From Terriglobales bacterium (GTDB lineage Bacteria > Acidobacteriota > Terriglobia > Terriglobales > Acidobacteriaceae): a stretch of 40,363 nucleotides of DNA. Positions 1 to 40,363 of this stretch are shown one piece after another. Numbering within the stretch: position 1 is the stretch's first letter; each line of letters starts with the position of its first letter. The stretch is taken from NCBI GenBank assembly GCA_035454605.1, contig DATIGQ010000135.1, positions 1 to 40,363 of the forward strand, given 5' to 3'. Below the pieces are notes generated by a model that saw only the letters and a list, made by a program, of their open reading frames with translations, was not told the origin of the DNA and did not search any database. Both the position numbers and the translations under genes were made by a program.

Positions 1-153
1 GAGGGCACCACCTGGTACCGGCACCGCATCTGGCCCGCGACCTATTGGCGGCAGTGGTCGGACTTCGCCATCCACCGCATCCACTTGCGCGTGCTGCGCC
101 ACATTCAGCGCCTTTCCGAGCAGGGTGCCGCGGTCCACACGCCCGAACCGTAG
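1..153 (+). CDS. C-terminal end of an unidentified protein (5' truncated)
   Basis: Reading frame 1 is open from the first base and ends at TAG 151-153, giving the last 50 residues of a protein whose start lies outside the window. The fragment is rich in Trp, Arg and His (WYRHRIWPATYWRQW) and ends in a polar tail. I do not recognise the family, and nothing in the fragment points to a function. It is codirectional with the hydrolase gene 48 bases downstream. The reading is supported by the uninterrupted frame and by the next gene starting just after the stop, but no more can be said. Confidence 0.5.
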   Translation, partial: EGTTWYRHRIWPATYWRQWSDFAIHRIHLRVLRHIQRLSEQGAAVHTPEP

Positions 154-178
154 AATTCTCTTTGCCGCCGGCCCGTCG

Positions 179-184
179 TATACT
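179..184 (+). promoter_or_regulatory. possible -10 box of the alpha/beta hydrolase gene
   Basis: TATACT matches the sigma-70 -10 consensus at five of six positions and lies 17 bases before the GTG start at 202. No convincing -35 hexamer is visible at the usual distance. Confidence 0.3.
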
Positions 185-201
185 GCGCCTCCGGAGCCGC
201 C

Positions 202-1002
202 GTGTCGGCAACCTCACTCAGGCGCCGAATGTCCTCGTTCCTGCTGACTCTCGCCGTCGTCTACGGGGTTGTCCTCGCTTATCTGTGGTTCTTCGGCGAC
301 ACCCTGGTGTACTTCCCGCCCTCGTCGAGCTACCGCGATGACGGCGACATCCTGAAGATTCCCGCCCGCGACGGCACGCGCCTTTCCGCCATCTACCTGG
401 CCAATCCCGAAGCGCGCTTCACGGTGCTTTTCACGCACGGTAACGCCGAGGACATCGGCCACAACGACTTCTTTCTCCACGCTCTCCACGACGCCGGCTT
501 TGCCGTGCTTGCTTGGGACTATCGTGGCTACGGCACCAGTGAAGGCCGGCCCTCGGAAGCCACGTTCTACAGCGATAGCGAGGACGCCTACGACTACCTC
601 ACCCGGCAGCTCGGCGTCCCGCCCGAGCGCGTCTTGCTTCTCGGGCGCTCGCTCGGCGGAGCCTCGGCGGTGCACGTCGCTTCTCTTAAACCGGTGGCCG
701 GGCTCGTTCTGGAAAGCACGTTCGTCTCCGGACGTCGCATGCTGGTGCGCTGGCCCATCTTCCCCTTCGATCGCTACCGCAGCCGCGACAAACTTCGCCA
801 GGTGCGCTGTCCGGTGTTCGTCCTCCACGGGACCTCGGATACCACCATTCCCTCCGAGCATGGCCGCTTGCTGTTCGAAGCCGCCAACCCGCCGAAGCAG
901 TCCTGGTGGGTCGAAGGCGCCGGCCACAACGACTTGTTTTTCGTCGCCGGCAAGGAGTACCTGCGCCGCCTGCGCGACTTTGCCGCCTCCCTGGGTTCCT
1001 AA
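202..1002 (+). CDS. alpha/beta hydrolase (BEM46/ABHD13-like), membrane-anchored
   Basis: This 266-residue protein has a hydrophobic N-terminal helix (about residues 11-30) that should anchor it in the membrane or act as an uncleaved signal. An alpha/beta hydrolase domain follows. Visible motifs are the oxyanion HGN at 79-81, the nucleophile elbow GRSLGG with Ser150, and candidate Asp213 and His242 completing the triad. The pattern resembles the BEM46/ABHD12-13 group of serine hydrolases. The substrate cannot be read from sequence; a lipid or acyl ester is a guess. GTG 202 was chosen because GGAG lies about six bases upstream; ATG 229 is the alternative and would start just before the helix. 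The gene is followed immediately by a heptamer repeat. Confidence 0.85.
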   Translation: MSATSLRRRMSSFLLTLAVVYGVVLAYLWFFGDTLVYFPPSSSYRDDGDILKIPARDGTRLSAIYLANPEARFTVLFTHGNAEDIGHNDFFLHALHDAGFAVLAWDYRGYGTSEGRPSEATFYSDSEDAYDYLTRQLGVPPERVLLLGRSLGGASAVHVASLKPVAGLVLESTFVSGRRMLVRWPIFPFDRYRSRDKLRQVRCPVFVLHGTSDTTIPSEHGRLLFEAANPPKQSWWVEGAGHNDLFFVAGKEYLRRLRDFAASLGS

Positions 1003-1010
1003 CTTCTTGG

Positions 1011-1038
1011 CTGAATGCTGATTGCTGACTGCTGAGTG
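1011..1038 (+). repeat. heptamer array, CTGA-N-TG x4
   Basis: Four contiguous 7-base units fit CTGA-N-TG, the variable base being A, T, C and G in turn. The array starts nine bases after the hydrolase stop codon. The same heptamer recurs at 5228-5255. Confidence 0.85.
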
Positions 1039-1127
1039 CTTCTTCTGGTTCTCGACCGTTGACCCTTCTCCCCGGCAACGCGATAATCGTTGTGCCTGGC
1101 ATCCGCTATTCATCGAGGTGTGTCTCC

Positions 1128-1331
1128 GTGGAGAATGCGCAGAAACCTGTCTCCCCACCGGACCCGCTGGAGGAAATGGGCCGCAAGGTGGGCCGCGAAC
1201 TGGGCGAGATCGTGAACTATCTCAACAACGAAGTGGTGCCCAAGGTCCGCAACCAGTCCAGCGGCGGTCTGCGCACGGCGGCGCAGAAGCTCATCGAGTT
1301 GGCCGACTACATGGACCGCAACCGCCGCTGA
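1128..1331 (+). CDS. small conserved-looking protein of unknown function
   Basis: A 67-residue, charged, probably helical cytoplasmic protein with a Pro-rich N-terminus (VSPPDPLEEMG) and a basic C-terminus (YMDRNRR). I do not recognise a domain. GTG 1128 is chosen because GAGGTG lies seven bases upstream at 1115-1120; the frame is also open back to a TTG at 1059, without a ribosome site. Its TGA at 1329-1331 overlaps the proposed CTG start of the RlpA-like gene, which suggests translational coupling. A role at the cell envelope alongside RlpA would be guilt by association only. Confidence 0.65.
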   Translation: MENAQKPVSPPDPLEEMGRKVGRELGEIVNYLNNEVVPKVRNQSSGGLRTAAQKLIELADYMDRNRR

Positions 1332-2026
1332 GCCTCCGCCTGGCGGCAACACTGGTCATCGCCGCCACGGTTGTGCTCGCGGGCTGCGGCGCCAAGCGCA
1401 CCACGCGCACCTCCGCTCCGCCGCCCGCCCCCTCTTCGACCTCCTCGGCAAAGATCAGCGTTCCCAAGGACGCCAAGCCCATCTACATCGAGACCGGCCT
1501 GGCCAGTTGGTACGGCGGTCCCTATCACAACCGTCGCGCTGCCGATGGTTCCCTTTACGACATGCATGCTCCGACCGCCGCCCACCGCACCCTTCCCCTC
1601 AAGACCATCGTTCGGGTCACCAATCTCGAAACCCGCCGCTCCACTCTGGTGCGCATCACCGACCGCGGGCCTTTTGTCGAGCGCCGCATCATTGACTTGT
1701 CCATGGCCGCCGCCAAGGAAGTGGACGTCTACCGCGCCGGCGTGGCGCCGGTAAAAGTCGAGGTGCTCCAGACGCCTTCCCCGCTCTTCAAGGGCGGCCG
1801 CTGGGCGGTGCAGATCGGCGCCTTCGACGATGAAGACCGCGCCGTCAAGCTCAAGAACAACCTCATTCGGCGCTATCCCGATTCGCGCGTCCTGGCTTTT
1901 GTCAGCCCGGTAGGCAAGTGGTGGGTCCGCGTGCGCGTCCCCGACGACGACCGCAAGCAGGCCCAGCAGATCGCGCGCAACACGGCTCCCTCCCAGGGCC
2001 AAACCTTCCTGGTACGCCTGGATTGA
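1328..2026 (+). CDS. rlpA: RlpA-like septal ring lytic transglycosylase lipoprotein (DPBB + SPOR)
   Basis: About 232 residues: a lipoprotein signal ending in the lipobox VLAGC, a Pro/Ser linker, a double-psi beta-barrel domain (ASWYGG, then ITDRGP with the conserved acidic residue), and a C-terminal SPOR domain (WAVQIGAF...WWVRVRV) that in this family binds denuded glycan at division sites. RlpA proteins cleave or bind peptidoglycan strands lacking stem peptides. The start is odd. The frame is open to 1022, but the signal peptide begins at codon 1328, which is CTG and overlaps the upstream TGA. No ATG or GTG lies near it in frame; the nearest in-frame GTG is at 1118 and would add a long non-signal head. 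CTG initiation, or an error in the sequence, would explain this. Confidence 0.85.
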   Translation: MSLRLAATLVIAATVVLAGCGAKRTTRTSAPPPAPSSTSSAKISVPKDAKPIYIETGLASWYGGPYHNRRAADGSLYDMHAPTAAHRTLPLKTIVRVTNLETRRSTLVRITDRGPFVERRIIDLSMAAAKEVDVYRAGVAPVKVEVLQTPSPLFKGGRWAVQIGAFDDEDRAVKLKNNLIRRYPDSRVLAFVSPVGKWWVRVRVPDDDRKQAQQIARNTAPSQGQTFLVRLD

Positions 2027-2087
2027 AGTAAGCGGCGAGAACGGGTCTGGATTTCGACCTGTCCGTCCTTACCGATCCGATTTTTTC

Positions 2088-2115
2088 AGTTCGTAGTTCG
2101 CGTTTCGCAGTTCAT
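2088..2115 (+). repeat. heptamer array, AGTTCGN-type x4
   Basis: Units AGTTCGT, AGTTCGC, GTTTCGC, AGTTCAT run to ten bases before the hinT ATG, occupying the place where a ribosome site would be expected. A sister array lies at 5739-5759. Confidence 0.8.
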
Positions 2116-2124
2116 ACTTCCCGC

Positions 2125-2466
2125 ATGCCCGATTGCCTCTTTTGCAAGATCATCGCCGGCCAAATCCCTTCCAGGAAGGTCTATGAGGACGAGCACGTCT
2201 TCGCCTTCGAGGACATCAACCCGCAGGCGCCCACCCACGTGCTGATCGTGCCCAAGAAACATCTTCGCGGATTGAAGGAAGCGCAGCCCGAGGACGCCGA
2301 GCTGCTGGGTCGCTGTGAGCTGGTGGCCGCGCAGATCGCGCGTCAGCGCCAGATCGAGGAAGGGTACCGCACCGTCTACAACGTGGGACCGCGCGCCGGC
2401 CAGTCCGTGTTCCACCTGCATCTGCATCTGCTCGGCGGCCGCAGCCTGCGCTGGCCACCGGGCTAG
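2125..2466 (+). CDS. hinT: HIT family purine nucleoside phosphoramidase (HinT)
   Basis: A 113-residue histidine-triad protein, the usual length for HinT. The N-terminus CLFCKIIAGQIPS is typical of the family; the two cysteines are a potential metal site. The catalytic triad is the HLHLHLLGG stretch near residues 97-105. The family hydrolyses AMP-lysine and other nucleoside phosphoramidates in the cytoplasm. ATG 2125 gives the canonical N-terminus. No Shine-Dalgarno is visible because a heptamer array fills the upstream sequence, so initiation may be weak or leaderless. The protein ends a few residues after the triad, with no extension. Confidence 0.93.
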   Translation: MPDCLFCKIIAGQIPSRKVYEDEHVFAFEDINPQAPTHVLIVPKKHLRGLKEAQPEDAELLGRCELVAAQIARQRQIEEGYRTVYNVGPRAGQSVFHLHLHLLGGRSLRWPPG

Positions 2467-2480
2467 GATCGTGGGTTTTC

Positions 2481-2496
2481 GTTCCGAGGAATCCCT
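2481..2496 (+). repeat. TTCCGAGGAATCCCTA repeat module
   Basis: A short module, TTCCGAGGAATCCCTA, sits 40 bases before the hairpin element at 2537. A longer version beginning GTCATTCCGAG is at 3576-3612 and a related one (GTCATCCTGAGCG, then GAGTCGAGGGATCTT) at 8108-8185. Confidence 0.5.
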
Positions 2497-2536
2497 ATAC
2501 CCTGACAAGAGCAAACGCCACCCACCGGCTGGGCAG

Positions 2537-2576
2537 CCCCACCCTTGTCGCGACTGGTGTGGGAGCGACAGGGTGG
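2537..2576. repeat. palindromic element, copy 1
   Basis: CCCCACCCTTGTCGC is answered by GCGACAGGGTGGA after about 13 bases, forming a stem of roughly 12 pairs with one bulged base. A second copy with the same arms and a different loop is at 8218-8258. The arms are conserved and the loops are not, which points to a structural or transposable (REP-like) element rather than coding sequence. Confidence 0.7.
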
Positions 2577-2589
2577 AAACGAAGGTCGC

Positions 2590-3210
2590 CTAGTCGAAGC
2601 TCTGCTCTTCCGGCGCGCCGTGCCGCCGCAGCAATTGCGGCAGGTTCTGTGAGAACGCCGAGCGCGGCATCACCGCATCGCATCCCGCCTGTTGCGCCTT
2701 CAGCTTCAGGTCGCCCTGCACGTGCGAAAGGAACCCGATCACCGACGTTCCCTTCAGCTTCGACTTCAGCTTGGGAATGGTGGAAAGCGGCTTGGCCGCC
2801 GTGCTGTTCAGGTCCAGGATGATCAGTGAGGGTGGCTCGGCCCCGTTCGACTGCACCCGTTCCAGCAGTTCCTTGTCGCTCTTGACGAAGTCCACCTTCA
2901 CGTTCAGCTTGCGCGCTGTTTCCTGCACCTTGGCGATGAAGAACAGGTCGTCGATCGCCGCCACGATGCGCGTCGGCGCGTCGGCAGGGATCGCCAACGG
3001 CTCCACCGCCGGTTCCTGGTGGAAGCGCTGCGGCTGGTAGCCGCCGCGGAAGCGATGGTTCCCGCCTTGTCCCTGCGGGTTGCGATAGCTGTGGTCCATG
3101 GGACCGGTGAAGGCTGCGGGGCGATGATGGCCGCCCTGTCCCGGACGCCCGCCCCGGCGACGCCGCCGGTGACGCCCCGGACGCGATGGTTGATTCGGTC
3201 CGTGTTGCAT
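2590..3210 (-). CDS. receiver-like protein with Arg/Gly-rich N-terminus
   Basis: A 206-residue protein in two parts. Residues 1 to about 85 are low-complexity and basic (RPGRHRRRRRGGRPGQGG), likely disordered and able to bind nucleic acid or polyanions. The rest resembles a response-regulator receiver fold: IVAAIDDLFFIAKV as strand 1 with the acidic pair, PSLIILDLN as strand 3 with a candidate phospho-Asp, then SVIGFLSHV and a C-terminal helix. The Lys of a canonical receiver is not obvious, so phosphorylation is uncertain. ATG 3210 is preferred over an in-frame start at 3255, whose extra residues look non-coding. No output domain or partner kinase is adjacent. Function unknown. Confidence 0.75.
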   Translation of the reverse strand: MQHGPNQPSRPGRHRRRRRGGRPGQGGHHRPAAFTGPMDHSYRNPQGQGGNHRFRGGYQPQRFHQEPAVEPLAIPADAPTRIVAAIDDLFFIAKVQETARKLNVKVDFVKSDKELLERVQSNGAEPPSLIILDLNSTAAKPLSTIPKLKSKLKGTSVIGFLSHVQGDLKLKAQQAGCDAVMPRSAFSQNLPQLLRRHGAPEEQSFD

Positions 3211-3575
3211 CACACTCTCTGCTTGGTTCTCGGTTGGGCCGGCGGCTTGGTGCACGCCGGCTGGTGTCTTCTCGATACGTTACGCCCTGTGGCGTTACGC
3301 AGGCTGTGTTCGCGGAAACCCTTGATTGCCGGGGGAACTCACCTGTTTCCGTCCGGAGAACTCTCGCTCCGGTCTGGATGTCGCTCGTTGATTCTCTCGT
3401 CCGTCTGCGCGCTGCTGCCGTGTGGCGCGGAGTGCCGTCGGGCGCGCTCGGCTGACCGTGAGGACAAGCCTGATACTACCCTCGACCCCATCCTCAGCGC
3501 AAGCCCCTACCTAGAGATGCAACTCCTCTGCGAAAAGATGACCGAACTGCCTGTCTGGATCTGCTTGATGCTCTT

Positions 3576-3612
3576 GTCATTCCGAGTCCGCCGTGGCAGA
3601 CGAGGAATCCCC
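3576..3612 (+). repeat. GTCATTCCGAG...GAGGAATCCCC repeat module
   Basis: Begins GTCATTCCGAG and ends GAGGAATCCCC, with a variable middle. It is the longer form of the module at 2481-2496 and resembles the one opening the composite repeat at 8108. Confidence 0.5.
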
Positions 3613-3704
3613 ATGGCCGACGGTGCCCCGCGTTCGCGCCGCCCTTTTGGGCGCGTACGTGGGAAGCGAAAAACGGACCGAACCCGCAACCCGGTTGCTC
3701 GCCA

Positions 3705-3736
3705 CCAAGAAAATCAGGGCGCCCGCCGGCGCCCTG
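3705..3736 (-). terminator. probable intrinsic terminator of the VOC gene
   Basis: Perfect inverted repeat CAGGGCGCC / GGCGCCCTG (9 bp) with a 4-base loop at 3715-3736. Read on the minus strand it is followed by ATTTTCTT. It lies 226 bases downstream of the VOC stop codon at 3962. Confidence 0.5.
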
Positions 3737-3751
3737 TCGAGGGATACAACT

Positions 3752-3822
3752 GGAGGCGCGCGCCGCAATCCCGGGCGGAGCGAAGGGACTCTCGCCCGCG
3801 GCCGCGCCTCCCTTATTTTTTG
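3752..3822 (+). terminator. long hairpin with T-run on the plus strand
   Basis: GGAGGCGCG at 3752-3760 pairs with CGCGCCTCC at 3803-3811; an inner imperfect stem uses CGGGCGGAG and CTCTCGCCCG. The hairpin is followed by TTATTTTTTG. It has the form of a rho-independent terminator, but no plus-strand gene ends here, so it may close an unrecognised RNA. Confidence 0.45.
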
Positions 3823-3961
3823 TCTTCTCTCTAATGCAATCTGGGCTCCGAACGCTCCGCCCTTCGCTGCCAACCACTTGCGCCGCCTATGGGACGAGCG
3901 CATCCGCTTCTGCGGAACTGTCGTCCCAAGCGGTACGCAATTCCATAAAACCCCCGGGCCT

Positions 3962-5209
3962 TTACTTCGGAGCCGCACTGAACATCTGCGCCATCCGTTT
4001 CTCCATCTCCTCCGGCGAGACGTCCTCTTTGTGCGTTGCCAGCGCCCAGTTGTGGCCGAACGGATCGATCAGCTTGCCGAAGCGGTCGCCCCAGAACATG
4101 TCTTCCGGCGGCATCACCGCCTTGGCTCCCGCCTTCACCGCCTGCGCAAAGGTCTTGTCCACGTCCTCCACGTATAGGAACACGCTCGCCGGCGAGCCTT
4201 TCAGCGCTTCCGGTGAAACGGCTCCCTGCTCCGGATTCTCGTCGCTCAGCATCACTACCGAGTCGCCGATGTCGATCTCGGCATGCGCCACCGAGCCGCC
4301 CGGTCCCGGCATCCGGAACCGTTCTTTGGCCCCGAATGCGCGCTGGTAGTAATCGATTGCCTTGGCTGCCCCGCGCACCACCAGATACGGCGTGATGCTG
4401 TGGTATCCGTCGGGGATCGCTTTCACTTTTCCTGCCATGATTTCTTTCTCCTTGAAGTTGGATTGCGACTCTCCGATCCTCTGCGTCAGCCGGATGAGTC
4501 GCCCACCCGACTCGGACTTTTCCTGGGCCGAACCGGAGCCGTTGGAGGCATCCTGCCGGGAAGAAGCCCCGCTCTCCTCCACCGGTACCGGCACGATGAT
4601 CAGCGCTCCCGGCGTCCCTTCGTCCAACACGAACGCCGGCGCTCCAGGCCCCGCCTTCGCGCCGATGTCCGCGTTGCTCAGATAGGGCGCATAGAACATC
4701 AAGTGCGGCCGATACGGAAGCACTGTCTTGCCCTCTTCGTCGATGGGCAGGCGGTTCTCCTTCGACAGCATGTACACGATCCCCGGACGCCGCGGCGCGC
4801 GGAAGCGCCCGCTGGCGTAGCCCGCGGCCACCGCCTGCTCGATCTCCTTGCGGCTCTTCCCTTGCATCCGCAGGTCGCCTTCGAACAGCTCGACTTTCAT
4901 CCGCGTCTCGCTGCCTTCGGCGTCGTAGCACTCCGGCTCCTGGCTCCCCGGCACGGAACGCCCCACGAAGCAGTGGAATCCGTTCTTGCTCTCGCGGATC
5001 TTCAGGTACCCGCTCTTCTCCAGCACGTAGACGCCGGCCTCCTCGGCAAAGTGCGCCGGACCCGCGCTCAGGGCCAGCGCGATCTCCTGTTCCCGCGGCA
5101 TCGGCTCCGGCTTCCAGGCTTGCGCCTGAGCTTCTGCCGCTCGACCTAAAGCCAGCGAACACATAACTAGCGTCACCATTGCGAACCCGACTTGTCGCCT
5201 CTTGAACAT
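3962..5209 (-). CDS. secreted protein fused in frame to a VOC (glyoxalase/PhnB-like) domain
   Basis: One open frame of 415 residues with two unlike parts. Residues 1 to about 30 are a signal peptide (VGFAMVTLVMCSLALG, then AEAQAQA). A region to about 240 that I do not recognise follows, predicted exported. The last 158 residues are a complete VOC domain starting MAGKVKAIPDGYHSITPYL, with FYIP-like strands replaced by VFLYVEDVD and the closing DPFGHNWALATH typical of PhnB-like VOC proteins. The second part has its own AAGGAG and ATG (4438), so it may be a separate cytoplasmic protein whose upstream neighbour lacks a stop codon. ATG 5209 is chosen because GGGGAG lies five bases upstream; GTG 5215 is the alternative. 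No catalytic function is assignable. Confidence 0.7.
   Translation of the reverse strand: MFKRRQVGFAMVTLVMCSLALGRAAEAQAQAWKPEPMPREQEIALALSAGPAHFAEEAGVYVLEKSGYLKIRESKNGFHCFVGRSVPGSQEPECYDAEGSETRMKVELFEGDLRMQGKSRKEIEQAVAAGYASGRFRAPRRPGIVYMLSKENRLPIDEEGKTVLPYRPHLMFYAPYLSNADIGAKAGPGAPAFVLDEGTPGALIIVPVPVEESGASSRQDASNGSGSAQEKSESGGRLIRLTQRIGESQSNFKEKEIMAGKVKAIPDGYHSITPYLVVRGAAKAIDYYQRAFGAKERFRMPGPGGSVAHAEIDIGDSVVMLSDENPEQGAVSPEALKGSPASVFLYVEDVDKTFAQAVKAGAKAVMPPEDMFWGDRFGKLIDPFGHNWALATHKEDVSPEEMEKRMAQMFSAAPK
4436..4453 (-). promoter_or_regulatory. internal ribosome site and start codon for the VOC domain alone
   Basis: On the minus strand AAGGAG (4448-4453) precedes ATG (4436-4438) by nine bases. 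The ATG opens exactly at the beginning of the VOC domain, giving a 158-residue protein. This is a much better ribosome site than chance would place inside a coding frame. Confidence 0.6.
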
Positions 5210-5227
5210 CGTCACTCCCCAGTCTTG

Positions 5228-5255
5228 CTGACTGCTGAATGCTGAGTGCTGAATG
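5228..5255 (-). repeat. heptamer array, CTGA-N-TG x4
   Basis: Four contiguous units of CTGA-N-TG with N = C, A, G, A on the plus strand. It lies just upstream of the secreted-VOC gene. The heptamer is the same as at 1011-1038. Confidence 0.85.
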
Positions 5256-5280
5256 CCAGCCCGAACCGATACGCGTTCAT

Positions 5281-5312
5281 TGATTCAATGATTGACTGAT
5301 TCAATGATTCAA
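5281..5312 (+). repeat. octamer array, TGATTCAA-type x4
   Basis: Units TGATTCAA, TGATTGAC, TGATTCAA, TGATTCAA, ending 12 bases from the stop codon of the minus-strand membrane protein gene. The same octamer recurs at 8271-8294 and, inverted, at 11912-11946. Confidence 0.85.
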
Positions 5313-5323
5313 TCCCCGACTGC

Positions 5324-5674
5324 TTACTTCGCCTGCGCCTCCCGTGCGCCGAACCTCTGCGTCGCGAATCCCACAATCAATCCCAGCAGCGCACCCGGCA
5401 GCATGATGTCCCAGAACAACTTGGCATCGGCCGTCATGGTGACCACGTAGCTGCACAGCACCCCTACCGTCAGGCCGCTCACGATGCCCAACGGCAGTGA
5501 GTTGACCTTGCGCGCCACCAGGCCGATGATCGTCCCGCTCACGAATCCCTTCAGCGTCGAGTACAGGATCACCGTGGTCATGATCGGCGCCAACTCCGGG
5601 TACAGATACCCCGAAAGCCCGTCCATCAGCCCCAGCGCCCCGCCCAGCAGCAATCCCAGCAGCGGCCGCGGCAT
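5324..5674 (-). CDS. small four-helix membrane protein, paralogue 1
   Basis: A 116-residue hydrophobic protein with about four membrane helices. It shares the motif ARKVNSL-x-LGI and the pattern LG-(L/V)-(M/I)-DGL...(Y/F)-x-PE with the protein encoded at 5768-6124, so the two are tandem paralogues. Both are Gly-rich (LLLGGALGL), as in small channel-like or packing-dominated membrane proteins, and both end in a short charged tail (QRFGAREAQAK). I do not recognise the family. ATG 5674 is preferred over ATG 5692 because GGGAGG lies six bases upstream of the former. Confidence 0.7.
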   Translation of the reverse strand: MPRPLLGLLLGGALGLMDGLSGYLYPELAPIMTTVILYSTLKGFVSGTIIGLVARKVNSLPLGIVSGLTVGVLCSYVVTMTADAKLFWDIMLPGALLGLIVGFATQRFGAREAQAK

Positions 5675-5738
5675 GGCTCGCCTCCCATTCATCGGCCGCT
5701 CGTCCTTCTCTTAACCGCGCCCACGGGTCTCTTTAACC

Positions 5739-5759
5739 AGTTCGTAGTTCGCAGCTCGC
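5739..5759 (+). repeat. heptamer array, AGTTCGN-type x3
   Basis: Units AGTTCGT, AGTTCGC, AGCTCGC, ending eight bases from the stop of the next minus-strand gene. It is a sister of the array at 2088-2115, whose first two units are identical. Confidence 0.8.
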
Positions 5760-5767
5760 AGATGGCC

Positions 5768-6124
5768 CTACGCCGCTCTTGGACTACGCCCGTACTTCTG
5801 CGTCGCATAGCCCACCAGCAGGCCGACAATGGTTCCTGGCAGCATGATCTCGAAGTAATAATGTTTCCCGCTCGGGTCCGGCATGGCCGCCACCGCGTAC
5901 GCCAGCAGCAAGCCCACCGCGCCTCCGAACAGGATGCCCAGCGCGAGCGAGTTCACCTTACGCGCAAAGAACCCGATCAGCACCCCGGCCACCACGCCCT
6001 TCATGGTGGAGCCGATCACGATCCCCACCATCTGGTCCCGCACTTCCGGCGTGAACCACGCCGTCAGCCCGTCGATCACGCCCAGCACGGCGCCCACGAT
6101 CACTCCCAGCAGTACCTTGTTCAT
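5768..6124 (-). CDS. small four-helix membrane protein, paralogue 2
   Basis: A 118-residue membrane protein paralogous to the neighbour at 5324-5674, with which it shares ARKVNSL, DGL, MLPG and the terminal G-x-A-T-Q. Four hydrophobic segments are visible, at about residues 4-18, 32-52, 58-80 and 92-108. The loop between helices 3 and 4 (MPDPSGKHYYFE) differs from the paralogue's, which may reflect divergent specificity. Both genes point the same way, 93 bases apart with a repeat array between them. Function unknown; transport or envelope roles are possible but unsupported. Confidence 0.72.
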   Translation of the reverse strand: MNKVLLGVIVGAVLGVIDGLTAWFTPEVRDQMVGIVIGSTMKGVVAGVLIGFFARKVNSLALGILFGGAVGLLLAYAVAAMPDPSGKHYYFEIMLPGTIVGLLVGYATQKYGRSPRAA

Positions 6125-6210
6125 CGCTCTCTCCTCACTGGCTCACTACTCCTGATTCACCTCTCACGTCCAATCCTTTAATGGTGTCCGAAAAACAGCC
6201 ATGACGGGAC

Positions 6211-6226
6211 TCACCAAATCACCAAA
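6211..6226 (+). repeat. octamer duplication TCACCAAA x2
   Basis: Two exact copies of TCACCAAA, ending five bases outside the stop codon of the minus-strand kinase gene. Confidence 0.55.
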
Positions 6227-6230
6227 TGTC

Positions 6231-7262
6231 TCACCGCCGCGTCCACACGATCAGCGCCACTCGCATCACCAGGTAGGCCACCACCAGCAGGATGGCCACC
6301 TTGTGGCGGGCAAACACTCTCGCCGCCCGTTCCACCAGCGACTCGTGATGCGCCTCCACCGGCAGGCCGTCGCGGTAGCGGGCCACGTCCGCTCCCAGTT
6401 CCTTGGCGGTGGGATAGCGCGCCGCCGGCTCCGCCGCCATGGCCTTGGCGCAGATCGCCGCCAGCGCCCGCGGCAGCGATCCCGACGCCGCCCGCGCGCC
6501 CGCCGCTTCGCCCGCCACTCCCAGCGTGGTCGCCTCCGGCGGGGCATGCCCGGTCAGCAGGAACCGCAGAATGGCGCCCAGCGCGAACACATCCGCGCGC
6601 GCATCCACCTGCGCGCTCTCGCCCCGCGCCTGCTCCGGCGCCATGTAGCCCGGCGTGCCCAACACCATGCCGTGTGCCGTCTGTCGCGCCGGCGCGGCCG
6701 GCTGTGCCTCCGCGACCGTGGCGGCTTCCGCCTCCGCCGCTTCGCGCAGGATTTTGGCCACGCCCCAGTCCATCACCAGCACTTCCCCGAACGGGCCCAC
6801 CATCACGTTCTCCGGCTTCAGGTCACGATGCACCACCCCGCGGTCATGCGCGAACGCGGCTGCGTCGCAGATGCGCTCGAAGATGCGCAGCCGCTCCGGC
6901 ACCGAAGTGCTCGCTGTCGCCCAGCGGTCCAGCCGCGGCCCCTCGACGTATTTCATGGTGTAGAACACGCGCCCGTCGGGCAGCGTGCCCACGTCGTGCA
7001 CCGGCACCATGCCGGGATGATCCAGCCGCGCCAGGATCTTCGCTTCACGCAGCAGACGCGCTCCCAGGTCGCCCGCCGAATCCGGCAGCCGCAGCACCTT
7101 CAGCGCGACTTTCCGGTCCAGCGCGGTATCCGTCGCCAGGTACACCGTGCCCATGCCGCCCGCACCCAGCCGTTCCACCAGCCGGTAACGCGTCCCGGAA
7201 AGATCGGGCTCGTCGGCGGCGGCGCGCAGCCGTTCGAGCGCCCGGTCGGAAAGCCAGCTCAC
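6231..7262 (-). CDS. membrane-anchored Ser/Thr protein kinase (Hanks type)
   Basis: A 343-residue kinase. Visible elements are the glycine loop [10 protein letters not shown] (32-41), VALK with Lys55, HRDLKPEN with catalytic Asp147, MDWGVAK in place of DFG (Asp165 kept), and [10 protein letters not shown] single C-terminal membrane helix (about 321-340) ends in TRR, so the kinase domain should face the cytoplasm with almost nothing outside. It lacks the PASTA or WD40 sensor of many relatives. The GTG start at 7262 overlaps the TGA of the upstream sigma gene (GTGA), so the two are translationally coupled. The pair probably works together, with the kinase controlling the sigma factor or a shared pathway; this is inferred from the overlap. 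Confidence 0.93.
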
Positions 7263-8002
7263 GAGCCCTCCACGCCCAGCAGCGCCCGCGCCTCGCGCCG
7301 GAACTCGTCTTCCGTCGCCGTCATCTCCCGCAGCTTTTCGAGCACGATCCTCCGGAACTCCCGCCGCGCCCACGCCAGGTAGTTGGTCACGTCGGTGGTC
7401 GCCAGGCCCGTCTCCCGTGCCAGTTGCTCGTACGTCGGACGCCGCTCGCCCGCATCGTCCATGTCATAGCGCTCGAAAAGCTGGAAATGGACCATCTTGC
7501 CCCGCGCCTCACACTCCTTCTTTAACCCTTCAATGGCCAGTTCAAACAGGCTGCGCACCCATTCCCGCTCGAAAAAGTCTTCCGCCGGAGCCGGCGCTGA
7601 GCGCCCCAGTTCGTGTTCCGCCGTTTCGAAATCCAGCGACAGCATTACTGCATCACCACCGCGCTTCAGCCGTCGCGCTGCCCGGTCCGCGTTCTGCACC
7701 ACTCCGTCCACGCACACCCGCAGGAACGTCCGCAGCCGCGCTTTTGCCGGATCGTAGCTCTCGAGGAAATCCTTCTCGATCAGCCGCGCGAAGAACTCCT
7801 GCGTCAGGTCCTTGGCGTCTTCGTTGGACCTGTTCCACTGCACCCGGACGTACTTGTACACCGGCTTCCAGTAGGCCGCGATCAGGGTCTCGAGCGCCCG
7901 CTGCCGCTCCGCCGGATCGTCACTCCGCGCAGCCTCGATCGCCGACCACCGCGTCTGCGGAAACCGCGCGCTCCCCCCGCCCATGGATGTGTCGTCCGCC
8001 AT
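7259..8002 (-). CDS. ECF-type sigma-70 family RNA polymerase sigma factor
   Basis: A 247-residue sigma factor of the large, kinase-associated ECF type. Region 2 is visible as the stretch from [17 protein letters not shown] to [15 protein letters not shown] and LRTFLRVCV. Region 4 includes [19 protein letters not shown], the DNA-binding helix-turn-helix, followed by [14 protein letters not shown] long linker separates them. No anti-sigma gene is adjacent; the overlapping Ser/Thr kinase gene takes that place. In the related ECF groups described in the literature, kinases replace anti-sigma factors as the input, which fits this layout. The upstream spacer is gene-free and repeat-rich. Confidence 0.88.
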
Positions 8003-8107
8003 GTCTCCTCGAAGCGCCGAGTGTAAGCCGCCGCGAAGGGCGGGAACAAGGCTGGCGGTCCTCCGCTACGTCTATGCGGTCTTTGTCTCTACTACCTGTA
8101 GGAGATT

Positions 8108-8258
8108 GTCATCCTGAGCGAGCGCCGCGAAATGCAGTTCAGCCGCGCCGCAGTTTGGCGCGGTCGCGGACGAGTCGAGGGATCTTGGGTTTGTCCTTCG
8201 TGGAAGGACCGTGGTGGCCCCACCCTTGTCGCTCACGCGTTGGAGCGACAGGGTCGGA
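8108..8258 (+). repeat. composite dispersed repeat with palindromic element, copy 2
   Basis: It opens with GTCATCCTGAGCG, continues to GAGTCGAGGGATCTT, and ends in the hairpin CCCACCCTTGTCGC / GCGACAGGGT (8218-8258), whose arms match the element at 2537-2576. The same module order (TCC-GAG-GGAT, then CCCACCC hairpin) occurs at 2481-2576. Confidence 0.7.
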
Positions 8259-8270
8259 CCTACCGTTCAA

Positions 8271-8294
8271 TGATTCAATGACCGACTGATTCAA
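8271..8294 (+). repeat. octamer array, TGATTCAA-type x3
   Basis: Units TGATTCAA, TGACCGAC, TGATTCAA. Same octamer and same alternation as at 5281-5312. Confidence 0.8.
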
Positions 8295-8368
8295 TCCCCA
8301 TACATCCCTTCCCTTCCTTCCCTCATCCATGCCAACATCAAGCCCACGCGGTCCCGTGGAGGCCATCG

Positions 8369-9871
8369 GTGAGAGTCCTCCTCCTATCCATGCCGGACTC
8401 CTTCGAGCACATGCCTGCGCTCGTCATCCGCATGCCCAACGGCGCGCTCACTTCGCTCGCCGGCAACCTGGACCCGCGCCACCAGGTCGTCGTCGCCGAC
8501 CTCATCCTGGCGCAGAAGACCGTCCGCGCGACCGTGGAGCGCCTTGTCCGCGAGCTTCAGCCCGACGTCGTCGGCCTCTCCGTCATGACCTTCCAGCGCC
8601 GGACGGCATTCCGCATCATGGAACTGGTCCGTGCGCTGCGTCCCGAAGCGCGCATCGTGGTCGGCGGCTACGACTCCAGCCTCGCGCCCGAGGCCTACGT
8701 CGAAAGCGGCCTCGCCGATTTCATCGTCCGCGGCGAAGGCGAACTCACTTTCTGCGAACTGTTGCGCGCGCTCGAAAAACCCGCCGAAAGCCGCGATGGC
8801 CTGACCGAAATCCCCGGCCTCACATCGCGTTTCGGCTCCGAATGGCGTCAGAATCCGCCGCGCCCCGCGCACGATCTCGAAAGCGGCGCCATCCGCCTGC
8901 CCAACCGCGCCGCCCGCGTGCTCAGGGGCTACACCATGCTCGGCCGGCCGGTGGACGTAGTCGAAACCTCGCGTGGCTGCACTTTCGACTGCTCGTTCTG
9001 CTCCATCATCGAGATGCGCGGCCGCAACTTCCACACCTACTCCTTCGATCGCGTCCTGGCTGATATCTCGGACGCCCGCGCCCACGGCGCCCGCGTCATT
9101 TTTCTCGTCGACGACAACATCACCCTCAACGTCCGCCGCTTCGAAGCCCTGTGTCGGGCGATCATTGACTCCGGCCTCAACCGCCTGCACTACATCGTGC
9201 AGGCCATGACGTCGGCCATCGCCGCGCACGGTGACGCGCTCGCTCCGCTCATGCGTCGCGCCGGCTTTCGCTACGTCTTTCTCGGCATCGAGAACATCCT
9301 GGCCTCCGACCTTGCCTTCCTGCGCGCCGGTTCCAAGAACGCCCTGCGCGAGAACGGACGCAACACCGGCAACGCCACCCTGCGCGCCATCGATTGTCTG
9401 CATCGCCACCGCATGTACGTGGTCGGAGGGCTCATCGTGGGCAACCCCGAGGACACCGCCGAATCCGTCGACGCCAACCTCGACTTCGCCCGCCGCCACG
9501 TCGACTGGCCCTACATCCAGCACCCCACGCCCTATCCCCGCACTCCCATGACCAAGGACTTCCTCGCCGCCGGCCTGATCATCAACAATCGGCTCGAAGA
9601 CTACGACGGCACCACCGCCGTCGTGCGCACCCGCCATCTTCCCGCCCACGAAGTCGAGTACCGCCGCTGGCGCGCCGAACGTTGGATGAAAGTGCGCCAC
9701 CTGCCCTCTGTTTTCCGGCAGAATCCTTGGTTCGGCCTCACCCACGGCCCGCGCATGCTCGCCCACACGTTCCGCGGCTCTTCTCTGCGCTCCCTGCTCG
9801 GCCTCGAAGACTCGCGCAAGTCCTTCGAACGCTACCGCGCCCTCCGCGCTGCCGAGCGTACCTATCTCTAG
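8369..9871 (+). CDS. B12-binding domain / radical SAM protein
   Basis: A 500-residue protein with an N-terminal cobalamin-binding-like Rossmann domain (LQPDVVGLSVMTFQ, then IVVGGYDSS at 96-104) and a radical SAM core with C204-x3-C208-x2-C211 in SRGCTFDCSFC, plus the DDN segment near 248-250. The C-terminal third (YPRTPMTKD, LEDYDGTT) resembles the DUF4070-type extension of this class. Such enzymes perform B12- and radical-dependent methylations or rearrangements; no substrate is readable. The gene stands alone, with no biosynthetic neighbours. GTG 8369 is chosen because GGAGG lies about seven bases upstream. The B12 domain lacks an obvious DxHxxG motif, so cobalamin, if bound, would be base-off without His ligation. 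Confidence 0.88.
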   Translation: MRVLLLSMPDSFEHMPALVIRMPNGALTSLAGNLDPRHQVVVADLILAQKTVRATVERLVRELQPDVVGLSVMTFQRRTAFRIMELVRALRPEARIVVGGYDSSLAPEAYVESGLADFIVRGEGELTFCELLRALEKPAESRDGLTEIPGLTSRFGSEWRQNPPRPAHDLESGAIRLPNRAARVLRGYTMLGRPVDVVETSRGCTFDCSFCSIIEMRGRNFHTYSFDRVLADISDARAHGARVIFLVDDNITLNVRRFEALCRAIIDSGLNRLHYIVQAMTSAIAAHGDALAPLMRRAGFRYVFLGIENILASDLAFLRAGSKNALRENGRNTGNATLRAIDCLHRHRMYVVGGLIVGNPEDTAESVDANLDFARRHVDWPYIQHPTPYPRTPMTKDFLAAGLIINNRLEDYDGTTAVVRTRHLPAHEVEYRRWRAERWMKVRHLPSVFRQNPWFGLTHGPRMLAHTFRGSSLRSLLGLEDSRKSFERYRALRAAERTYL

Positions 9872-10001
9872 AGATCGGCGCATCGCCTTGACCCTGCCCA
9901 TTCACGCGCTCATAATTGTGTTTGCCTCAGTTTCACTGCTCGCACATCGTCTTCATCTACCGGGAAACCTACCGAACATGCAGACTGGAGGAGAAAAACC
10001 C

Positions 10002-10433
10002 ATGTCAGAAGCCAACAAGAAGCTGGCTCGGCGGTTCATCGAGGAAGCTCTCAACAAAGGAGACTTCCGCGTCATCGACGAAGTCGTTTCCAAGGACTAC
10101 ATCTACCGTGAGCCCACGCTCGGGGAAAGCAAGGGGCCAGAAGGCTGCAAGCAGCTGCTCACCAGTTTTCGCACCGCGTTTCCGGATGTCGCCTGCACCA
10201 TCGTGGATCAGATCGCCGAAGGGGATCGCCTGGTCACCCGCTGGACAGCCCGCGGCACTCATCGCGGCGAGCTCCTGGGCATCGCGCCCACCAACAAGCC
10301 GGTCACGCTCACGGGAGTGGTGATCAGCCGCTTCGCGCAGGGCAAACTGGTCGAGGACTTCGAGATCTTCGACGCTCTCGGCCTCATGCGCCAGCTTGGC
10401 GTCGTCCCTGCCACTGTCGGCAAGGCCGCCTGA
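10002..10433 (+). CDS. SnoaL-like / ester cyclase family protein
   Basis: A 143-residue cystatin-fold protein of the NTF2/SnoaL superfamily: ARRFIEEALNKGDF at the N-terminus, PEGCKQLLTSFRTAFPDV, then IAEGDRLVTRWTARGTHRGELLGIAPT, the hallmark of the SnoaL-like polyketide-cyclase/ester-cyclase group, and IVEDFEIFD-like C-terminal strands. Family members in soil bacteria are mostly of unknown function; a few cyclise polyketides. No polyketide genes are near, so a general or detoxification role is equally possible. ATG 10002 is set by GGAGGAG at 9987-9993. A strong terminator follows. Confidence 0.85.
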   Translation: MSEANKKLARRFIEEALNKGDFRVIDEVVSKDYIYREPTLGESKGPEGCKQLLTSFRTAFPDVACTIVDQIAEGDRLVTRWTARGTHRGELLGIAPTNKPVTLTGVVISRFAQGKLVEDFEIFDALGLMRQLGVVPATVGKAA

Positions 10434-10456
10434 CCGTCGTTTCCAGAAACTCAACC

Positions 10457-10480
10457 GGGCCGGCTCCCGCCGGCCCTTCT
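10457..10480 (+). terminator. intrinsic terminator
   Basis: GGGCCGGC / GCCGGCCC, a perfect 8-bp stem with loop TCCC, followed by TTCT. It lies 24 bases after the SnoaL-like stop. The T-run is weak. Confidence 0.65.
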
Positions 10481-10482
10481 GC

Positions 10483-10488
10483 TAAAAT
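10483..10488 (+). promoter_or_regulatory. possible -10 box of tRNA-Val
   Basis: TAAAAT, 15 bases before the mature tRNA 5' end. The -35 position falls in the preceding terminator stem and shows no match. Confidence 0.35.
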
Positions 10489-10502
10489 ACCTCTCTCGCA
10501 GT

Positions 10503-10577
10503 GGGCGCTTAACTCAGCGGTAGAGTGCCATCTTCACACGGTGGAAGTCGTAGGTTCGAATCCTACAGCGCCCACCA
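10503..10577 (+). tRNA. tRNA-Val (anticodon CAC)
   Basis: Complete cloverleaf. The acceptor GGGCGCT pairs with AGCGCCC. The D stem is ACTC/GAGT, the anticodon stem CCATC/GGTGG with loop TTCACAC (anticodon CAC at 10535-10537), and the T stem GTAGG/CCTAC with loop TTCGAAT. The discriminator is A and CCA is encoded. It reads GUG codons, which suit a high-GC genome. Confidence 0.97.
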
Positions 10578-10680
10578 TTTTCCACATCCGGCTTTCTTCC
10601 GCGGCTCTGCTCTTCGCTCCTGCCAATCCGGCTTCACGTCCGGTTCCTCCGCCCGGGTTGTAGAATCCAATCCAGCAGCG

Positions 10681-11412
10681 ATGGCGAAGGAGCCCGAATC
10701 CGGCCCCGGGGAGACGCCGCAACTTTTTGACGGCAAGCGGGTTAGTAGCGGTGTGAGCAGCGTTGCGCTCCAGCGGCAGGCGATGGGCGCCGCGGCGCGG
10801 CAGGAAGAAGCGGGCGACGGATTCCTGGGAGGCCCGCTCGACCTGCTGTCCGACGCCCAGGTCATGCTGCGCGTGGCCGCCGGCGACGACGCCGCCTTCG
10901 ACTACCTGGTGGAGAAGTTCCGCCGTCCGCTCATCGGCTTCATGTATCGCATGGTGCGCAGCCAGGCCATCGCGGAAGAGCTGGCGCAGGAAGCGTTCCT
11001 GCGCGTGTATCGCTCGCGCAAGAGTTACCGGGCGGAGGCGCGCTTCACCACCTGGCTCTACCGCATCGCCACCAACCTGGCGGTGAACCACGCGCGCGAC
11101 ATGCGCAGCAAGCGCGCGCAGGCGACCACCAGCCTGGACGAGCCGCCGCCGGAAGGATCGGCGCCGCTCGACGTCGCCGACGCCGCACCTACCGCCGAGC
11201 AACTGCTGCTGGCGCGGGAGCGGCGCGAGGCCATCCGCCAGCGCGTGGAAGCCTTGCCCGAGCGGCAGCGCCTCGCGGTGCTGATGCACAAGTACCAAGG
11301 CATGGACTACCGCGAGATCGGCGAAGTGCTGAAGCTGAGCGAGTCGGCGACCAAGAGCCTGCTGTTCCGCGCCTATGAGTCGCTGCGCGAGAGTTTGAAG
11401 GAGTTCCTATGA
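10681..11412 (+). CDS. RpoE-like ECF sigma factor
   Basis: A 243-residue ECF sigma factor with an N-terminal extension of about 60 residues. Region 2 runs from YLVEKFRRPLIGFMYRMV through AEELAQEAFLRVYR to FTTWLYRIATNLAVNHARD. Region 4 is LPERQRLAVLMHKYQGMDY followed by EIGEVLKLSESATKSLLFRA. The next gene, a zinc-binding anti-sigma factor, overlaps it by ATGA, so the two are translationally coupled in the classic ECF arrangement. Envelope stress is the usual signal for such pairs. ATG 10681 is preferred because the frame upstream crosses the tRNA. A TAGAAT box lies 15 bases before it, making the leader very short. Confidence 0.92.
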   Translation: MAKEPESGPGETPQLFDGKRVSSGVSSVALQRQAMGAAARQEEAGDGFLGGPLDLLSDAQVMLRVAAGDDAAFDYLVEKFRRPLIGFMYRMVRSQAIAEELAQEAFLRVYRSRKSYRAEARFTTWLYRIATNLAVNHARDMRSKRAQATTSLDEPPPEGSAPLDVADAAPTAEQLLLARERREAIRQRVEALPERQRLAVLMHKYQGMDYREIGEVLKLSESATKSLLFRAYESLRESLKEFL

Positions 11413-11909
11413 AGTGCGGACAGTTGCGGGACGAGTTGCTGGAACTGGCCGCGGGGCGCGCCACGGTGTCGGCAGAGGCGCAGGCGCATCTCGAGGCGTG
11501 CGAGAAGTGCGCGCGCGAGCTGGCTTCCCTGCGCCAGACCATGAACCTGCTCGACGAGTGGCAGGCGCCCCAGCCTTCTCCGTATTTCGATCAGCGGCTG
11601 AAGGCGCGCGTGCGCGAGGAATCCGCAAAGGCCGCGCCGGCGTGGCTGGAATGGTTGCGCAAGCCCGCGCTCGCCGCCGTCTTCGCCGGCCTGCTGGTGG
11701 CGGCGGTGGCCCTGTTCCGCGAAGGCGCGCCTCCGGAACAACTGGTGCAGACGCAGCCGCCGCCCTCGGTGGCGGCCGTAGTGGTGAGCGCCCAGCCCGG
11801 TACAGCGGTGAGCGATTTGCAGGATCTGGACCGCAACCAGGACCTGTACGCGAATTTCGACTGGCTGGATGAGATGGATGCCCAGAATACGCAGCCGACG
11901 TCGAACTAG
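11409..11909 (+). CDS. membrane-bound zinc-finger anti-sigma factor
   Basis: A 166-residue protein. The N-terminal anti-sigma domain has Cys3 and HLEACEKC (H27-x3-C31-x2-C34), the ZAS-type zinc motif that holds ECF sigma factors. A membrane helix (ALAAVFAGLLVAAVALF, about 89-105) follows, then a short Pro/Gln-rich periplasmic tail ending in DWLDEMD. The start overlaps the sigma stop codon (ATGA). It should keep the sigma factor inactive at the membrane until an envelope signal triggers release or proteolysis. The DUF3106 gene downstream may be part of the same unit and a candidate sensor. Confidence 0.9.
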   Translation: MKCGQLRDELLELAAGRATVSAEAQAHLEACEKCARELASLRQTMNLLDEWQAPQPSPYFDQRLKARVREESAKAAPAWLEWLRKPALAAVFAGLLVAAVALFREGAPPEQLVQTQPPPSVAAVVVSAQPGTAVSDLQDLDRNQDLYANFDWLDEMDAQNTQPTSN

Positions 11910-11911
11910 AA

Positions 11912-11946
11912 TGAGCCAGTGAATCATTGAGTCAGTCAACCAATGA
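11912..11946 (-). repeat. octamer array, inverted TGANTCAA-type
   Basis: Read on the minus strand the units TGACTCAA, TGATTCAC, TGGCTCAT form a degenerate version of the TGATTCAA octamer found at 5281 and 8271. It sits between the anti-sigma stop and the DUF3106 gene. Confidence 0.65.
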
Positions 11947-11970
11947 AAGCGGAATAGTGAGGAGCAGCGG

Positions 11971-12636
11971 TTGAAGCGGTTGCAGATCATTTTGGTGATG
12001 ATGTTGACGGCCGTGCTGGCAGCGCCCGCCTGGGCCCAGGACACGGACGCGAGCGCGCCCGCACGCGCCCAAGACAAGAACGACGACAAGAAGGAAGATA
12101 AAGACAACGACCGGAGCTACGAGCGCGGCCGGGAATGGAAGAAGGGCAAGCGCGGCGGCGACTGGTCACGGCGTGGGCCGGGACATCATGCCGGCGACTG
12201 GCTGCGCCGCTACAAGGACCTGCCGCCGGCCGAGCAGGACAAGGCCCTGGCCGCCGACCCGCAATTCCAGAAGCTGCCGCCGGAGCGCCAGGAGCGTTTG
12301 CGCCGCCGCCTGGAAAAGTTCCGCAGCCTGCCGCCCGAGCAGCAGCAGCGCATCCTCCAGAACATGGAGCGCTTCGAGCACATGACGCCGGAGCAGCGCC
12401 GCCGCGCCCGCGAACTGCACTTCCGCATGCGCCAGCTTCCCGAAGAGCGCCGCCAGGCGCTGCGCCGGGCCTTCGCCTCGCTGCGCGACCTGCCTGCGGA
12501 GGAGCGCGCCCAGGCGCTCGACTCCGAGCACTTCCGCCAGAACTTCACCGAGGAAGAGCGAGAAATGCTGCGGACGATGAGCGAGATTGAGCCACCGCCG
12601 CCGGGCGAGCCGCCGGCACCAGCGCCGCAGGATTGA
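11971..12636 (+). CDS. DUF3106 domain exported protein
   Basis: A 221-residue protein with a signal peptide (LVMMLTAVLAAPAWA), a Lys/Asp/Arg-rich linker, and a domain of repeated LPPEQRERL-like units (LPPAEQDKAL, LPPERQERL, LPPEQQQRI, MTPEQRRRA, LPEERRQAL, LPAEERAQAL). This is characteristic of DUF3106 proteins, which resemble periplasmic Spy/CpxP-type helical chaperone-sensors. The C-terminus is Pro-rich. The start is TTG, supported by GAGGAG seven bases upstream; no ATG is available near the signal peptide. Its place behind a sigma/anti-sigma pair suggests it senses or buffers envelope stress; that is inference. Confidence 0.82.
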   Translation: MKRLQIILVMMLTAVLAAPAWAQDTDASAPARAQDKNDDKKEDKDNDRSYERGREWKKGKRGGDWSRRGPGHHAGDWLRRYKDLPPAEQDKALAADPQFQKLPPERQERLRRRLEKFRSLPPEQQQRILQNMERFEHMTPEQRRRARELHFRMRQLPEERRQALRRAFASLRDLPAEERAQALDSEHFRQNFTEEEREMLRTMSEIEPPPPGEPPAPAPQD

Positions 12637-12668
12637 AGGCCCTTTCAACGCAGAGATCGCAGCGCGTA

Positions 12669-12715
12669 CCCAGGGCTTACGCCCTGGGCTACCGATTATG
12701 TCGCCCCTGCGGGGC
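12669..12715. repeat. double-hairpin element (CCCAGGGC..GCCCTGGG, GCCCC..GGGGC)
   Basis: CCCAGGGC-TTAC-GCCCTGGG is a perfect 8-bp stem with a 4-base loop. After 14 bases comes GCCCC-TGC-GGGGC. The layout looks like a dispersed two-hairpin repeat; it is preceded by AACGCAGAGATCGCAGCG. It could also act as a terminator for the DUF3106 gene, although no T-run follows. Confidence 0.6.
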
Positions 12716-12851
12716 TGCAACGGTGATGGATCAGCGGCCCATCAGCGTGAGGGCAGTTCTCAGTTTTCCGAAACCACGCCGGAGGGCGACGTTTGACAAG
12801 CACTCGGATACCGCGTAGGGTGAGAGTTGAGGCAGCACTTACTCTCCTCTT

Positions 12852-12866
12852 TCAGATCTTCTGAAC
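12852..12866. promoter_or_regulatory. inverted repeat, candidate operator
   Basis: TTCAGA-TCT-TCTGAA, perfect 6-bp arms, 57 bases before the ATG of the monooxygenase-like gene. No regulator is known for it. Confidence 0.3.
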
Positions 12867-12922
12867 TAAGTCAGCCCATCTGAAGTTTTCTCCCCTTAGC
12901 CACCCAATCTTAAGGAGGTTGA

Positions 12923-13240
12923 ATGTTCGCACGCAACGTCTCTATCCGCCTGAAACCGAACACCCTGAAAGACTTCACGCAAGCCTTCGAAAAGGAAATC
13001 GTGCCCATGCTGCGCAAGCAGGCCGGCTTCCGTGATGAGATCGCGCTGGTCAACGAGGGTGGCACGCACGTGACCGCGGTCAGCCTGTGGGACAGCAAGG
13101 AACAGGCCGAAGCCTACGACAAGACGGTTTACCCGGGCGTGATCAAGAGCCTGGAGAAATACCTGGACGGCGCACCCAAGGTGTATCCGGGCACGTTGAT
13201 CCACTCCACGCTGCACCAGTTGGCGGTAGTGGCCGCCTGA
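12923..13240 (+). CDS. antibiotic biosynthesis monooxygenase-like (ABM/dimeric alpha-beta barrel) protein
   Basis: A 105-residue protein with the features of an ABM-type ferredoxin-like fold: an N-terminal strand (FARNVSIRLKPN), a helix (FTQAFEKEIVPMLRKQAGF), two strands (DEIALVNEGGTHVTAVSLWDS) and a helix with AEAYDKTVYP. Family members are small cofactor-free oxygenases or haem-degrading proteins acting as dimers, but many have no known substrate, and the catalytic residues are not diagnostic here. ATG 12923 is fixed by a very strong ribosome site, AAGGAGG, six bases upstream. This suggests high expression. No operon partner. Confidence 0.75.
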   Translation: MFARNVSIRLKPNTLKDFTQAFEKEIVPMLRKQAGFRDEIALVNEGGTHVTAVSLWDSKEQAEAYDKTVYPGVIKSLEKYLDGAPKVYPGTLIHSTLHQLAVVAA

Positions 13241-13380
13241 ACCGGATTCACGCGAGAACGGGGGGCGGAGAATCCGTTTTTCATTCGAGTGAGATCGGGA
13301 GGTGAAGTCTCCATGCCAAAACGATTGCAAGCCGGCGCCAGAATGATGCGGGCGGCCCTATGGGCGCCGCGGAGAGCCCG

Positions 13381-13662
13381 ATGTTAGGCGACGGATTCCC
13401 GGCCGAGGCCGCCCTGCCCAACGGGACGGCCAAACGCCTGCGCAAGAATACGGTGAACGCGCCGGATACGGTCACCATGACCACGGTGCTGTGCGAGAAA
13501 TGCGGCGAGAGGTTCGCCATCGGGCATCGCTCGGCGGTGCAGAATCCGTCGCTGGCCGGCCGCCAGGCCCTCTGGCTGGCCGACAAGTTCGTCTGGGACC
13601 ACATCCAGGAAGCCAAGCACCACGGGTCCATCCGCTTGCCCGGCCCCGACGAGATCAAGTAA
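13381..13662 (+). CDS. small protein with a CxxC zinc-ribbon-like motif
   Basis: A 93-residue protein with LCEKCGERF near the middle, one CxxC that could be half of a metal site or a redox pair, followed by AIGHRSAVQNPSLAGRQALW and a helix ending KHHGSIRLPG. I do not recognise the family. ATG 13381 is preferred because GGAGAG lies about six bases upstream; ATG 13360 is the alternative, adding seven residues. It is convergent with the VOC gene at 13716-14252, from which it is separated by 53 bases. The absence of a signal peptide or membrane helix suggests a cytoplasmic location. Confidence 0.65.
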   Translation: MLGDGFPAEAALPNGTAKRLRKNTVNAPDTVTMTTVLCEKCGERFAIGHRSAVQNPSLAGRQALWLADKFVWDHIQEAKHHGSIRLPGPDEIK

Positions 13663-13715
13663 CTCCCGCGCTCGAGTTCAGCCTTCCGGGTCGGCCGCAA
13701 TCCAGAAACCGTCCT

Positions 13716-14252
13716 TCATTCCTCCGGTTGCCACAACTCGATGGGATTTCCCTCCGGGTCATGCAGGCGGGCGAAACGGCCAATCCCGGGATAGTTTTCG
13801 GGGTCCTTGACCTCAATGCCTGCGGCCCGCAGTTGGGCAACCATCTTGTCGAGGTCGCGGACGCGGAAGTTCACCATCCAGGCCTTGTTGGCGTCGCCGA
13901 AATAATCGGTCTTCTCCGGGAAAGGAGAGAACACGGTGACCCCTGCTTCCTGCCTCCACACCGGGCTTTCGGGGGTGGTGGGTGAGGGGTTGATGCCCAG
14001 GTGCTGCTCATACCAGAGCGCCAAAGCTTTGGGATCGTGTGCCCGGAAGAACAGCCCTCCGATTCCCACGACTTTTTCCATTTCCGCTCCTTTCGCGGGC
14101 CCGGGGCCGGCAGCGGCCTGCTCCGGGGAAGATGAAACCGTTGGTTGTGCAGCGGTCTGAGCGGCTCGGGCGAGTTGGTTGCCACCCAAGAGGAAGCCCG
14201 ACCCGCAAGCGAAGGACAGTGTGCGAAGCAGTTGGCGCCTTGGAATATCCAC
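13716..14252 (-). CDS. Tat-exported VOC (glyoxalase-fold) protein
   Basis: A 178-residue protein. The head carries RRQLLRTLSF with a hydrophobic stretch (ACGSGFLLGG), a twin-arginine signal. An Ala/Pro-rich linker follows, then a VOC domain from residue 58: VVGIGGLFFRAHDPKALALW, MVNFRVRDLDKMVAQLRAAG and FARLHDPEGNPIELWQP, the last being a standard VOC ending with a metal-ligand-like Glu. The reaction is unknown. GTG 14252 is chosen because of AAGGAGGG upstream; the frame is open further. An internal ribosome site and ATG at 14081 would give the VOC domain alone. As in the other VOC gene of this window, the domain follows an export-signal region in frame. Confidence 0.8.
   Translation of the reverse strand: MDIPRRQLLRTLSFACGSGFLLGGNQLARAAQTAAQPTVSSSPEQAAAGPGPAKGAEMEKVVGIGGLFFRAHDPKALALWYEQHLGINPSPTTPESPVWRQEAGVTVFSPFPEKTDYFGDANKAWMVNFRVRDLDKMVAQLRAAGIEVKDPENYPGIGRFARLHDPEGNPIELWQPEE
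14079..14092 (-). promoter_or_regulatory. internal ribosome site and start for the VOC domain alone
   Basis: On the minus strand AAGGAG (14087-14092) precedes ATG (14079-14081) by five bases. The ATG begins MEKVVGIGG, the natural N-terminus of a cytoplasmic VOC protein of about 121 residues. Confidence 0.6.
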
Positions 14253-14338
14253 CCCACCCTCCTTCTGAGAGGACACAAGTCGTTCTACGATAACTGTGCG
14301 AACGGGGTTCCGTGAAGCGGTCCAATGGGGAGAGAAGC

Positions 14339-14366
14339 AGTTTCGAGTTTCCAGTTTCAAGTCAAA
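14339..14366 (+). repeat. heptamer array, AGTTTC-N x3-4
   Basis: Units AGTTTCG, AGTTTCC, AGTTTCA, then the degenerate AGTCAAA. The last base of the heptamer changes in each unit. It lies between the divergent VOC gene and the small gene at 14438. Confidence 0.8.
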
Positions 14367-14437
14367 CGCGGCAAGCTGAGAGCTTGTCTTCTTCCGCTAG
14401 AGGATTAGAATGGTTTGGCTGGCCTTTCTCCCAAGTC

Positions 14438-14692
14438 ATGAGGCCGGCAGAACGGAAGGCTTCCCTGGCTGCGCGACGCGGCAACCCGAACTGGACTCGG
14501 CCCCAGGCCATGGCGACGCCGCCGCCGGGACAAAGCTCGTTCGAACAGATCGTGGCCACGCTGGGGCTCTCGCCCGAAGAGTACGAAGGCTCGATCGTGC
14601 TGCGCGAGTGGGTGCGCAAGAACAAAGACCACAAGTATGTGCCCTCAAACCTGCTGAAAGCCTGGGGACTGCAGGTCGACGGCGGAGTGTAG
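14438..14692 (+). CDS. small protein of the GNPNW / FEQ..LREW type, function unknown
   Basis: An 84-residue basic protein with [10 protein letters not shown] at the N-terminus, [20 protein letters not shown] in the centre, then [24 protein letters not shown]. From memory, small acidobacterial proteins share this order: GNPNW, a short helix, then LR-W...N...Y-(I/V)-P..LL..WG. I know of no assigned function. ATG 14438 retains the GNPNW motif; ATG 14510 would remove it. The compact pattern of conserved Trp, Pro and basic residues suggests a DNA- or protein-binding mini-domain, which is a guess. Confidence 0.65.
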
Positions 14693-14695
14693 GGA

Positions 14696-14723
14696 AGTTC
14701 CCAGTACCCAGTACCTGGTACCC
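14696..14723 (+). repeat. heptamer array, AGTACCN-type x4
   Basis: Units AGTTCCC, AGTACCC, AGTACCT, GGTACCC, starting three bases after a stop codon. Confidence 0.8.
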
Positions 14724-14751
14724 CGTCTACAGCGAGGCTTTCTCCACCTTT

Positions 14752-14778
14752 TCTCTGCGATCCCTGCGCTCGCTGCGG
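14752..14778 (+). repeat. nonamer array, TCNCTGCGN x3
   Basis: Units TCTCTGCGA, TCCCTGCGC, TCGCTGCGG: period 9, with variable third and ninth bases. It ends nine bases before the proline dehydrogenase stop codon (minus strand). Confidence 0.75.
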
Positions 14779-14787
14779 TGAAAGCTT

Positions 14788-15705
14788 CTAGCGGAAAAGA
14801 TTCTTGAGGATGAAGAAGACGTTGGCGGGACGCTCGGCCAGCCTGCGCATGAAATAGGGATACCACTCGGTGCCGAAAGGGATGTAAACGCGCATGCGCC
14901 AGCCCTGGCGCACCAGGTCTTTCTGCAGGTCGCGGCGGATGCCGTAGAGCATCTGGAACTCGAAGGCTTCGGGCGGAATCTTTTCCGCGCGGGCAAAGGC
15001 GATGGTGGCCTCGATCATCTTCGGGTCGTGGGTGGCGATGCCGTGATATACGCCGCTCTTGAGCATGAGTTTCATGAGCGCGACGAAGTTGGCATCGACC
15101 TCTGACTTCTTCTGCCAGGCAATCTCCGCCGATTCCTTGTACGCGCCCTTGCACAGGCGGATGCGGACACGCTCGGCGCAGAGGTCCTCGACGTCTTTCT
15201 GCGAGCGGAAGAGATACGACTGGATGACGGCGCCGATGATGCCGGCGTTCTCCGGGCGGCGGTGCACCTGGCGGACGAAGTCGAGCGTGCGCTGGGTGTA
15301 GGGCGAGCCTTCCATATCCACGCGCACGAAGCTGCGCTGGCGCGCGGCGTGAAGGACCAGGTCAGAGACCAGCTCGTGGGCGAGAGATTCGTCCACGTCC
15401 AGGCCCATGTGGGTGAGCTTTAGGCTGACGTTGGCGTCGAGCGTGCGGGCGGCGATCTGGTCGAGGAGCTGGTGGTAGAGCGCGGCGCTGTGGCGGGCTT
15501 CGTCGGCGTTGGTGACGTTCTCGCCCAGGTTGTCGATGGAGACCGACATGGCGGTGGCGTTGACGTCGCGGGTGGCGGCGAGAACTTCTTCCACCGTCTC
15601 GCCGGCGACGAAGCGGCGGGAGACGCGACGGCCCGCGGCCGAACGCTCGGCAAAAGCGCGCAGCGAGCGGCTCTCAGAAAGACGGAGGAACAGCGCCCTT
15701 AACAA
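14788..15705 (-). CDS. proline dehydrogenase (monofunctional, PutA-type fold)
   Basis: A protein of about 305 residues, the usual length of the monofunctional bacterial enzyme, which oxidises proline to pyrroline-5-carboxylate with FAD and passes electrons to quinones at the membrane. Recognisable segments are [75 protein letters not shown], and the C-terminal [22 protein letters not shown] with the two substrate-binding arginines. The start is uncertain. The frame extends far upstream into the thioredoxin reductase gene, but family N-termini begin near [12 protein letters not shown], where TTG 15705 is available without a clear ribosome site. No P5C dehydrogenase gene is in the window. Confidence 0.9.
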
Positions 15706-15769
15706 GCGGCACCCGAGCGATGAAGTGGCGTGCGGCCCGGCGACATGCGGACCGTCGTTTGTAACACAA

Positions 15770-15811
15770 CGAGTAGCGAGTTGCGAGTGCCGAGTGCCGA
15801 GTCGCGAGGAC
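15770..15811 (+). repeat. heptamer array, CGAGTNN x6
   Basis: Six contiguous units: CGAGTAG, CGAGTTG, CGAGTGC, CGAGTGC, CGAGTCG, CGAGGAC. It is the longest heptamer array in the window, lying between the proline dehydrogenase and thioredoxin reductase genes. Confidence 0.85.
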
Positions 15812-15844
15812 AGGAAAATCCGGATCGTGTTGCGAAGGGCAGGG

Positions 15845-16777
15845 TCAGTGGCCCTGTTCTTCGAGGAACCTCTCGGCTTCCATCGCGGCCATGCAGCCGG
15901 TACCGGCGGCGGTGATGGCCTGGCGATAGCGGCGGTCGGCCACGTCGCCGGAGGCGTAGACGCCGGGGACGCGGGTGGAGACGAAGTTGCGGGTGACGAG
16001 GTAGCCCTCGGAATCCATGTCGAGCTGGCCCTCGAACATCTTGGCGTTGGGAATGTGGCCGATGCCCAGGAACAGGGCGCTGGTGGGGTGGTCCCAGGCC
16101 TGGTTGGTCTTGGGATTACGCAGCTTGACGGCGGTGACTTCCTTCTTGTCGACGTCGTAGACGTCTTCGACCACGGCCGGCGTGACAAACTTGATCTTGG
16201 AGTTGGCGCGGGCGCGGTCGAGCATGATCTTGGAGGCGCGAAACTCGTCGCGGCGATGGACGATGGCGACTTCGGTGGCGAAGCGGGTGAGGAACAAGGC
16301 TTCTTCCATGGCGGAGTCGCCGCCGCCGACCACGACCACCGGCTTGCCGGAGAAGAAGAACCCGTCGCAGGTGGCGCAGGAAGAAACACCATGCCCGATG
16401 AGCGCCTGCTCGTGGGGCAGGCCGAGCCAGCGCGCCGAGGCGCCGCTGGCGATGATGAGGGTCTTGGTCTCGAGGGTTTCCTTGCCGAGGTTGAGCTTGA
16501 AGGGACGCTGGCTGAGGTCGGCGCTCACCAAGTGGCCGGAGCGGTACTCGGCGCCGAAACGCGAGGCCTGCTTCTTCATGTTCTCGATCAACTCCGGGCC
16601 CTGGATGCCTTCGGGGAAGCCGGGAAAGTTCTCCACCAGGGTGGTGAGCGAGAGCTGGCCGCCGGGCTCGTGGCCCTCGATGACCAGCGGCTTCAGATTG
16701 GCGCGCGCCGCGTAGAGCGCGGCGGTGTGTCCGGAACATCCGGAGCCGAGGACGACGACGTTGCGAGGATCGGGCAT
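15845..16777 (-). CDS. trxB: thioredoxin-disulfide reductase
   Basis: A 310-residue flavoenzyme that reduces thioredoxin with NADPH in the cytoplasm. It has the FAD motif VVVLGSGCSGHTAA (Cys-Ser in place of the usual Pro-Ala), the redox-active CATC at 134-137, the NADPH motif VVVVGGGDSAMEEA near 147-160 with HRRDEFRAS, and the terminal GDVADRRYRQAITAAGTGC. Length and order are canonical. It is codirectional with the proline dehydrogenase gene but separated from it by a repeat array. The ATG has no clear Shine-Dalgarno; a heptamer array starts nine bases upstream. Confidence 0.96.
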   Translation of the reverse strand: MPDPRNVVVLGSGCSGHTAALYAARANLKPLVIEGHEPGGQLSLTTLVENFPGFPEGIQGPELIENMKKQASRFGAEYRSGHLVSADLSQRPFKLNLGKETLETKTLIIASGASARWLGLPHEQALIGHGVSSCATCDGFFFSGKPVVVVGGGDSAMEEALFLTRFATEVAIVHRRDEFRASKIMLDRARANSKIKFVTPAVVEDVYDVDKKEVTAVKLRNPKTNQAWDHPTSALFLGIGHIPNAKMFEGQLDMDSEGYLVTRNFVSTRVPGVYASGDVADRRYRQAITAAGTGCMAAMEAERFLEEQGH

Positions 16778-16785
16778 GAAAAGTT

Positions 16786-16813
16786 CGCTTTCCGCTATGC
16801 GCTATCCGCTATG
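16786..16813 (+). repeat. heptamer array, CGCTNTN x4
   Basis: Units CGCTTTC, CGCTATG, CGCTATC, CGCTATG, immediately upstream of trxB (minus strand). Related units occur at 17821. Confidence 0.85.
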
Positions 16814-16871
16814 CACTTCCGCATTGTTAGATTGACGAGCGACGAAATCGATTCAGGCGAGAGTGTAGCAC

Positions 16872-17543
16872 CTAGGGGTTGTTGGACTTGGGCGGAGGAG
16901 CAGCGCTTTTCGCGGGCGCGGCCTTCCTGGCGCCCACGCCCAGGCGAGCGAGGTCGCCCGGAACGGTGGAGCGCACCCGCAGCATGACGCGGTAGCGCGC
17001 CATGATGTCCGAGGCCTGGCGGAACAGGGGCTCGAGGGCGGACTGGTCGGCCTTGGGGCAGCGCGCCAGCGCCACCGAACTTTTCCCGTAGCGCTCGATC
17101 TTGACGTGATTGGCCGGCGTGTTCAGAGCCAGCACGGAAGCGATGTCGGCGCCGGCGCTGACCGTATCCTGGATGGAGAGCATGAGCACGTCCTTGGGGT
17201 CGCGCACGCGAAACACCAGGGTTTCCGCGATGCTGTTCTCGTCCACGCTGATGGAGTACTGCACGCTGGAGAGCATGCCTTCGGTCAGCTCGCGGCGGAT
17301 GCGCACCCAGCTGGAGACGGGCGCATCGGGCATGGTGGAGCGGCCGCGGGCGACCTCGAAGTCGGCGGCGAAACGGACACGCTGGGGAATGCTGCCGAGG
17401 GCGGCGGCCAAAGCCTGCTTCTCCTCGGGCGAGGGGGCGCAGACGTTGAGATAGGTGACGCGCACTTCGGGCTTGGCAGCAGGTTCCTGAGCGAGCCCAA
17501 CAGCAGAAGCGAAGACGATGGCAAGCAACCAAAGGGGACGCAC
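16872..17543 (-). CDS. exported protein of unknown function
   Basis: A 223-residue protein with a signal peptide (LWLLAIVFASAVGLAQ). The mature part includes VRVTYLNVCAPSPEEKQAL, one cysteine pair (VCAPS and ARCPKAD), and a Lys/Ala/Pro-rich C-terminal tail (APAKSAAPPPKSNNP) that is probably disordered. I do not recognise the fold; the central SISVDENSIAETLVFRVRDP suggests beta structure. GTG 17543 gives the signal peptide directly. It is codirectional with trxB but separated from it by 94 bases and a repeat array. Two Cys in a periplasmic protein next to a thioredoxin reductase is noted, with no inference drawn. Confidence 0.65.
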   Translation of the reverse strand: MRPLWLLAIVFASAVGLAQEPAAKPEVRVTYLNVCAPSPEEKQALAAALGSIPQRVRFAADFEVARGRSTMPDAPVSSWVRIRRELTEGMLSSVQYSISVDENSIAETLVFRVRDPKDVLMLSIQDTVSAGADIASVLALNTPANHVKIERYGKSSVALARCPKADQSALEPLFRQASDIMARYRVMLRVRSTVPGDLARLGVGARKAAPAKSAAPPPKSNNP

Positions 17544-17596
17544 GAATGCATTCTAACTTAGAGCAGACCCTTCGCTCCCGGCGATCGCCTTTTGGC

Positions 17597-17602
17597 TAGA
17601 AT
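17597..17602 (+). promoter_or_regulatory. possible -10 box giving a leaderless transcript
   Basis: TAGAAT ends six bases before ATG 17609, so transcription would start at or next to the A of the start codon. No -35 hexamer is clear. Confidence 0.4.
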
Positions 17603-17608
17603 GCGGGT

Positions 17609-17809
17609 ATGGCCAACCTGACCCTGGTGTACGGAATGCGACTGCTGCCGTCGGACGAGATCGTGGAAGTGGGAGAGGCGCCGGTGAGGCTGAAAGGCGG
17701 GCACCAGGCGCACGTGACCATGCATGTGCTGGAAGGCAGCAAGGAAGACATCGAAAAGCAGTTGCGAGCCAGCGTGGAGGCGTTCTTCGATTTCTATCCG
17801 GAGATCTAG
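17609..17809 (+). CDS. small conserved-looking protein of unknown function
   Basis: A 66-residue protein (YGMRLLPSDEIVEVGEAP... to FFDFYPEI). It has alternating strand-like and helical segments, no signal peptide, and an acidic C-terminus. It is divergent from the exported-protein gene, with 65 bases between the starts. There is no Shine-Dalgarno; a TAGAAT box ends six bases before the ATG, so translation is probably leaderless. I do not recognise a family. The regular amphipathic pattern and good codon use argue that it is real. Confidence 0.6.
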   Translation: MANLTLVYGMRLLPSDEIVEVGEAPVRLKGGHQAHVTMHVLEGSKEDIEKQLRASVEAFFDFYPEI

Positions 17810-17820
17810 CGGCTGCGGAT

Positions 17821-17855
17821 CGCTTTCCGCTCTGTGCTTTCCGCTTTCCGAAATG
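17821..17855 (+). repeat. heptamer array, CGCTTTC-type x4-5
   Basis: Units CGCTTTC, CGCTCTG, TGCTTTC, CGCTTTC, then CGAAATG. It starts 12 bases after a stop codon and runs into the likely -35 region of the phosphatase promoter. Confidence 0.8.
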
Positions 17856-17873
17856 CGTTCCCAACGCGGCGCA

Positions 17874-17879
17874 TATAAT
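17874..17879 (+). promoter_or_regulatory. -10 box of the PP2C phosphatase gene
   Basis: Exact TATAAT, 27 bases before ATG 17906. The -35 position falls at the edge of the heptamer array and has no clear hexamer. Confidence 0.5.
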
Positions 17880-17905
17880 CAAGGATCGCGCACCCCGCTC
17901 GCGCC

Positions 17906-20116
17906 ATGAGACTTTACCGATTCCTGCGGCGAAAGTTTGCGTTGGTGGTTCCCACCAGCCTGCTGGGCCAGCTTGCGCTCTACCTGCTGGCGGTGAACCT
18001 GGTTCTGGTGGTGCTGCACGGAATCTGGGTGCTGGCCAAGCCCGGTCCGGAAGCGGGCGGAGACCTTCCCGAGTGGATCACCTTCTTCAACGTGCTGCTG
18101 GTCGGTATGTACAGCATCCTGCTGGTTCGCTGGATGCGGGGGGTGCTGCTGTGGCGGCTGCGCAACCGGCTGATCGTAACCTACTTCTTCGTAGGCGTAG
18201 TGCCGGCGGTGCTGCTGGTCGCGATGGCGCTGATCTCGTTCTACATCTTCGCGGGACAGTTCGCGACCTTCCTGGTGACGTCGGACTTGCAGGCCGAAGT
18301 GAAGGCATTGCAATCGGCCAACGCGAGCCGGGCGTCGGCGCTGGCGGGCAGCCTGCGACGCGGGCGGGGGACGAGCGCTTCGGTCACCGAGACCCGTGAG
18401 CTGGAAACCAGCCTGCCGGTGTCGTCGAAGACGCAAGTGGTGGCCTGGTATCGCGGGCGGCCCTTCCTGCTGCAGGGAGAACCCGGGGCTCAGCCGCTGG
18501 CCGTTCCCGGGTGGCTCAAAGAGAACTTCAGCGGCGTGGCGCTGGATGAATCCGGACTCTACCTGCGGGCCACAACCTCGGAGCGGGTCGGCAACGAGAC
18601 GATGACGGTCATCACCAGCATGCCCTTGGACAAGGAGGTGGTGGACCGCATCGCGGCGGGGCTGGGCCGGACGACGTTTTACATCACGGGCGGCGACTTC
18701 AACGTGGGCGCGGATTTTGAACCGACGGAAGCGGGCGAGCGCCCAATGGTGCAACTGGAGGGCCAGCGCGAGGGGACGGAGCAGCGCGGCGTGCGCGTGC
18801 GACGGCAGTCGTCGCAACCGGCGCCGGCCCGCTCCAGCCTGAGCGTGGAGGGCGGACGTCTGCCGCCACGCACGCGCTGGCTGGACCGGCCGGTGACCTT
18901 CGGCGCCCTCTTCCTTTTCGCGGACTGGAAGACGGGCGAAGAAACCGCCAGCCTGTTTGCAGTGCGCACGCGTCCGTCGGCGCTTTACGCGCGGCTGTTC
19001 GGGACATTCGGGGCGTGGGCGGGAGCGTGGGCCGTGGCGCTGGCGGCGCTGGCGGTGTTCCTGGCGATCATCGCACTGGTGGCGGTCGCAGTGGCTATCG
19101 GCCTGACACGCACGGTTACGGGCTCGGTGCATGCGCTCTACCAAGCCACGCAACACATCAACCGTGGCGATTTGAGCTACCGCATCGCAGTGCGCCAGAA
19201 AGACCAGTTGGCGGAACTGGAGTCATCGTTCAACTCCATGAGCACGTCCCTCCAGCGGCTGCTGGTGGAGGAAAAAGAGAAGAACCGCTTGCAGAGCGAG
19301 CTGGCCATCGCGCAGGAGGTGCAGAACCAACTGTTCCCGCGCGAGTTTCCGGCGCAGGAAGGACTGGAAGTGCACGGTATCTGCCGGCCGGCCAGGATCG
19401 TGAGCGGAGACTACTACGACTTCCTGGTTTCAGGCAGCGACCGGCTGGGGATCGCGTTGGGCGACATCAGCGGCAAGGGGATCTCGGCGGCGCTGCTGAT
19501 GGCGACGCTGCATTCTGCGGTGCGGGCGTTCCAGATCAGCGGCGTACCGGAGAGAGTCGCGGCGACAACCGGTCCAGGCGCTGAGCGGCATGAAATGAGC
19601 GCCTCCGGCGCTTCCCTGGCGGTGGCTTCGGCGAACGGAGCGGTGTCGCCCGGATATCTGCTCGAAATCCTCAATCATCACCTGTACCGCAGCACGACGC
19701 CGGAGAAGTACGCCACGTTGTTCCTCGGCTCTTATGACGGGCGGGCACGTAAGCTGCAGTATTCGAACGCGGGACACCTGCCGCCTATCGTGCTGCGCGC
19801 GAACGGTGAAGTGGAGCGGCTCAGGGAAGGCGGCACGGTGCTGGGAATGTTCGACGAGCTCACCTTCGAGGAGGGTTCGGTGGAGCTGCGTCCAGGAGAC
19901 ATCTTTCTGGCTTTCAGCGACGGCATCACCGAACCGGAGAACGAGTTCGGGGAGTTCGGCGAGACCCGCCTGATCGAGCTGGTGCAAGAGAACCGCCACC
20001 TGCCGCTGCCGCAGATCACGGACGCAGTGGTGGGAGCGGTGAACGACTGGATCGCCGGGACCGAGCAGCCGGACGACATCACGCTGGTGCTGGCGCGGGG
20101 TAAAAGCAGTGGCTAG
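17906..20116 (+). CDS. membrane HAMP-PP2C (SpoIIE/RsbU-like) serine phosphatase
   Basis: A 736-residue sensor phosphatase. Membrane helices are at about 20-42, 60-75 and 92-118. A long extracytoplasmic stretch to about 365 is broken by a basic, Pro/Ser-rich linker. A further helix (368-398) leads to a HAMP domain (about 400-455), a coiled coil (VEEKEKNRLQSELAIAQEVQ), and a PP2C-SpoIIE domain with SGDYYD (500-505), GDISGKG (519-525), SDGITE and PDDITL, the metal-binding aspartates. The family dephosphorylates anti-anti-sigma proteins in partner-switching stress pathways; no partner is adjacent. The stop codon lies inside a heptamer array (20108-20128), so the protein's last residues come from the repeat. 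Confidence 0.92.
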   Translation: MRLYRFLRRKFALVVPTSLLGQLALYLLAVNLVLVVLHGIWVLAKPGPEAGGDLPEWITFFNVLLVGMYSILLVRWMRGVLLWRLRNRLIVTYFFVGVVPAVLLVAMALISFYIFAGQFATFLVTSDLQAEVKALQSANASRASALAGSLRRGRGTSASVTETRELETSLPVSSKTQVVAWYRGRPFLLQGEPGAQPLAVPGWLKENFSGVALDESGLYLRATTSERVGNETMTVITSMPLDKEVVDRIAAGLGRTTFYITGGDFNVGADFEPTEAGERPMVQLEGQREGTEQRGVRVRRQSSQPAPARSSLSVEGGRLPPRTRWLDRPVTFGALFLFADWKTGEETASLFAVRTRPSALYARLFGTFGAWAGAWAVALAALAVFLAIIALVAVAVAIGLTRTVTGSVHALYQATQHINRGDLSYRIAVRQKDQLAELESSFNSMSTSLQRLLVEEKEKNRLQSELAIAQEVQNQLFPREFPAQEGLEVHGICRPARIVSGDYYDFLVSGSDRLGIALGDISGKGISAALLMATLHSAVRAFQISGVPERVAATTGPGAERHEMSASGASLAVASANGAVSPGYLLEILNHHLYRSTTPEKYATLFLGSYDGRARKLQYSNAGHLPPIVLRANGEVERLREGGTVLGMFDELTFEEGSVELRPGDIFLAFSDGITEPENEFGEFGETRLIELVQENRHLPLPQITDAVVGAVNDWIAGTEQPDDITLVLARGKSSG

Positions 20117-20128
20117 TGGTTAGTGGCT
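20108..20128 (+). repeat. heptamer array, AGTGGNT x3, supplying a stop codon
   Basis: Units AGTGGCT, AGTGGTT, AGTGGCT. The phosphatase TAG (20114-20116) spans the junction of units one and two. Confidence 0.8.
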
Positions 20129-20222
20129 GGACGCAGGACCCAGACCCTAGGCTAAACGCGCAGGCAACTCGCGGTTGCCGGAGGTCATCTTCCGGCCTAG
20201 CATGTGGTAATCAGGAGGAATC

Positions 20223-20930
20223 ATGCGACGATTCTTGGTCCTAGTCCTTGGAATGGCGGTGGTTTCGGCGCCGGCGCTCGCCGGAGACAAAGACAACGAG
20301 CGGTTGGAGAATGCAGGTGAAGTACTGAAGGAGATCCTGAACATCCCGGACAACATTCCGCAAGACCTGCTGGACAAGGCGGAGTGCATCATCGTGCTGC
20401 CGGGAGTGAAGAAGTTCGCCATCGGGATCGGGGGCAGCTACGGGCGCGGTGCGATGGTCTGCCGCGGCGGCGCCACGTTCACGGGGCCGTGGGGAGCGCC
20501 CGCCATGTTCCGATTGGAGGGTGGCAACATCGGCCTCCAGCTGGGCGGCCAGGAAACCGATTTCGTGCTGTTGATCATGAACCCCAAGGGGGCGCGCTCG
20601 GTGATGGGGAGCAAGGTCAAGCTGGGAGCTGACGCCGCGGCGGCCGCCGGACCCAAGGGGCGCACGGCGACCGCAGCCACGGACGTGGTGATGCGGGCGG
20701 AAATCCTCTCCTACTCGCGTTCCCGCGGCTTGTTTGCGGGAGTTTCGCTGGAAGGCTCGACGCTGCGGCAGGACAACGGCCCCAACAAGAGCCTTTACGG
20801 GCGCGAGATCAGCGCGCGCGAAATCCTGCGCGAAGGCAAGGTGGGTGTGCCGTCGGCTGCGCAGCACCTGGTTTCCCTGCTGAACTCGAAGACGCCGAAG
20901 AACCTGTCGGACCCGAAGTCGCTGGAGTAG
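20223..20930 (+). CDS. SYLF (Ysc84-like) lipid-binding domain protein, exported
   Basis: A 235-residue protein with a signal peptide (LVLVLGMAVVSAPALA) followed by a SYLF/Ysc84 domain: LENAGEVLKEILNIPDNIPQ, CIIVLPGVKKFAIGIGGSYG, GRGAMVCRGG, TDFVLLIMNPKGARSVM, KLGADAAAAAGPKGR and SYSRSRGLFAGVSLEG. The family binds phosphoinositides in eukaryotes; bacterial members are envelope proteins of unclear role. The conserved cysteines (CIIV, VCRGG) are retained. ATG 20223 follows GGAGGAA by a few bases. The last 56 bases of the gene recur 1.25 kb downstream at 22126-22181 as an isolated fragment. Confidence 0.88.
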   Translation: MRRFLVLVLGMAVVSAPALAGDKDNERLENAGEVLKEILNIPDNIPQDLLDKAECIIVLPGVKKFAIGIGGSYGRGAMVCRGGATFTGPWGAPAMFRLEGGNIGLQLGGQETDFVLLIMNPKGARSVMGSKVKLGADAAAAAGPKGRTATAATDVVMRAEILSYSRSRGLFAGVSLEGSTLRQDNGPNKSLYGREISAREILREGKVGVPSAAQHLVSLLNSKTPKNLSDPKSLE

Positions 20931-20966
20931 GCGCGGCAGCGCCAGCCCCCAATGGGGAGGAGCAGG

Positions 20967-20990
20967 GGAGGGAGTCTCCTTTTCTTTTTC
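20967..20990 (+). terminator. weak intrinsic terminator
   Basis: GGAG-GGAGT-CTCC, a short 4-bp stem, followed by TTTTCTTTTTC. The T-run is good and the stem is poor. Confidence 0.35.
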
Positions 20991-21106
20991 TCGCGAGAGT
21001 GTCTAGAATCGCGGGCATCTCCAGCCGCCGCGGCCTACCGACGTGCGCATCCCATCCACACGGCTAAAGGCCGGTTTCGGCGGACGCCACGAGGAAGGAG
21101 TTGGCC

Positions 21107-22093
21107 ATGTCCAAGACCATTCTGCTTCGGCTCACAGGGAGCTTGGCGGTCCTGCTTCTGACGGTCGTCTCCTGCAGCCGCTCTCCGCACGACTCCGACG
21201 AGATGTACTACCTGGTAACGGCCAACAAGAAGGTGACGTACTGGCAGGAGGCGCGGGCCGGATTCGAGGAGGCCGCCCGCCAACTCAAGGTAAGGGCGGA
21301 ATTCGTCGGCCCGGACACCTACGATCCCGAGGCGCAGCAGGAGGAGTTCCACAAGATCGTGCAGAAGAAGCCGACCGGCATCCTGTTGTCGGCAGCCGAC
21401 CCCAAGCTGATGAAGCCGGAGATCGATGCGGCGGCAGCGGCGGGCATTAACGTCATCACACTGGACGCCGACGTCCCCGACAGCAAGCGATTGCTGTTCA
21501 TCGGCACCAACAACTATGAGGCCGGCAAGCTGGGCGGCGAGGTGCTGGCCAAGGCGCTGGGCGGCAAGGGCAACGTGGTGGTGTTCACCATGCCCGGGCA
21601 AGCCAATCTGCGGGAACGCCTGAACGGGTACCGGTCGGTTCTGGAAGCACATCCGGGAATCAAGATCGTGGAAGTCGTAGACATTCAAGGAAGTCCGACC
21701 ATGGCCTTTGACCGGACCAAGCAGATCCTGGACAAGTCCAAAGACGAGGTGCAGGCGTTCGTCTGCCTGGAAGCGTTGGCGGGTAAGGAGGTAGCGGAGG
21801 TGATCGACCGCCATGAGGCGCGCGGCAAGGTCGTGGTGGCTATGGACGCGGACGAGGGGACGCTGGACTGGATCGAGAGAGGCGGGATCGTCGCCACCAT
21901 CGCACAGAAACCCTATAGCATGGGTTTCAACGGGCTGAAGATGCTCGACCAGCTCTATCACAAGCAGGCCGGTCCGGCGGGAGAAGGCGCCCGCGCCGAG
22001 CTGCCCCAGTTCGTCGATACCGGGACCATGCTGGTGGACAAGTCCAACCTGGACGCCTTTCGCAAGTCGCTGGCAGGGAGCGCAGGCAAGTAG
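21107..22093 (+). CDS. sugar-type ABC transporter substrate-binding lipoprotein (orphan)
   Basis: A 328-residue periplasmic binding protein of the ribose/LacI-like family. The lipobox is VVSC (Cys23). The body has FEEAARQLKVRAEFVGPDTYD, KKPTGILLSAADPKLMKP, GINVITLDADVPDSKRLLFIGTNN and GNVVVFTMPGQANLRERLNGY, standard landmarks of Peripla_BP_4 proteins. ATG 21107 is chosen because AAGGAG lies six bases upstream; TTG 21101 is an alternative. No permease or ATPase gene is nearby, so it must work with a distant transporter or serve as a sensor. It lies between the SYLF gene and a remnant of a SYLF gene, which suggests a past insertion or rearrangement. Confidence 0.88.
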   Translation: MSKTILLRLTGSLAVLLLTVVSCSRSPHDSDEMYYLVTANKKVTYWQEARAGFEEAARQLKVRAEFVGPDTYDPEAQQEEFHKIVQKKPTGILLSAADPKLMKPEIDAAAAAGINVITLDADVPDSKRLLFIGTNNYEAGKLGGEVLAKALGGKGNVVVFTMPGQANLRERLNGYRSVLEAHPGIKIVEVVDIQGSPTMAFDRTKQILDKSKDEVQAFVCLEALAGKEVAEVIDRHEARGKVVVAMDADEGTLDWIERGGIVATIAQKPYSMGFNGLKMLDQLYHKQAGPAGEGARAELPQFVDTGTMLVDKSNLDAFRKSLAGSAGK

Positions 22094-22125
22094 GCCCGTG
22101 GCTGCTCCCGACCGATGGCTGGAAT

Positions 22126-22181
22126 CCCTGCTGAACTCGAAGAGGCCGAAGGACCTGTCCAACGCGAAGTCGCTGGCGTAG
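22126..22181 (+). pseudogene. remnant of a second SYLF gene (3' end only)
   Basis: These 56 bases align without gaps to 20875-20930, the last 56 bases of the SYLF gene, with only a handful of substitutions. The translation SLLNSKRPKDLSNAKSLA keeps the frame and ends in TAG. Nothing upstream resembles the rest of the gene. The two copies flank the binding-protein gene as direct repeats. Confidence 0.75.
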
Positions 22182-22184
22182 GGA

Positions 22185-22964
22185 TTAGGGCCGGATGCGC
22201 GGACGATAGCCGAGTTCGCGGGAAATACGGCGGGCAGCCTCGCGCACCAAGCTGGCGATGCGAGGCAGGCCGGCGCGGGTCAATTCACTGGTGGCGCCGC
22301 TGACACCCACGCTGGCCTCGACCTGGCCGGAGCTGTCGAACACCGGGGCGGCCACACAACGCACACCCAGACTGTTCTCCTCCTCGTCCACCGCGTAGCC
22401 CTGGGCACGGACACGCTCGAACTCGCGGTGAAGGCGGGCATGCGAGGTGATGCTGCGAGGCGTCCTCCGAGGAAGGTGGCGACCACGCAGCAACGCCTCC
22501 AATTCCTCTTCCGGCAAAAAGGCCACCAGGGCCTTGCCAACGCTGGTGGTGTGAATATCGACTCGCTTGCCCACCCAGGTGTCCATCTTGATGAAGCCGG
22601 CCGCCTCCGCTTTCTGGATGTAGACGGCCTCCGCGTGGTCGAGAATAGCCAGGTGGGCACTCAAGCCGGTCTGCCCTGCCAAGTGGCGCAGGATGGGCAG
22701 CGCCAGTTCGCGAAGGTCCAGGCCCGCCAGCGTGGCATGACTGAGACTGAGCACCTTGAGGCCTAAGCGGTACTTCCCGGTTTCGCGATCGCGGCGCAGG
22801 TACCCGGCATGTTCCAGAGTCCGCAGGATGTAGCTGGCAGAACTCTTGGGGATCCGCAGGTGCCGGCTAATCTCGGCGTTGGTCATGCCCCCACCTTGGT
22901 GGCCCACACCTTCGAGCATGGCCAGAGCGCGCTGGACGGCGGTGGCGGGAGTTTCCTTCGACAT
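22185..22964 (-). CDS. iclR: IclR family transcriptional regulator of the glyoxylate shunt
   Basis: A 259-residue regulator with an N-terminal winged helix (AEISRHLRIPKSSASYILRTLEHAGYLRR) and a C-terminal effector domain (AHLAILDHAEAVYIQKAEA, HTTSVGKALVAFLPEEEL, GYAVDEEENSLGVRCVAAPVFD), the usual IclR order and length. It is divergent from aceB-aceA, the classic target of IclR. ATG 22964 is chosen because a TATAAT box at 23010-23015 would put the transcription start just downstream of the longer TTG 23006 start. Three GTTCA-N6-TGAAC-type sites in the shared spacer are its probable operators, one covering its own promoter. The symbol is assigned from context and family. Confidence 0.9.
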   Translation of the reverse strand: MSKETPATAVQRALAMLEGVGHQGGGMTNAEISRHLRIPKSSASYILRTLEHAGYLRRDRETGKYRLGLKVLSLSHATLAGLDLRELALPILRHLAGQTGLSAHLAILDHAEAVYIQKAEAAGFIKMDTWVGKRVDIHTTSVGKALVAFLPEEELEALLRGRHLPRRTPRSITSHARLHREFERVRAQGYAVDEEENSLGVRCVAAPVFDSSGQVEASVGVSGATSELTRAGLPRIASLVREAARRISRELGYRPRIRP

Positions 22965-23009
22965 GTTGCGGACCAAGCCTTGTAGCGCCGGCGGTCCTTC
23001 CTCCAAGAC

Positions 23010-23015
23010 ATTATA
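23010..23015 (-). promoter_or_regulatory. -10 box of iclR
   Basis: TATAAT on the minus strand, 46 bases before ATG 22964. The -35 region falls in operator 1, where there is no good consensus hexamer. Confidence 0.5.
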
Positions 23016-23025
23016 GCGAATTCGT

Positions 23026-23041
23026 GTTCACGATATTGAAC
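23026..23041. promoter_or_regulatory. IclR-type operator 1
   Basis: GTTCACGATATTGAAC, an inverted repeat GTTCA-N6-TGAAC. It lies just upstream of the iclR -10 box and eight bases before the aceB -35, so binding could repress both promoters. Confidence 0.6.
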
Positions 23042-23048
23042 GACAGGG

Positions 23049-23077
23049 TTGACACTCCCGGGTCACGCTTTTAAGGT
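23049..23077 (+). promoter_or_regulatory. probable aceB promoter
   Basis: Exact -35 TTGACA (23049-23054), 17-base spacer, weak -10 TAAGGT (23072-23077). A weak -10 would suit a regulated promoter. Confidence 0.45.
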
Positions 23078-23084
23078 AGAAAAG

Positions 23085-23100
23085 GTACACGGTATTGTAT
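23085..23100. promoter_or_regulatory. IclR-type operator 2 (degenerate)
   Basis: GTACACGGTATTGTAT matches operator 1 at 12 of 16 positions and lies 20 bases from operator 3 (centre to centre), next to the expected transcription start. Confidence 0.4.
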
Positions 23101-23104
23101 GTAT

Positions 23105-23120
23105 GTTCAACATATTGAAC
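23105..23120. promoter_or_regulatory. IclR-type operator 3
   Basis: GTTCAACATATTGAAC, matching operator 1 at 14 of 16 positions. It is the core of a longer perfect inverted repeat (GTATGTTCAA / TTGAACATAC, 23101-23124) downstream of the likely start, a position suited to roadblock repression. Confidence 0.65.
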
Positions 23121-23170
23121 ATACTGAATGGGCTTTACGTCACGCGAATCCCTGCAGAGGAGGTACTGGA

Positions 23171-24754
23171 ATGAACGCCGCGCCCGCAATCGAGATCAGG
23201 CTGGACCCGAGGATGAACCGCGCCCCGGAGGGGTTCCGGGCGGAGGCCGATCTACCCAGCGGCTTTGCTGACTTGCTGGCCGCGCTTCACCGGCGCTTCA
23301 CGCCCTGGCAGCAGGAACTGATCGCAAAACGGGCCGAGATGCTGGCAGAGGCGCACCGCGGCCGCCTTCCCCAATATCTGGGGGAGTCCCCTGCTACGCG
23401 GGACGACTGGCGGATCGAGCTTCCGGAATGGTGCGCAGACCAGCGCAACCAGATGACCGGTCCGGCTGATGACGCGGAACTGGTGGTCAAGATGCTGAAC
23501 TCGGGCGCTCCCGGGGTGATGCTGGACCTGGAGGACTCGATGGCCAACTTCTGGCCCAGCCTCACGCAGGGGATCGAAAACATCCTAAGGGCGCTGCGGG
23601 GGGAGCTGACGTACTACGACGGCAAGCGGGAACGCCAGGTGAGCATCGAGCCGAGCCCGACGGTGATCTGGATCCGGCCGCGGGGCCTGCACCTGAGCCA
23701 GGCGGGGATCCTGCCGGATGAGCCTGTGGCGGCGCCGTTGTTCGATGTGGCCCGCATTGTCCACGCGGTGGACCCGGCGGAACTCAAGCATCCACTGGCG
23801 TTCTACATTCCAAAATCCGAGTCGGCCGAGGAAGCCCACTGGTGGCGCAATTTGTTCCAGGCGCTGGCCAAGGCGAAAGGCCTTCCCAAGGACGCCATCA
23901 AGTGCATGGCGCTGGTGGAATCTCACCCGCTCGCCTTCCAGATGGAAGAGTTCCTCTACACGCTGCGGGATCACATCCTGGGGCTGAACCTGGGCCGCTG
24001 GGACTACATGGCCAGCCTGATCCACTACAACTTGCACGACGCCAACTGGGTGCTGCCGGACCGCAACACCATCCCGCATGACGTTGCGTTCTTTCAGAAC
24101 CTGCGACTGCGCATTCCGGAGGTGTGCCACAAGCGCGGCGTGCTGGCCATCGGAGGGATGACGGCGCTGTATCCCAGCCGGGTGGATCCTGAGCTGAACG
24201 CCCGGGCGCTGGATGTGCTGCAGAAGGACAAGAAGAACGAGGCGGACTGCCTGATGGACGGCGCCTGGACGGGGCACCCGGACCAGAACGAGATCGCGGT
24301 GGAGCAGTTCCCGTATCCCAACCAGCTTTCCCGCCGGCCGGGCGATCCGATCGCGCACCCGGACCTCAGGCCTGTGCCTGAGGGCGTGGGAAAGACCACG
24401 GTCGCCGGCACGCGAGCGGCGGTTCGCACCGTGATCCGCTACCGCAACGGCGTGTTGAACGGCAAGGGCGCGAGTTTGCTGGATGGCTACATGGAAGACC
24501 TGGCGACGGACCGCATCTATCGGCTGATGATCGCGCAGCGGATGCGGCACCGCGGCCAGGTGAAGATCCTGGACGAGAACGGCCACTCCAACGTTCACAC
24601 ACCGGGACTGGTGAGCCAATTGTTTGACGAGGAACTGGAACGGATCCTGAGCGAACTGCCGAACGATGCGGGTGCAGAGACGATCGACCGCTACCGCGAA
24701 GCAAGGCAGCAGAGTGAGCGCATGATCGTGGAGGAGGAGTTCAATCCGGTGTGA
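23171..24754 (+). CDS. aceB: malate synthase A
   Basis: A 527-residue malate synthase of the A type, close to the usual length. It condenses glyoxylate with acetyl-CoA to malate, the second step of the glyoxylate shunt, in the cytoplasm. Landmarks are GVMLDLEDSMANFWPS, VIWIRPRGLHL, CMALVESHPLAFQMEEFLYTLR (the acidic Mg ligand region), LGLNLGRWDYMASL and MTALYPSRVDPELN, ending in YREARQQSERMIVEEEF. ATG 23171 follows AGAGGAGGT by about seven bases; an in-frame start at 23099 would run through the operator and is rejected. The gene is divergent from iclR and 71 bases ahead of aceA. Confidence 0.96.
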   Translation: MNAAPAIEIRLDPRMNRAPEGFRAEADLPSGFADLLAALHRRFTPWQQELIAKRAEMLAEAHRGRLPQYLGESPATRDDWRIELPEWCADQRNQMTGPADDAELVVKMLNSGAPGVMLDLEDSMANFWPSLTQGIENILRALRGELTYYDGKRERQVSIEPSPTVIWIRPRGLHLSQAGILPDEPVAAPLFDVARIVHAVDPAELKHPLAFYIPKSESAEEAHWWRNLFQALAKAKGLPKDAIKCMALVESHPLAFQMEEFLYTLRDHILGLNLGRWDYMASLIHYNLHDANWVLPDRNTIPHDVAFFQNLRLRIPEVCHKRGVLAIGGMTALYPSRVDPELNARALDVLQKDKKNEADCLMDGAWTGHPDQNEIAVEQFPYPNQLSRRPGDPIAHPDLRPVPEGVGKTTVAGTRAAVRTVIRYRNGVLNGKGASLLDGYMEDLATDRIYRLMIAQRMRHRGQVKILDENGHSNVHTPGLVSQLFDEELERILSELPNDAGAETIDRYREARQQSERMIVEEEFNPV

Positions 24755-24825
24755 TGAAAGCGACGGCCGGCGTTCGATGCGGCGAATCGTGACCAGCAGG
24801 ACTGAACTACGCCAAGGAGGTGAGC

Positions 24826-26175
24826 ATGGGAAGCAAGCGAAACGGACACGGGATCGAGCGTGACATGGGCATGCAGGAGAAACCGAAGAAAGCGAACGGG
24901 CATGGCGCGGTGTCGACATGGCAGGACGCGATCGAGCGCCCGTATTCTCCAGCGGACGTGCAGCGCCTGCGGGGCTCCGTGCGCATCGAGCACACACTGG
25001 CGCGGCGCGGAGCCGAACGTCTGCGGCGTCTGCTGGCCAGCGAGCCGTACGTGGCCGCCCTGGGCGCCCTCACCGGCAACCAGGCGGTGCAGCAAGTGCA
25101 AGCGGGGCTGAAGGCGATCTACGTCAGCGGATGGCAGGTGGCGGCCGACGCCAACGACGCCGGTCAGATGTATCCCGATCAGAGCCTGTATCCGGTCGAT
25201 AGCGTGCCGAACCTGGTGGGTCGCATCAATCGCGCGCTGCAGCGGGCCGACCAGATCCACCACGCCGAGGGCCGGGACGAGATCGACTGGTTCGCTCCGC
25301 TGGTGGCCGACGCGGAAGCCGGCTTTGGCAGCGCTCTGAACGCGTTTGAGTTGATGAAGGCCATGATCGAAGCCGGCGCCGCCTGCGTCCACTTCGAGGA
25401 TCAACTGGCGTCCGCGAAGAAGTGCGGACACCTGGGGGGTAAGGTCCTGGTGCCGACCGAGGAGTTCATCCGCAAGCTGGTGGCGGCCCGGCTGGCCGCC
25501 GACGTGATGGGCGTTCCCACGCTCTTGATGGCCCGAACCGATGCCAACAGTGCCACGCTGATCACCAGCGACGTTGACGAACGCGACCGGCGGTTCTTCA
25601 GCGGAGGCCGCACGAAAGAGGGATTCTTCCAGATCTCCGGCGGGCTGGAAGTGGCCATCGCGCGCGCGCTGGCATACGCCCCTTACGCCGACATGATCTG
25701 GTGCGAGACCGCGCATCCCGACCTGCAGGAAGCTCGGCGATTCGCGGAAGCCGTGCTGGAACGCTTCCCGGGGAAGCCGCTGGCCTACAACTGCTCACCG
25801 TCGTTCAACTGGAAGAAGAACCTGGACGACGCCACCATTGCCCGCTTCCAGCAAGAGCTGGCGGCCATGGGCTACAAGTTCCAGTTCGTGACCCTGGCCG
25901 GATTCCACTCTTTGAACCTGGTGATGTTCGATCTGGCGCGGGGCTACAGGGACGAAGGCATGTCTGCCTATTGCCGGCTGCAGGAAGCCGAGTTCCGGAA
26001 TGAGCGGGAAACAGGCTACGCTGCGGTGAAACACCAGCGATTCGTGGGCACCGGGTATTTCGACGACGTGGCGCGGACCATCGCGGGCGGCGCGACCTCT
26101 ACGGAAGCGCTGCATGGCTCGACGGAGGAGGAGCAGTTCACGAACCAGAGCACGGGTATCGAGGTCCGCCCGTAG
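24826..26175 (+). CDS. aceA: isocitrate lyase
   Basis: A 449-residue isocitrate lyase that splits isocitrate into glyoxylate and succinate, the first step of the shunt. The catalytic loop is KKCGHLGG with Cys200, followed by [20 protein letters not shown]; others are [51 protein letters not shown] and [11 protein letters not shown]. The N-terminus has about 20 extra residues rich in Lys and Gly. ATG 24826 follows AAGGAGG by five bases; GTG 24820 overlaps the site and is rejected. It is cotranscribed with aceB. The pair enables growth on acetate and other two-carbon sources. Confidence 0.97.
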
Positions 26176-26249
26176 GCAGCGCGGGGCCCGGCCTCCTCTT
26201 GGCCATGGTTAGACCCGGTTGCGGGTATCATGCTCGCTCCGGGTGGTGA

Positions 26250-27485
26250 ATGGATACGGTGCGGCGCTGGAAACTCCTTCTCCTGCTGTGCGCGGCAGAC
26301 TTCATGGCCTACGTGGCCATTTTCTCTGTGCCGCCGGTCATCGGGGAACTGGCGCGGCATTTCCATGTGGACTACGAGCGGGCGGGGCTGATGATGACCG
26401 CCTACTCGGTGGTGCGCACGGCGGCGAGCCTGGCCGCCGGCATCTACAGCGACCGCTACGGAGTAAAGCGGTTCGTGCTCGCCGGACTGGGCCTGGTGGC
26501 GGCGGCAGGATACTTCTCTGCTCACGCGCCCAGCTTCGGGTGGCTGCTGGTTTGCCGGGTGCTGATCGGAGTCGGGGCCACGGTGGTATTCGTGCCCGGC
26601 CTGGCGGCCGCCATTCACATGCTGCCCCGGGAGCGCGTGAACCTGGCCAGCGGCTCGTTTCTGAGCTCGCTCTACCTGGGAATGTCGGTGGCGCTGCTGG
26701 CGACGCCGATGCTGGCGGAACGGCTGGGCTGGCAACGCGCGTTCGAACTGTACGCCGCGGTGACCATCGCAGTAGGGGCGGCGTTCCTGCTGTTCACGCG
26801 CGGCGAAAGCCTCCGCAAGGAACCGGGACCCGTGGCCGCCACGCCACGCTCACCGGTTCGCGCGCTTCTAGGAACGCCGTTGCTGCTGGCCTCCGGCGTT
26901 TATTTCCTGTTCCTGTTCCAAACCTATGGGCTGCTCACGTGGCTGCCGGAATACCTGAAGGTGGTGCGGCAGTACTCGCCGCCGGAGGTGGGTTCGGTCT
27001 CCATGCTGCTGGGCGTGGTGCTCATCCCCGGCTCAGTGTTCGCCGGCTGGCTGAGCGACCGCGTGGGCGCCTGGGGCGTGGCGGTGGCGGGATCGCTGAT
27101 CTGTGCGGTGTGCCCCGCGCTGCTGGTGATGTATCCGGAGATGACGATCGGGCAGGTGTCCACCGTTGTCTTCTGGAAGGCGGTGGGGACAAGCATGATC
27201 GCCGTGCCGCTGGCCGGCCTGCTGGCCCACCTGGTGCCGGCTTCCGACAGCGGCAAAGCTGTGGGCCTGGCTCACACGGCGGGCTATGCGGGCTCGATCG
27301 TCTCCACCTACCTGGGCGGGTATCTGCTGCAACGCTTCGGCAATTACGACTGGCCGTTCGGCATTTTTTCCGTCTCGATGATCGTCAACCTGGGAATGCT
27401 GGCACTGCTGCGCGGACCATTCCGAAAGGCTCGAGTAGCGGCAGCCAGTGGCGCGGAGAAGGAACCGGCGCCGGCGCGCGCGTGA
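26250..27485 (+). CDS. MFS transporter
   Basis: A 411-residue major facilitator with about 12 membrane helices and the inter-domain loop at 190-205 (ESLRKEPGPVAATPRSP). The motif GIYSDRYGVKR between helices 2 and 3 is the MFS signature (G-x-x-x-D-R-x-G-x-x-R), and GWLSDRVGAWG repeats it in the second half. The fold looks like the CynX/nitrate or anion-exchange type, but the substrate is not determinable. It starts 74 bases after aceA and points the same way, so a role in uptake of a C2 or C4 acid is plausible but unproven. GGGTGG precedes the ATG at 26250. Confidence 0.9.
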   Translation: MDTVRRWKLLLLLCAADFMAYVAIFSVPPVIGELARHFHVDYERAGLMMTAYSVVRTAASLAAGIYSDRYGVKRFVLAGLGLVAAAGYFSAHAPSFGWLLVCRVLIGVGATVVFVPGLAAAIHMLPRERVNLASGSFLSSLYLGMSVALLATPMLAERLGWQRAFELYAAVTIAVGAAFLLFTRGESLRKEPGPVAATPRSPVRALLGTPLLLASGVYFLFLFQTYGLLTWLPEYLKVVRQYSPPEVGSVSMLLGVVLIPGSVFAGWLSDRVGAWGVAVAGSLICAVCPALLVMYPEMTIGQVSTVVFWKAVGTSMIAVPLAGLLAHLVPASDSGKAVGLAHTAGYAGSIVSTYLGGYLLQRFGNYDWPFGIFSVSMIVNLGMLALLRGPFRKARVAAASGAEKEPAPARA

Positions 27486-27542
27486 GACGGTGGGCAACGA
27501 GGCGTGCAGGGCCGCCATATCCCTTGAATCTTGCCGGATTCG

Positions 27543-27571
27543 TTGACATTGCAAGCAGCGAATTGATAGCG
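27543..27571 (+). promoter_or_regulatory. possible promoter of the TonB receptor gene
   Basis: Exact -35 TTGACA at 27543-27548 with a poor -10 (ATAGCG) 17 bases later. The receptor ATG is at 27644, leaving a leader of about 65 bases. Confidence 0.3.
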
Positions 27572-27643
27572 TTTGCCTCCATTCCGAATCCTTGGCCGTG
27601 AGGGACATTCGGCCAGCGGCGGGCCAGACTGCAGGAGAGTCCT

Positions 27644-30600
27644 ATGACACGACGGAAGAGTGTGCGTTTCGCAGTTCCATGCCTGGTTCTGACGTTGTTC
27701 ACCCTGACCTCGACCACGTTCGCCCAGACAACGGGAAGCATTTTCGGCCGGGCGGCCGACCCGAGCGGCGCCGTGGTCGCCGGAGCATCGGTCACGGTCA
27801 CCAATCAGGCGACGGGGCAGTCACGACAGGCGACGACGGATGCCAACGGCGAGTACAACGTGCCGCTGTTGCCGGTGGGTACGTACTCGGTCACGGGCGA
27901 CAAGCAGGGATTCGAGAAATTCACGCAGCGTACTGTGGTGGTGCCCGTTAACACCAATGTGCGCGTGGACATGACCTTTGCGGTGGGTAAGGTAACGGAG
28001 GCAGTGGAAGTGGTGGGCGGCGCCGAGATCGTGGAAACGCGCAGCTCGACGCTCGGCAAGGTGATTGACGAGCGCAAGATTCGCGAACTGCCGTTGAACG
28101 ACCGCAACTTCCTGAATTTCGCCACCCTGCAGCCGGGCGTGGTTCCGGCCGCTGAGATCACCTCCAACAACACTCCGGATACCGGCGGCGGCGTGAACAA
28201 GGCGTTCCAGGTAAACGGTCTGCGGCTGCAGTCGAACAACTTCCTGCTGGACGGCGTGGACAACAACGAACCCTTCCTGGGAACCGCCATGGCCTCGCCC
28301 TCGCCGGATGCCCTGGACGAGTTCAAGATCCAGACCAGCCTGTACAGCGCGGAGTTTGGCGGCGGGGGCGGATCGATCGTCAACATCATTACCAAGGGCG
28401 GCACCAACGAGTGGCATGGAGTTGTGTACGAGTTTTTCCGCAACGACGCGCTGGACGCGCAGGGAACCTTTGCGTTGCAGAAGGAAAAGCTGCGCCGCAA
28501 CCAGTTCGGGTTCTCGCTCGGTGGTCCGATCCGGAAAGACAAGACGTTCATTTTCGGCAACTACGAAGGGTTCCGGAAGCGGGAAGGGCAAACCCAGCGC
28601 ACTACGGTGCCGACGCTGGTGGAACGCGGAGGAACAGTAGGAATCGCTCCGGGTACGGCCATGACCGCGCCGCAGGCCGGGCGGCTGAATGCGCGGCCGG
28701 GATGCGCGGGCGATATCACCGGGGCGGGCGGGACCGCTCCGGCGGATGGCGTGCTATGGTCGGCAGCGTTTCCCGGGGGTGTAATTCCGGTTTCCTGTTT
28801 CGACCCCTCGGCGGCCGCGATTCTCGACGAACTGATCCCGGAGCCGAATACCGGCACGAATCAATTCACCTCTTCGCCGGCCACGGCCAACAACAGTAAT
28901 CAATTCACGCTGCGGCTGGACCAGAATTTCTCCGACAAGAATTCGCTTTCGGTGCGTTACCACTTTCTGGATGGCGATGGCATGCGTTTCTTCACCAACA
29001 CGCTGTTCAATATTCCCATCCAAACACCGGATTTCCCGCTGGCTGACGAATTTCGCATTCAGAACCTGGCGGTCTCGGACACGCACCTTTTCTCGCCAAC
29101 GCTGACCAACGAGTTCCACTTCGGATTCAATCGGGGACTGTTCGACAGCGCCATTCCGGTGACGCCGCGCGATCCCGCGTCGTTCGGGTTTGTGTTGCCC
29201 TCCACCAAAGCCGTGAGCAACATGCCGCTGGTCGCCATCGCCGGCATGTCGTCGTACGGAACGTTCAACGATTCACCTTCGTTCCGGCGCGAGAACGTGT
29301 TCCAGTTCCAGGACAACGTGAACTGGGTGCGCGGGCGGCACACCATCAAGTTCGGGTTCTCGTACCTCAAGACGCAGATGGATATTCCTTCCAGCGACTC
29401 CATCGCAGAGGGCGCCTTTCTGTTCGTGCCCGACTCGACAGGCAACCCATTCGCCAACTTCCTGCTGGGTGAACCCAACCTGTTCTTCCAGGGAAGTGGC
29501 GTGACTACGCGCGAGTGGCGCTTCGACGCGTTCCACTGGTTCTTCCAGGATGACGTCCGGGTTACGCGTAACTTCACGCTGAACCTCGGCCTGCGCTACG
29601 AGCTGAACCGGCCGGCGACCGACACGCAGGACCGCGTGGTAGCTTTCCGGCCCGGGCAAACCTCTACGGTGAACACGGCAGCGTCCCCGGGACTGCTGTT
29701 CGTGGGCGACCCGGGAATCACGCGTTCCACCATCGAGACGGACAAGAACAACTTCGCTCCCCGCTTGGGCTTCGCCTGGGATGTGCGCGGCGACGGCAAG
29801 GTGAGTGTGCGCGGCGGCTACGGAATCTTCTACGACCGGGTGATCGGACTGGTGCCGTTCCAGTTCGGTCTGGTGCCGCCCTTCTTCCCCATCCCCACGC
29901 TGCCCAACCCGTTCATTGCGACCTTCAGCGATCCGTTCGGCGGTGGAAGCCCGTTCACCGGCCTCACGGCGCAGGAAGTGGCCGACCTGAACCTGTTCCC
30001 ACTGTTCTCCTTCGTGCAGGTGCTCGATCCCGGCTTCCGCTCGCCCTACGTGCAGCAGTGGAACACTACGGTGCAATGGGAGGCGGTGAAGGACCTGGTG
30101 TTCGAATTGGGCTACGTGGGTACGAAGTCCACCAAACTGGTGCAGGCCGTGAACCTCAACACGGACGCCAACCACGCCTTCGCCGCACCCTTCTTCCCGT
30201 TTTTCTTCCAGTTGAGCAATTACCAGACGACCGGCGCGGGGAACTTTCACGCCCTGCAGTTGAGCGCCAACAAGCGCTTCAGCCACGGGTTGACGCTGCT
30301 GAGCTCGTACACCTGGGGCCACTCCATCGACAACGCCTCGCAGCCGGTGAACTTCCTGAACCCGACGGGCGAAGCGCCCTTCCCGCAGAACCGCACGCGG
30401 CTGGACCTGGAACGGGCACGCTCTTCCTACGACGCCCGGCATCGCTGGGTAACCAGCTTCCTGTATGAACTGCCGTGGTTCCGGGACCGTCGCGACGCCG
30501 TGGGGCAAATCCTGGGTGGATGGAATACCAACGGTATTCTTACCGTGCAGTCGGGCGTACCGTTCACGCCACTGACCGGTGGGGATACGAATTGTGACGG

Positions 30601-30958
30601 AGTGGACAACTCGAGCGACCGGCCGAATCGCGTGGCCGACCCGTTTTCGGGCGTGCCATCCGGCTTCTTCTTCAACCCTGCGGCCTTTTCCGTGCCGGTG
30701 TGCGCGGATGGCACCGCAGGCCGCAACAGCATCGGCGGTCCCGGAATCACGAACTTTGACTGGTCGCTCAACAAGCGCTTTCAGATCACGGAGCGTACCA
30801 GGCTGGAATTCCGCACCGAGTTCTTCAACCTGTTCAACACGCCGTCCCTGGGCACGCCGGTCAACGTGGTGAGCAACCCACAGTTCGGTACGGTGCAAAA
30901 CCTGCGGCAGGGGACGAACGCGCGTCAAATCCAGTTTGGTTTGCGGCTGTCGTTCTAG
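27644..30958 (+). CDS. Oar-like TonB-dependent outer-membrane receptor with carboxypeptidase-regulatory domain
   Basis: A 1,104-residue outer-membrane protein. A signal peptide ends at FAQ (about residue 28). Next comes a carboxypeptidase-regulatory beta-sandwich (GSIFGRAADPSGAVVAGASV, TTDANGEYNVPLLPVGTYSV), then a plug domain (ITSNNTPDTGGGVNKAF, NNFLLDGVDNNEP), then a long barrel ending in FGLRLSF with the terminal Phe required for assembly. This architecture is expanded in Acidobacteriota and is related to Oar of Myxococcus. Such proteins probably bind polysaccharide or protein fragments, but ligands are rarely known. No TonB box is obvious. A clear terminator follows. Its place after the MFS gene may be coincidental. 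Confidence 0.95.
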   Translation: MTRRKSVRFAVPCLVLTLFTLTSTTFAQTTGSIFGRAADPSGAVVAGASVTVTNQATGQSRQATTDANGEYNVPLLPVGTYSVTGDKQGFEKFTQRTVVVPVNTNVRVDMTFAVGKVTEAVEVVGGAEIVETRSSTLGKVIDERKIRELPLNDRNFLNFATLQPGVVPAAEITSNNTPDTGGGVNKAFQVNGLRLQSNNFLLDGVDNNEPFLGTAMASPSPDALDEFKIQTSLYSAEFGGGGGSIVNIITKGGTNEWHGVVYEFFRNDALDAQGTFALQKEKLRRNQFGFSLGGPIRKDKTFIFGNYEGFRKREGQTQRTTVPTLVERGGTVGIAPGTAMTAPQAGRLNARPGCAGDITGAGGTAPADGVLWSAAFPGGVIPVSCFDPSAAAILDELIPEPNTGTNQFTSSPATANNSNQFTLRLDQNFSDKNSLSVRYHFLDGDGMRFFTNTLFNIPIQTPDFPLADEFRIQNLAVSDTHLFSPTLTNEFHFGFNRGLFDSAIPVTPRDPASFGFVLPSTKAVSNMPLVAIAGMSSYGTFNDSPSFRRENVFQFQDNVNWVRGRHTIKFGFSYLKTQMDIPSSDSIAEGAFLFVPDSTGNPFANFLLGEPNLFFQGSGVTTREWRFDAFHWFFQDDVRVTRNFTLNLGLRYELNRPATDTQDRVVAFRPGQTSTVNTAASPGLLFVGDPGITRSTIETDKNNFAPRLGFAWDVRGDGKVSVRGGYGIFYDRVIGLVPFQFGLVPPFFPIPTLPNPFIATFSDPFGGGSPFTGLTAQEVADLNLFPLFSFVQVLDPGFRSPYVQQWNTTVQWEAVKDLVFELGYVGTKSTKLVQAVNLNTDANHAFAAPFFPFFFQLSNYQTTGAGNFHALQLSANKRFSHGLTLLSSYTWGHSIDNASQPVNFLNPTGEAPFPQNRTRLDLERARSSYDARHRWVTSFLYELPWFRDRRDAVGQILGGWNTNGILTVQSGVPFTPLTGGDTNCDGVDNSSDRPNRVADPFSGVPSGFFFNPAAFSVPVCADGTAGRNSIGGPGITNFDWSLNKRFQITERTRLEFRTEFFNLFNTPSLGTPVNVVSNPQFGTVQNLRQGTNARQIQFGLRLSF

Positions 30959-30979
30959 CGGACCGCAATCGAAGCCAAC

Positions 30980-31014
30980 ACCGGCCGGGCACCAGCCTGG
31001 CCGGTTCTGTTTTC
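30980..31014. terminator. intrinsic terminator between convergent genes
   Basis: ACCGGCCGGG / CCTGGCCGGT, nine of ten pairs, loop CACCAG, then TCTGTTTTC on the plus strand. It lies 21 bases after the receptor stop codon and 15 bases before the stop of the opposing gene. Confidence 0.75.
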
Positions 31015-31028
31015 AGACTTGAAGGACG

Positions 31029-31532
31029 TTAGGAGGCCGCGCGGCCTTGGCGCAATCCGCGCCAGAGGCCCAGGACGATTCCGGCCAGGCTCGCAACCGC
31101 GAGGGCCGCGCCTGCGGCTGCCAGGGCCTGAGGCAGAATGCCGGGAGAAAAGATCTCCGCAAACACGCCCGCGGGAAACAACCACGATGCGGCCACGAAC
31201 AGGATTGCCAGCCGCCGGCGCATGACCTCGGAGAGCGCCACCATCGGATAGAACAGGCCCACCAGCAGGATCACGTTGGCGAGCTTGAGGGTGTGGGTGT
31301 GGACGTCCACGGCACGCACGTAGGCGTAGTTCATGCGCTGAGCCTGGGTGAGCGCTGCCTGCGCTCCCGCCACATCGCCGGCCGCTGACGAAGCCAGCAG
31401 GTCGCGATACGATTCGCGCAACACCAGCAGCGGCTGGTGCTCTACCAGGTAGCCATACGCCGCGCCGAACAGGAGTCCGGCTACCAGCAGGAGCATGCCG
31501 CCGCCGAGAAGCACTTTCTCCGGGGACTTCAT
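31029..31532 (-). CDS. four-helix H-x-H membrane module protein (third copy of the module)
   Basis: A 167-residue membrane protein that is one module. Helix 1 is VLLGGGMLLLVAGLLFGAAYG, followed by a hydrophilic loop, then HTH (H78, H80), helix 2 (LKLANVILLVGLFYPMVAL), helix 3 (RRRLAILFVAASWLFPAGVF) and helix 4. It aligns with both halves of the upstream protein. Counting from the second His, E lies at +22, R at +27, A at +29 and S-x-L-x-P at +36 to +40 in all three copies. The start ATG overlaps the upstream stop codon (ATGA). I do not recognise the family. Paired membrane histidines suggest haem, quinone or metal binding, which is inference only. Confidence 0.8.
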   Translation of the reverse strand: MKSPEKVLLGGGMLLLVAGLLFGAAYGYLVEHQPLLVLRESYRDLLASSAAGDVAGAQAALTQAQRMNYAYVRAVDVHTHTLKLANVILLVGLFYPMVALSEVMRRRLAILFVAASWLFPAGVFAEIFSPGILPQALAAAGAALAVASLAGIVLGLWRGLRQGRAAS

Positions 31533-32593
31533 CCGGCACTCCCCTCGCGTGCGGCTTGCGCACCGGAATGCCGCACCAACCCGACCAGCATGGCCACGAG
31601 GGCTGCGATGGCCAAGGCTCCAGAAAGGTCGGCAAACGCGGCCGAGACCAAACCCACGATGGTGGCGATGAAGATGAAGACCGGCATCAGCGCCGAGCCC
31701 AAACAGAATACGCAGGCCCAGCGCAGCTTCCAGCGCTCGCTGAAGAAAACGAAGTTCTGCACAAAGCCGAGCAGCAGGGCCATGATCCCCATCTCGATGG
31801 CGTGCGAGTGCGCCGCCGCGGTGATGGCAATCTTCGATTGCAAGCCACGATAGGCAAGCACCGTCTCGCGCGCGGCGGGCGGGTCCTGGCGCGCGGCGGC
31901 GAGGCCCGATTCCAGCAACTGCCAGTGTTGCGGTTCCAGTTGCGTGACGAACTGCCAGGCCAGATACAAGCCGAAGGCCATCCCCGCCACGATGAGCACG
32001 CCGCCCGTGCGCAGCAGCAGCCGGCTGCTGGCGGAAGCCAGCAAGTCTGCAACCTGGGCGCGCAAAGCTGCGGTCAAGTCTTCCGCCGACCGCAATCCGG
32101 CGGCATAGGCCAGCACCGCGCCCATCACCAGGAAGCCGCCCAGATCCGAAACCCAGAGGGCCCACTCTCCCGCGTAGGCGCGCACGAACACGAACAGCGG
32201 CTGCAGCACCGATCCGGTGATGACCAGGATCGCCAGACGCCGCTTGCGGCGCTCGTCCATGGGCAGAACGGACTGCAAGACGGCCAACGTCAGTGCGAGG
32301 AATCCGAAAGCGATGATATGGGAGTGGGTGTTGACGATGCGCCCGCGGCGGTGAAGCATCTCCTCCACTCGCTCGTAGCCGGCCACGGCCGCAGCCGGGT
32401 CGCCACGGCCGACGGCCTCGGCGATGCCGGTCCACAAGCGCTTGATCTCGGCCGTACCCACATGGGAGATGAAGATGGCGTAGACCTCGCCCAGCAACAT
32501 GCCGGCGATGATGAGCAGGATGCCGCCGCACACCAGGATGCGGGCGGCGCTCATACGCCCGGCGAAGAACGGCAGCCGAGACTCCACCGTCAT
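31529..32593 (-). CDS. eight-helix membrane protein with two H-x-H modules
   Basis: A 354-residue membrane protein formed by internal duplication. Half 1 (about 19-168) has GG at 23-24, AGM, then HSH (H90, H92). Half 2 (about 195-340) has GG at 197-198, AGM, then HSH (H262, H264). The gap from the GG pair to the first His is 65-67 residues in all three modules of the operon. After the second His, E (+22), R (+27), A (+29) and S-x-L-x-P (+36 to +40) align without gaps. The linker at 170-192 is polar. The ATG overlaps the MBL stop codon, and the stop overlaps the next ATG, so the three genes are coupled. Function unknown; the repeated histidines resemble ligands for haem or metal. Confidence 0.8.
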   Translation of the reverse strand: MTVESRLPFFAGRMSAARILVCGGILLIIAGMLLGEVYAIFISHVGTAEIKRLWTGIAEAVGRGDPAAAVAGYERVEEMLHRRGRIVNTHSHIIAFGFLALTLAVLQSVLPMDERRKRRLAILVITGSVLQPLFVFVRAYAGEWALWVSDLGGFLVMGAVLAYAAGLRSAEDLTAALRAQVADLLASASSRLLLRTGGVLIVAGMAFGLYLAWQFVTQLEPQHWQLLESGLAAARQDPPAARETVLAYRGLQSKIAITAAAHSHAIEMGIMALLLGFVQNFVFFSERWKLRWACVFCLGSALMPVFIFIATIVGLVSAAFADLSGALAIAALVAMLVGLVRHSGAQAAREGSAG

Positions 32594-33531
32594 GGCTGCT
32601 TCAGTTCGGCGTAGGTGCGCTCGATGGCGTTCTTGATCCAGTTGGGATTGTCCCACTTGTACCGGGCCTGCACCTCGGGCGAGAGGGCGGCCACGACCTG
32701 CTCCGCCGACTGGCCCTGGGCCGCAAGCTCCTTCACGCGGCCGCGCAGCCAAGCCAGATACTCCTGGAGCGCAGTGATCTGCGAAGCGTCGCCGACCTCA
32801 CCATGGCCGGGGACGATAGTGGCGGGTTGCAATTGCTCAAGCCGGTTCAGGGCCTCGAGCCAACCGCGCGGGCTCGCGTCCGGATCGGGCATGATGGGGA
32901 AGAAGCGGTTCACCACCACATCACCAGCGAAGAGAATCTTCTGATTGGGCAGCCAGACCAGATTGTCGCCGCGGGTGTGCGCCGGTCCGTAATGAAGCAA
33001 GCGAACCAGCACTCCGCCGCCCAGATCGATCTCCAACTCATGCTCGAAGGCAATGTCAGCCGTAACCAGCTTCACCGGCTTGAGCAGTTCGGCGATCTGC
33101 GGGCTGAACCCGGTGAACATCTTGATGTAGTCGGCGCCTTTCTCGGCCAATTCTTCCTTCTGCGCCTTGGGAACGACGATGCGAGTGCCCTGCGGAAACG
33201 ATTGCGCGCCCATGCCGTGCTCGGGGTGGAAATGGGTGATGGTGAGGTAGAGGATTTCCTTGGACGTGAGCTTGCGAACCTCGTGCAGGACACGCTCGGC
33301 GTTGGCCGGACCCATGCCGGTATCCACCACCATCACCCCGCGGTCGCCCACCAGGATGCCGATGTTGGGCACCAGATTCACGCGGCGGTCGGAGATGACG
33401 TAGACCCCGTCGGCGACCTTTCGGGTCATCCCTTCCTCCACCATGGGCGCCGAATCCGCAAAGGCGGCAACCGACAGGACCGCCAACACCGTGGCGCCCA
33501 GCATGAGTTTCGGGAAACAGGTCCGGTTCAC
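32590..33531 (-). CDS. exported metallo-beta-lactamase-fold hydrolase
   Basis: A 313-residue MBL-fold protein with a signal peptide (LMLGATVLAVLSVAAFA), so probably periplasmic. Metal ligands are H100-x-H102-x-E104-H105 in THFHPEHGMG (the usual Asp is Glu), H185 in AHTRGDN, D204 in FAGDVVV, and H243 in PGHGEVG. The Asp-to-Glu change at motif 2 is uncommon but keeps a carboxylate. Family members hydrolyse thioesters, phosphodiesters, sulfates or lactones, or act in redox relays; the substrate is unknown. The C-terminal 70 residues (RGRVKELAAQGQSAEQVV...) are a helical extension. GTG 33531 is chosen because AGGAGG lies five bases upstream. It leads a three-gene coupled operon with two H-x-H membrane proteins. 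Confidence 0.88.
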   Translation of the reverse strand: MNRTCFPKLMLGATVLAVLSVAAFADSAPMVEEGMTRKVADGVYVISDRRVNLVPNIGILVGDRGVMVVDTGMGPANAERVLHEVRKLTSKEILYLTITHFHPEHGMGAQSFPQGTRIVVPKAQKEELAEKGADYIKMFTGFSPQIAELLKPVKLVTADIAFEHELEIDLGGGVLVRLLHYGPAHTRGDNLVWLPNQKILFAGDVVVNRFFPIMPDPDASPRGWLEALNRLEQLQPATIVPGHGEVGDASQITALQEYLAWLRGRVKELAAQGQSAEQVVAALSPEVQARYKWDNPNWIKNAIERTYAELKQP

Positions 33532-33751
33532 GTGCGCCTCCTGGACGACGAGTATCCTGCGGGTGCGGGCAGAAGGTCATCTTACACAACGGGTGAAGGA
33601 AGAAACAGCGGCGGCGCGGTTGCCGGAAAGCGAAGGAATTCGTCTTGCTGAGTGATGCGGTGCGGCGTGGCGCCCGACTTTGAGACGCTGCGGACTGACC
33701 CGACCGGCACCTGTCCCTTGTGCCGTGACGGGCGACGCGCCGACCGGCTTC

Positions 33752-34216
33752 TTACAGGAAGCCGCGCAACTGGTCTTCTTCGAGCGCGACGTGGGCGGCA
33801 AGATTACGGGCCACCTGCCAGCCCTGCTCGCGAACGCCGGCGACGATGTCGGGAAGTTCATCCTCGGTGGCGCCGCGCAGTTGCTCCAGAGCGCTGCGGA
33901 AGTCACGCAGTTCGCCGCGCAGCGTCTCGTGCTGATACACCATCTCGCGGGCGAAGTTCGCCAGTTCGGGGCTGATGGTCGCTACTTCCTCCTGCAACCA
34001 GGTCTCTTCGCGGGAAAAGTGATCGGGGATGGTCTCGCACAGCCGGACGCCGTAGCGGTAGAGGTCGCCGGTATCGCTGAGCTGCGCGAAGCTCCGGCCG
34101 TAGCGCTCCAGGCTGTCCAGAGCGTAGGCCAGATCGGCCAGATCGGCCATCACCGATTCGTGGTCATCGTGGACGCGCTCGCATTCCGCCCAAAAGTTCA
34201 TGCCAGATGTGGTCAT
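33752..34216 (-). CDS. hemerythrin-like domain protein
   Basis: A 154-residue four-helix protein of the hemerythrin HHE type. Candidate diiron ligands are H16/H19 (RVHDDHE), H66 and E70 (PDHFSREE), H96 (YQHETLRGE), and H142 with E146/E147 (AAHVALEED). The spacing is typical of single-domain bacterial hemerythrins, which bind or sense oxygen or nitric oxide or repair iron centres. There is no signal peptide, so it is cytoplasmic. ATG 34216 follows GAGG. Two GTGA-N6-TCAC sites, 22 bases apart, lie 74-109 bases upstream, so a CRP/FNR-family regulator probably controls it. It is codirectional with the MBL operon, 220 bases upstream of it. Confidence 0.85.
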   Translation of the reverse strand: MTTSGMNFWAECERVHDDHESVMADLADLAYALDSLERYGRSFAQLSDTGDLYRYGVRLCETIPDHFSREETWLQEEVATISPELANFAREMVYQHETLRGELRDFRSALEQLRGATEDELPDIVAGVREQGWQVARNLAAHVALEEDQLRGFL

Positions 34217-34289
34217 ACCAACCTCACATGGGAGTCCACGCTCCGAGGTGAACTCCAGCGAAGCTTAGCCGGCACTGCCACGGGTAGCG

Positions 34290-34303
34290 GTGACGGAGGT
34301 CAC
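34290..34303. promoter_or_regulatory. CRP/FNR-like site 1
   Basis: GTGACGGAGGTCAC, GTGA-N6-TCAC, flanked by G and C to give a 16-base inverted repeat (GGTGAC-GGAG-GTCACC). It lies upstream of the hemerythrin gene. Confidence 0.5.
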
Positions 34304-34311
34304 CGGCGGAA

Positions 34312-34325
34312 GTGACAGGCATCAC
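34312..34325. promoter_or_regulatory. CRP/FNR-like site 2
   Basis: GTGACAGGCATCAC, same half-sites as site 1, with centres 22 bases apart (about two helical turns). Confidence 0.5.
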
Positions 34326-34388
34326 CGGAGCGGATTCGTCCCACTCGTCCAGCCAAGGTAGAAGGCGGCGCGGCCCTGGGGATTGGCT

Positions 34389-35330
34389 TTAGCAGTGTTC
34401 CACTGCGGCCGGAGACGGCCGGGGCAACGAAGGGGAACGGGGATCGAGCGCACGCGCCACCGCTGCGTCATAGGAGATCGGCTGGATGTGGGGAAACAGG
34501 AGTTTGGCCAGCGGACTGGTGCAGACCGATTCGCTCTTCAACCCTTCAATCAGCGGCCGGGTAACTGCGGGAGAAAACGGGGTCACCAGGTCGAGCCAGT
34601 AGGAGGAAAGCCGAGGCGTCAGCACCGGCACCGCGATCAGCCAGCGTTTAAGACCCCGCCGGCGGGCGTAGCCGAGCATCATGCTGCCGTAGGTTTCGAC
34701 GGTGGCGCCACCGATCTCGATCGGTTCCTCCGCGCAACACTGCAGGTCGAGGGCGGCGACCAAGTACGCGAGCACGTCGTCGATGGCGATGGGCTGGGTG
34801 CGCGTGAGCACCCAGCGCGGGCAGATCATGACCGGGAGCCGCTCCGTCAGACAGCGGATGATCTCGAATGAGGTGCTGCCGCCACCCACGATGATCCCGG
34901 CGCGAAACTCGATCAGGGGAGGTCCGTACTTCCGCAGGATCGCGCCGGTCTCCCGACGGCTCTTCAGATGCGACGAGAGCACGGACCCGCTGGTGGCAAG
35001 CCCGCCCAGGTAGACGACACGGCGTACACCGGCTTGCCTCGCCGCCACCGCGAAATTGTAGGCGGCCTGGCGGTCCCGTTGTTCGAACCCGGCTTCTTGC
35101 CCCGACATGGAGTGAATGAGGTAGTAGGCCACCTCAGAGTTGGAAAGCGCCGGCGGCAGGGTTTCCGCACGCAGCGCGTCGGCCTCGACCACCTGTAGGC
35201 CACTGGCGGGAGCCAACGACACACGGGAGCGATCCCGCACCATGCATGTAATCTCGTGTCCGGCCCGGGCAAGTTTCTGCACCAGCTGCCCGCCAACGTA
35301 GCCGGTTGCGCCCGTGACAAGGATCCTCAT
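34389..35330 (-). CDS. NAD(P)-binding NmrA/SDR-like protein
   Basis: A 313-residue Rossmann protein of the atypical SDR group: ILVTGATGYVGGQLVQKLARAGHEI with the nucleotide-binding GATGYVG at 7-13, VVEADALR, AYYLIHSMSG, VRRVVYLGGLAT, and an IGGATVETYG segment. There is no clear Tyr-x3-Lys of classical SDRs, so it may be a sensor or a reductase of the NmrA/ycf39-like group. ATG 35330 overlaps the tspO stop (ATGA), so it is the third gene of the photolyase operon. Homologous proteins occur beside photolyase and TspO genes in other bacteria with light-response cassettes; that is from memory. Confidence 0.82.
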   Translation of the reverse strand: MRILVTGATGYVGGQLVQKLARAGHEITCMVRDRSRVSLAPASGLQVVEADALRAETLPPALSNSEVAYYLIHSMSGQEAGFEQRDRQAAYNFAVAARQAGVRRVVYLGGLATSGSVLSSHLKSRRETGAILRKYGPPLIEFRAGIIVGGGSTSFEIIRCLTERLPVMICPRWVLTRTQPIAIDDVLAYLVAALDLQCCAEEPIEIGGATVETYGSMMLGYARRRGLKRWLIAVPVLTPRLSSYWLDLVTPFSPAVTRPLIEGLKSESVCTSPLAKLLFPHIQPISYDAAVARALDPRSPSLPRPSPAAVEHC

Positions 35331-35809
35331 ACGACCTCTCGGTTGAGCCAGCAGATCCCGAAATTCAGGTACGTGGCGTAGGCGACCCAGGCGAGATACG
35401 GCGTCATCAACCAGAACGCAGGACGGGAGACCGTCACGAAGCTCGTCGCCGTAAGCACGATGGCGACCAGGAGCAGACCGATCCCGATCAGGGCCGCTCC
35501 CGGCTGTCGCAAACCGAAAAAGATGTAGGACCAGGCCGCATTCAGGCACAGTTGCACGAAGAACAAAGCCAGCGGAAGCCACACGTTCGTCTCGCTCCGC
35601 TGCCGCCACACCAGCCACGCCGCCGTCCCCATCAGCAGGTACAGGGTCGACCACACCGGCCCGAATACCCACGCCGGCGGCGTGCCAGCGGGCTTCAAGA
35701 GCGCCGGATACCAGGTCTTCACCGAAGATGCGGTGAATACCGAGCCAATCCCGGCGGCACCGAAACAGATCGCGACAAATCCCAGCCAACTCACCGCACT
35801 GCTAAACAT
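35327..35809 (-). CDS. tspO: TspO/MBR family membrane protein
   Basis: A 160-residue five-helix membrane protein. Signatures are WYPALLKPAGTPPAWVFGPVWSTLYLLMG, the family's conserved N-terminal half; FVQLCLNAAWSYIFFG with the N-x-x-W motif; and the C-terminal YLAWVAYATYLNFGICWLN. The family binds porphyrins and other tetrapyrroles and modulates their export or photodegradation. The first codons overlap the end of the photolyase gene by eight bases, and its stop overlaps the next start. Location in a photolyase operon suggests a link to light and porphyrin stress. Confidence 0.93.
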   Translation of the reverse strand: MFSSAVSWLGFVAICFGAAGIGSVFTASSVKTWYPALLKPAGTPPAWVFGPVWSTLYLLMGTAAWLVWRQRSETNVWLPLALFFVQLCLNAAWSYIFFGLRQPGAALIGIGLLLVAIVLTATSFVTVSRPAFWLMTPYLAWVAYATYLNFGICWLNREVV

Positions 35810-37190
35810 GTGAGCGTTCCAACCTTTCTACGTTTTCGATGTATCGTTTCGCGTCGAACTTCCGGCCGGTGCTGGCCAGCGACATGTAACGCACCTGTCC
35901 GAACACGGGCCGCTCGAACCAGGGCCGGTCGTGCTTGCCCACGATGGCCCAAGCTATCCCGGCGTAACCGTTAGGGTCGCGACCGTCGAGCTGGTAATGG
36001 TCGTTCAGCCAGATAGCCCGCTGATACGCCGCGGCGACCGATGGGCTCCACTCCAGGATCTTCTTGGCCCAGTACATCCGCAAATAGTTGTGCATCCATC
36101 CGGTCAGGACCATCTGTTTCTGCGCTGCGTTCCAGAGCGGGTCATGGGTTTCCGCGCGTTCCAGGCTCTGCTCGCTGTAGACGATCGGCCGCCGGTCCGA
36201 CGCATGCTGCGCGAAGGAACGGTCGGCCCAGGGCTCCAGGCATGCCATGGAATCGTACGAAGCGTTGAAACGCACGAAATTCACTGCCAGCTCGCGGCGG
36301 ACAATCAGTTGCTCCAGGAATGCTTGCTTGGCGTGGGCGGGCGCATCGGCGCCTTGGACACACGCCGCCACCGTGTGCGGTCCCAGGTGTCCGAAATGAA
36401 GGTAGGGAGACAGGCGGCTGGTGGCGTCTCTTTCCGGCCGGTTGCGGCCGTCCGCATACCCCGCCAATTTCTGGGCGATGAAGGCGCGCAAACGGCGCAT
36501 CCCCTCGCTGGTGCCGCCCCGCCAGGCACTCACCGGCGCCACCGAGCGGTCTAACCTCCACTCGCAGGTAAAGTCGGCTTCCCAGGGCTGCGAGCGCAGT
36601 TTCGGCGGCGCAGCCCAAGCAACCCGGGCTTCCGGGTTCTCCGAGTGTGCCAGAAAGCTGGGCAGGAGTCTCAGCAGATGCGGGCGAATGGTGCGCGCAG
36701 CATAGTGCTCCCTTGCCAGCAGCTTTGAGGGGACGATCACGTCGCTATCGACCGTCCAGAATGGCACCTTCAAATCGCGGGCGACTCGCCTCCTCCAGCT
36801 CTCGGTCTGCCGCAGTGGGTTCTCGTCGCCCACCACCATGGCCGGACGCACTTCTTCGAGAAACCGGAGAAGGCTGTGTTGCGGATACGGGCGGAAGCAG
36901 AGTCCCACCCCGCGCTCTGCCAGACCTGCAGCGATATCGGGAATGCCGTCGGCCAGGAAGCGGAAGTGACGTTGGTTCGCCCCGGCATAGAAAGGTACCG
37001 GGGCAAAGAACACCACCACCGGCTTGCTCAACTCGCTGCCAAGACGGACGGCAACGTCCAGGGCGGGATTGTCCACCGCCCGCTGGGAGCGCTGCATCCA
37101 GTACACGATGCAGTTGCCTTCAACATCGGGAGGTCCCGGCCGCCGCACCGTTACCCGGGCCTTCTCACTCATCCTTTGAACTGCTCTCAT
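35802..37190 (-). CDS. class II CPD DNA photolyase
   Basis: A 462-residue class II photolyase that splits cyclobutane pyrimidine dimers with FADH-minus under blue light. Visible are the N-terminal YWMQRSQRAVDNPAL, the FAD-binding stretch SRLSPYLHFGHLGPHTVAA, QAFLEQLIVRRELAVNF, and the C-terminal KQMVLTGWMHNYLRMYWAKKILEW and DPNGYAGIAWAIVGKHDRPW, all characteristic of class II. The end overlaps tspO by eight bases. ATG 37190 is used because AAAGGA lies eight bases upstream; ATG 37172 has its purine run too close. The gene is divergent from an XRE-cupin regulator, the likely controller. Confidence 0.93.
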   Translation of the reverse strand: MRAVQRMSEKARVTVRRPGPPDVEGNCIVYWMQRSQRAVDNPALDVAVRLGSELSKPVVVFFAPVPFYAGANQRHFRFLADGIPDIAAGLAERGVGLCFRPYPQHSLLRFLEEVRPAMVVGDENPLRQTESWRRRVARDLKVPFWTVDSDVIVPSKLLAREHYAARTIRPHLLRLLPSFLAHSENPEARVAWAAPPKLRSQPWEADFTCEWRLDRSVAPVSAWRGGTSEGMRRLRAFIAQKLAGYADGRNRPERDATSRLSPYLHFGHLGPHTVAACVQGADAPAHAKQAFLEQLIVRRELAVNFVRFNASYDSMACLEPWADRSFAQHASDRRPIVYSEQSLERAETHDPLWNAAQKQMVLTGWMHNYLRMYWAKKILEWSPSVAAAYQRAIWLNDHYQLDGRDPNGYAGIAWAIVGKHDRPWFERPVFGQVRYMSLASTGRKFDAKRYIENVERLERSHV

Positions 37191-37366
37191 TCAACATTCC
37201 TTTGCCGTTGAGGACGGGAGAACGGCTGTGGTTTGACCATTCTCCCGGTCTGATGTTTACTGTAAGTCAAATATATTTGCTTGTACGGACAAATCGACCG
37301 GGATGCGCAATTCGTGTGAACGGGAATCAAAGGTTCGCCTCACTTTTTGACAGGGAGGAAAAACGG
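37191..37366. promoter_or_regulatory. divergent promoter region with palindromes
   Basis: Between photolyase and the regulator lie CGGGAGAA (37215-37222) and its complement TTCTCCCG (37240-37247), a perfect 8-bp inverted repeat with a 17-base spacer. The perfect palindrome CAAATATATTTG (37268-37279) and TTGT-ACGG-ACAA follow just after it. TTGACC at 37233-37238 with TTTACT 17 bases later is a possible promoter towards the regulator. The AT-rich palindrome stands out in this high-GC sequence. Confidence 0.5.
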
Positions 37367-37951
37367 GTGAACAAGACCATCAGCGAAGGCCTGAAGCCTT
37401 ACGCGCTGGGGGAGAAACTTCGCGGGCTGCGGCTGAAGAAGAGTATGGGGCTGGTAGAGCTCGGCAGGCACACCGGGCTCTCGCCGGCCATGCTGTCCAA
37501 GCTGGAGCGCGGCAGGCTGTTCCCCACCTTGCCTACGCTGCTGCGCATCGCCATGGTGTTCAGCGTTGGCCTGGAATACTTCTTTACCGACGAGCGCAAG
37601 CGGCGCGTGGCAGCCATCGTGCGCAAACGCGAACGTATCCGGTTCCCGGAGCGACCGGGCGGCGGCGAGATCTCCTACTGGTTCGAGAGCCTGGATTTTC
37701 CCGCCACCGAACGCAAGCTCAACGCATTCCTGGCCGAATTCCAGCCGGTTGCCAAGGACAAGTTGCGCTTCCACCAGCACGGCGGGATCGAGTTCCTCTA
37801 CATGATCCGCGGGAAGCTCGAACTGACGATTGGCAGCGATGTACACGTGCTCGAGGCGAGCGATGCCATCTACTTCGACTCCGCCGTGCGCCACGCTTAT
37901 CACCGCGCCGGCAGGCAGCGCAGCGCGGCCATCATCGTGACCGCCGCATGA
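37367..37951 (+). CDS. XRE-family regulator with C-terminal cupin domain
   Basis: A 194-residue regulator. Residues about 15-70 are an XRE helix-turn-helix (LRGLRLKKSMGLVELGRHTGLSPAMLSKLERGRLFPTLPTLLRIA). The C-terminal half is a cupin barrel (HQHGGIEFLYMIRGKLELTIG, YFDSAVRHAYHRAG) with two metal-ligand-like histidines. The class includes PuuR- and SutR-like regulators that sense small molecules through the cupin. GTG 37367 follows GGGAGG by eight bases; the longer open frame upstream crosses the divergent promoter and is rejected. It should control the divergent photolyase-tspO-SDR operon and probably itself. A cupin sensor in place of a LitR-type B12 sensor would be notable if these genes are light-induced. 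Confidence 0.85.
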   Translation: MNKTISEGLKPYALGEKLRGLRLKKSMGLVELGRHTGLSPAMLSKLERGRLFPTLPTLLRIAMVFSVGLEYFFTDERKRRVAAIVRKRERIRFPERPGGGEISYWFESLDFPATERKLNAFLAEFQPVAKDKLRFHQHGGIEFLYMIRGKLELTIGSDVHVLEASDAIYFDSAVRHAYHRAGRQRSAAIIVTAA

Positions 37952-38079
37952 AACTCTCCGGATCATTACCATCGACCAGGACGTGAACATCGCGGCACAC
38001 CCCGCCGCGCGCCAGGCCGGGTATGGGGCGCGAGGCTTCCGCGTTGCGACCGCGATGGTTGGGCGAGGAGAGGGTTTTC

Positions 38080-38100
38080 GTGAAGTGCGAAGCGCGAAGT
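38080..38100 (+). repeat. heptamer array, GCGAAGN-type x3
   Basis: Units GTGAAGT, GCGAAGC, GCGAAGT. It is the only heptamer array found after 20.2 kb. Confidence 0.7.
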
Positions 38101-38128
38101 TATCGCCTGAGACGCCGGAATTGTGGCG

Positions 38129-38134
38129 TATACT
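38129..38134 (+). promoter_or_regulatory. possible -10 box of the receiver-like pair
   Basis: TATACT, 217 bases before ATG 38352. No clear -35; if used, the leader is long. Confidence 0.35.
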
Positions 38135-38351
38135 GTAGAAGTCTTCTTTCGCATCCTTCCGCCGGGTGTTTCTCACGTCGGTTCTTTGCGCGACCAGACG
38201 GCAAGAAACCTGGCCGGAGGGGAAGTAGCTGCGTCCTTACTCCTTCCTGCCTAACCAGACTCACAACGGATCTCAGCTCAAGCCACACGCCGCGGAGCGA
38301 AATCCGGATTCGCACGCAGCCGCAAGAGTAGCCGGCGCAAAGGAGCACCCG

Positions 38352-38903
38352 ATGACAGACTCACGTCCCTCTGGGGAATGTGGAGGGAAGCTGCTACTGC
38401 TCGACGGCAATACCACCACCCGAGACCTGCGGGCCAAGGTCATGCGAAAGCTCGGCCTGGACGTGGATTGTGCCGCCGACACGATTCAAGCCTTCCTCCT
38501 GTGGCGGCCGGACTTCTATGGCTTGGTGGTGGTCGATTTCCGCGAGGCTCCCTGGGTCGTGCAGCAATTCTGCAGTGAAATTCGAGCGGCAAGCCCCAGG
38601 CAAAGAATCGTCTATTTTGTGGGCAAGCCACGCTATCTGGCATTTTCTCCGCCGGACAGCGCAGAGACCGCGGAGCAACGCGACTATGGCGAATGGGGAC
38701 ACCGGGTTCGGACTCTGTTTGCGGATGCCTGTGAGAAGCTCCCCCGGCGGGGAAGCTTGTTGGAAGCGGCATGGCGAATCTCCGCGAGACGGTCGTTGAA
38801 CGATCCTCGCCCTGAAATGGCCGCAACCCGCAATCATCGTCTCTCGTTGTCGTTCGCGGAGGCCGTGAAGCTGGCACAGATCAGCCGGGCGGTGACTCTG
38901 TGA
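38352..38903 (+). CDS. receiver-like protein 1
   Basis: A 183-residue protein whose first 110 residues resemble a response-regulator receiver: LLLLDGNTTTRDLRAKVMRKLG (one Asp of the acidic pair), FYGLVVVDFREAPWVVQQFC with Asp at the phospho-acceptor position, and RIVYFVGKPRYLAF with Lys at the conserved position. The C-terminal 70 residues have no recognisable output domain (RISARRSLNDPRPEM...). ATG 38352 is fixed by AAAGGAG. The TGA overlaps the GTG start of the next gene, so the two are coupled. It may be phosphorylatable, but no kinase is in the window. Confidence 0.75.
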   Translation: MTDSRPSGECGGKLLLLDGNTTTRDLRAKVMRKLGLDVDCAADTIQAFLLWRPDFYGLVVVDFREAPWVVQQFCSEIRAASPRQRIVYFVGKPRYLAFSPPDSAETAEQRDYGEWGHRVRTLFADACEKLPRRGSLLEAAWRISARRSLNDPRPEMAATRNHRLSLSFAEAVKLAQISRAVTL

Positions 38904-39280
38904 CGGAAGTACCGGGGAACGAAGGCGCCGGAGCAAGAATCCTTCTGGTGGGCGAGAACCAACGCTTGATGCGCACGCAGGCCGTCATGCTCAGCACCCA
39001 CGGGTACGAGGTCGAAACCGTCAAGGACGCCTCCGAAGCACGCGCACGCTGGCGTGCTCGCCGTCCGGATCTGGTGCTGGTGGCGCTCAGCGAAAGCGCC
39101 GGTAGCAACTTCGGGGCGCTGCGCAGCATTCGCGAGTGGGACCCCGCACAGCGTGTAGGGTTCTTGCTCAGCGGCGCCCAGTATCTGTGCCGTGTCTTTT
39201 TCAACGGCGAGATGATAGTGCGCGGAGAAGGCCCTGAGGACATCATCGAAAGAGTCCGAGCGCTGCTGAGCGAGGGCTAG
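38900..39280 (+). CDS. receiver-like protein 2, lacking the phosphoacceptor aspartate
   Basis: A 126-residue single-domain protein of receiver fold: ILLVGENQRLMRTQAVMLSTHGYEVETVKDASEAR and RPDLVLVALSES. The acidic pair is replaced by Gly-Glu, the phospho-Asp position by Ala (LVALSES), and the Lys position is not retained (FLLSGAQY). It is therefore a pseudo-receiver that cannot be phosphorylated in the canonical way. The start GTG overlaps the upstream TGA (GTGA). A coupled pair with one plausible receiver and one dead copy suggests a heterodimer or a decoy; inference only. Confidence 0.78.
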   Translation: MTEVPGNEGAGARILLVGENQRLMRTQAVMLSTHGYEVETVKDASEARARWRARRPDLVLVALSESAGSNFGALRSIREWDPAQRVGFLLSGAQYLCRVFFNGEMIVRGEGPEDIIERVRALLSEG

Positions 39281-39354
39281 ATTGCGTTTCTTCGGCGGCC
39301 TCTTGGCAAAACGCCGATAGCACTTAACGGCACCAGCATCGAAGGAGGAGCACC

Positions 39355-39666
39355 ATGAAGAAGATCTATGTGGGGAACCTGTCGTTTGGGACTACGGAAG
39401 CGGATTTGCGGGGAATGTTCGAGGCACACGGGTCCGTGCAGGCTGTGAACGTGATCACCGAGCCGAGCACCGGGCGTCCTCGGGGATTCGCCTTCGTGGA
39501 GATGGCCGAGGACACTGACGCAGAAAAGGCCATCGCGGCTCTCAATGGCACGGAGGTGGGTGGGCGGCAATTGACCGTAAATGAAGCCCGGCCGCAACGC
39601 GATCGCGGTGACCGAAAAGGCGGCGGAAACAGCCATGCACGCCAGCGGCGCGAGCCACGCTGGTAG
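39355..39666 (+). CDS. RNA-binding RRM protein
   Basis: A 103-residue single RRM protein with RNP2 KKIYVGNLS at residues 2-10 and RNP1 GRPRGFAFVEM near 40-50, then a basic, Gly/Arg-rich tail (RDRGDRKGGGNSHARQRREPRW) that should increase RNA affinity. This is the Rbp/GRP-type arrangement known in cyanobacteria and many Gram-negatives, often cold-induced. ATG 39355 follows AAGGAGGAG by a few bases. The tail is cut off by the TAG at 39664-39666. RNA chaperone activity in the cytoplasm is the likely role. Confidence 0.93.
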   Translation: MKKIYVGNLSFGTTEADLRGMFEAHGSVQAVNVITEPSTGRPRGFAFVEMAEDTDAEKAIAALNGTEVGGRQLTVNEARPQRDRGDRKGGGNSHARQRREPRW

Positions 39667-39719
39667 CCGGTTTCGTCGCGGGTCACAGGTAGAGATAAGA
39701 GATTCGCCGAGGAGGTACT

Positions 39720-39896
39720 ATGGCTGGTAGTTCAGGTTCGGGCCGCACCAAACGCCAGAAGGAGCGCAACCGGCAAGAGAAACAGCGCGCCAAGGCAGCG
39801 CGGAAGCTGCAGCGCAAGCTCGAAAAACAACAGTCCAGCGAAGCGGGCGACCTTGAACCTACCGCTCCGCCCCTAGAACCGGCCAACAATCCCTAG
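39720..39896 (+). CDS. 58-residue basic protein
   Basis: ATG 39720 opens a frame of 58 residues preceded by GAGGAGGT. The sequence begins MAGSSGSGRTKRQKERNRQEKQ, continues with Lys/Arg/Gln repeats (KAARKLQRKLEKQQ), and ends in an acidic, Pro-rich tail (LEPTAPPLEPANNP). It should form a basic amphipathic helix. Position just after the RRM gene, with a 53-base gap, suggests a shared transcript and an RNA- or ribosome-related role. I do not recognise the family. It is too short for a usual length cut-off, but the ribosome site is strong. Confidence 0.65.
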   Translation: MAGSSGSGRTKRQKERNRQEKQRAKAARKLQRKLEKQQSSEAGDLEPTAPPLEPANNP

Positions 39897-39915
39897 CCGG
39901 GACGAAGCTGCCTAC

Positions 39916-40266
39916 CTATAGGGACACACTTCCGGGTGTTCGATCGGTGATGGAGGCGATCGACAGCCTGGGCTGGTTCTTCAAGACGACCAGCGACGTC
40001 GCGAACAGCGCCATGCAGATCGCGTTCAGGAGGACTGACGCGGCGCGAGGCATCGCCACGGTAGAAACCGGGTTGAAGAGGGCAGCGATTACTACGAATG
40101 CAAGGCCCCAGCGGAACTTGTCCAAACGGTAGGACTGCACGATCACCAGGGCAGCACCGGCGAACACGGCGAACTCAAACAAGACTTGGTAGCCACCATA
40201 GGGTCGCCAGAACATGGCACAGAGCAGTGCGGCAATCGACACCAGTTTCATAATCGTAGTAGGCAT
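39916..40266 (-). CDS. small membrane protein (DUF6804-like)
   Basis: A 116-residue membrane protein with four hydrophobic segments, at about residues 5-18, 28-44, 51-66 and 80-94. The order PYGGYQVLFEFAVFAGAAL then FRWGLAFVVIAALFNPV is reminiscent, from memory, of the DUF6804 group; that match is not certain. The C-terminal tail is polar. It is convergent with the basic-protein gene, with 19 bases between the stops. No function is known. The start ATG is at 40266; the sequence to the window end (40267-40363) shows nothing further. Confidence 0.55.
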   Translation of the reverse strand: MPTTIMKLVSIAALLCAMFWRPYGGYQVLFEFAVFAGAALVIVQSYRLDKFRWGLAFVVIAALFNPVSTVAMPRAASVLLNAICMALFATSLVVLKNQPRLSIASITDRTPGSVSL

Positions 40267-40363
40267 TGGAGTCTCCAGGCTTTTCTTCGGTCCGCTGCGG
40301 CCAAAAGAGTAACGGCATCTCCGCCGATACCAGTTCAGCCGGACCGTTATTTCCCGCTTCCCT

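Follow-up and report, generated by a model that had tools for sequence, protein, structure and literature searches.

A family of paired membrane proteins with three H-x-H modules, related in sequence to styrene oxide isomerase and probably haem-binding

The window, by which we mean the whole stretch of 40,363 nucleotides analysed here, is an entire contig of a 3.29 Mb genome of a Terriglobales bacterium and carries three genes on its minus strand in the order MBL-memA-memB. As the sequence-only reading had described, both junctions are ATGA overlaps, the one with the MBL gene included. The gene for the MBL-fold hydrolase (32590..33531) encodes a protein with an HFHPEH metal motif and a signal-like N-terminus, both apparent from its sequence, and the earlier identification as an MBL-fold protein agrees with a Pfam Lactamase_B match (E 2.8e-24); a match to NCBIfam TIGR04559 (E 3.3e-43, 148 bits) stays under that family's cut-off of 280. 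MemA (31529..32593, 354 aa) has eight membrane helices and comprises modules M1 (32084..32551, approximately MemA residues 15-170) and M2 (31544..32038, approximately residues 186-350), and MemB (31029..31532, 167 aa) comprises module M3, all on the minus strand. The modules are about 160 residues long, and their H-x-H motifs lie at 32318..32326 in M1 (H90 and H92, MemA 90-92), 31802..31810 in M2 (H262 and H264, MemA 262-264) and 31293..31301 in M3 (H78 and H80, MemB 78-80). Convergent with memB, a large receptor gene occupies 27644..30958 on the plus strand; from its sequence features it is putatively TonB-type (Oar-like), and by clustering it groups with the receptor genes that adjoin memA-memB in relatives. 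A hemerythrin-family gene (33752-34216) is found near the MBL gene, and a second copy of the system is present elsewhere in the same genome (contig C69).

The similarity among the three window modules exceeds chance by a wide margin: local alignment under BLOSUM62 gives scores of 168 (M1-M2), 163 (M1-M3) and 129 (M2-M3), and shuffles that keep the hydrophobic pattern have means of 37-40 and maxima of 71, 104 and 93, respectively, with 0 of 2000 reaching the real score in each of the three pairs. This bears out the earlier recognition of three copies of one four-helix H-x-H module on two membrane genes, together with its details, namely that, counted from the second His, E at +22, R at +27, A at +29, S at +36, L at +38 and P at +40 recur ungapped in all three modules and that Gly-Gly and H-x-H are about 65-67 residues apart in each. 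Across the 51 complete loci, the motif keeps its two His in 153 of 153 modules (51/51 for each of M1, M2 and M3); these counts leave out L045, L055, L056, L062, L065, L069 and L070, which are cut or split, the fusion L054, and L010, L011 and L012. Helix 1 carries another His at its end in 51/51 M1 and 50/51 M3. Window MemA lacks D36, N46, E81, K86, D88, H139 and E310, each of which is conserved in at least 45 of the 51 rows (45/51 for H139 of M1), and the window copies retain every H-x-H and both helix-1 His; by its sequence, the window pair is best described as a diverged paralogue of the family. In an unrooted FastTree phylogeny, the 153 modules fall exactly into M1, M2 and M3 clades of 51 members each (supports 0.974, 0.971 and 0.991), so that a single triplication preceded the whole family. 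M3 mostly lacks the Gly at +7 (8/51) and the Pro at +18 (2/51) that are common to styrene oxide isomerase (SOI), M1 and M2.

MemA matches were detected in 3 of 297 genomes of the phylum, the window's own genome included, and matches to the module profile in 5 of 396 genomes, of which one (G283) was marginal at 8.3e-4. A pattern-plus-tblastn scan of a collection of 84,980 species yielded 58 loci, 52 of them acidobacterial by name and six gammaproteobacterial (L058, L059, L061, L063, L066 and L067). None of six pattern stretches examined for viral relatives was confirmed. When the module HMM was run on six frames of 62 stretches (the 58 loci, the window, L010, L011 and L012, with L011 being identical in contig to L034), a 2+1 layout of one two-module frame and one single-module frame was observed in 54. 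All three modules share one frame in L054, which is known from a single metagenome-assembled genome, and are spread over three frames in L065; L012 has only a third module, whose helix 1 is short, and the five other stretches that depart from the layout run to contig or stretch ends.

Neighbouring genes were counted by HMM on six frames at any distance within 61 stretches (58 scan loci, the window, L010 and L012), and since many stretches are short, the counts are lower bounds. The common partners are the TonB-type receptor (at least 48), molybdenum hydroxylase subunits (XdhM at least 38, XdhS at least 37, XdhL at least 34), CoxG (at least 35) and a luciferase-type oxidoreductase (LLM, at least 32); further neighbours are M20 (at least 33), PanE (at least 32), M24 (at least 31), GntR (at least 23), flavin reductase and CofG/H (at least 18 each), Mo-FeS-NrfD genes (at least 5) and MBL (at least 3). 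A CoxLMS-type or Mo-FeS gene occurs in at least 41 of the 61. The family is a marker of catabolic gene clusters of a redox kind, most of them from Acidobacteriota, and the redox system proposed in the sequence-only reading is plausible from these usual neighbours. In several loci, genes for flavin reductase, luciferase-type oxidoreductase, MemA, MemB and molybdenum hydroxylase follow one another in this order, and the best NCBIfam match of the flavin reductase is StyB (E 3.1e-40, under its cut-off). Considering that 20 of the 61 stretches have no Mo gene in the available sequence and that in the window no usual redox partner adjoins memA-memB, no electron partner is fixed. The receptor is missing from 13 stretches, some of them cut, including all six gammaproteobacterial ones, two of which (L066 and L067) have another receptor-like gene (cluster c57) named by sequence only.

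The coupling to an exported MBL protein that had been put forward for the window did not prove general. The arrangement MBL-MemA-MemB recurs only in L064, which also shares the convergent receptor gene and comes from the same isolate as the standard locus L016, and in L015 the MBL gene lies downstream of the receptor gene. Co-occurrence of MBL and membrane genes in other genomes was thus largely not found; the MBL-fold hydrolase is a local partner of the window copy and not of the family at large, and with MBL in 3 of 61 stretches we rejected the coupling as a core feature. The hemerythrin is indeed encoded nearby, as had been pointed out, but phmmer (E 1e-3) finds no relative of it in any of the 61 remaining stretches of the 62.

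Window MemA and MemB have no notable match in Pfam or NCBIfam, in keeping with the earlier remark that the module was not recognisable, and 51 MemA and 51 MemB relatives have no Pfam family assignment among the families listed. Weak and scattered matches to DUF4184 (E 0.0033, 3/51 MemB), DUF202 (E 0.0041, 8/51 MemB) and Claudin (E 0.0096, 2/51 MemA) were taken as chance, as was the one match of a sequence profile to the PDB, a Cox5c chain at E 0.11 covering the helix 1 region only. The window proteins have no match to the oxidase family PF00115 at E 1, and this family is absent among all 23 families listed for the 51 MemA and among the best 25 of 39 for the 51 MemB. MAPEG is not matched in Pfam by the window proteins and is not among the families listed for the relatives, DUF423 is not matched among the families listed for the 51 MemA and 51 MemB, and the DUF2871 gathering score was not reached (one of 51 MemB at E 0.077, and no MemA among the families listed). 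What is new here is a 2+1 family that has no Pfam or NCBIfam name, whose units all carry H-x-H and which is linked to SOI by sequence; among the matches listed in the open-licence literature, we found no description of the family or of a link between SOI and oxidases.

The sequence-wise strongest relative of the module is SOI (StyC; PDB 8pnu and 8pnv), of which the module is, as judged by profile comparison, a remote homologue. A thin SOI profile of five or six sequences (five StyC proteins and the acidobacterial SOI-like protein L149) gave P 4.9e-6 over 127 columns against the pooled modules and 7.2e-6 when the His columns were masked, and against single modules it gave P 2.7e-4 (M1), 1.8e-5 (M2) and 8.3e-4 (M3). 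As controls, reversed SOI gave P 0.22-0.52, 33 neighbour families, mostly soluble proteins or spurious frames, gave a best P of 0.073, and 19 membrane families, of which 17 were single sequences, gave a best P of 0.02 against the modules and 0.013 against SOI. The haem b ligand of SOI, H58, aligns with the first His of H-x-H, and of the haem, metal or quinone centre proposed in the sequence-only reading it is haem that is favoured by this homology. MemA-MemB thus probably binds haem and represents a family that still has no name. SOI and the modules have in common a four-helix unit, a threefold arrangement, a sequence relationship over helices 1-4 and, where helix 2 begins, the His that is the haem ligand in SOI. 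However, SOI is one short chain that forms a homotrimer, whereas MemA-MemB has three diverged units over two chains, each with a second His, which occupies the SOI G60 position in 153/153 modules, with a longer helix 1-2 hairpin, and without N64, D95, N99 and Y103, each of which is kept in 0/153 modules at its ungapped offset from the first His.

Oxidase sequences gave P 0.018-0.91 in 16 comparisons (four module profiles against four overlapping oxidase sets). The module H-x-H fell on the H-x-H of oxidase helix 10 in seven of these, four of them with the pooled profile, and the other nine were without this register; in eight comparisons rerun with His masked, P was 0.032-0.45 and the helix 10 register was not recovered as such. 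Because there is no significant sequence relationship to the oxidases, the link with them rests on the fold, and only the fold is claimed. DUF2871 and NnrS have been linked to the oxidase fold; against the pooled modules, a DUF2871-like set, in which three of five rows are oxidase-length proteins, gave P 0.038 and an NnrS profile gave P 0.29, and neither is convincing. A DUF2871-like protein under the family cut-off (L155) has one four-helix unit with H-x-H. A DUF423 profile (5 of 15 rows) gave P 0.0011 against the pooled modules, which leaves room for relatives other than SOI; against M2, where mostly helices 3-4 aligned, it gave P 0.25, and against SOI 0.35. The score with the pooled modules is of interest because one study proposes that YgdD forms an oxidase-like trimer, and describes the four-helix homotrimers of YgdD/DUF423 and MAPEG as resembling the oxidase core (PMC4602095).

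AlphaFold2 models of window MemA (pLDDT 92.1, pTM 0.88) and of the L054 fusion (pLDDT 90.4, pTM 0.88) were obtained without cofactors. The folding alignment comprised 55 of 102 rows, which a greedy script picked for correct module placement by MAFFT and among which the MemB rows are out of place for a few residues at the N-terminus. Each module is predicted to form a hairpin of two long helices (about 44-51 residues) and two shorter helices, with H-x-H within helix 2, and in these models the long hairpin must leave the membrane. A charged loop resembling SERWKRR after helix 2 suggests a cytoplasmic loop, which would place H-x-H towards the outer side. Foldseek returned no match at the E 0.001 mark for either model. 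For MemA, an NO reductase came first (E 0.068) and several oxidases were listed, together with mPGES-1 (probability 0.99, E 0.34), SOI (probability 0.95, rank 25) and unrelated transporters and receptors. For the fusion, rows 1-27 were chains of oxidases, NO reductases or respiratory supercomplexes (E 1.9e-3 to 0.049), with TM-scores of only about 0.2. VIA-align, which re-aligns Foldseek candidates only, had an oxidase or NO reductase in 50 of 50 rows shown for each model, with Z 12.8-19.5 for MemA (best 4.2 A over 271 residues, M1 and M2 aligned) and 12.3-16.6 for the fusion (best 4.2 A over 277 residues, only M1 and M2 aligned); since helical bundles may reach Z of about 13-14 without relationship, as noted for VIA, the upper values matter most. 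SOI is not among the VIA rows shown, which is uninformative. The predicted fold resembles that of haem-copper oxidase subunit I, NorB and CcoN, with H-x-H near a helix start comparable to helix 10, but the CuB ligands of these enzymes were not found in the modules. In oxidases, these ligands include two His on helix 3 of the middle arc, and no such CuB-type pair is among the helix 3 residues conserved in 80% of rows.

Taken together, these results lead us to favour, with a rough probability of 0.4 for the whole reading, a pseudo-trimeric membrane cytochrome whose bis-His haems serve redox enzymes. In oxidase helix 10, H-x-H serves two haems, one on each side. The relationship to SOI and the predicted fold make it very likely that MemA and MemB would together form one twelve-helix, pseudo-threefold protein of three SOI-related four-helix units. 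In SOI, ferric haem b lies at each trimer interface with H58 of one subunit as axial ligand, N64, D95, N99 and Y103 of the other subunit line the open side of the haem, and an EPR species may reflect imidazole bound as the sixth ligand (PMC11374702). By homology, haem b would quite likely lie between neighbouring modules, with the first His of one of them as its ligand in the place of SOI H58. It might then be, at a little less than even odds, that the second His of the neighbouring module closes the sixth site to give bis-His low-spin haems; at the SOI G60 position, this residue would be one turn before N64 and on the substrate side of the haem. Bis-His sites carry electrons rather than bind substrate, which makes a membrane cytochrome the most likely interpretation. 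As a tentative suggestion from the gene neighbourhood, the cytochrome could pass electrons for adjoining catabolic oxidoreductases, such as CoxLMS-type Mo hydroxylases or Mo-FeS-NrfD complexes. In the window, a diverged paralogue of the unit is paired with an exported MBL hydrolase instead.

The same homology to SOI and its haem ligand could also be read as evidence for a heteromeric epoxide isomerase, in which an interface ferric haem b would act as a Lewis acid as in SOI. A monooxygenase would supply the epoxide, the complex would rearrange it to an aldehyde or ketone, and this product would go on to be oxidised by the Mo hydroxylase; several loci do have a gene order that resembles the StyA-StyB-StyC-StyD styrene pathway. 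However, the luciferase-type gene (32/61 stretches) and the flavin reductase (18/61) are not constant partners, the open side carries the second His, and the four residues missing from every module are described as important or essential in SOI (PMC11374702). With these catalytic residues absent and a second His at the G60 position, the cytochrome is favoured, and we regard an isomerase as unlikely. Equally, H-x-H could combine with the helix-1 His, present in nearly all M1 and M3, into a non-haem metal, quinone or substrate site, or the protein could transport a compound imported by the receptor encoded in 48 of the 61 stretches. The relationship to SOI, which points to haem, and the location of H-x-H inside helix 2 speak against this explanation, as do the 13 stretches devoid of a receptor, and it too appears improbable to a similar degree. 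A divergent haem-copper oxidase or NO reductase acting on O2 or NO would account for the VIA fold matches, but, considering the lack of PF00115 matches within the scope given above, the range of P values with oxidase sequences and the finding that no helix-3 His, H139 of M1 included, is shared by all modules as a CuB site would require, it is already disfavoured and seems highly improbable.

The family joins a small group of four-helix units with a haem or oxidase-like fold and ties SOI to that group; for SOI, its authors' DALI search had turned up no substantial similarity with other proteins (PMC11374702). It is conceivable, albeit rather doubtful, that MemA-MemB represents an independent fusion of an SOI-like haem homotrimer of the kind also underlying the oxidase core, with a complete H-x-H, a potential bis-His site, at all three interfaces and in opposite circular order. 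The conserved units of the oxidase superfamily are reportedly the subject of a paper by Pei et al. 2014. Were that independent fusion real, MemA-MemB would represent a present-day tri-haem counterpart of an oxidase core whose other sites had not yet been lost or converted. Distinct homologous modules on two chains, together with the natural fusion L054, offer a tractable test of how an oxidase-like core arises from a trimer. In the VIA alignments, M1-M2 spans the oxidase chain nearly end to end (e.g., model 14..350 on CcoN 12..467), and, judged from the aligned ranges alone, M1 would correspond to the first oxidase arc and M2 to the third, while M3 would take the place of the second. The module order thus appears, in these models, to be the reverse circular order of the oxidase arcs, which would explain the poor superposition of the sequential three-module Foldseek match of the fusion.

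A second copy of the module genes is present in the window's own genome (locus L010, contig C69, 3575-18070), where a TonB-type receptor gene and a luciferase-type gene precede it, two LigB-like genes also lie upstream, and F420-biosynthesis-like genes (CofG, CofD, CofC, CofE, CofH, and npdG-like) are found on the downstream side, all of these names being based on sequence and clustering. In L012 (8424-8855), the third module occurs alone and its helix 1 is shortened; it adjoins a receptor gene and anthranilate-/kynurenine-type catabolism-like genes, and may be either a remnant or a separate form. In L065 (4728-6121), the three modules occupy one separate reading frame each, which could reflect either genuine split genes or assembly frameshifts. 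By examining the hemerythrin-family protein (PF01814) encoded in the window at 33752-34216 on the minus strand, we detected no relatives across the other 61 stretches.

A four-helix protein similar to styrene oxide isomerase (SOI) was identified in a different acidobacterial genome (L149/L154, 7833-8381; E 5e-10). The haem-ligand His and NG are present in this protein but H-x-H is not, and its gene is located immediately 5' of that for a 457-aa FAD monooxygenase-like protein. Locus L155 encodes one four-helix protein bearing AHTHVILVG, with a weak match to DUF2871; it is possible that this protein is a one-unit relative of the oxidase fold. The window's genome also contains an NnrS-family protein gene (L179, G000:C29:10596-11822; E 1.8e-16).
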